The notes under the pieces were generated by a model that saw nothing but the letters and a program-made list of their open reading frames with translations, did no database searches and was not told where the DNA came from. The translations under genes and the position numbers were made by a program. Shown here in pieces: positions 1 to 44,979 of a DNA stretch of 44,979 nt. How positions within the stretch are numbered: the first letter of the stretch is position 1; each line of letters begins with the position of its first letter. The stretch comes from an uncultured Acidobacteriia bacterium. Lineage in GTDB: Bacteria > Acidobacteriota > Terriglobia > Bryobacterales > Bryobacteraceae. The stretch spans positions 1 to 44,979 of the forward strand of contig CAIRXZ010000074.1 in NCBI GenBank assembly GCA_903882645.1, given 5' to 3'.

Positions 1-217
1 CGTCAGAATTGATCAATAGGTCAAATACGATTTGTCACTACAAGCGTTTTTCTGGATTTTCGGAACCTAACCGCAATGGCTGCAACGACGGAGATTCTAA
101 AATGGTCGAACTACTACATCTGTTTGCGGAAAACCGGTTAAGACGCCCAGCACGCGAACTTGGGCAAAGCGTGTCCTGGACGATTGGACGAAGGAAGTAT
201 TCTGCGACCTGTTCGCG

Positions 218-862
218 GTGCGCCATCTTGGCCCAGCATACGCCTTTGCTCTGATAGACTTCCTCTCCCTTATAGGCCTGATGGGCGAAGAAACAGAGGC
301 GAAGTTCGACAACGAACACCCGGCGCCTGCCTTGCGATTCCGAGAACAGTTGCACCGCATGGAAGAGGATGGGTGGTGGAAGGTCGTCGAAGGCCTTTCA
401 TCCGAGCACGTTCAGCTCGTCGCAAGACTCGCCGCCAGGAGCGAATATTCCTTCGATCTCCAGGAAAAGAGCATTCCAGGGTTTATTGAAGCATTCCAAA
501 CGATTATTCCCTTCATCCACGCGCTCGTCATCGAAATTACCCCGCACTGCGGCACCGCAGCCGAGGACTTTGGCCCGCGAAAAGCAGACATTGAGAAGTG
601 CCTTTTGCACGGCGTCGTGCCATCCCAGCTTCTGGTCGAAGGGGGCGCCCTTTCCCCGACGCCGGTGTCTATGATCAACGCGGCCTATTGTTTTTACTTG
701 ACGCGGCTGCCGCAGCTTATGAACAGCCTCGAAGGCCAGAAAGATACGGACCTCGAACAGCGACAGAGCGCGATTGAGAGGCTGGAAGCGTGGACGATGA
801 AAGGGGTCGAAGACTTTCAACTGCTCGACGCGAGTAGAAAGAACACCTCAAGTGGCAACTGA
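218..862 (+). CDS. Hypothetical protein, possibly 5'-disrupted
   Basis: Unrecognised 214-residue protein starting at GTG 218, the only usual start codon in a frame open from 101. It is mostly helical, with no signal peptide and no clear membrane helix. The codons just upstream of 218 still read protein-like (a Trp-Thr-Lys-Glu-Val-Phe-Cys-Asp-Leu-Phe run), so the true protein may be longer. A second frame, open from 13 to 138 and containing ATG 76, also reads protein-like and ends where this frame takes over. The gene may therefore be frameshifted or begin outside the window. It overlaps the following Dcd-like gene by 11 bases, so the two are probably translated together. Function unknown. Confidence 0.55.
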   Translation: MRHLGPAYAFALIDFLSLIGLMGEETEAKFDNEHPAPALRFREQLHRMEEDGWWKVVEGLSSEHVQLVARLAARSEYSFDLQEKSIPGFIEAFQTIIPFIHALVIEITPHCGTAAEDFGPRKADIEKCLLHGVVPSQLLVEGGALSPTPVSMINAAYCFYLTRLPQLMNSLEGQKDTDLEQRQSAIERLEAWTMKGVEDFQLLDASRKNTSSGN

Positions 863-1562
863 AGACGATCTCACCGCGAAGACTCGGCCGAGTACGTCAG
901 GTGTCTTCGCGAAAGACGAAATTGAATTCCGCCTGGGAAAGGATGCTGATGATCCCAGAGGCTTGGTCATAACCCCACTCCTAGACAGGAAACACGCGAT
1001 TGATGCGGACTCCGTCGATCTTCGGCTCGGCACGTATTTCCTCCTGCCCAGGTCGCTTCCCGAACCCTATTTCAGCCCCGATGAGCGTACCGCTGCTTCG
1101 TTGTACGTCAAGGTCCATGTTCCGCTTGGGCGCTACTTGGTGGTTCCGGCGCACCAGACGGTTTTGGGCTCTACGCTGGAATTCATCAAACTGCCGTGTG
1201 ATGCTTCGGGAGAGGTTCTTACAAAATCGTCAATCGCTCGAACATTCATAGTCGTCGAGACCGCCCCGTGGATTCACCCGGAGTACCGGGGTTGCCTGAC
1301 ACTTGAGATTGCGAATGTTTCAAACACGCCCGTCCTGCTTTATCCTGGGAGACCCATCGGCCAGTTGGTCCTGCTACATGTCGACCGGGTGCACGATCTC
1401 GGCGCAAAGATCAAGAGCACCTACTTCGGTCCGGTATACCCCGAAGCTCCACCGTTCCAGAACCCCGAGAAAGACTTGTTTAAAATCGGCGTTCGTCTGA
1501 CCAGCGTCCTTCGGAAGGGAACGGTAGATGCGGATAGGGACTGGAAGTTCATCGAAGGCTAG
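852..1562 (+). CDS. dCTP deaminase/dUTPase-superfamily protein
   Basis: A 236-residue protein starting at GTG 852. Residues 51-175 carry the Dcd signature: Asp-Ser-Val-Asp-Leu-Arg-Leu-Gly at 53-60, Lys-Ser-Ser-Ile-Ala-Arg at 125-130, the core His-Pro-Glu-Tyr-Arg-Gly at 142-147, and Leu-Glu-Ile-Ala-Asn at 151-155. Glu152 lines up with the catalytic Glu138 of E. coli Dcd, Arg130 with Arg115, and Gln171 falls in the usual Ile-Gly-Gln motif. Family members deaminate dCTP or hydrolyse dUTP; some relatives act in phage defence by depleting nucleotides. The protein is longer than housekeeping Dcd (about 190 residues), with N- and C-terminal extensions. The 11-base overlap with the upstream gene implies joint function. 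Whether it is a metabolic enzyme or a defence effector cannot be decided here. Confidence 0.75.
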   Translation: MATEDDLTAKTRPSTSGVFAKDEIEFRLGKDADDPRGLVITPLLDRKHAIDADSVDLRLGTYFLLPRSLPEPYFSPDERTAASLYVKVHVPLGRYLVVPAHQTVLGSTLEFIKLPCDASGEVLTKSSIARTFIVVETAPWIHPEYRGCLTLEIANVSNTPVLLYPGRPIGQLVLLHVDRVHDLGAKIKSTYFGPVYPEAPPFQNPEKDLFKIGVRLTSVLRKGTVDADRDWKFIEG

Positions 1563-1593
1563 GCGCACCGGAAGCGCGCGATAGAGCGTCCCC

Positions 1594-5055
<3,462 letters not shown>

Positions 5056-5107
5056 CGTCGGGTCGGCTCCTAAACGCGGGGGGAGGCTCTGAAAAAAGGT
5101 TATCTAT

Positions 5108-5113
5108 ATTCTA
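5108..5113 (-). promoter_or_regulatory. Probable dnaE -10 element
   Basis: On the minus strand the hexamer TAGAAT lies about 53 bases upstream of the dnaE ATG, leaving an ordinary leader that contains an AGGAG ribosome-binding site. No convincing -35 is visible at 16-18 bases. The rest of 5056-5261 shows no gene. Confidence 0.35.
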
Positions 5114-5261
5114 GCGCCGGATGGGGCGGGCAAACTGTGGGGTCGTCGAGCGCGTCAAGAACCTCCTGCTCCACCGCTCGGGAACGCGGCCCAAAAGTCT
5201 TTTTCAGCAACCTCCAATGTCGCTGAACCCACGCATCCGAACTGCATTATACTCCGGGCGG

Positions 5262-6188
5262 TCAGCCGAGCTCGCGGACGATCCGCATGATCTCGTCCAT
5301 CGACGTGTGCGCGGCGGCAATCAGCGTGCCGTCGAAAATGTGAGTCTCGAGGGCGAGCTTCTCTTTGTAGCCGTCGCGGTCGAGCGCGGTCATGATCGCC
5401 CTCCAGTCTTCCTTTTCCGGACTGGCGGGCATGACCCCTTTGGCCTTCACCTGGATGTTGAGAAGCCGGCTCTGCGGAAGAAGATTGTAGCCGTCGGGAA
5501 ACGATGTCTCCTTCCCGTAGGCGTTATGCGGGTCCCAATTCATGCCAACGCGCTTCGATGGAATCAGTTTCATGATCTCGGCGAGCTCGGCCGACAAAGC
5601 CACGTTCTGGGACCCTTCGTTTTCGATCAGCAGGTAGACCTTTTCCTTTTCCGCCACGGCGGCCATCTCGCCGAGAACCTCCGCCACCCGCGCAAACGCG
5701 CTCTTCGGGTCCGCTTGCCGCGTGCCGGTAAAGACGCGAACCTTGTCGCAGCCCATCCACTGCGCGCAACGGATCGCCTTATTCAAATCCTCCATGCGCG
5801 CGTTGAAGAGCGCTTTTTCGGAGGCGATCTGCCTGTCCCGCACAGCGGGATCTTGAGGACGCGGGCGCGAAGGATCCATTCCGGGCCAGGTGAACTTCAT
5901 CAGGCTGGTGTTGACGAAAGTGACCTTCAGGCCTTCCTTGGAAAAGAGCAGCGCGTCGGCTTTGATCTCCGCTTCGGTAAGCCGGAAATACTCCTTGCGG
6001 CTATCGGGCAGATGACGATCGCGGATCTCGACATTTCGGAGTCCATACTGGTGCGCGAATTCAATGGACTCCGTGGTGGTGTTCCCAATTTCATCCGTGA
6101 TGGCGCTGATGCGCGACTTGTCCCAGCGCATGCGCGCCCGCAAAGGCAGGGCGGCCGCGGCCGCCGCCAGAAGCTGTCGCCTGGTCAT
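5262..6188 (-). CDS. Sugar phosphate isomerase/epimerase, exported
   Basis: A 308-residue TIM-barrel protein of the xylose-isomerase-like family. The N-terminus Met-Thr-Arg-Arg-Gln-Leu-Leu followed by an Ala-rich stretch is a Tat- or Sec-type signal, so the enzyme probably acts in the periplasm or is membrane-tethered. Metal-site-like residues are seen in Leu-Ile-Glu-Asn-Glu, Asn-Trp-Asp-Pro-His-Asn and the late Leu-Glu-Thr-His-Ile. Many such proteins occur in Solibacter-like genomes; the substrate cannot be read from sequence. The start is supported by a TACAAT hexamer at 6195-6200 (minus strand), exactly 6 bases before the ATG, with no Shine-Dalgarno between, which suggests a leaderless mRNA. 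Confidence 0.85.
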   Translation of the reverse strand: MTRRQLLAAAAAALPLRARMRWDKSRISAITDEIGNTTTESIEFAHQYGLRNVEIRDRHLPDSRKEYFRLTEAEIKADALLFSKEGLKVTFVNTSLMKFTWPGMDPSRPRPQDPAVRDRQIASEKALFNARMEDLNKAIRCAQWMGCDKVRVFTGTRQADPKSAFARVAEVLGEMAAVAEKEKVYLLIENEGSQNVALSAELAEIMKLIPSKRVGMNWDPHNAYGKETSFPDGYNLLPQSRLLNIQVKAKGVMPASPEKEDWRAIMTALDRDGYKEKLALETHIFDGTLIAAAHTSMDEIMRIVRELG

Positions 6189-6194
6189 GGGAGT

Positions 6195-6200
6195 ATTGTA
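6195..6200 (-). promoter_or_regulatory. -10 element abutting start of the 5262-6188 isomerase
   Basis: TACAAT on the minus strand, followed by 6 bases and then the ATG at 6188. Transcription would start at or next to the A of the ATG. A TATA extension upstream strengthens the match; no -35 is obvious. Confidence 0.5.
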
Positions 6201-6226
6201 TACGCGATCCGCGCGGTCCGGCGGCG

Positions 6227-6303
6227 TGGTAGGGACGGGCAGATTCGAACTGCCGACCTGTCGCTTAGGAGGCGACCGCTCTATCCATCTGAGCTACGTC
6301 CCC
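6227..6303 (-). tRNA. tRNA-Arg (anticodon CCU)
   Basis: A full cloverleaf can be drawn on the minus strand: 7-bp acceptor stem (GGGGACG with CGTCCCT, one G-U pair), D stem GCTC/GAGC, anticodon stem GTCGC/GCGAC with loop CTCCTAA, and T stem GGCAG/CTGCC with loop TTCGAAT. Anticodon CCT reads the rare Arg codon AGG. The CCA end is encoded (ACCA). The first 10 bases overlap the 3' end of purD, whose TAG stop is formed by tRNA positions 8-10. tRNA genes of this kind are common integration sites, but no integrase or repeated 3' end is seen here. Confidence 0.97.
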
Positions 6304-7541
6304 ACAATGTTCTTATTGTAGCGTTCCAGACCCTTGCGGCCAATGTCCGTGCGGGAATGCATCCCTTCGAAATGGATTTCCGCCGCAGCCCGGTAAGCGC
6401 GGCTGATCGCGTCTTCGAGGTTGTCGGCTCCCGCTGTAACGCCCAGCACCCGACCGCCGGCGGTCTCCAAGCCCCGCGCGCCGGTTCGCGTCCCGGCGTG
6501 GAATACGGTCGCCCCTAGCGCCTCGGCCGACTCTATGCCCGTAATTGGTCTACCTGTTTCATACCCGCCCGGGTAGCCGCCCGACGCTAGGACCACGCAG
6601 ACGCTCGGGCCGGTGCGCCACTCCAACTTCGCGGAAGCGAGGCGGCCCTCGGCGGCAGCCAGCAACGCCGGTACGAAGTCCGAAGCCATGCGGTGTACCA
6701 GGGGCTGCGTCTCGGGGTCTCCCATGCGGACGTTGAACTCGAGCACCTTCGGGCCGCTGGCAGTCATCATCATGCCGGCGTACAGGAACCCGGTGAAGCG
6801 GGTCGCCTCGACGGTCGGATAGATCACGCGGTCCAGAATCTCGCGGCTCTGGGCCTCGGTCAGGATCGCGGAGTCGGAATACGCGCCCATGCCTCCGGTG
6901 TTCGGTCCCGCGTCGCCGTCGAAAACCGCCTTGTGGTCTTGCGTCGGGGCGAGCGGCAGGACATCCCGCCCGTCGCACAGCGCGATGAAGCTCACCTCTT
7001 CCCCTAGGAGAAACTCCTCGACAACGAGCCTCCCGCTGAGTGCGCCGAGGGCAGCCTCCGCTTCGGCGCGATCATGCGCCACCACCACGCCCTTGCCCGC
7101 CGCCAGGCCATCGGCTTTCAGGACCACCGGGAAGCCGAATCGATCCATGGCGTGGCGGGCGTCGGCCGGGTTGTCCGCAATCGCGTATCCCGCGGTCGGG
7201 ATGTTTCTTTGAATGAAAAAGTTCTTTGCGAAAACCTTGCTGCCTTCGAGTTGGGCGGCGGCGCGATCCGGGCCTACGATCTTCCGCCCGCGTGCGCGAA
7301 ACGCATCCACCACGCCGGCGACTAAGGGAACCTCCGGGCCGGCCACCGTGAGGTCCGCGCCGATTTCCTCCGCAACTGAGAGGAACGTCTCGGGCACGCT
7401 ATCGCGAACGGCAATGCAAGTCCCGATTCTCGCAATGCCCGGGTTGCCCGGCGCGGCGAAGACCGAAACACCCGGAGACTGCGCCACCTTCCACGCCAGC
7501 GCATGCTCGCGCCCGCCTCCGCCAAGGACCAGTATTCTCAT
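6294..7541 (-). CDS. purD: Phosphoribosylamine--glycine ligase
   Basis: Joins glycine to phosphoribosylamine with ATP, the second step of purine synthesis. The 415-residue length is normal. The N-terminal Leu-Gly-Gly-Gly-Gly-Arg-Glu-His-Ala motif and Ala-Pro-Gly-Asn-Pro-Gly at 35-40 are diagnostic. The ATP-grasp core shows [10 protein letters not shown] and later [10 protein letters not shown]. It stands apart from other pur genes. Its stop codon lies inside the downstream tRNA-Arg, so both should be on one transcript, with tRNA 5' processing cutting into the purD coding end. It is divergent from mnmG across a very short gap. Confidence 0.97.
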
Positions 7542-7545
7542 TCGC

Positions 7546-7555
7546 TACAATGATA
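7546..7555. promoter_or_regulatory. Overlapping divergent -10 elements of purD and mnmG
   Basis: Plus strand TACAAT at 7546-7551 is followed by 7 bases and the mnmG ATG at 7559. Minus strand TATCAT at 7550-7555 is followed by 8 bases and the purD ATG at 7541. The two hexamers share two bases, so polymerase could occupy only one at a time. Neither gene has a Shine-Dalgarno in the 17 bases that separate the two start codons. The core TGATATCA is palindromic. Confidence 0.5.
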
Positions 7556-7558
7556 TCA

Positions 7559-9347
<1,789 letters not shown>

Positions 9348-9358
<11 letters not shown>

Positions 9359-9926
9359 ATTGCTGACCGAGCGGCTTTCCGGCATCGTGCAACTGGCGGC
9401 TGGGCAGGTTTCGGCGCTGCACGCGCATTACGAAATGCTTCTTCGGTGGAATCGGACGGTGAATCTGACCTCGATCTCCCGTGTGGAGGAGAGCGTCGAG
9501 CGGCACTACTGCGAATCGCTGTTCTTGGCTGCCCGTCTGCCCGCCGGGCCTCTTCGGATTGCCGACATAGGCTCCGGTGCCGGGTTTCCCGGTTTGCCCA
9601 TAGCAGTCTACAGGCCAGACTGTCGCGTAGTCCTGATCGAGTCTCATCGGCGGAAGGCGGTGTTCCTGCGGGAGGCGAGCCGGACCCTGCCCAACGTGAA
9701 GGTGCTCGCCGAACGCGCCGAGAGAGTGAACGAGGGATTCGATTGGGTTGTGTCCCGGGCCGTCAGTTATCGGGATCTCAAACCGATCCTAAAGGAAATG
9801 GCTGCGAATGCCGATCTCCTGACTGGAGCCGAGCCACCGCCCGAGGAATTGGGCTTCGCCTGGGGCCCGCCGGTCGCGCTGCCTTGGGGGTCGCATCGGT
9901 TCCTCAGGACCGGCCACCGGCGTTGA
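9348..9926 (+). CDS. rsmG: 16S rRNA (guanine527-N7)-methyltransferase
   Basis: A 192-residue SAM-dependent methyltransferase that makes m7G527 in 16S rRNA. Family marks are Trp-Asn-Arg-Thr-Val-Asn-Leu-Thr near 32-39, [10 protein letters not shown] (SAM loop) near 73-82, and Ser-Arg-Ala-Val near 139-142. It is slightly shorter than usual (about 200-210), and the C-terminal tail looks atypical. It starts at GTG 9348 inside mnmG, so translation is coupled. Confidence 0.94.
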
Positions 9927-9944
9927 CAATGAACGGCGTGGCAG

Positions 9945-10040
9945 GGTGGGGCAGGCGATTCGCCTGCCCTCGCTCGCGTTCCGCGCAGCGGACGCGGCGA
10001 GCTTTGCTCGGCCGCTGGCAGGCGAATCGCCTGCCCCACC
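9945..10040. repeat. REP-like nested palindrome
   Basis: A perfect 24-base inverted repeat: left arm 9945-9968, right arm 10017-10040. Each arm itself folds around GGCAGGCGATTCGCCTGCC. The 48 bases between contain a further GC-rich hairpin (CTCGC.CGCG.CCGC with GCGG.CGCG.CGAG). It lies between rsmG and the parS sites and may end the mnmG-rsmG transcript, though there is no T tract. Confidence 0.85.
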
Positions 10041-10062
10041 AACCCGTGGGATTCAGTTAGCG

Positions 10063-10078
10063 TGTTTCACGTGAAACT
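10063..10078. promoter_or_regulatory. parS site 1
   Basis: TGTTTCACGTGAAACT, matching 15 of 16 bases of the canonical parS palindrome bound by ParB. It lies about 100 bases before parA. Its centre is 35 bases from that of the second site. Confidence 0.95.
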
Positions 10079-10097
10079 GAGGGTGGCGATCAGGAGT

Positions 10098-10113
10098 TGT
10101 TTCACGTGAAACA
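10098..10113. promoter_or_regulatory. parS site 2
   Basis: TGTTTCACGTGAAACA, a perfect 16-base parS palindrome. Two sites immediately upstream of parAB mark a ParB loading zone for chromosome segregation and suggest the origin of replication is near. ParB here may also affect parA transcription. Confidence 0.97.
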
Positions 10114-10164
10114 AGAACGTCCACCCACCGGCCCAGCCCCCGGTTTCGGCCCCCGTTTCCATGT

Positions 10165-10170
10165 TAGTAT
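10165..10170 (+). promoter_or_regulatory. -10 element abutting parA start
   Basis: TAGTAT, then GGCCCC, then TTG 10177. The 6-base gap matches the arrangement at several other genes here and argues that parA is leaderless and truly begins at TTG. Confidence 0.45.
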
Positions 10171-10176
10171 GGCCCC

Positions 10177-10968
10177 TTGAGCAGAGTATTCGCGATCGCC
10201 AACCAAAAAGGCGGAGTCGGCAAGACCACTACTGCCATCAATTTGGCCGCTTCGTTGGCCGCCAATGATTTCCGGATCCTGGTAATCGACTTCGATCCGC
10301 AAGGCAATGCCACCACCGGACTCGGGGTCGACAAAGACCCATCCCGGCCAAGCATCTACAACGTCCTCCTCGGAGACGCCTCGCCCCGGGATGCCATAGT
10401 GGCGACCGATTTTGAGGGGCTCCACCTCATCTCGGCAGACAAGAACCTGGTAGGCGCCAATCTTGAACTCGTCGGCGTCCCGGATCGCGAATCCCGCCTC
10501 CGCCAGCGCATTGCCGAAATCCGCGACGAGTATCCCTTCATCCTCGTCGATTGCCCGCCCGCTTTGGACCTGCTCACTCTGAACGCCCTCGTGGCGGCGG
10601 ACTCCGTCCTGATACCGATCCAGTGCGAGTTCTTCGCGCTGGAAGGGATTTCCGAACTCATGGATACTATCGACCGAATTCGTGAATCCTTTAGCCATCC
10701 GCTCGAAGTCGAGGGCATCCTTCTCACGATGTACGACGACCGGACCAACCTGACGCGCCAGGTGGCGGCCGATCTCCGTGAGTTCTTCCGCGAGCAGGTT
10801 TTCCGCACTATCATTCCCCGGAGCATACGCCTCGCGGAGGCGCCAAGCTTCGGCAAACCCATTCTCAGCTACGATCCCCGCTCCCGCGGCGCGGAGAGCT
10901 ACATCCAACTCGCCAAAGAGATTCTGGACCATGAACAAAATCGACGCTCCCCGCAGGGCCCTCGGTAA
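10177..10968 (+). CDS. parA: Chromosome-partitioning ATPase ParA (Soj)
   Basis: A 263-residue P-loop ATPase that moves ParB-parS complexes over the nucleoid. The deviant Walker A Lys-Gly-Gly-Val-Gly-Lys-Thr-Thr is at 11-18. Asp-Phe-Asp-Pro-Gln-Gly-Asn-Ala-Thr (Walker A', 38-46) and Leu-Val-Asp-Cys-Pro-Pro-Ala-Leu (Walker B) follow. Length is typical of chromosomal ParA without an N-terminal HTH. The start is TTG 10177, right before the Ser-Arg-Val-Phe-Ala-Ile-Ala-Asn-Gln lead-in to Walker A. It overlaps parB by 38 bases. Confidence 0.97.
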   Translation: MSRVFAIANQKGGVGKTTTAINLAASLAANDFRILVIDFDPQGNATTGLGVDKDPSRPSIYNVLLGDASPRDAIVATDFEGLHLISADKNLVGANLELVGVPDRESRLRQRIAEIRDEYPFILVDCPPALDLLTLNALVAADSVLIPIQCEFFALEGISELMDTIDRIRESFSHPLEVEGILLTMYDDRTNLTRQVAADLREFFREQVFRTIIPRSIRLAEAPSFGKPILSYDPRSRGAESYIQLAKEILDHEQNRRSPQGPR

Positions 10969-11815
10969 GGGGTTGGGCGCCCTCCTCCCGACCCGCGCTC
11001 TCTCTTCGCCCGTCCCGGAGTCCGCTCCTGGCGATTCCTCTTCCGCCCCGATCGACTCGATAGATCCAAACCCCTTGCAGCCTCGGCGCGTTTTCCAAGG
11101 CGAACGCCTCGCGGAGTTGGCGCAGTCGATCCGCACTCACGGAATCATTCAGCCCCTGGTTGTCCGAAGAGTCGGTGATCGATATCAACTGGTTGCCGGC
11201 GAGCGTCGCTGGCGCGCTGCCAAATTGGCTGGCGTTGACCATGTTCCTGTCGTGGTACAGGAAATCCCCGATGATCGCCTGCTGGAAATCACCCTAATCG
11301 AGAACATCCAGAGGGAGGATCTGAACCCGGTGGAGACTGCCGCGGCGTTCGAACGCCTCGGCCGCGAGTTGTCGCTCAGCCCCGAGGAGATCGGCCAGAG
11401 GACCGGCAAAGACCGGACCACCATCGTCAACTTCCTTCGCTTGCTTCAACTCCCCTCGGACCTCCAGCAACTCGTCGCCGAACGCCGCCTCTCTGCCGGT
11501 CATGCGCGGTGCCTGCTTTCCTTGCCGTCCGCGGAACTTCAACGGGGAGTCGCCGAGAAGGCCGTGGCGCAGGGTTGGTCGGTCCGCCAACTGGAACGCA
11601 CCACTCAGAAGATGCTGGAGGGCCGCAAGCCGAAACACGTGGACGAAGTGCACCCCGACCCAAATGTCCGCGCGGCCATCGAGGAGATGGAGCGCGTGCT
11701 GGGCACGAAGGTGCGCATTGTCGAGAAGGCCAAAGAGAAGGGCCGCATCGAAATCGACTATTATTCCATCGATGACCTGGACCGCATCTACGCCGCCATC
11801 GTGGGCGAACCTTAG
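10931..11815 (+). CDS. parB: Chromosome-partitioning protein ParB (Spo0J)
   Basis: A 294-residue parS-binding CTPase. The N-terminal Arg-Arg-Ala-Leu-Gly-Lys-Gly-Leu-Gly-Ala-Leu-Leu box, which stimulates ParA, begins at residue 8. Then come Asn-Pro-Leu-Gln-Pro-Arg and the ParB/Srx CTP motif Gly-Glu-Arg-Arg-Trp-Arg-Ala. The recognition HTH includes Lys-Asp-Arg-Thr-Thr-Ile-Val-Asn-Phe-Leu-Arg-Leu-Leu. The start is ATG 10931 within parA, because the conserved box follows directly; the frame is open further upstream but only as parA shadow. Confidence 0.96.
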   Translation: MNKIDAPRRALGKGLGALLPTRALSSPVPESAPGDSSSAPIDSIDPNPLQPRRVFQGERLAELAQSIRTHGIIQPLVVRRVGDRYQLVAGERRWRAAKLAGVDHVPVVVQEIPDDRLLEITLIENIQREDLNPVETAAAFERLGRELSLSPEEIGQRTGKDRTTIVNFLRLLQLPSDLQQLVAERRLSAGHARCLLSLPSAELQRGVAEKAVAQGWSVRQLERTTQKMLEGRKPKHVDEVHPDPNVRAAIEEMERVLGTKVRIVEKAKEKGRIEIDYYSIDDLDRIYAAIVGEP

Positions 11816-11816
11816 A

Positions 11817-12197
11817 TCACTTGAGCAGCGCCAGGATCTCGGCGAGTTCTCTGCGTATTTCGGGTAACGGATCGCCGGAGAAGAGTTCCTGCTGGGCGCT
11901 CTTGGCGGCTCGGGGCTTCGGCGCGCGAGCGGTGGTCTGAAGCGCTTGCCGGGCGCCTTCGATAGTAAACCGCTTTTCGTAGAGCAAGTGCTTGATGCGG
12001 AGGAGGAGCTCGACATCCTTGCGCCGGTACAGGCGGTGGCCCGTACCCGATTTCTTAGGCGCGAGGAGCGGAAACTCGGATTCCCAGAACCTCAAGACGT
12101 GCGGCTCGACTCCGAGCAGTTCGCTGACCTCGCCGATCTTGAAGTACAGCTTGTCCGGGATTTCCGGCGAACCGGCCTGCAGTGCCGCATCCATCAT
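11817..12197 (-). CDS. MerR-family transcriptional regulator
   Basis: A 126-residue DNA-binding protein. The N-terminal winged helix carries [11 protein letters not shown] near 20-30 and Leu-Arg-Phe-Trp-Glu-Ser-Glu-Phe-Pro near 35-43, then [10 protein letters not shown]. This matches the short MerR subgroup with a Phe-Trp-Glu recognition helix and no metal-binding cysteines. The C-terminal part is a helical dimerisation or coiled segment. The start may be either of two adjacent ATGs. It is convergent with parB, with stops almost touching. Targets unknown; fabI lies immediately upstream in the same direction. Confidence 0.9.
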
Positions 12198-12267
12198 GGG
12201 CCATTCGTCATCCTAGCTCACACGGCGCCGATTGTCACGGAGCCCCGCATATCCTCTTGCGCGGAAA

Positions 12268-13038
12268 TCAGAACCCCATCACCTGCATGCCCGCGTCCAC
12301 GAACAGGATGTTGCCCGTGACGCCGCGCCCCAAGTCGCTCGCCAGGAACACGGCGGCGTCGGCGACTTCGGAGGGTTCGGTGTTCCGGCGCAACGGCGCA
12401 CGGGCCGCGATCGTCTCCGGAATCGACGAAAAACCCTTGATGGCGCGCGCCGAGACGGTCTTGACCGGCCCGGCTGAAATCGCGTTCACGCGGATCCCGC
12501 GGGGACCGAGCTCGCCCGCCAGGTATCGCATCGCGGATTCGAGCGCCGCCTTGGCCACTCCCATCACGTTGTAATTGGGCGTCACGCGCGTCGATCCTAT
12601 GTAGGTGAGGGTGCTGAGCGAGCCGCCCTCGGTCATCAATGGCGCCACCGCCCGCGCCACCGCCACCAGCGAGTACGCGCTCACATCCTGAGCCAGAAGA
12701 AAACCCGCGCGGCTGGTTTCGAGGAACGGCCGCGTCAGATCTTCCTTGTTGGCGAACGCCAAGCTGTGCACCACCGCGTGGAGGGGCCTGTCCAGGCCGC
12801 GCAGCGATTCCGCCAGGGCCTCCAGTTCCTCGTCTTTGGTGACGTCGCACGGCAGGATGGCGGCGGCGTCGAGATCCCGCGACAGTTCTTCGATGGATTC
12901 GCGCTGGCGGTCTCCCAGGTAAGTCAGCGCCAGCGTGGCGCCGTGTCTCGAGAACGCCCGGGCTATGGAATACGCCAAGCTCCACTTGTTCGCAATCCCC
13001 AGCACGAGGGCCAGCTTGCCCTCCAACAATTGTGACAT
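12268..13038 (-). CDS. fabI: Enoyl-[acyl-carrier-protein] reductase (NADH)
   Basis: Last reduction step of fatty-acid elongation. The 256-residue short-chain dehydrogenase has the N-terminal Gly-Ile-Ala-Asn-Lys-Trp-Ser FabI nucleotide motif at 14-20. Tyr146, Tyr156, Met159 and Lys163 sit at exactly the E. coli FabI numbers. Asp-Val-Thr near 65-67 and Val-Val-His-Ser-Leu-Ala-Phe-Ala at 89-96 are also typical. A TAAACT hexamer lies 9 bases before the start (13048-13053, minus strand). It may be cotranscribed with the MerR gene, with a 70-base gap. Confidence 0.96.
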   Translation of the reverse strand: MSQLLEGKLALVLGIANKWSLAYSIARAFSRHGATLALTYLGDRQRESIEELSRDLDAAAILPCDVTKDEELEALAESLRGLDRPLHAVVHSLAFANKEDLTRPFLETSRAGFLLAQDVSAYSLVAVARAVAPLMTEGGSLSTLTYIGSTRVTPNYNVMGVAKAALESAMRYLAGELGPRGIRVNAISAGPVKTVSARAIKGFSSIPETIAARAPLRRNTEPSEVADAAVFLASDLGRGVTGNILFVDAGMQVMGF

Positions 13039-13150
13039 GAACTATCCAGTTTACCCGTAAACCGAGTCTCTGCGCCGGCCGGCCGTCTCCAGGCGTCCAC
13101 CGGGAATAGCCGGAGCGGCGTCTCTGAAAAAAAGGAGAATAACAGCCGAT

Positions 13151-17170
<4,020 letters not shown>

Positions 17171-17196
17171 CAACCAAAAAAGACATTCTGGCCACC

Positions 17197-17260
17197 GATG
17201 AACGCAGATATACAGGGATCGGGAGAATTCAAGAGTTCTTGTTTTCGATCTGCGTTCATC
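17197..17260. repeat. Inverted repeat downstream of the hybrid kinase
   Basis: Arms GATGAACGCAGAT (17197-17209) and ATCTGCGTTCATC (17248-17260) are perfect 13-base complements around a 38-base loop. It could form a terminator-like hairpin for the kinase transcript, but no T run follows directly. Confidence 0.75.
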
Positions 17261-17335
17261 TGTGGCTATCGATCCTAGACCAGGGACTTTTTCAGCGGCC
17301 TGCCTCGCGCCCGTGACGCCTTGATTGCTCGGCGC

Positions 17336-17366
17336 GCTGACGGCTGATGGCTGATGGCTGACGGCT
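17336..17366 (+). repeat. Short tandem heptamer repeat before recG
   Basis: Four and a half copies of GCTGAYG (Y = C or T). A TACACT hexamer at 17372-17377 follows at 5 bases and could be the recG -10. The same unit recurs at 23075-23098, also just before a TACACT and a gene start. Confidence 0.8.
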
Positions 17367-17409
17367 TCTTGTACACTGGCTCTAGACGCCGTTCGCGCGC
17401 CCGGCCCGC

Positions 17410-19509
17410 ATGGATCTCACGACTCCGCTCACCTATGTGAAAGGCATCGGCCCCGCCCGCGCGGCCATGCTGGAGGCCAAGGGGCTGATTTCCGTCGAAG
17501 ACCTGCTGGCCTACGTGCCGTTCCGCTACGAGGACCGCAGCAACACCAAGACCGTCGCTCAGCTCGCCCCCGGCGAAATGGCCACCGTCATCGCCGATGT
17601 ACGCTCCGCCCAGCTATCCGGATTCCGCCGGCGCAACCTGGGGTTGTTCGAAGCGCGATTTTCGGATTCTTCGCGCGCCATCCTGGTCTGCAAATGGTTC
17701 CACGGCGACTACCTTGCCAAGGTCCTCGCCGAAGGCATGAAGGTGGCTCTGTTCGGCAAGGTCGAGCTCGATTCCTACGCCGGCGAGCTTACCATGCTCC
17801 ATCCGGAGTTTGAAATCCTCTCCGGCGACGACCAGGACGGCGAGGCCTCGCTGCACACCGGGCGCATCGTTCCAATTTATGAGGCGGTCTCCAAGCTCAC
17901 CACGCGCGTCTTGCGGGTCTTCAGCCACCGCGTCCTCGAGGCGCTTCCGCCTCTGGAAGACAATCTGCCCGAGTACCTGCGCCGGCGCCTGAAGCTGCCG
18001 GACCTGTGGACCGCCATCCGCGAGACCCATTTCCCGCCACCCGATTCCGATCTTCGCCTGCTGAACAACTTCCGCTCGCCCGCCCAATTCCGCTTGATCT
18101 TCGAGGAGTTCTTCTGGCTGGAGTGCGGTATCGCGCTCAAACGTTCCAAGGCGCGCGCGCTTCCGGGCATCTCCTTCGACATCAACGACCGCGTGCGCGA
18201 GAAGGTCAAGGCCATGCTCCCCTTCAAGCCTACCGGAGCGCAGAAACGCGTCATCAAGGAGATCGCGGACGACATGAAGGCCCCGCGGCCCATGAACCGG
18301 CTTCTGCAGGGCGACGTCGGCAGCGGCAAAACCATCGTGGCGGCCGAGGCGGCGGTGATCGCGATCGAGAACGGCTGCCAGGTGGCCGTGCTCGCTCCCA
18401 CTGAGATTCTCGCCGTCCAGCACGGCCTGTACTTCAAGCAGATCTTCTCCAGGCTCGATTACGTGTGCGTGCTGCTCACCGGGTCGCTCGCCGGCCGTGA
18501 GAAAACGCAGCTCAAGAAGTTGGTGGCCGAAGGTCTGGCGCACGTGGTGATCGGCACGCATGCGCTGCTCGAAAAGGACGTCGAATTCAAGCGGCTCGGC
18601 CTCGCCATCATCGACGAGCAGCACCGCTTCGGCGTCATGCAGCGGTTGGGTCTGAGGCAAAAAGGAACGCATCCGGACGTGCTGGTAATGACCGCAACCC
18701 CCATTCCCCGCACCCTCGCCATGACCCTCTACGGCGACCTCGACGTCTCCGTCATCGACGAACTGCCCCCCGGCAGGAAGCCTATCGTCACCAGGCATGC
18801 CACCGCCGATCGCGTCGAACAGGTCTACAGCTTCATGAAGCGGCAGATCGACGCCGGCCGCCAGGCGTACGTCGTGTACCCCGTGATCGAGGAGTCCGAA
18901 ACCCAGGCTATGAAGGCGGCCGAGGAAATGTACCAGCGCCTCTCGCGCGAGGTGTTTCCGGACATTCCCGTCGGTCTCATGCACGGCCGCCTGGGCGCGG
19001 ACGAGAAAGAGGACGTCATGCGTCGCTTTCGGGAGGGCGGCGTCAAGATCCTGGTGTCGACCACTGTGATCGAAGTGGGCGTGGACGTGCCCAACGCCAG
19101 CGTGATGGTCGTCGAGCAGGCCGAGCGCTTCGGCTTGGCCCAACTGCACCAGCTTCGCGGGCGCGTGGGCCGCGGAGCCGCGCAGAGCTATTGCATCCTG
19201 GTGACCGAGAAGATGAACGACGCCGCCCGCGCGCGCATACGTACCCTGGTGGAATCCACCGACGGGTTCTACATCTCCGAGATGGACCTGAAGCTGCGCG
19301 GCCCCGGCGAGTTCTTCGGCGCCAAACAATCCGGTCTGCCTTCCCTGCGCGTGGCCAACATCTTGCGCGACGGCGAAATCCTCGAAATCGCGCGGCGCGA
19401 AGCCGTGGATTTCGTCAGTCATCCGTCCGAGCGGGAAGACCTGCGCCGCGCCGTGGCCTACATCCAGGGGCACTGGCAACGCCGTTACGGCTTGGTGATG
19501 GTGGGCTGA
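17410..19509 (+). CDS. recG: ATP-dependent DNA helicase RecG
   Basis: Branch-migrating helicase that regresses stalled forks and processes Holliday junctions. The 699-residue length is typical. An N-terminal wedge/OB domain (about 50-150) is followed by helicase motifs: Walker A Gly-Asp-Val-Gly-Ser-Gly-Lys-Thr near 299-306 and the RecG-type Asp-Glu-Gln-His-Arg-Phe-Gly near 401-407. Motif III Thr-Ala-Thr-Pro-Ile-Pro-Arg-Thr-Leu comes next. The C-terminal helicase half has Val-Gly-Val-Asp-Val-Pro-Asn-Ala and Gln-Leu-Arg-Gly-Arg-Val-Gly-Arg. Its stop overlaps the rsmD start (TGATG). Confidence 0.97.
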   Translation: MDLTTPLTYVKGIGPARAAMLEAKGLISVEDLLAYVPFRYEDRSNTKTVAQLAPGEMATVIADVRSAQLSGFRRRNLGLFEARFSDSSRAILVCKWFHGDYLAKVLAEGMKVALFGKVELDSYAGELTMLHPEFEILSGDDQDGEASLHTGRIVPIYEAVSKLTTRVLRVFSHRVLEALPPLEDNLPEYLRRRLKLPDLWTAIRETHFPPPDSDLRLLNNFRSPAQFRLIFEEFFWLECGIALKRSKARALPGISFDINDRVREKVKAMLPFKPTGAQKRVIKEIADDMKAPRPMNRLLQGDVGSGKTIVAAEAAVIAIENGCQVAVLAPTEILAVQHGLYFKQIFSRLDYVCVLLTGSLAGREKTQLKKLVAEGLAHVVIGTHALLEKDVEFKRLGLAIIDEQHRFGVMQRLGLRQKGTHPDVLVMTATPIPRTLAMTLYGDLDVSVIDELPPGRKPIVTRHATADRVEQVYSFMKRQIDAGRQAYVVYPVIEESETQAMKAAEEMYQRLSREVFPDIPVGLMHGRLGADEKEDVMRRFREGGVKILVSTTVIEVGVDVPNASVMVVEQAERFGLAQLHQLRGRVGRGAAQSYCILVTEKMNDAARARIRTLVESTDGFYISEMDLKLRGPGEFFGAKQSGLPSLRVANILRDGEILEIARREAVDFVSHPSEREDLRRAVAYIQGHWQRRYGLVMVG

Positions 19510-20033
19510 TGCGCGTCATCGCCGGAGAGTTCCGCTCCCGCCGCCTGAAGACCATTCCGGGCGCCGCCACGCGTCCCACCCCCGACCGCCTGCGCGAGAC
19601 GCTCTTCAATATCCTCGCGCCCCGCATCGAGGGCGCCACCTTCCTGGACGCATACGCCGGCACGGGAGCCGTGGGCATCGAAGCGTTGAGCCGCGGCGCG
19701 AGGCACGCTTACTTTCTGGAGCGCGACCGTCAGGCGCTGGACGCCATCCGCGGGAACCTGGCCTCGCTCGGGCTGGAGGCGCGCGCCACGGTGGCCGCCG
19801 GCCCGGTCCTTCTGACGCTCGCGCACTACGCCGCCGGCATTGTCTTCCTCGACCCGCCCTACAGTCTCGATCGCGAGTATCGGGCCGTGCTGGACCTGCT
19901 CTCGCGGAACCCGCCGCCGCTTGCGATCGTCCAGCGCGACGTCCGCCTCGCGCTCCACGAATCCTACGGATCCCTCCGCCTGGTCCGCACCGTGAAACAG
20001 GGCGGCAACGCGCTGAGCTTCTACGCCGGCTGA
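19509..20033 (+). CDS. rsmD: 16S rRNA (guanine966-N2)-methyltransferase RsmD
   Basis: A 174-residue SAM methyltransferase for 16S rRNA G966. The start ATG 19509 overlaps the recG stop and gives the family N-terminus Met-Arg-Val-Ile-Ala-Gly-Glu-Phe-Arg-Ser-Arg-Arg-Leu. Next come Thr-Arg-Pro-Thr-Pro-Asp-Arg-Leu-Arg-Glu-Thr-Leu-Phe-Asn-Ile-Leu, the SAM motif Asp-Ala-Tyr-Ala-Gly-Thr-Gly-Ala-Val-Gly-Ile-Glu-Ala and the catalytic Asp-Pro-Pro-Tyr near 119-122. Translationally coupled to recG. Confidence 0.95.
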   Translation: MRVIAGEFRSRRLKTIPGAATRPTPDRLRETLFNILAPRIEGATFLDAYAGTGAVGIEALSRGARHAYFLERDRQALDAIRGNLASLGLEARATVAAGPVLLTLAHYAAGIVFLDPPYSLDREYRAVLDLLSRNPPPLAIVQRDVRLALHESYGSLRLVRTVKQGGNALSFYAG

Positions 20034-20585
20034 GCGCCCGTGGGACCTCATAGGCGTTCACCCCAAAAACGGCGGTTGGGACGCCGCCGAACGAGCCCGC
20101 CCCTTGAGCGGCAAGTGCTTGCGGAAACAGCGGTTCTCACCCAATCGGCGAACGGCCGGCCGGTTCAAAACCACACATCTTGGACTTACAGGCAACGCCG
20201 GCTAAGTCCGCTTCCAGGTTTATGCGGATGTTCGCTCGCGGGAAAAGTATGTGGCATCGGGCGCTATCGCCTGCCGCCGGAGTCCATTCCCGATCCGCGT
20301 CCGCGCCTCCGGCGTGGGGTCGGGCCTTTTGGCCCGCGATGACGCCTTCCGGCGTCATCCGCCGGGCGTCAGTCCGGCCGGTTCGATTCACAATCGGCTC
20401 GCGGTTTCCAGCCCGCCCCACATCGGTTGCGACCGTGCCGCTCCGTCGGGGCCGGACCATCGCATCTGCGTGCCTGCCGTTCGCTGTTCGCGTGCCGGAA
20501 TCATAGGGCTCCCCCGTAGGACGTTCGAGGCCAGTTGACGTGACGGGGACTTCACGGGAGTAATGTTCACCCGAACTCTCTTAGG
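20034..20585. other. Gene-free GC-rich stretch with a small hairpin
   Basis: No open frame here looks like a protein. It holds a hairpin GATGACGCC-TTCC-GGCGTCATC near 20338-20359. A 17-base segment at 20285-20301 recurs exactly at 33329-33345 in a similar context (GCCGCC..GGAGTC before it), which suggests a decayed dispersed repeat. Confidence 0.6.
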
Positions 20586-21914
20586 TCACGACCGGACGAG
20601 AACCCAGATTCCACGCTCTTGATGTATTCCCGTCCGGATCTCGGGAGGATCGCTGTGGTGGATCAGCGCGGCTATATCACGCAAGATGTCGTCGCTGTCG
20701 AACACATAAGAATGGCCGAAGCGTTGAATGAGCGATGTATCAGCCCCTGTCGTATCAACGACGTCAACGCCGTGATAGGCTTCGGGCTGAAGCCCTACGC
20801 GATCATCGCGATGAAGAAAACTTGATGCTCGGAGCGCAGAGTCCCATTCGGAGACGTACAGAGTAGTTCGTTGAGCCACGCGATAGATTGCGGGAGCAAC
20901 GTCATTAAAAGTGTATGGGTCAACGTCCGCAGCAGCAAGAATCACGTTGGCAAATGCCTTAGTCGGGAGGGAACTCCAGTAGATACCGTAGCCGAGAATG
21001 CGGCACCCCATACTATGCGCAATGATGTTCATTCGCATTTCCGGCCGCAGCCAGGAGGTAAGTAATGCCAAAGTTCCGCTCAGCAAGTTCGCCGTACTTG
21101 GGCTAGATGCATACTCCTGCTCTTGGTCGTAGTGTGCGACCGTTCCCTCACCGGACGGCCAGCTCACGATAACGTTGGCACCCTGGATTTTCAGGTCTAT
21201 CGCCAGTGTGCCGAATGTGGTCAAAGCGTCATCGAACGTCGTATGAAACCCATGCACATAAACTTCTTCATCGTGCTCGGGTGACTTCAATGCCGCGTCT
21301 GTGACTCGATTCACAAATGCACTCTGGTCTAGTGCGAGAGAATCGATGATGACAGGTTCCGTCGTTTTGCCTCGCCTCAGCAGCATGTTGGGGTCAAAAG
21401 ACACCCGACGCTTGAACTTCCAAGGTACGCCGATTGTGGCGACGCCGTAGCGGGTGATGCCCTGAAAGGATGGTTCGTTCGCAAAGGGCCTGCCCTTGTC
21501 AGAAAGAGATTGCCGGTTCGTCGCGTAGTATACGGTTACAGCGGCATCGGTTGACGCTGCCGCGTACGAGAACGGAACCTTCAGGAGCCAGATTGCGGAC
21601 CCGAAATAGATCCCCACGATGAATGGGACGATTCGTGGGTCTTTGAGTCTTGGAGGCCAACCTTTTGAAACCACCCGCAAGGCTAAGCTCGCGTAGGAGC
21701 GGAGACGCCGTGAATACGAATACGAAACGGCCAGAGCGACAGCCGGGAGGCTAGCCAACGCGAATTCGGCCCAGACCAACTGCCTATACCTATACTCACC
21801 CATTACGGCCAGCGATGCTACGATCATCAACAGGGCAAGCGAAGCAACTCCCAAGATGGCGTTCGTCAGTTTTGAAAATGCTGGCGGATCTTCGTATTCA
21901 GGTCGAGTGGGCAT
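20586..21914 (-). CDS. Membrane-anchored alpha/beta hydrolase (DUF900)
   Basis: A 442-residue protein with three to four predicted membrane helices in the first about 120 residues, followed by a DUF900-type esterase domain. Marks are Val-Tyr-Tyr-Ala-Thr-Asn-Arg near 128-134, Val-Tyr-Val-His-Gly-Phe-His near 218-224, the nucleophile elbow Ala-His-Ser-Met-Gly (Ser about 301), Ala-Ala-Asp-Val-Asp near 328-332 and a late Gly-His-Ser-Tyr that could supply the catalytic His. I chose ATG 21914 because GGGGAG lies 6 bases before it; an in-frame ATG at 21932 has no such site. The substrate is unknown. Base composition is lower in GC than recG/rsmD, and it has no operon partner, so it may be acquired. 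Confidence 0.8.
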   Translation of the reverse strand: MPTRPEYEDPPAFSKLTNAILGVASLALLMIVASLAVMGEYRYRQLVWAEFALASLPAVALAVSYSYSRRLRSYASLALRVVSKGWPPRLKDPRIVPFIVGIYFGSAIWLLKVPFSYAAASTDAAVTVYYATNRQSLSDKGRPFANEPSFQGITRYGVATIGVPWKFKRRVSFDPNMLLRRGKTTEPVIIDSLALDQSAFVNRVTDAALKSPEHDEEVYVHGFHTTFDDALTTFGTLAIDLKIQGANVIVSWPSGEGTVAHYDQEQEYASSPSTANLLSGTLALLTSWLRPEMRMNIIAHSMGCRILGYGIYWSSLPTKAFANVILAAADVDPYTFNDVAPAIYRVAQRTTLYVSEWDSALRASSFLHRDDRVGLQPEAYHGVDVVDTTGADTSLIQRFGHSYVFDSDDILRDIAALIHHSDPPEIRTGIHQERGIWVLVRS

Positions 21915-22366
21915 TGAATTCTCCCCTAACATAATAGACGAGACCTTCGCGCTTTCGGCGAATCGTTGTCTGCTGCCGGAACCAAGGATCTGGCATCCCG
22001 AACGGTGTTCCGCCAGCGCCGTGTACTCGTTAAGAACAGGTGTGTGGGCCTGGCTGAAATTGTCCCGCGCTCATGGCCTGATAGATCCTGGTAAACGCCC
22101 ATCACGGCAGTCCACCAAGCGCCATGCCCATCCACTTCGCCCAGCCGGCCGGCTCCTCACAGGAGTGCCCCGGCCTGGATTGCTGAACTCCCAAACGCCT
22201 CCTTTTCGCCGCACCCGCCCTCGCGATACTCTCCGGCATTCGCGCTCCGCGAAACAGGGCGAATTTGATTCACGCCAACTTTCAAAATATATTTCCTTCC
22301 CTATCAATCACTTCCAGCCCTCCCCTTCTCGGCTCTCCCGTGCTCCCCAGTTACCCTGAGCTTGAC
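21915..22366. other. Intergenic region
   Basis: Divergent upstream region of the DUF900 hydrolase and the 22367 gene. I see no convincing gene. The part from 22100 has GGCCGGC-rich inverted pieces (near 22143-22152), and an AT-rich tract at 22284-22300 may belong to a promoter. Confidence 0.5.
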
Positions 22367-23068
22367 ATGGCAACCTTACGCCAATTCGAGGCCAACCGCC
22401 TCAACGCTCAGAAGTCCACCGGGCCGCGCACCCCCGCTGGCAAACAGGCGTCCCGTTTCAACGCCCTCACTCTCGGCATCAACGCTCAATCCACCGTCAT
22501 CCCCGGCGAAAGCTCTCGGGATCTGGACATCCTCGGCGACGAATACCAAGACCAGTTCTGCCCCACCACCCCGGTCGAACGCTACCTCGTCGATACCCTC
22601 GTCACTTGCGACTGGGTCCGCCGCCGCCTCCACCGCGCCCAGGCCGATCTCTACCGCGTCCTGGCCGCCCGCACCGACCTTATAAACCCCCTCGGGTATA
22701 TCTGGAAGGAGGACACCGCCGGCGCCAACACCCTCCAGAAGGTGTTCCGCCAGCTCACCAGCCTGGATCGCAGCTACCACCGCGCACTCGCCGAGCTTCG
22801 CCGCCTCGCCCAGGAACGCAGCCAGGCCGAACCGGAGCCTGAAACCGAGCCGGAAGGCCCTGCACAACAGGAGATTCCCGTATCGAACCCCCCGCAAACT
22901 GGGGGAATTGGGTTCGTTCCGCCGATTCCCGATTTCGCCGATCGCCCCCTCGGGACCCTCCCCGGCCTGAAGCTGCGCCTGCCCTACCCGCCGATCTCCG
23001 CCACCTTCGGACGCCTCTCGACCGGCGAACCCATCGCCATCCACTGCCCGAAGGGCAGTCGCAAGTAA
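22367..23068 (+). CDS. Solibacter-type uncharacterised protein (Lys-Ser-Thr-Gly-Pro-Arg-Thr motif)
   Basis: A 233-residue protein of an uncharacterised family frequent in Acidobacteriota. The N-terminal half has the hallmark Asn-Arg-Leu-Asn-Ala-Gln-Lys-Ser-Thr-Gly-Pro-Arg-Thr-Pro at about 9-22, followed by Gly-Lys-Gln-Ala-Ser-Arg-Phe-Asn-Ala-Leu. A helical segment with Trp-Val-Arg-Arg-Arg-Leu-His-Arg-Ala-Gln lies in the middle. After about 150 it is low-complexity, Glu/Pro-rich and probably disordered. ATG 22367 was preferred because the motif follows directly; the frame is open upstream without a good start. Function unknown. Confidence 0.75.
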   Translation: MATLRQFEANRLNAQKSTGPRTPAGKQASRFNALTLGINAQSTVIPGESSRDLDILGDEYQDQFCPTTPVERYLVDTLVTCDWVRRRLHRAQADLYRVLAARTDLINPLGYIWKEDTAGANTLQKVFRQLTSLDRSYHRALAELRRLAQERSQAEPEPETEPEGPAQQEIPVSNPPQTGGIGFVPPIPDFADRPLGTLPGLKLRLPYPPISATFGRLSTGEPIAIHCPKGSRK

Positions 23069-23074
23069 GTTCTA

Positions 23075-23098
23075 GCTGATGGCTGAAAGCTGACGGCT
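23075..23098 (+). repeat. Short tandem heptamer repeat before the GalU-like gene
   Basis: Three and a half copies of a GCTGAxx heptamer, followed after 8 bases by TACACT (23107-23112). This is the same layout as before recG. Confidence 0.7.
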
Positions 23099-23129
23099 CA
23101 ACCCGCTACACTGTCAGTGGAGCCTCGAA

Positions 23130-23996
23130 GTGAAAATCAAGAAGGCGGTCATCACGGCCGCGGGGGAACAGCAGCGGTTGCTTCCGCTGCAAACCCTGAT
23201 CGACCGGGACGGAGAGGAAAAATCCGTTCTCGGGATCCTGATCGAGCAGGCTTTGGCCGCTCAAGCGGAAGAGGTCTGCGTGGTGGTATGGCCCGGGGAT
23301 GAGGCGCGCTACGCGCAGGCCGCCGCGCGGCATCTGGGCCACGTCCGCTTCGTTCCGCAACCGCGGCCTCTCGGGTACGGCCACGCGGTCTACTGTGCGC
23401 GGGAATTTGTGGCCGGCGACGCGTTCCTCCATCTGGTAGGGGACCACCTATGGGTGAGGCGCACGGCCGGCTCTTGCGCCCGCGACCTCGTCGAGCTCGC
23501 CGAAGCCGAACAGTGCGCCGTCTCGGCCGTGCAAGTCACCCGCGAGAACTTTCTGCCGCGCTACGGGGCCGTTGGCGGACGCCGCATTCCGGGACGCCAG
23601 GGGCTCTATCGGATCGAGACGGTGATCGAAAAGCCGACGCCCACCGAAGCCGAGCGGCGCCTCACCACGCCGGGACTCCGTGCGGGCTACTATCTTTGCT
23701 TCTTCGGCATGCACGTCTTCACGCCGGCCATCATGGATCTTCTCGGCCGGCAGCTCGCCGAAGCGCCGGATGCGCGCCTGGCTCTGTCCCCGGCTCTGGC
23801 CGAACTTGCCCGCCGGGAGCAATACCTGGCCGTCGAGGAAGATGCCCGCCGCTACGATATCGGCGCGCGCTACGGCCTGCTGGCCGCTCAACTCGCTCTG
23901 GCGCTCAACGGACGCGACCGCGCCGAGGTGCTGGCCCAGTTTGTGGAGTTGCTGGCCACGTGGGAGACGGGGGCCGCGGCCGGGGGCGAGCGGTGA
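23130..23996 (+). CDS. GalU-like sugar-1-phosphate nucleotidyltransferase, divergent
   Basis: A 288-residue protein of the nucleotidyltransferase fold. Residues 1-12 read [12 protein letters not shown], as in GalU. Later Tyr-Gly-Ala-Val near 147, Val-Ile-Glu-Lys-Pro-Thr-Pro near 168-174 and a Gly-Met-His-Val-Phe-Thr-Pro segment keep the family pattern. The normally invariant Gly-Leu-Gly-Thr-Arg is Gly-Glu-Gln-Gln-Arg, and the Pro-Lys substrate-binding lysine is not evident, so activity is doubtful or altered. GTG 23130 is preceded by GGAG at 7 bases. The stop overlaps the next gene's GTG by 4 bases, so the two are coupled. Confidence 0.75.
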
Positions 23997-26900
23997 GCGA
24001 GCTGATCGCGGTCATCGCTTCCCACGATCCCGCCGTCCGCGACCGGCCGCTCGATTCCTTCTGCCGCGGCGCCGCGCTCGATCGGCTCCTGGCGGAGTGC
24101 GAAGCCCTCGACCAGTTCCGGCGCGCCAGCGACAACCTCTACGAACGCGTGCGCGCGCTGTTCTTCCTGTACGCCATTCATCGGTTCCATATCCCGCGGG
24201 CCGTCGCCCAGGCGAAGCGCCCCGCGGGGGCTGGGCGGCGGATTCCCTTCTCCGGCTACGCCAACCTTCTCAAGCGCCGCTTTCACGAGGCTCTGGACAT
24301 TTTTCTGGCCGCGCAGGCCGCCGATGGGCCGGGCCCGGCTCTCTCCAGCGCCCTGGCCGCCGGCTACCGGGCGCTCGGATTTCAAACGCTGGCCGACCAG
24401 GTGCGCCGCAGCGTCCGCTCGGTGAGCGGCAACCAGTGGATGTTCCGCACCGGCCACCCGGCCGATTACCCGCTGCGCATCCGTCCGGAGTTGCTCGCGC
24501 GCCAAGGTTCCGACCCGCTGTTCCCCATCCTCCAGGAGGCCACGCCCGTGCGGATGGACCTCACCCACAGCGGATGGAGCGACATCTTCTTCCTGGGGAT
24601 GGATTTCCCGGAAGGGGCCAGGGTCCTCAACGTCTCGATCGATCTGAGCGTGCGCGGCGCCGGGACGGATGCCCCGCGGCCCCCCGTGGAGGCGTACTTC
24701 CGCGTGATCGACCAGCCCGTGCTGCGCCTGACCAGCGTGGACCTCAAGGCCGGCGTCGATATCGGCTCCATCGCCGAGGTCTTCGACTTCGCGCGCGACT
24801 ACCTGGGGCTGCTCAAGGCCGCGCTAATCGCTTCGGGCATCGTTCCTTCGGGCATGGAAGGCTGCAACCGCCCGCTCGCGGAACTGCTGGCCAAGCTGGT
24901 GGGCTTGCCCGGACACGGCATCGAAATCGTCAGCAAGGTGAACGACATTCCCAAAGGATCGCGCCTGGCGGTCTCCACCAGCCTGTTGAGCTGCCTGATT
25001 GCGGCGTGCATGCGGGCCACCGGCCAGATTCACGCGCTCACCGGCGGCCTGGATGAGGAAGACCGCCGCCTGGTGGCCGCGCGGGCGATCCTCGGGGAGT
25101 GGCTGGGCGGCTCCGGCGGGGGCTGGCAGGATTCCGGCGGCGTTTGGCCCGGCATCAAGTTGATTCATGGCGTGCTGGCCGGCGAAGGCGATCCCGAGTT
25201 CGGAATCAGCCGCGGGCGTCTGCTGCCCGGACATAAGGTGTTCGGGACCGATGAAGTCTCCCCCGCCGCGCGCGAACAACTGCGGCAAAGCTTGGTCCTG
25301 GTGCATGGCGGAATGGCCCAGGACGTCGGTCCGGTCCTGGAAATGGTGACCGAGAAGTACCTGTTGCGCTCGGAAGCCGAGTGGCAGGGGCGGCGCGAAG
25401 CCATACGCATTCTGGACGAGATCCTCGACCGGTTGAAGCGGGACGATATCCGCGGCATCGGAGCGAGAACCCACCGCAACTTCGACGGACCTATCCAGAC
25501 CATCATTCCCTGGGCCGGCAACCTGTACACGGATTCGCTCATTGAGCAGGCCCGCGCCGCCATGGGCGAGGATTTCTGGGGCTTCTGGATGCTGGGCGGC
25601 ATGTCCGGCGGCGGCATGGGGTTCTTGTTCTCTCCCCAACGGAAGGCGGCCGCCGAGGACCGGCTCGGGACCATCATGCGCGAGACCAAGCGGCGGCTCG
25701 AGCACGCCGTGCCTTTCGCCATGGACCCGGTGGTGTACGACTTCGCCATTAACGAGCGCGGGACCGCGTCGCGCCTCCTCTCCGGCGGCGCCGCGCTGCT
25801 TCCCGCCGATTACTACACGCTCGCCGTGCCGCCCCTGCTGCGCGCCGATTCCCGTCTGCTCTCGCCCGGCCGGCGGGCCGAACTCGACCGCTTCAGCGCC
25901 GCCTGCCATTCGGTTCCGGAGTTCTCCGGCATGGTGCAGCGGCTCTTCGAGCACATGCTGCCGCGCCGGCAGGCGGGCCGCGCCGGACAACAGGACAGTC
26001 TCGACCGCCTCCTGGCCGAGCACGGCTTCGACGCCGTACACCACGAGCGCATTCAAGCGGACCTGCGGGCCGGCCGCATCGGCCTGGCGCAGAACCGCCT
26101 GCCGGCCAACAGCAAAATCGAGGACCCCGCCCCCGAAACTATCTTCGACGCCACTGGCTGCCTGCCGCCGCGCTATCTGGAGACCGGCCGCGCGGCGCTG
26201 GCCGATGGAGCCGTAGCGGTGGTCTCGCTCGCGGGCGGCGTCGGGAGCCGATGGACCAAGGGGGCGGGCGTGGTTAAGGCTTTGAACCCCTTCTGCCGTC
26301 TGGGCGGGCGGCGCCGGAGCTTCCTCGAGGTCCACCTCGCCAAGAGCCTGCGCGTGGGCCGCGAGGCCGGAAAGTTGTTGCCCCACGTCATCACCACCAG
26401 CTATCTCACCCACCAGGCCATTGAAAGCTATCTGCGCGCCGAACGGAATTACGGATACCCCGGCCCGCTGTTGCTGTCCGGCGGGGGCGCCATCGGGCTG
26501 CGCATGACCCCCATGGAACGCGACCTGCGATTCGCATGGGAGGAAACCCCGCGGCAACTGCTGGACGAGCAGGCCCAGAAAGTCCAGGAGAGCCTGCAAG
26601 CCACTTTGATCGCCTGGGCCAAACAAGCCGGCGAGGGCGGCAACTACACCGATAACCTTCCCCTCCAGTGCCTGCATCCCGTGGGCCACTGGTACGAGGT
26701 TCCAAACCTGCTGCGCAACGGCACGCTGGCGGATCTGCTGGCCGGGCGGCCGGAGTTGAAGTACCTGATGGTCCACAACGTCGATACCGCCGGCGCGGAC
26801 GTCGACGCCGCGCTGCTCGGCTACCACATCGAGGAGGGCGCCGCCATGACGGCCGAGGTCATCGCGCGGCACATAGAAGATCGCGGCGGCGGACTGGCCT

Positions 26901-27346
26901 CGGTCGACGGGTCTGTGCGTCTGGTCGAGGGACTGGCGCTGCCCAGCGAGGAGATCGAATCCCGGCTTTCCTGGTACAACAGCGCCACCTACTGGATCGA
27001 TATCGGCCAGTTGCTTACGGTCTTCGGCCTTGAGCGGGACGACCTGGGCGACGCCGCCAAAGTCGCGGTGGCGATTCGCAACCTGGCCGCGCGCATGCCC
27101 ACCTATATCACCTTGAAGGATGTGAAGAAGCGCTGGGGCAAGGGTCAGGAAGACGTCTTCCCCGTCGCGCAGTTCGAGAAGCTGTGGGGCGACATGACCG
27201 CGCTGCCCGAATGGAAGTGCCGCTTCGCGCTGGTTCCGCGCGCGCGCGGCCAGCAACTGAAGGAGCCGGCCCAACTGGATGGCTGGCTGCGCGACGGATC
27301 GGCCGCCTACGTGGAATCCCTGTGCGGTTGGGCCGTGGCGGGATGA
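23993..27346 (+). CDS. GHMP sugar kinase (fucokinase-like) fused to UDP-sugar pyrophosphorylase
   Basis: A 1117-residue two-enzyme protein. The N-terminal about 630 residues match the fucokinase branch of GHMP kinases: [11 protein letters not shown] near 186-196, the phosphate loop [12 protein letters not shown] near 319-330, Gly-Gly-Gly-Trp-Gln-Asp near 375-380 with Trp-Pro-Gly-Ile-Lys, and [10 protein letters not shown] near 534-543. The C-terminal part is UDPGP-like: Gly-Gly-Val-Gly-Ser-Arg-Trp-Thr near 749-756, Gln-Cys-Leu-His-Pro-Val-Gly-His-Trp and Asn-Val-Asp-Thr-Ala-Gly-Ala-Asp near 929. The likely role is phosphorylating a free sugar at C1 and then transferring UMP. In bacterial and plant Fkp/FKGP proteins the domain order is the reverse and GTP is used. 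The start is GTG 23993, overlapping the GalU-like stop; the end overlaps the next ATG. Confidence 0.82.
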
Positions 27347-27753
27347 TCTCGTGCCGCGAATTGACCAAACGCTTCGGCGACTTCACCGCCGTCGGCCTAC
27401 TGACTTTGGAGGTTGCCCCGGGCACCATCTGCGCCTTTCTCGGCCCTAATGACGCCGGGAAATCGACCGCGCTTAAGATGCTGACAGGGCTACTCGCGCC
27501 GACATCCGGGGATGCCGTGGTCTGCGGCGTGAACCTGGCCGAAGACCCGCTGGCGGTCAAACGCTTGATCGGGGTGCTGCCGGAGAACCTGGGGCCGTCT
27601 CGCCTGCCTGACCTCGATCGCTTGTCAACGGATTTATGCCGCCCCGGCGATTCAGGGTATCCGAGGCCGGTTGACTCGCGGCGCGCAATGCGCTCACATG
27701 TTCAATTGCCCTGCGACAGCCCGCTTCGCATTGAATGGAAAGATTTTGCTTGA
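27343..27753 (+). pseudogene. Truncated ABC transporter ATPase (N-terminal remnant)
   Basis: Starts at ATG 27343, overlapping the fusion gene's stop (ATGA). Residues 1-84 are clear ABC ATPase of the export type: Leu-Thr-Lys-Arg-Phe-Gly-Asp-Phe-Thr-Ala-Val, Walker A Gly-Pro-Asn-Asp-Ala-Gly-Lys-Ser-Thr at 34-42 (Asp37 where Gly is usual), then Gly-Leu-Leu-Ala-Pro-Thr-Ser-Gly. Homology stops near 27600; the following about 50 codons are unrelated. The signature motif, Walker B and H-loop are absent, so it cannot be a working ATPase. The rest of the gene and its permease were probably removed by the event that brought in the following accessory segment. Confidence 0.8.
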
Positions 27754-27778
27754 CAAGGGGCGGGGAACGGGTTATGAG
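27750..27778 (+). promoter_or_regulatory. Possible sigma70 promoter
   Basis: TTGACA at 27750-27755, a 17-base spacer, then TATGAG at 27773-27778. It lies in the gene-poor stretch after the ABC remnant and points toward the 28246 gene, 470 bases away. No clear product begins directly after it. Confidence 0.35.
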
Positions 27779-27982
27779 TATGTCTATCGCGTCCGGTTTC
27801 AGAATATTAGCAATCCGGTCGTGTATCGCAGAGCACGGACCACGAGCATAAACAAGAAGAAATCACGTGCCGCGCACAAGACTGGTGGAGTGCCTGGTGT
27901 CCGGCTTCACGGTCGCCGGGAGGAATTTTGGCTCTCCGCCCGACACGGAGACGTTCCCGGGGTTCATTGAACGGTTGGTATA

Positions 27983-28189
27983 CTGGTTCTAGAAGCTCGG
28001 GATGGAAGAAGACGTCACGGATTTGCTACACCACCGCAGTGCCAGTTTCAGTGAAGAGCGCACTCTGGTTCCCAATCGGGGCCTGCGGTGTTCCCCTCTG
28101 ACCGGTGCGAATGTGCCCATTCCAGCTCAGTGCCACCTTGACAGTGGAGCGCCTGAGAGCTAGTATGGTACCAGTACTACTAGAACCAG
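27983..28189. repeat. Inverted-repeat-bounded element of unknown type
   Basis: CTGGTTCTAG (27983-27992) and CTAGAACCAG (28180-28189) are perfect 10-base complements 187 bases apart. The interior has no convincing gene. It could be a small non-autonomous element or the end of a lost insertion sequence. The whole of 27754-28245 otherwise holds no gene I can support. Confidence 0.4.
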
Positions 28190-28245
28190 GACGGGCTGGC
28201 CCGGATCAATTCCGATGACCGGAAAGGAGAGCGATAGAACCAGCC

Positions 28246-28443
28246 ATGGCGAAGACCAAACAGATTTCTGATGAGGAGGACGTTCCCGCCTTGCCGGAGT
28301 TGCTGAACCAGTTGAAGACGAAAGAGGGATTCGATAGGTTTCTGGAAGCGGCTGAACAGTTGGAGGAACGGGGAGTCGCTGAGCAGCCGCAGCGTGATGG
28401 CCGGATCATTGAAGAGGTCATGAACTTCCGCTACACGTTCTAG
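28246..28443 (+). CDS. Small acidic hypothetical protein
   Basis: A 65-residue soluble protein, rich in Glu and Asp, with two helical segments (Glu-Leu-Leu-Asn-Gln-Leu-Lys and Phe-Leu-Glu-Ala-Ala-Glu-Gln-Leu-Glu-Glu-Arg). An AAGGAG lies upstream, further from ATG 28246 than usual. A strong terminator sits 27 bases after its stop, which supports a real transcribed gene. The size and charge would suit an antitoxin or regulator, but nothing specific is recognised. Confidence 0.55.
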   Translation: MAKTKQISDEEDVPALPELLNQLKTKEGFDRFLEAAEQLEERGVAEQPQRDGRIIEEVMNFRYTF

Positions 28444-28470
28444 TTCAGGCGCCTACCTCCAAAGAATCGC

Positions 28471-28505
28471 GGCCGATGACTGAATTCAGTCATCGGCCTT
28501 TTTAT
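28471..28505 (+). terminator. Intrinsic terminator
   Basis: A perfect 12-bp stem GGCCGATGACTG / CAGTCATCGGCC around AATT (28471-28498), followed by TTTTTATT. It ends the 65-residue gene's transcript. The start codon of the next gene (28507) comes directly after the T run. Confidence 0.92.
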
Positions 28506-28506
28506 T

Positions 28507-30051
28507 ATGCCGATATCCTACGGGCCGTATTTCAAACTCCTCTATATGAAGGATGCGGAGGACACGCGCTACTTCCACAGCCTCTTCCCTCCCACCAACA
28601 GTGCTGCGGTCCCCCAGCTTTTTAAACTCTTCCTCCCGAATTGCAGCACTGTAGTCGTCGAAACGGAGTATATCGACACCGATTACCGCGCCTGTTACTC
28701 CCGTCTTTATTACCTCCGCCACGCTGATCTCCCCCGCCGCTGCACAAGGCTCCATTTCTTCAATGACGTGATATCTGCTGACGACCTTCTGGACCTCCCA
28801 GCCGACAAGCGCAAGAGTTACAGAGGATTCGTGGTTCTTCGCCCCCTTCCAGAATTCTGCCTAGGCCGCACGCTCCTATCCTACAAGCTCATCGAAGAGA
28901 TTATTGCCAAGCCAAACCCCATGACGTCCTTCTACCTCACGTGCGCTGCACAGTACAGCGTCAATCTCGCGGGCAACTCTATCGCTTTCACGGGAGCACC
29001 GTGGATACAACAGGATACGATGGTATCCGCCTGTGCGTCCGCTGCCATTTGGGTCGTCTCTTCTCACCTGAGCACGAAGTTCGGTACCGAGTTCAAGTCC
29101 TATACTACGCCCGCTATTACAGACCTGGCGACAAAGACCAACATCGACGGCGGGCGAGCTATGCCATCCGCCGGCCTCACAACGCAACAAATCATGTTCG
29201 CGCTACGAGAAATGGGCTGCGGACCGGTTCTGTACTCATCGTTTGATCTATCCTCGTATCACGAAGCCCGCAAGCAGCTTTATTATTACGTTGAGTCGGG
29301 AATCCCCGTCATACTCGGCCTTGAACTCGCCCATGGTGAAGGCCACGCAATCACCGTTGTCGGCCATGCCCTCGATCTCAACTCGAAGCCACGGCCTCAC
29401 GACATCGGTCCGATTGCGTGCTGTAGCAGCAGTGACTTCATTCCCGCATTCATCGCCCAAGACGACGTCGCTGGACCGTTCCGAGTTCTGGAGTTGTGTG
29501 ATTGGGGCCTAGCTGATCTCCTAGGAGAAAGACGGCGGCGCTGTGTGTGTCCGGTCAAGATCGGCGGCCACCAAGATGCGTTTCTGAGAGCGTTAATAAT
29601 TCCGCTCCCCCTGGATGTTACGCTGCGTGGGGACGAAGCCGAGCGCCGCACGATGAAAAGTGTCGCTCAGTGGTTCCGTACCAGCAAGACGCCAGACGAT
29701 GTTATGGTGTTTCGAACCTTCTTGGAGCAATCAAACTCATTCAAGACTCGATTTCTAGATGGCTTGCCCCAGGAACTCAGCGTACAGCTTCGTAGACAGT
29801 TGATGCCTCGATGGGTATGGGTCACGGAAGTTGCAGGCCTAGCTGGCTACAAGCAACCCAGACGTCACGCGATAGGGCACTGGGTGCATGATTCCGCAGG
29901 AATCCCAAAGAGTAAGGCCACCAGCCTGGATGTCGTGTTATGGCACATGCCTGGTTTTTTCCGCGCGCTCCAGCCCAACGGGGATCCGTCTGTGGAGCTT
30001 GTGGACTATGATTCTTTTCCAAGATATCACCGGTACAGTCATGATGACTAG
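28507..30051 (+). CDS. Uncharacterised protein with papain/C39-like cysteine peptidase fold
   Basis: A 514-residue cytoplasmic protein without signal or membrane helix. The middle shows a cysteine-peptidase-like layout: Trp-Ile-Gln-Gln-Asp (Gln169) seven residues before Cys176 in Ser-Ala-Cys-Ala-Ser-Ala-Ala-Ile-Trp, then Val-Glu-Ser-Gly-Ile-Pro-Val-Ile-Leu-Gly and Gly-His-Ala-Ile-Thr-Val-Val-Gly-His (His280), and a later Gln-Asp-Asp (319-320) that could orient the His. An N-terminal domain with Arg-Gly-Phe-Val-Val-Leu-Arg-Pro-Leu-Pro (106-115) and a C-terminal about 180-residue region are unassigned. Catalysis is inferred from motif spacing only. ATG 28507 touches the terminator; ATG 28546 is an alternative. 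Neither has a clear ribosome-binding site. GC content is lower than the neighbouring housekeeping genes. Confidence 0.65.
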   Translation: MPISYGPYFKLLYMKDAEDTRYFHSLFPPTNSAAVPQLFKLFLPNCSTVVVETEYIDTDYRACYSRLYYLRHADLPRRCTRLHFFNDVISADDLLDLPADKRKSYRGFVVLRPLPEFCLGRTLLSYKLIEEIIAKPNPMTSFYLTCAAQYSVNLAGNSIAFTGAPWIQQDTMVSACASAAIWVVSSHLSTKFGTEFKSYTTPAITDLATKTNIDGGRAMPSAGLTTQQIMFALREMGCGPVLYSSFDLSSYHEARKQLYYYVESGIPVILGLELAHGEGHAITVVGHALDLNSKPRPHDIGPIACCSSSDFIPAFIAQDDVAGPFRVLELCDWGLADLLGERRRRCVCPVKIGGHQDAFLRALIIPLPLDVTLRGDEAERRTMKSVAQWFRTSKTPDDVMVFRTFLEQSNSFKTRFLDGLPQELSVQLRRQLMPRWVWVTEVAGLAGYKQPRRHAIGHWVHDSAGIPKSKATSLDVVLWHMPGFFRALQPNGDPSVELVDYDSFPRYHRYSHDD

Positions 30052-30233
30052 GTAACACGTGTATTAGATTGGTAAAGTGAAGATGGTGCGCATTTCTATT
30101 GTCGGCGGCATTGCCGAGCGCCGGCGGCGGAAGCAAGATGTGGTAAGGCATCGGAGCCAGAAAACGCGAACGAGAAACCGTCGGCGTAATCTAAATCGAT
30201 CAGCAATCACAGCGCCGACGTGAGGAGGCAACT

Positions 30234-30935
30234 ATGGCGTTCAGGATAGACCCCTTATCTACGGTTGCGGCGTTCGGAACACTCGCATCGGCCGCTTCGA
30301 CGATTCTCGGATATGCAGTTCACAACTGGAAATCGAGGCCCGGGCATCGCGGTCCGCTTCATGATGATGCAAGTGCATCGGCAAGCGTAGTTCTGCGGGC
30401 CTCTGGGCTTGAGGATACGGAGACCGGCGTTGAGGATAGCCAAGTCGGCATGCGTGGCGTTGGGCTATTATCATCTCTGCAGGATCGGTTAGCACCTGAA
30501 CCACATCCCGGGCGGCCTCGAACGCCTGCGTCAATTCTGCTGCTTGGGTTTTGCGGAGTTCTTTTTGCTGTCGGCGTTCCAACGCTCATATATTATTGGA
30601 AGGCGATAATAAGCAATACTGATAATCTGATATTCGGCATCTGGTTGTTCCTGACGATGGTCTTTGGGATGTTTGTCCAGGTGATGGTCGATAACCACGA
30701 GTCAGGACGCGCAATACTCGACATCCGGCTGTGGGACTTTCTCTTCCCGTTGTTCTTTTCACTTGTTGTTTACTACTCCATCTGGTCGGTTGCGGCAACG
30801 GCGCCGCGCGGCTTGTTTTCGTTTTATGCAGCGTTCCTCAATGGATACTTCTGGAGGCATGTCGTTGCGCAGGCGAGGCCGAGTTTGGCTGGCCATAGGA
30901 CCGGAAATGATGACCAAGTTGCGCCCAATAATTGA
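30234..30935 (+). CDS. Uncharacterised multi-pass membrane protein
   Basis: A 233-residue protein. A weak hydrophobic helix spans 8-29, then a polar linker of about 70 residues, then clear helices at about 99-121, 131-152 and 167-187, with a possible further one at 193-205. GAGGAGG lies 7 bases before ATG 30234, one of the best ribosome-binding sites in the window. It follows the peptidase-like gene in the same direction with a 182-base gap that holds no gene, so cotranscription is possible but not shown. No family recognised. Confidence 0.7.
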   Translation: MAFRIDPLSTVAAFGTLASAASTILGYAVHNWKSRPGHRGPLHDDASASASVVLRASGLEDTETGVEDSQVGMRGVGLLSSLQDRLAPEPHPGRPRTPASILLLGFCGVLFAVGVPTLIYYWKAIISNTDNLIFGIWLFLTMVFGMFVQVMVDNHESGRAILDIRLWDFLFPLFFSLVVYYSIWSVAATAPRGLFSFYAAFLNGYFWRHVVAQARPSLAGHRTGNDDQVAPNN

Positions 30936-31100
30936 GCCCCTTGCTACATCCCGATGCAGCACGCGCCACCGCTGCCGGTCCGCGGCTGGCGGCTTATGGC
31001 GGCGAAGGACGCCGCGTTCTTCGCGACCGTTATCTTGTTGACCCTTCCCCCGGCTCCGTTCAGGGGCCGCGCGGGGCACCCTCGTCCGGTTGTTGGATCG

Positions 31101-32060
31101 TTATTTCCCGCCAGCGTACTTCTTCCACATCGCCTCAATATCCGCGGTCTGCGCATCACCGAGGTGAATCACCACACGGTAGCGGAAGCGCAGGGTCTTG
31201 CCGGCCTCCAGGTTTATGTCGCCGCTCCGCGACTTGTCGTTCGTGAAGGCCGAAAGGCCGAAAGGATTGGCGCCGAACAACCCGTATGCTCGGACGTGCC
31301 AGCGAACCGGGTGGCTCGGGTTCAGCGGGTTATCGAGAATCGCGATTCCGAGTTTCTCACCGGCGATTTCGCCCGAATAGTCGCACCAGTTCGCTGGCTT
31401 GCCCCAGGTCTGCTTTTCCGTCTCAAGGCCGTCGGAATTGGTGATGTGGCCGCTTCCGTGGTCCTCTTGCAGCACGGGCCGGATGCGCAGCGCGAATCCG
31501 CTGTCCTTGGAATCCCCCAAGGTGGTCTTCACGATGGCCGTGAGCGTAATGTCGAAATCGATGGTGCGCAGTTTGGCGTCGTCATAGAACGTCATCGCGC
31601 GATCTTCCCTCAGCGCCGGCGCGCCCTTGAGATCGGTCCAGTCGAACGTCGCGGCGATGGATCCCGATTTCTTTCCGCTCTTGACGGCGCCGAGCTTCTT
31701 CAGAACGATCTTTCCGCGGTTCGGCGTGGTGTAGGAGGCTTCATTGTTCCAGAAGTCCAGCCCGTTCACTTTTTCAATGGCGAACCAAAGGCCGCGTTGA
31801 TGCAAGTGGTCTTTTTGGTCCTTCGCCTCTTCGGCGACGTTCTCCATGGGCCACATGCGTGTCACGTACGTTCCCGAGGCGGCGCGCAACGGGTGAAGAT
31901 ACGGTTTGGCGACGTCCGTTCCGGCGACGCGAAACTCGGTGAAGGGCTTGCCGCCGATCTCGACGGCGATCTTCTCCGGCCCCGGCGTAATCCGAACCTG
32001 TCCGATAACCGGCGCGGCCAAAACGGCCAGAACAAGAGCGAGCTTGGCTTGAGCGTTCAT
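31101..32060 (-). CDS. PmoA-family (DUF6807) protein, exported
   Basis: A 319-residue protein with a signal peptide (Met-Asn-Ala-Gln-Ala-Lys-Leu-Ala-Leu-Val-Leu-Ala-Val-Leu-Ala-Ala-Pro-Val-Ile-Gly) cleaved about residue 21. The mature part matches the so-called methane oxygenase PmoA family: Lys-Pro-Tyr-Leu-His-Pro-Leu, Asp-His-Leu-His-Gln-Arg-Gly-Leu-Trp-Phe-Ala, and a late Arg-Tyr-Arg-Val-Val-Ile-His. The family name is misleading; these proteins are not methane monooxygenase and occur beside sugar catabolism genes. I place the start at 32060 because the signal begins there; the frame continues upstream without meaning. The following sugar isomerase is upstream in the same direction. Confidence 0.82.
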   Translation of the reverse strand: MNAQAKLALVLAVLAAPVIGQVRITPGPEKIAVEIGGKPFTEFRVAGTDVAKPYLHPLRAASGTYVTRMWPMENVAEEAKDQKDHLHQRGLWFAIEKVNGLDFWNNEASYTTPNRGKIVLKKLGAVKSGKKSGSIAATFDWTDLKGAPALREDRAMTFYDDAKLRTIDFDITLTAIVKTTLGDSKDSGFALRIRPVLQEDHGSGHITNSDGLETEKQTWGKPANWCDYSGEIAGEKLGIAILDNPLNPSHPVRWHVRAYGLFGANPFGLSAFTNDKSRSGDINLEAGKTLRFRYRVVIHLGDAQTADIEAMWKKYAGGK

Positions 32061-32140
32061 CTCAGTTAGATCATGACCGAAACCACGGCCGGAATCAAAC
32101 CGCAGTTGGGTTGCGATTCCAGCCCGAAGGGCGCCAGATA

Positions 32141-32206
32141 GTAGCCCATGGCGCAAGCCATGGGAACAGGGCGAGCACGGAAAGCCCCCGGAGGGGGCGA
32201 AAGAAC
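32141..32206. repeat. Dispersed 'GTAGCCC' palindromic repeat, copy A
   Basis: GTAGCCCATGGCGCAAGCCA followed by an AAAGCCCCCGGAGGGGGCGAAAGA hairpin-like segment. A related copy lies at 33401-33500. It sits between two same-strand genes and could form RNA hairpins there. Confidence 0.7.
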
Positions 32207-32207
32207 C

Positions 32208-33050
32208 TCACGTGCCATTCACCCGCGCCGCCTCGGATTCCAGACGCCGCAGCGATTCCTCCGCGATGCGCTCCGCGCCGGGAGTGAAGTCGAAAACCTC
32301 GAGCGAAATCCAGCCGGAGTAGCCGCGGCGCCCGAGAACCTCGAAGACCGGCTTGAAATCGTAGTCTCCGGCCCCGCAGTAGCGGCCATCCAACTCGTTG
32401 ACGTGTACGTGCCGGATGTGGTCGAAATGGCGTTCCACCAGCGCCGCGTGAGGCTCGGCTTCGTCGATGGCGTTGTGAACGTCGAACATGGTCTGAATGG
32501 CCGGGCTGCCGATTTCGCGCACGATGGCCGCCGCCTCGCCGAGCGTCCGCACCACGTCGCACTGATTCGCCGGCAGCGCCTCCACCAGCACCGTCACGCC
32601 GCGCTCCCGCGCGTGCGGTTCGACGCCGGCAAGTCCCTCGACGAAGTTCCGCGTGGCTTGCTCGCGCGTCAAGCCTCCGGTGGTGCAACGCTGCGCCGGA
32701 GAGCCGAACACCATGACGCCGTCCGGGCCAAGGTCCGCGCAGAGGTCGATCAAGTGCTGCACGTGCAGCCAGCTCCGCTCGCGGAGTTGGGCGTCCGGCC
32801 CGGTGACGTGCAAACCCTTCGGCGCGACCATCAGCCAATGCAGGCCCGCGAAGCCCAGCCCTTCCGACTCCATGATGCCGCGATATGTTCCGCGCTGCGC
32901 CGCGGTCACCAGCGCCGGAGCTTCGGCCAGCGTATAGGGCGCGATCTCAATGCCCGTGTACCCGGCCTTGCGAATGGCCTTGCACGCATCGGCGAACGGC
33001 CGCCCTTCAAACGCCTCGTTGCACATGGAATAGCGAAACGCGCGGCTCAC
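32208..33050 (-). CDS. Sugar phosphate isomerase/epimerase
   Basis: A 280-residue xylose-isomerase-like TIM barrel without signal peptide. It opens with Phe-Arg-Tyr-Ser-Met-Cys-Asn-Glu-Ala-Phe, then Tyr-Thr-Gly-Ile-Glu-Ile-Ala-Pro-Tyr. Metal-ligand-like residues appear in Val-Leu-Val-Glu-Ala-Leu, Met-Phe-Asp-Val-His-Asn, His-Val-His-Val-Asn-Glu and Ile-Ser-Leu-Glu-Val-Phe. I chose GTG 33050, because TAAACT lies 7 bases before it on the minus strand; GTG 33056 and ATG 33026 are alternatives. With the PmoA-like gene it may process an uncommon sugar; the substrate is unknown. Confidence 0.85.
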   Translation of the reverse strand: MSRAFRYSMCNEAFEGRPFADACKAIRKAGYTGIEIAPYTLAEAPALVTAAQRGTYRGIMESEGLGFAGLHWLMVAPKGLHVTGPDAQLRERSWLHVQHLIDLCADLGPDGVMVFGSPAQRCTTGGLTREQATRNFVEGLAGVEPHARERGVTVLVEALPANQCDVVRTLGEAAAIVREIGSPAIQTMFDVHNAIDEAEPHAALVERHFDHIRHVHVNELDGRYCGAGDYDFKPVFEVLGRRGYSGWISLEVFDFTPGAERIAEESLRRLESEAARVNGT

Positions 33051-33152
33051 GATCACCAGTTTACAGTGGGGCGCGCCTCCCGGCCTGTTGGGGAGGGCCT
33101 GCGGCCCGCGGTATTTCATGAGAAACACCGGTGTCGCCCCCCGTTCGCCCCC

Positions 33153-33254
33153 GTGGAGTGGGCCTCCAGGCCTGCCATGCCGGCTTTCTTGCCGGCGTCT
33201 GTCAGCCAGCCGAATGCCGCCAGGAATGGCGCCATGGCAAGCCGGAGGCTCCAC
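33153..33254. repeat. ~100-bp hairpin repeat, copy A
   Basis: Begins GTGGAGTGGGCCTCC and ends GGAGGCTCCAC, so the ends are complementary. The interior starts with CCTGC.ATGCCGGC, then a GCCGGC hairpin. A second copy of nearly equal length lies at 42977-43077 in the same orientation. It is non-coding. Confidence 0.8.
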
Positions 33255-33400
33255 GAACGGGCGCCGATGCCTACGCTGGTTTCCCGGCCCTGCCCCTGGC
33301 GCGCGAAAAACGCCGCCTGGAGTCTGTGCATTCCCGATCCGCGTCTGCGCTGCAACGTCAAGCCTCGTCGCGCCGCGCCATCCCTGTGCCTGCGCGATCC

Positions 33401-33500
33401 AAGCCCCGCCAGGGGCGCGAGAGAGTAGCCCAGGGCGTAAGCCCTGCGGAGCCGGTCCGAAAATGCGCCAGCCCCACAGGGGCGTAAGATGGTTCTCTAG
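33401..33500. repeat. Dispersed 'GTAGCCC' palindromic repeat, copy B
   Basis: Contains GTAGCCCAGGGCGTAAGCCC and flanking CCCC..AGGGGCG hairpins (33401-33420, 33471-33485). It matches copy A at 32141-32206. The surrounding 33051-33905 stretch has no gene I can support apart from these repeats and the promoter near 33894. Confidence 0.7.
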
Positions 33501-33893
33501 CCCCTGCGGGGATCCTTGCCGTACGCGTCCTCCCACGGCTCACGCCGAATGGGCGTTAACCTCGGCAAAGACCAGTACGAAGCGATCACCGGGCACAAGC
33601 CGACTTGCAGAGCAATCCGGTAGACTTCCCCGAACGCCGTGTCTGGACCGCGAGCCGGCGCCAGTACGGAACGGCGACAAACCGTCAACTTGAACGGTGA
33701 ACACTGCGCCGTTTTGCAGGAGTCATCCGCGCCTCGTGCCGATGAACACGCAATCTGGGATACTTTGCGATCCCGGAAGCCCGGTTCTCTACGGGCGATG
33801 CCAAGCCAGTTCGAGACCTCATGCGCGATCTAGGAAGGGTGAATCGCGGCGAACCTTGAGCGAACCGTTTTCTCCATTCGAATCGAGACCTTG

Positions 33894-33899
33894 TATAAT
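33894..33899 (+). promoter_or_regulatory. Consensus -10 element of the VOC gene
   Basis: TATAAT, then 6 bases, then ATG 33906. It is a perfect -10 hexamer, with no clear -35. The expected transcription start coincides with the ATG. Confidence 0.6.
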
Positions 33900-33905
33900 C
33901 CACAA

Positions 33906-34421
33906 ATGCAAGGAATACCCTGGAGCACAATTGCGCTCGGCTCGCTGTTGCTCATCTCGGCCGGCTCAATAGGAGGACAAAAAGTGCAATCTCCGCAACC
34001 TGAAAAGTCGAACCCGCCTGTCAAAATGGAGGAGCGCGGGCGCATCCTTGGAATCGGCGGTGTCTTCTTCAAATCCGCTAATCGTGATCAGATGCGCGAA
34101 TGGTATTCGAAGCATCTTGGACTCGCTGACAAAGGCGGAGGCGTGATGCTTCCGTGGCGCGAACACGACGACCCGCAAAAGGAACACGTTACAGTTTGGA
34201 CTGTTTTTCCCACCTCCACTAACTATTTCGATCCTAGCCCCGCACCGTTCATGGTCAACTACATCGTGGACGATCTGGATGCTTTGCTCGACCGCTTAAA
34301 AGAAGAGGGAGTAAAGATTGACGCCAAACGAATGAATGAATCCTACGGTCGCTTTGCCTGGATCTATGACCTGGATGGGAATAAGATTGAGCTCTGGCAG
34401 CCGCCGTCCGCAAAGCCCTAA
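33906..34421 (+). CDS. VOC (glyoxalase/bleomycin-resistance fold) protein
   Basis: From ATG 33906 the product has 171 residues with an uncharged signal-like segment (Trp-Ser-Thr-Ile-Ala-Leu-Gly-Ser-Leu-Leu-Leu-Ile-Ser-Ala-Gly). The VOC core starts near residue 47, with Gly-Gly-Val-Phe-Phe-Lys-Ser, Trp-Tyr-Ser-Lys-His-Leu-Gly-Leu, Val-Asn-Tyr-Ile-Val-Asp-Asp-Leu-Asp, and the closing Asp-Leu-Asp-Gly-Asn-Lys-Ile-Glu-Leu-Trp-Gln. The last Glu is the usual metal ligand. The substrate is unknown. A second start, GTG 33984, is preceded by AGGAGG at 7 bases and would give a 145-residue cytosolic form. Base use is richer in A/T than its neighbours. Confidence 0.85.
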   Translation: MQGIPWSTIALGSLLLISAGSIGGQKVQSPQPEKSNPPVKMEERGRILGIGGVFFKSANRDQMREWYSKHLGLADKGGGVMLPWREHDDPQKEHVTVWTVFPTSTNYFDPSPAPFMVNYIVDDLDALLDRLKEEGVKIDAKRMNESYGRFAWIYDLDGNKIELWQPPSAKP

Positions 34422-34871
34422 GGGCCTTCCACTGCACTTACTCAATCGGTTTTCTGTAGCTACGGTCCCGTAGTCGTAGAATGGCCGGAAGTGCTTTGCG
34501 CCTGGTCGTCTCAATATCCGCATCGGCCCGATTCCGCCCGATCGGTCGCATAGCATAGAGCTATCGGCTGTCAAAAGGCCGTATAACGCCGGAGCCGTTG
34601 AAGTGAACCCACCCGGTCCGGACGTCCCCTTCTGGGAGATTGACTCCTCCAAAATCGGACGGCCTCATCCGCCGGGACCGCCGCATCGCCGGCGGCTCGA
34701 CGCGATCAGCTCCGCCGGGAGTTGGCGCGCGCGGCAATCTCCGCTAGGGACCGCAATACGGCGTTGACCGCCGCCGCATTTGGAAACAGGTTCGCAACGT
34801 CGGGGTCAACTTCCCCGAACGTCCGTTCGGGGCCGGTTTCCGACCGGCCTGCAACCGCCCGGACCGGACCA
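34422..34871. other. Intergenic region with two stacked hairpins
   Basis: No gene seen. CCCCGAACG-TC-CGTTCGGGG at 34813-34832 and GGCCGGT-TTCC-GACCGGCC at 34831-34849 follow the end of the AraC gene (which is read toward lower coordinates) and may help terminate its transcript. Confidence 0.5.
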
Positions 34872-35852
34872 TCAGGTGGCGTCTTGCCGATTACTCACCG
34901 ACTCAAACGGCGGCGCGCTTGGGGAGCGGAGAGTCCGAATATCCCTCATCGGCGGCTGGCCGAAGAAACGGCTGTATTCGCGGTTGAATTGGCTGGCGCT
35001 TTCGTATCCGACCTCGAAGGCCGCGCTTGCGGCGTCCACACCTTCCATGAGCATGCGGCCCCGCGCGGCCTGCAACCGGAGCTGTTTCTGATACTGAAGA
35101 GGACTTATGGCGGTCAGCACCCGGAAATGATGGTGCAGCGTGGACACGCCCATGCCGGCGATTCCCGCGAGGTCTTCCACCTTTAGCGGCTTCGCGTAGT
35201 TCGCCCTGATCCAGGCGATCGCTTTTGCCGTCCGCTGGCTCTGCTCTCCTAGCGTTGCAATCGCCCGAAGGCGCGCTCCCTCCGCGCCGCGAAGGATTCG
35301 GTAGATGATCTCGCGTTGAATCGGGCCGCTGAGAAAGGGAATGTCCCGCGGCGTCTCCAGCAGATCCACGAGCCGGCGGCATGCGCTGAGAAACTCCACC
35401 GTGGTCTCACCGGTCGCCATGCCGGGACTGTCGGAGGGCGCCTCAGCCACCCGAATCTCCCCCCGGCTCAGAAGCTCTCGGACCACGGGCATTTCGAGTT
35501 TCAGCGACAAGGCCAGGCAGGGCGTTTTCTCGCTCGCCTCGACCACCCGGCTGACCACCGGTAAATCGACCGCTGTGAGCAGGTACCGCGACGCATCGTA
35601 GATGAAAGTGGTTCGGCCTAGGTCTACCCGCTTTCGCCCTTGGGCGATCACGGTCACGCTCGGCTCGTAAGTCATGGAACACGGCGCCGTCGGGGCGGTC
35701 CGCCGGACCAGCGTCAGGCCGGGAATGTCCGTTACCCGTTTCTCCGCGGACCCCATGAACAAGGCAATCTTGCGAGCCAACTCCGTCCGCAATTCGTGCG
35801 CGGGATCTCGTAACAGGGACGCCCCTCCACTGCGGTTCTTCATGGTGAACAA
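34872..35852 (-). CDS. AraC-family transcriptional regulator
   Basis: A 326-residue regulator with an AraC_N-type effector domain (about 25-180) and a C-terminal double HTH (about 223-300) ending Val-Gly-Tyr-Glu-Ser-Ala-Ser-Gln-Phe-Asn-Arg-Glu-Tyr-Ser-Arg-Phe-Phe-Gly. AGAGGAG stands 7 bases before TTG 35852 and 16 before ATG 35843, so TTG is the better-supported start. It is divergent from an aldo/keto reductase, a common pairing in which the regulator activates the reductase in response to a reactive aldehyde. Confidence 0.93.
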   Translation of the reverse strand: MFTMKNRSGGASLLRDPAHELRTELARKIALFMGSAEKRVTDIPGLTLVRRTAPTAPCSMTYEPSVTVIAQGRKRVDLGRTTFIYDASRYLLTAVDLPVVSRVVEASEKTPCLALSLKLEMPVVRELLSRGEIRVAEAPSDSPGMATGETTVEFLSACRRLVDLLETPRDIPFLSGPIQREIIYRILRGAEGARLRAIATLGEQSQRTAKAIAWIRANYAKPLKVEDLAGIAGMGVSTLHHHFRVLTAISPLQYQKQLRLQAARGRMLMEGVDAASAAFEVGYESASQFNREYSRFFGQPPMRDIRTLRSPSAPPFESVSNRQDAT

Positions 35853-35969
35853 TCTCGCTCTCCTCTATCCCAGGATAACTGCTGGCTCTGCGCGCGGATC
35901 AACAGTGCCAGAGAAATAGGCAATAAATCGGAAGGATCGGGATACCGCTTCAATGGCGCTCGACCCTAA

Positions 35970-37016
<1,047 letters not shown>

Positions 37017-37212
37017 GCGGCCGCCAGGGGATCGAGCAACACGCTCGCAGCCTCGCCGAATAGGACGCCATGTTTCCGAAGGTTCGCGGCGGCCTTTTGA
37101 GCATTCCATCCGAAGGGCGCCCGGACGTTTCACCTCCCTCCAGTATGGCCGCCGAGCCGTCGGGGCTAACGGAAGGTCGCCCAGATTCGAGCCAACGTGC
37201 CCGGCGCGCCGC

Positions 37213-38252
37213 TCACTCATACCGCAGCGCCACCATCGGGTCCACTGAGGCCGCCCGCAACGCCGGAATCAGGCTCGCCCCGAGCGCCACCAGCGCAATC
37301 CCGATCAGGGAAAAGGCATAGGTGAACGGGTCGCCCGGCGTGATTCCGAACAGGGTCGAGCGTACCGCTTTGGTGGCTAAAGTGGCCAGCGGCAGCCCGA
37401 TCGCCATGCCCGCCAGGGTCACCGCCAGGCTGCCCCGCATCACCATCCAGAGCACTTCGGCGCGCTGCGCGCCCAACGCCATGCGCACCCCCAGTTCGGA
37501 CGTTCGCCGGCTCACCGTGTAGGCCAGCGTGCCGTAAAGCCCCGTGGCCACCAGCAACGCCGCCAGCAAGCCGAAGAACATCGAGAGGCGGAAGAACAGC
37601 CGTTCCTCGGAGAACGTCTGCTCGAACTGCGCCTGCTGCGTTCGGGGTTGTAGCAGCGCCAATCTCGGCGCATACTCGTTCACCGCGCGGCGCACCGCCG
37701 GCATCCAGGCGGCCGGATCGCCCGCCGTGCGCACCTCGAAATGTAGGGTGGCGTTGCCGCGCCCCTGCGCGCACGGGAAGTAGGCGGTCGGCCTGGCTTC
37801 TTCGCGCACGTCCGTGTACTTGCTGTCCGCCGCCACGCCAACGATGGTGTACTGACCGCCGGGCCGGTTGTTCAAGCCCACCTGGTGGCCCAGGGGCGGG
37901 CGTCCCGCGAGGTACTTGTTGGCGAACGTCTGGTTGACGATCGCCGCCCGGGGCGCGTCTTCCGAATCCGCGTCGGTGAAATCCCGCCCCAATACGACCG
38001 GCGTCCCGAGCACGTGAAAGTAATCGGGCCCGACTCTGTTCCAGCGCATCGGCGCGTACGCGTCGCCGCCAAGCGGGGAATGGCCATCCACCAGGGCGTC
38101 GGTGTTATTGCTCCAGCCCGACCCGATGCGGTTGCTCATCAGGGTAACCCCTTCCACCCCCGTCACGGAGCGCAGGCGGATCAGCAGGCCCTGGCAGAAG
38201 CGATTAGCCTCGCCATCCGATGACGCAAGGCGTAACGAAGGTCCTGTAGCAT
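37213..38252 (-). pseudogene. Internally deleted acidobacterial orphan permease (ADOP, MacB/FtsX-type)
   Basis: The C-terminal about 330 residues (to 37213) are a typical ADOP second half: a periplasmic MacB-like domain (Val-Gly-Pro-Asp-Tyr-Phe-His-Val-Leu-Gly, Ile-Val-Gly-Val-Ala-Ala-Asp) and FtsX permease with four membrane helices, ending Val-Asp-Pro-Met-Val-Ala-Leu-Arg-Tyr-Glu. Just upstream, in another frame, ATG 38252 with GGAGA before it begins Met-Leu-Gln-Asp-Leu-Arg-Tyr-Ala-Leu-Arg, the standard ADOP N-terminus. About 10 codons later homology jumps to Ala-Asn-Arg-Phe-Cys-Gln-Gly-Leu-Leu in the C-terminal frame. The normal protein is about 800 residues; the first permease half is lost and the junction is out of frame. 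A shortened product from GTG 38166 is possible but unlikely to work. Confidence 0.85.
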
Positions 38253-38345
38253 TCCGGGTTCTCCAGGGGTTGGACGTCGATTTCGGCGATTCGGAGCGCC
38301 TTAGCAGTTATACGTTGCAGCCCGCCAAACGTTTCGCGGCTTGCC

Positions 38346-40016
38346 CTACGCCACGCTCATCTTGATCAATTGCTCCGCGTTCTTGATCGCTTCCGGCGTG
38401 AGCTTTTGGCCGGAGAGCATCCGGCCGACCTCGCGCGTCCGGGCGGCGCCGTCCAACTCTTCAATCGTCGCCATGGTCCGGCCCTGCGATTCCCGCTTCT
38501 CGACGCGGTAATGATGGTCGGCGAACGACGCGATCTGCGGAAGGTGCGTGACGCAAAGCACCTGGTTCGCGGCGGCCAGCTTCTTCAATCGTCGTCCCAC
38601 TCCCTCGGCCGCGCCGCCGCCCACGCCCGCATCCACTTCGTCGAAAACCAGCGTGCGCACCACCGCCGTCCTAGGCCCCGCCAGGCAGGTCTTCAGCGCC
38701 AGCGCGATGCGCGAGATCTCGCCGCCCGAGGCCACCTTCTCGAGCGGCCGCGGCTCCTCGCCGGCGTTGGGGGAAACCAGGAACTCGGCCGCGTCCGCCC
38801 CGTGCTCGGACCATGCCGCCGCCGTTATCTCCACCCGGAAGACCGTGCGCTCCATGGCAAGCTGGGCGAGTTCGGCCTCGACTTTCTTTTCGAGCCTCCG
38901 GGCCGCCGCGCGGCGGCATTCCGTCAATTCGGCGGCGAGTTGCTCGAACTCCGCCGCCAGGCGCTTCCGCTCCTTGCGGAGGCGCTCCATGCGCTCGCCC
39001 GCGTTCTCGACCGATTCGATCTGCCGCCGCACTTCCTCGAGGAAGCCGAGGATCTCCGGAATCGACCGTCCGTACTTGCGTTTCAGACGGTCGATGGCGG
39101 CCAGCCGCGTTTCGATCTCTTCCAACCGGCCGGGGTTGGCCTCCAGCCGGCCGAGGTAATCGCGCAAGCCATAGGCGGCCTCCTGCAAGCTCAGGCCGGC
39201 GGCCTTGATGTGCTCCCGCGGCCCTTCCAGGGTCGAATCGATGCGGCACAACTCGTCCAGGCGCTTCGCCGCCGCGCCGGTGAGCGAGACGGCCGAGTCC
39301 GGGGCGTCGTAGACCGCGGCGTAGGCGGCCGTGGCGGCTTCCTGCAAGCGCTGCACGTTTTGCAGCACGCGGCGCTCGTTTTCGAGCGCGGCATCCTCCT
39401 CCGATTCCGGCGCGGCGCTTTCGATTTCGTTGCGCTGGAACGACCACAAATCCAGCAGCCGCAGTTTCTCCCGCTCGGAGCGCTCGAGCGTTTCCAACTC
39501 TTCCCCGGCGGCGCGCCAGTCCCGGTAGATCGCCGCCACGCGCCCGGCCAGGTCGCGCGCGCCGGCGAAAGCGTCCAGCATCTCGCGCTGCGCTTCCGGC
39601 AAAAACAGGATCTGCTGGTCGTGTTGCCCGTGGATGTCCGCTAGGTGCGGCGCCAAGTCCTTCAGCAGCGATGCCGCCACCGGGCGGCTGCCGACGAACG
39701 CGCGCGACTTGCCGCCCGCCAGGATCTCGCGTTCAATCAGCAGCTCGCCATCCTCGATTTCGAGCCCCGCCGGTTCGAGCAGCCGCCGGATTCCCGCGTG
39801 ATCCCTCACGTCGAAGATCCCGGCAATGCGCGCCCGCGCTTCCCCGGTGCGCACCATATCGGCCGAAGCCCGCCCGCCCAGCAGCAGCCCCAGCGCGTCC
39901 ACCACGATGGATTTTCCGCTGCCGGTTTCCCCAGTCAGGAGGTTAAGCCCCGCATGAAAATGGACCCGCAACCGCTCGATGACGGCGTAATTCTCCACCA
40001 CCAGTTCCGTCAGCAT
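38346..40016 (-). CDS. recN: DNA repair protein RecN
   Basis: A 556-residue SMC-like ATPase in double-strand-break repair. Walker A Gly-Glu-Thr-Gly-Ser-Gly-Lys-Ser is at 29-36, Ile-His-Gly-Gln-His-Asp-Gln-Gln (Q-loop) near 128-135, and a coiled-coil arm runs about 150-370. The signature Ala-Ser-Gly-Gly-Glu-Ile-Ser-Arg near 430, Walker B Val-Phe-Asp-Glu-Val-Asp-Ala-Gly-Val-Gly and Cys-Val-Thr-His-Leu-Pro-Gln complete the site. It has a TATAAT 8 bases before ATG 40016 and no Shine-Dalgarno. Confidence 0.97.
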   Translation of the reverse strand: MLTELVVENYAVIERLRVHFHAGLNLLTGETGSGKSIVVDALGLLLGGRASADMVRTGEARARIAGIFDVRDHAGIRRLLEPAGLEIEDGELLIEREILAGGKSRAFVGSRPVAASLLKDLAPHLADIHGQHDQQILFLPEAQREMLDAFAGARDLAGRVAAIYRDWRAAGEELETLERSEREKLRLLDLWSFQRNEIESAAPESEEDAALENERRVLQNVQRLQEAATAAYAAVYDAPDSAVSLTGAAAKRLDELCRIDSTLEGPREHIKAAGLSLQEAAYGLRDYLGRLEANPGRLEEIETRLAAIDRLKRKYGRSIPEILGFLEEVRRQIESVENAGERMERLRKERKRLAAEFEQLAAELTECRRAAARRLEKKVEAELAQLAMERTVFRVEITAAAWSEHGADAAEFLVSPNAGEEPRPLEKVASGGEISRIALALKTCLAGPRTAVVRTLVFDEVDAGVGGGAAEGVGRRLKKLAAANQVLCVTHLPQIASFADHHYRVEKRESQGRTMATIEELDGAARTREVGRMLSGQKLTPEAIKNAEQLIKMSVA

Positions 40017-40024
40017 GTGAGCCG

Positions 40025-40030
40025 ATTATA
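40025..40030 (-). promoter_or_regulatory. Consensus -10 element of recN
   Basis: Minus-strand TATAAT, 8 bases, then ATG 40016. Transcription probably begins within one or two bases of the start codon. Confidence 0.55.
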
Positions 40031-40102
40031 ACCGCTCTCCGGCGGCGACGCCGGCATCGGGCACGCGGCCTCCGTAGGGGCCGGGCACGCCCGGCCCTCT
40101 TC

Positions 40103-40285
40103 TCACGAACTCTTCTTCTCCCTCACCACGATGGTCTCGGCAATCCTGTCGTGAACGGTCCGGCGGTTGGGGTGAATGAAGTACTGCAAGAATCCGAGAC
40201 CGAGTTCGGCGCCGTCGAGTTCCGCCATGCGGTCCGTCTCGTGGGCGCGGTAAACGCGCGGCTTTCCGGTGATGAGGGTCGCCAT
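40103..40285 (-). CDS. Small hypothetical protein
   Basis: A 60-residue soluble protein from ATG 40285, with Gly-Lys-Pro-Arg-Val-Tyr-Arg-Ala-His-Glu-Thr-Asp-Arg and a basic C-terminus. No clear ribosome-binding site; a TACACT lies 13 bases upstream. The composition is protein-like, but no family is recognised and it may not be expressed. Confidence 0.4.
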   Translation of the reverse strand: MATLITGKPRVYRAHETDRMAELDGAELGLGFLQYFIHPNRRTVHDRIAETIVVREKKSS

Positions 40286-40455
40286 ATCGGTCAGGTTCAG
40301 TGTAACGTGGGGCAGACCATCGTTTTTCGTGGTCTGCCAAAGGCGCCGCAAGAGGCAGACGTTTGTTGTGGCCTGCCAACGCTTGAATGGCCTTGGGGAT
40401 CTCAGCCGCGAAGCGCAACCCCCCTCCACGCGCTACAATCGACACTCGATTCGCC

Positions 40456-40899
40456 ATGCCGCGGCCATCCGCCCAGATTTCGCCCGCCCATCCGCTGATC
40501 CGCGAATACCAGCGCTCGCTCGCGGACCTTCGCTCGCAAGGCGTCGAGAACGAGCTTGGCCTTCGCCGGCCCTTCGAGAACCTGCTCGCGGATTCCGCGC
40601 GGCTCCACGGATGGCGCTTCGTGGCCGAGTTCGGCGCCAAGGCCGGCGGCCATCGCATCCGGCCCGACGGCACGGTCTTCGACGCCAACAGCCTGCCGCG
40701 CGGCTTCTGGGAATCCAAGGACTCGCACGACGACCTGGACCGCGAGATCGACCGCAAGATCCGCCGCGGCTACCCCGTCAACAATACGATTTTCGAGGAC
40801 ACCCGCCGCGCCGTGCTCTACCAGAACCGCGCGCAGGCGTGGGAAGCCCCTTCTCAGTCACACAAAAGTACGTCGCCAGCAGGCAATTCCGTTCACTAA
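40456..40899 (+). pseudogene. Type ISP restriction-modification enzyme, N-terminal remnant
   Basis: From ATG 40456 about 130 codons match the N-terminus of large N6-adenine methylase/type ISP enzymes: Arg-Glu-Tyr-Gln-Arg-Ser-Leu, Leu-Arg-Arg-Pro-Phe-Glu-Asn-Leu-Leu, Gly-Gly-His-Arg-Ile-Arg-Pro-Asp-Gly-Thr-Val and Glu-Ser-Lys-Asp (a nuclease-like Glu-x-Lys). Similarity ends near 40845 (Gln-Asn-Arg-Ala-Gln-Ala-Trp-Glu), and a short unrelated tail leads to the stop. The methylase core is missing; the C-terminal part reappears at 42333. A TACAAT lies 16 bases upstream of the start. Confidence 0.8.
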
Positions 40900-42327
40900 G
40901 CACGCATCCAACCACTTGGCGAACCTGGAATCGAGTTCCTGCACTTGGTCCTCGAAGCTAATCCGAAATATGTCGTCCGCGAGAGCAATAGGTTCCTTCG
41001 ACTCCATCTGAAAATAGGGTGCGACAGCTAAGAGGCCGCGATATGTCGCCCCTAAGCCATGGAACGAAACCACGACTACGGCCTTACCCGACGGCCCCGT
41101 AAGGCTCAGTTGAACAGAGTTATGATACTGGGCGAAATCCGGAGCGTACTTGAGCCGCTGTGAAAGCGCTTTAATCTGCTCGACAGGTGGCCCACCAAGG
41201 ACCCCAACCCGGAACTGGTAGCTAGGATCAACTTTCGAAAGCTCGCGGGTCAGCCTGCCAGTCACGTTGGCAAACGCTTGCTGAGTGCGCCCGGCAAGCT
41301 TCTCCGCATGCTCTTTGGCGGTCAGCCAGCTCGCGGGGATGATTCGGTTCAATGCGACGAGCAGATCACGAGTGGCGTCGATCGCCTCGTCCACGCTCGC
41401 CGCAGGCTTGACATCAACCGCAAGTCCGATCGCCTTCGTGATGAGTCTCTTCTGAAGGGTTGAGAAGAGCTCGACCAACGGTCGTAGATCACCGGCATCG
41501 GCAGCTTCCAGTCCGCTAATATACTTCTCTCGATCATCCCAGGTGACTACGAGCGGGAAAAAGCCGGCCTTGATGAAAACCAGGCTCCCAATCGCCCTCG
41601 CAACGCGCCCGTTTCCGTCCTGAAAAGGGTGGATCTGCGTGAAGGCGTGGTGCAGCCAGGTTGCCTCGACCTCGGGGCGCACCCTTTGCCCATGCTCTTC
41701 GTGAAACGCGATCAACCGATCCATTTCCGAACTCACGTGTTCCGGGGGGCAGTATTCGTGCACGCTGCCGTCCTCGCGCGAGGGATTATTTGGAAGAATC
41801 TTGTAGTCTCCCTTCCGCAGTTCCGTCTCGTAGGCCCTTCCAGACGGATCATAGACGGTCACCTTATCCTGGTGCCTCATTAGTGCAGCGTGAAGTTCCT
41901 TGATGTAGCTGGTGCTAAGGGTTCGTTCGCCCTTGACGAACGCGAAGAGACCTTCAAGCACATCGGCGTGCGCCTGGATAATACGGGCGACGAGCTCGGG
42001 ATCGCGAGTTCTGGCGTCGCGAGGTATGTGACGGGCCTCTATGCCCCGCTCAATCAGAGTTCGGGTGATGCCCCTGTCGAGGGTATAGACGCCCTCTATG
42101 ATGCCGGTCTCCACCGCCCACTCGCGCCGCAGCTCCAAGTTGAACTGCGAAATGGACTGCGCTTGAACCAGTGTCGCTTGCTGCTTCGTCCATCCTTGCC
42201 ACAATGCTTCGAGTTCGCGATCGCGAAACTCCCTCACGTCGTCAGGAAGGTCCGCGATCTCGTGCCACTTGTAGGACTTTCGGGCGCCGATGGAGTTCTC
42301 TTCCATTGAATGAAATTCAATTGGCAT
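40858..42327 (-). CDS. Fic-family AMPylase-like protein
   Basis: A 489-residue Fic protein. The active-site loop His233-Pro-Phe-Gln-Asp-Gly-Asn-Gly-Arg241 is complete, with Arg244 three residues on, so AMP transfer to a hydroxyl side chain is expected. An inhibitory helix Thr74-Gly-Ile-Ile-Glu78-Gly79 lies before the core, as in class II Fic proteins, where Glu blocks ATP until released. The C-terminal about 180 residues hold a helical region with Thr-Ala-Lys-Glu-His-Ala-Glu-Lys (possibly winged helix) and an unassigned end. ATG 42327 is preceded by GGAGG at only one base and by TAATAT at six, so the mRNA is probably leaderless. It lies antisense between the two ISP enzyme remnants and uses less GC than they do, indicating insertion. 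Confidence 0.92.
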   Translation of the reverse strand: MPIEFHSMEENSIGARKSYKWHEIADLPDDVREFRDRELEALWQGWTKQQATLVQAQSISQFNLELRREWAVETGIIEGVYTLDRGITRTLIERGIEARHIPRDARTRDPELVARIIQAHADVLEGLFAFVKGERTLSTSYIKELHAALMRHQDKVTVYDPSGRAYETELRKGDYKILPNNPSREDGSVHEYCPPEHVSSEMDRLIAFHEEHGQRVRPEVEATWLHHAFTQIHPFQDGNGRVARAIGSLVFIKAGFFPLVVTWDDREKYISGLEAADAGDLRPLVELFSTLQKRLITKAIGLAVDVKPAASVDEAIDATRDLLVALNRIIPASWLTAKEHAEKLAGRTQQAFANVTGRLTRELSKVDPSYQFRVGVLGGPPVEQIKALSQRLKYAPDFAQYHNSVQLSLTGPSGKAVVVVSFHGLGATYRGLLAVAPYFQMESKEPIALADDIFRISFEDQVQELDSRFAKWLDACLVNGIACWRRTFV

Positions 42328-42332
42328 GCCTC

Positions 42333-42887
42333 CATATTAGCCGCATCTTCCACTACATCTACGCCGTCCTGCACCATCCGGCCTACCGGGACAAGTTCGC
42401 CGACAACCTCAAACGCGAGCTGCCGCGCATCCCCTTCGCCCCCGATTTCGCCAGTTTCGCCGCCGCCGGACGCGAGCTGGCCCGCCTGCACGCCGAGTAC
42501 GAAACCCTCGAACCGTGGCCGCTCGAATGGGTCGTGAACCAGGCCATGCCGCTGAGCTACCGCGTCGAGGACAAGATGCGGCTCAATAAAGATAAAGCCG
42601 CGCTCGCCGTAAACCGGTCGCTCACGCTGGCCGGCATTCCGCCCGAGACCTTCGAGTACCGCCTCGGCAACCGATCCGCGCTCGAATGGGTCGTGGATCA
42701 GTACCGCGTCACCGAAGACGAACGTAGCGGCATCAAGTCCGACCCCAACCGCGAGGACGACCCTCAATACATCGTCCGCCTCGTGGGCCAGGTGGTCCGC
42801 GTAAGCATCGGGACCGCGCGCATCGTCTCAGGAGGTGTGTGCGCGGCGTGGCTGGAGTCTGCTGGCGGCCATACAGTATGTCGTTAG
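42333..42887 (+). pseudogene. Type ISP restriction-modification enzyme, C-terminal remnant
   Basis: From about 42336 the frame matches the C-terminal specificity domain of type ISP enzymes: Ile-Phe-His-Tyr-Ile-Tyr-Ala-Val-Leu-His-His-Pro, Leu-Lys-Arg-Glu-Leu-Pro-Arg-Ile-Pro-Phe, Tyr-Arg-Leu-Gly-Asn-Arg-Ser-Ala-Leu-Glu-Trp-Val-Val-Asp-Gln-Tyr and Asp-Pro-Gln-Tyr-Ile-Val-Arg-Leu-Val-Gly-Gln-Val-Val. The match ends near 42820, and the last about 20 codons are unrelated. It lacks any start signal of its own and is cut off from the N-terminal part (40456) by the Fic gene. The central methylase and nuclease parts are gone, so no working enzyme is made. Confidence 0.88.
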
Positions 42888-42933
42888 GGAGCAGGGCGAT
42901 GCCATGTCCGTGTTCGAGTCTCACGAACCGTAA

Positions 42934-43141
42934 GCTAGCGGTCTGCGGCAAGCAGATCAACGAATATCCGGCGCCTGTGGAGTGGGCGTCCCGCCTGCAA
43001 TGCCGGCGTCCGTGCCGGCATCTCCGTGAAGAACGTCGGCAAGGACGCCGACGTGGCAAGCTGAAAGCTCACTCCACGGTTGCGCCCGAGGGAGCGGTCG
43101 CGACTGGATAATGCGCGTTATTAGCGCCGCAGACCGCTAGC
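42934..43141. repeat. Nested inverted-repeat element containing hairpin repeat copy B
   Basis: Outer arms GCTAGCGGTCTGCGGC (42934-42949) and GCCGCAGACCGCTAGC (43126-43141) are perfect 16-base complements. Inside, 42977-43077 begins GTGGAGTGGGC and ends GCTCACTCCAC and is the second copy of the repeat at 33153-33254. It has no coding capacity. It resembles a small non-autonomous mobile element or a structured-RNA repeat. Confidence 0.8.
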
Positions 43142-43263
43142 GCCGGCAACCGCTTATTCCCACCGGCCGTTGCCGAAACTTCCGGAAAGCGAGCGCGCCG
43201 CCGAGATCGGCCAGACCGATCTCCTGCAGCCCGATCGTCTCCCAGTTCGCGAAGCAGACGCCC

Positions 43264-43476
43264 GTGGTGGGCAATCTGGTGGGCAGCGAGGGCGGCGAAT
43301 TCGTCTTCGAGCCGCAACCGGAGCCGCTCAGCCCGACTACCCAGCAGTTCGACGGCCGGGCGCTGAAAATGCGCGAAGAGCTCGGCGGTCTTCAAAAGGA
43401 GATCGCCGCGAAGCAGGATGTGTTGCCGCGGATCCAGCAGAGCATTCAAGCGGAGACCGTCAAAACCCTGAATTGA
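43264..43476 (+). pseudogene. Possible C-terminal gene remnant
   Basis: A protein-like frame that is open upstream of GTG 43264 as well (Pro-Ile-Val-Ser-Gln-Phe-Ala-Lys-Gln-Thr-Pro-Val-Val-Gly), ending in a helical, Lys/Glu/Gln-rich tail. It begins just after the repeat element and lacks a ribosome-binding site, so it is probably the tail of a gene removed by rearrangement. Family unknown. Confidence 0.3.
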
Positions 43477-43520
43477 GTTTCGTGGATCTTTTCCCGGAAG
43501 GGTCCGTATATCCTTAAGAT

Positions 43521-44402
43521 ATGAAATCGAGCCGGTGGGTTGTTTTGGCCGCCTTGGCCGCCGCGCCGCTGTTCGCGCAGACTGCGCCGCCGCGGGTGGA
43601 ATTCGAAGTGTCTTCGGTCAAGCCCTCGGAGCAGCAGCAGGGTTACCAGGTCAACGTCGGGGTGCATATCGACGGCGCGCAGGTCCACATCTCCTCCTTC
43701 CCGTTGAAAGATTACATCCGGATCGCGTACCAGGTGAAGGTCTACCAAGTGGTAGGGCCGGATTGGCTGGCGTCGGCAAGGTACGATATCGACGCGAAAT
43801 TGCCGGCCGGCGCCACGCGCGCGCAGGTTCCGCAGATGTTGCAGGCGTTGCTCGCGGACAGGTTTCAACTGAAGATTCACCGCGAGTCGCGGGACTTTCC
43901 GGTCTATGCGCTGGCGGTTGCAAGCGGCGGGTTGAAGATGAAGGAGTTGCCGCCGGATCCCGATGCCGTGGCCGTTGCCGGCGGTGGCGCCACGGAAGCG
44001 ACCGCCGCCGGCGGGCCCGGTGGCGTAACCATCAACTACCCGGGGGGATCGTCCTTCGCGTTTGGGAACAACCGGTTCGAAGGCAAGAAACTGACCATGG
44101 CGTACTTCGCGGATTCGATGGGACACTTCCTCGACCGCCCCGTGGTGGACATGACCGGGCTTTCAGGGCAATACGACTTCCTGGTTCCATTGTCTCCGGA
44201 GGACTATCGGGCCATAGCGATCCGGTCGGCGATCCTGGCCGGCATAACCCTGCCGCCGGAAGCCATGCGGGCGTTGGAAGGGACGACCGACGATTCGCTC
44301 TTCACCGCCGTGGCGGCGCTGGGCCTCAAGCTGGACCCGCGCAAAGCCCCGCTCGAAGCCCTGGTGGTCGACGACGCCCGCAAGACGCCCACGGAGAACT
44401 AG
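43521..44402 (+). CDS. TIGR03435 / DUF3738 Solibacter-family exported protein
   Basis: A 293-residue protein with a Sec signal (Met-Lys-Ser-Ser-Arg-Trp-Val-Val-Leu-Ala-Ala-Leu-Ala-Ala-Ala-Pro-Leu-Phe-Ala-Gln, cleaved about residue 20). It continues with the diagnostic Phe-Glu-Val-Ser-Ser-Val-Lys-Pro-Ser. Further marks are Asp-Tyr-Ile-Arg-Ile-Ala-Tyr, Leu-Leu-Ala-Asp-Arg-Phe-Gln-Leu-Lys-Ile-His-Arg-Glu, Val-Asp-Met-Thr-Gly-Leu-Ser-Gly-Gln-Tyr-Asp-Phe and the C-terminal Ala-Leu-Val-Val-Asp-Asp-Ala. The family is expanded in Solibacter and its role is unknown. TATCCT lies 6 bases before ATG 43521. Confidence 0.93.
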   Translation: MKSSRWVVLAALAAAPLFAQTAPPRVEFEVSSVKPSEQQQGYQVNVGVHIDGAQVHISSFPLKDYIRIAYQVKVYQVVGPDWLASARYDIDAKLPAGATRAQVPQMLQALLADRFQLKIHRESRDFPVYALAVASGGLKMKELPPDPDAVAVAGGGATEATAAGGPGGVTINYPGGSSFAFGNNRFEGKKLTMAYFADSMGHFLDRPVVDMTGLSGQYDFLVPLSPEDYRAIAIRSAILAGITLPPEAMRALEGTTDDSLFTAVAALGLKLDPRKAPLEALVVDDARKTPTEN

Positions 44403-44444
44403 GGCGGCGGGCGCCGGCGGTATACTTCGGATGGGGAAGTAGGC

Positions 44445-44744
44445 GTGGCGAACGTGAGTGTCGGCGACACAATCCGCGAACAGCGCGAGGCGATCATCCG
44501 CATCGCCGCCAGGCACGGCGCCACGCGCGTGCGGTTAATCGGATCTGTCGCGCGGGGTCAAGCCCGCCCGGACAGCGACGTCGACCTGCTCGTGACTTGG
44601 AGCGATGGCGCCAGTCTCCTCGACCATGCGGCGCTCATGCTGGAACTCGAAAGCCTGTTGGGCCGGAAAGTGGACATCGCCAGTGACGGCTGGGTGAAGC
44701 CCTCAATCCGGGAATCGGTCTACCGGGATGCAGTCGCCCTATGA
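44445..44744 (+). CDS. MNT-type nucleotidyltransferase (MntA-like antitoxin)
   Basis: A 99-residue minimal nucleotidyltransferase. Gly33-Ser34-Val-Ala-Arg-Gly and Ser44-Asp45-Val-Asp47-Leu form the Gly-Ser-x10-Asp-x-Asp active site. In characterised MNT-HEPN pairs this enzyme AMPylates the HEPN toxin and silences it. GTG 44445 is chosen because the following codons match family starts and GGGGAAG lies upstream; TATACT at about 18 bases further up may be the -10. Its stop overlaps the HEPN start (ATGA). Confidence 0.9.
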   Translation: MANVSVGDTIREQREAIIRIAARHGATRVRLIGSVARGQARPDSDVDLLVTWSDGASLLDHAALMLELESLLGRKVDIASDGWVKPSIRESVYRDAVAL

Positions 44745-44965
44745 GGAGCGACGCGGATCGTGTCGGCGATATCCTCGAGGCTATCGCGAAAGCCAGGGAA
44801 CGGACCACCAATAGCGTCGATGCCTTTCGGGGCGACGAGATGCTCCAGGTCTGGGTGATCCACCATCTGCAAGTTATCGGAGAGGCCACCGGGTGCACGA
44901 CAAAAAAGTGGGTAATCAGGCGGCTCGGGAACGGGTTTCCCAGTAGTCTTCGAACCTGTGGCTAA
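44741..44965 (+). pseudogene. HEPN (HepT-like) protein, C-terminally disrupted
   Basis: Coupled to the MNT gene by a 4-base overlap. Residues 1-50 match HepT/DUF86: Asp-Ile-Leu-Glu-Ala-Ile, Asp-Glu-Met-Leu-Gln-Val-Trp-Val-Ile-His-His-Leu-Gln-Val-Ile-Gly-Glu-Ala. After residue 50 the sequence turns unrelated (Thr-Gly-Cys-Thr-Thr-Lys-Lys-Trp). The Arg-x4-6-His RNase motif that normally follows is missing, so the toxin should be inactive. The break is near 44890, very close to the window edge. Confidence 0.78.
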
Positions 44966-44979
44966 GGCGGCAGCAGCGC

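What the first reader, a model, noticed from the sequence alone, without database searches (positions are those of the whole stretch)
28507..30935. Candidate undescribed module: papain/C39-like cytosolic protein plus multi-pass membrane protein
The 514-residue protein shows Gln169/Cys176/His280 spacing of a cysteine peptidase, with unassigned domains on both sides. The next gene is a membrane protein of unknown family with a strong ribosome-binding site. Both sit in a lower-GC segment that begins at a broken ABC gene and an inverted-repeat element. A peptidase-effector with a membrane partner would resemble a stress or defence pair, but no function is proven.
Basis: inference. Interest (0 to 1): 0.65.

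Follow-up and report, generated by a model that had tools for sequence, protein, structure and literature searches.

The report
Small-protein plus papain-like protease pair
The flagged gene is a papain-like protease that, across bacteria and archaea, almost always sits beside a tiny gene for a ~60-residue protein with a conserved tail, which looks like an unnamed mobile protease-and-regulator pair, probably used in defence, while the neighbouring membrane protein is not part of it.

Summary
The 514-aa protein is a genuine papain-fold (C39-like) cysteine protease with an intact Gln169/Cys176/His280/Asp319 active site, and it belongs to a large family unnamed in Pfam, NCBIfam, PADLOC and PHROGs: at least 267 relatives in one scan, in many bacterial phyla and archaea. 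The membrane protein has no recurrent link to the family (0 of 75 homologous loci). It has a conserved, stop-anchored C-terminal tail (V-[DS]-x-E-x-L-x-x-x-hydrophobic-[TS]-hydrophobic-end). Leave-one-out scoring ranks the adjacent small ORF first in 66 of 79 loci; the window's ranks first of 460 ORFs. An intrinsic terminator separates the two genes in 10 of 18 loci with room for one, the window included, so the small protein should be made in excess. The pair lies in mobile and defence-rich regions and repeatedly beside multiubiquitin/E1/JAB cassettes. Most likely the small protein restrains a cytosolic, defence-type protease, as staphostatin restrains staphopain. Co-inheritance and architecture are shown; inhibition and defence are inferred. 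New variant of a known kind.

The parts
28138..28166 (+). promoter-like site (TTGACA-17-TAGTAT) 80 nt upstream of the small gene
   Evidence: number found equals chance expectation, so only suggestive
28246..28443 (+). small partner gene, 65 aa from ATG (or 50 aa from TTG 28291, which has a better Shine-Dalgarno), C-terminus ...DGRIIEEVMNFRYTF
   Evidence: leave-one-out stop-anchored profile ranks it 1st of 460 ORFs in the window (12.9 vs 1.3 for the next)
28471..28505 (+). intrinsic terminator (12-14 bp stem GGCCGATGACTGAATTCAGTCATCGGCC, then TTTTTATT) between small gene and protease gene
   Evidence: same position in 9 other loci
28507..30051 (+). papain-fold (C39-like) cysteine protease, 514 aa, no signal peptide evident
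29011..29013 (+). Gln169 (oxyanion-hole Gln)
   Evidence: invariant in A4
29032..29034 (+). Cys176 (catalytic)
   Evidence: invariant in A4
29344..29346 (+). His280 (catalytic)
   Evidence: invariant in A4
29461..29466 (+). Asp319-Asp320 (third catalytic residue; [HQ]DDxxGP motif)
   Evidence: invariant in A4; the preceding family His is Gln in the window

Best explanation
28246-30051 is a horizontally moving two-gene module: a ~60-residue, mostly helical small protein and a cytosolic papain-fold (C39-like) cysteine protease with family-specific domains on both sides of the catalytic core. The small protein most likely binds the protease with its helices and lays its conserved C-terminal tail along or near the active-site cleft, keeping the protease silent. 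The terminator between the genes makes the small protein in excess of the protease. When the small protein is removed, displaced or altered, probably during phage or plasmid attack, the protease is released and cuts cellular or invader proteins (abortive-infection or toxin-antitoxin logic). SHOWN: papain fold and active site, co-inheritance, tail conservation, terminator. INFERRED: physical binding, inhibition, trigger, target, defence role.
For: Catalytic residues invariant in 61 diverse homologues. PF13529 Peptidase_C39_2 hits 12 of 66 members, best 3.9e-5. Fold matches: ComA C39 domain, UfSP, staphopain, BpJOS. Small ORF adjacent to the protease in nearly all loci: rank 1 in 66/79 by leave-one-out; 65 of 65 profile hits at E<=0.01 among 11,964 ORFs lie there, training rows included; the untrained locus L129 scores 25.8; in L019 it lies just downstream instead. 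Purifying selection on the small ORF, dN/dS 0.07-0.15 in five close pairs. Terminator in 10/18 gaps of >=30 nt against 0.06 expected and 1/45 control gaps. Joint model of one pair: small-protein helices at pLDDT ~90, tail Phe in a beta bridge. E. coli allele in 19 genomes has lost Cys and His (both Tyr) and its small protein's tail reads SYEA instead of SYSL. Setting: integrative element at tRNA-Pro beside an ABC-three-component system; an E. coli island with TIR, FRG and restriction genes; conjugative plasmids; caspase/helicase and TrlF neighbours.
Against: No binding, inhibition, toxicity or phage-protection data. The joint model gave no coordinates or interface score, and tail confidence is only moderate (about 66). 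Many loci have 0-20 nt between the genes and no room for a terminator. Three loci (L002, L006, L073) have no recognisable tail-bearing ORF. Tail/active-site co-change rests on one E. coli lineage. Some neighbourhoods are housekeeping.
Confidence: 0.5

Rival explanations
1. Ubiquitin-like-system accessory: the protease is a UfSP-like processing or deconjugating enzyme (or effector) that works with bacterial multiubiquitin-E1/JAB-E2-DUF6527 cassettes, the small protein being an adaptor.
For: Such a cassette (or its E1) lies close by in 15 of 80 loci, 10 independent groups, on either side and strand; Multi_ubiq occurs in only 13 of 297 genomes of the phylum; the window model's top fold hit is UfSP, and BpJOS ubiquitin clippase is also listed.
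Against: 65 of 80 loci have none nearby, and the window's own genome has no Multi_ubiq or DUF6527 hit. Catalytic order is C-H-D, not the Asp-Pro-His box of UfSP (PMC10318531). JAB already supplies a deconjugase. Shared defence islands could cause the linkage.
Confidence: 0.2
2. The small protein is the protease's substrate or precursor (matured peptide or signal), and excess small protein means excess substrate.
For: Terminator after the small gene is typical of precursor genes made in excess; C39-type enzymes process leader peptides; N-terminal parts of the small proteins vary.
Against: The conserved part is the extreme C-terminus, ending at the stop with no variable core and no double glycine; no recurrent transporter or modification gene among neighbours.
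Confidence: 0.17
3. Small protein is a conjugatable modifier (Pup-like) and the protease attaches or removes it.
For: Size near 60 aa, conserved C-terminus, UfSP-like fold hit, Ubl-cassette neighbours.
Against: C-terminal residue is bulky and hydrophobic, not Gly or Gln/Glu; no dedicated ligase co-occurs.
Confidence: 0.05
4. One reading: protease plus multi-pass membrane protein.
For: Adjacent on the same strand, same low-GC segment.
Against: 0 of 75 homologous loci have a membrane protein next door; no convincing homologue of the membrane protein found there.
Confidence: 0.02

Closest known systems
Staphopain-staphostatin and C10 protease-Bfi/Bti pairs (papain-fold protease with a genetically linked small inhibitor)
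   Same: Papain fold (staphopain is the top fold hit of the pair model); small linked gene; likely excess of the small partner; staphostatin blocks the cleft in substrate direction (PMC7863939).
   Different: Staphopain is secreted with a propeptide and staphostatin is a beta-barrel; Bfi/Bti are 116-138 aa, mostly beta (PMC3462683). Here the protease is cytosolic with flanking domains, and the partner is about 60 aa, helical, with a conserved free C-terminal tail.
Peptidase_C39_2 (PF13529) and C39 leader peptidases
   Same: Core fold and Gln/Cys/His/Asp active site; weak Pfam hits in 12 of 66 members.
   Different: No ABC-transporter fusion, no double-glycine substrate; large N- and C-terminal domains; the window protein itself has no Pfam hit.
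UFM1-specific proteases UfSP1/UfSP2 (C78)
   Same: Best fold match of the window model; Ubl cassettes lie beside some members.
   Different: Catalytic order C-H-D instead of C-D-H with Asp-Pro-His box; no Ubl cassette found in the host genome.
Type II toxin-antitoxin systems
   Same: Small gene first, larger enzyme second, tight spacing, likely excess of the small protein, horizontal spread.
   Different: Toxicity and neutralisation untested; no DNA-binding domain recognised in the small protein.

Membership tests
Papain-fold (clan CA) cysteine peptidase, C39-like | Oxyanion Gln, catalytic Cys, His and Asp/Asn in order | tested here: met
   Q169, C176, H280, D319 invariant in 61 homologues
Papain-fold (clan CA) cysteine peptidase, C39-like | Papain-like core fold | tested here: met
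   AlphaFold pLDDT 80.6; Foldseek ComA TMt 0.70, staphopain TMt 0.58-0.62, UfSP E 3e-4
Papain-fold (clan CA) cysteine peptidase, C39-like | Significant profile match of the window protein to a named family | tested here: not met
   No Pfam, NCBIfam, PADLOC or PHROGs family for the window protein; PF13529 in 12/66 relatives
Papain-fold (clan CA) cysteine peptidase, C39-like | Peptide-bond hydrolysis | not testable with these tools
   needs an assay
UfSP (C78) | Asp-Pro-His box after Cys (C-D-H order) | tested here: not met
   Order is C176, H280, D319; motif HDDxxGP
Staphopain-staphostatin type pair | Small linked gene conserved with the protease | tested here: met
Staphopain-staphostatin type pair | Secreted protease with propeptide; beta-barrel inhibitor of about 110 aa | tested here: not met
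   No signal peptide seen; partner about 60 aa and helical in the model
Staphopain-staphostatin type pair | Small protein inhibits the protease | not testable with these tools
   no binding or activity data
Type II toxin-antitoxin | Toxin harms the cell and the antitoxin neutralises it | not testable with these tools
   needs expression test
Bacterial ubiquitin-like (multiubiquitin/Bil/Bub) system | Ubl, E1 and partners in the same locus or genome | tested here: not met
   Own genome: no Multi_ubiq or DUF6527 hit; present beside 15 of 80 relatives
Known anti-phage system | Match to a PADLOC model | tested here: not met

The most novel reading that the evidence does not exclude
A previously unnamed, pan-prokaryotic immune protease: a C39/UfSP-like enzyme locked by a trans-acting tail peptide and, in a subset of hosts, wired to bacterial ubiquitin-like conjugation so that conjugation or deconjugation triggers or tunes it.
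Probability: 0.2. Interest if true: 0.85.

Novelty: new variant of a known kind. Interest (0 to 1): 0.62.

Why it matters
If right, this is a widespread but unannotated protease module (at least 267 relatives in one lower-bound scan of species genomes, plus 20 of 5,426 complete E. coli genomes) whose second gene is missed because it is tiny. It would add a protease/tail-peptide pair to the repertoire of prokaryotic conflict systems, offer a new mode of papain-fold control by a short C-terminal tail, and link papain-fold enzymes to bacterial ubiquitin-like cassettes. A naturally intact and a naturally inactive allele in E. coli make it directly testable.

Tried and rejected
Membrane protein as partner: rejected. 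Direct database naming of the window protein: nothing in Pfam, PADLOC, NCBIfam, PHROGs or PDB sequence. Single-sequence scan of genome contigs: nothing; the profile scan worked. Phage-encoded origin: no match in 50,697 phage records, although a few IMG/VR contigs carry it. Obligatory ubiquitin-like component: rejected for this host (the PF14452 search rang in no control genome, though it does ring in relatives). A local HMM of the small protein did not detect the window's small ORF; the stop-anchored leave-one-out profile did. RiPP precursor: no transporter or modification genes recur. Literature: no paper in the held library names six accessions of the pair; the staphostatin papers gave the closest analogue.

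Full report
WHAT IS THERE. The next gene, 30234-30935, is a multi-pass membrane protein with a strong Shine-Dalgarno. The segment is GC-poor (54-56% against 60-69% for most of the window) and starts at an ABC ATPase cut after about 90 codons. In a same-genus genome the gene to the right of the segment is followed directly by katG, so the segment is variable DNA.

THE PROTEASE. The window protein matches no Pfam, NCBIfam, PADLOC or PHROGs family and no PDB sequence significantly. tblastn found 25-29% relatives on four plasmids, and a profile scan of one genome per species found 267 relatives in many bacterial phyla and in archaea, a lower bound because the scan needs exact short patterns. Across 61 members the Gln, Cys, His and Asp-Asp positions are invariant, as are family motifs in the N-terminal domain (E52, Y55, Y68, R81, H83, Y105, G107). 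PF13529 (Peptidase_C39_2) hits 12 of 66 members, best 3.9e-5. The AlphaFold model (61-row alignment, pLDDT 80.6, pTM 0.85) matches UfSP, the ComA C39 domain, staphopain, phytochelatin synthase and the BpJOS ubiquitin clippase. A second family member's model matches staphopain best. It is therefore a papain-fold enzyme. The catalytic order is Cys-His-Asp, as in C39 and papain, not the Asp-Pro-His box of UfSP (PMC10318531). There is one copy in the genome.

THE REAL PARTNER. All four annotated plasmid relatives have a 52-60 aa ORF 55-85 bp upstream, and so does nearly every other locus. These proteins diverge at the N-terminus but share a tail that ends exactly at the stop codon: hydrophobic at -11, Asp/Ser at -10, Glu/Lys at -8, Leu at -6, hydrophobic at -2, Thr/Ser at -1 and hydrophobic at 0. 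A tail profile trained without the tested locus and without similar tails ranks the ORF next to the protease first in 66 of 79 loci, against up to several hundred other ORFs per locus. In the window, which was never in the training set, ORF 28246-28443 (...RIIEEVMNFRYTF) ranks first of 460 (12.9 against 1.3). Locus L129, fetched later and not used in training, scores 25.8 at the expected place, and in L019 the small ORF lies downstream of the protease instead. Several of the 13 other loci have the tail by eye with one or two extra residues (L036, L039, L044, L088). No convincing tail-bearing ORF was found for L002, L006 or L073. Caveat: the seed tails were picked by a motif I wrote after seeing upstream ORFs; leave-one-out and L129 are the independent parts. 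Five close pairs give dN/dS of 0.07-0.15 for the small ORF, so it is a translated gene under purifying selection.

TERMINATOR BETWEEN THE GENES. Of 18 loci with at least 30 nt between the genes, 10 hold an intrinsic terminator there, against 0.06 expected from base-shuffled sequence and 1 of 45 other same-strand gaps of 30-130 nt in the same loci. Two E. coli alleles have it as well. In the window it is a perfect 14-bp palindrome followed by T5, ending directly before the protease ATG. The expected effect is more small protein than protease. In other loci the genes are only 0-20 nt apart, so this is recurrent, not universal.

THE MEMBRANE PROTEIN IS NOT PART OF IT. None of 75 homologous loci has a multi-pass membrane protein as next same-strand gene, and the window's membrane protein has no convincing relative in those loci, in plasmids or in 40 related genomes.

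NEIGHBOURHOOD. The most frequent neighbour by far is the multiubiquitin (PF14452) / ThiF-JAB / Prok-E2_E / DUF6527 cassette: 15 of 80 loci, 10 independent groups at 60% identity, on both sides and both strands. Multi_ubiq occurs in 13 of 297 genomes of the window's phylum, so about 0.01 would be expected in the 1.2 Mb examined (rates in other phyla were not measured). The window's own genome has no Multi_ubiq or DUF6527 match, so the cassette is a frequent companion, not a requirement. Other neighbours include caspase-like, AAA, ImmA/IrrE, restriction-like and several PADLOC families, mixed with housekeeping genes. No matched background was run for those, so "defence-rich" is an impression. 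In E. coli (20 of 5,426 genomes) 19 copies are one integrative element at tRNA-Pro next to an ABC-three-component system, and one lies in an island with TIR, FRG, toxin-antitoxin and restriction genes. PGAP annotates both genes as hypothetical.

HOW IT PROBABLY WORKS. To look at the pair together I modelled one member (L025) from the read-through translation of small gene, native spacer and protease, stops read as Gly, an artificial linkage, with 24 such rows among 53. The small protein folds as two confident helices (pLDDT about 90). Its tail is of moderate confidence, and the tail Phe is placed in a beta bridge whose partner the tool does not report. pTM is 0.90. This is compatible with tail docking but does not prove it. 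A natural experiment points the same way: in the tRNA-Pro E. coli allele both catalytic Cys and His have become Tyr, and the tail of its small protein reads SYEA where the intact E. coli allele has SYSL. That is one lineage only. A small gene conserved with the protease, probably made in excess and ending in a conserved free tail fits an inhibitor or antitoxin best. Genetically linked inhibitors are a known theme for bacterial papain-fold proteases (PMC3462683), and staphostatin blocks staphopain in substrate direction (PMC7863939). Those systems protect the cell from secreted proteases; here the enzyme appears cytosolic and travels with mobile and defence genes, so I favour release of a self-acting protease during attack. 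Fold, pairing, tail conservation and terminator are shown. Binding, inhibition, trigger, targets and defence are inferred.

VERDICT. Observation confirmed; interpretation partly supported: the protease is right, the partner wrong, and defence plausible but unproven. Novelty: new variant of a known kind (papain-fold protease with a linked small regulator), with an unnamed protease family and an unnamed small-protein family.

Noticed in passing
L099 14760-17049 (E. coli W2-5, integrative element at tRNA-Pro; 19 genomes): Full-length protease ORF in which catalytic Cys and His are both Tyr, with the small partner and terminator kept and the partner's tail changed to SYEA; looks like a natural pseudoenzyme.
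   Followed up: partly
L004 5878-8058, L005 5848-8007, L010 7863-9950, L100 15001-17079: A subfamily of about 690-730 aa carries an extra C-terminal domain with motif GHPxLTGxxxARIxGE...SGRYS, absent from the window protein; domain not identified.
   Followed up: no
window 32121-32164 (-): Rfam Acido-Lenti-1 small RNA (40.4 bits, above the gathering score), overlapping the predicted start of ORF 31101-32156; consistent with an acidobacterial host.
   Followed up: no
window 27983-27992 and 28182-28191: Perfect 10-bp inverted repeat CTGGTTCTAG / CTAGAACCAG about 190 bp apart just upstream of the module; could be the remnant of a small element.
   Followed up: no
window 23133-23460 and 23450-27346: A sugar-nucleotidyltransferase-like reading frame starting at about 23133 seems to shift frame near 23455, before the 1298-aa ORF; frameshift or assembly error not checked.
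   Followed up: no
window 22001-23000: Unusually strong GC skew (-0.266) compared with the rest of the window, over a short C-rich gene.
   Followed up: no
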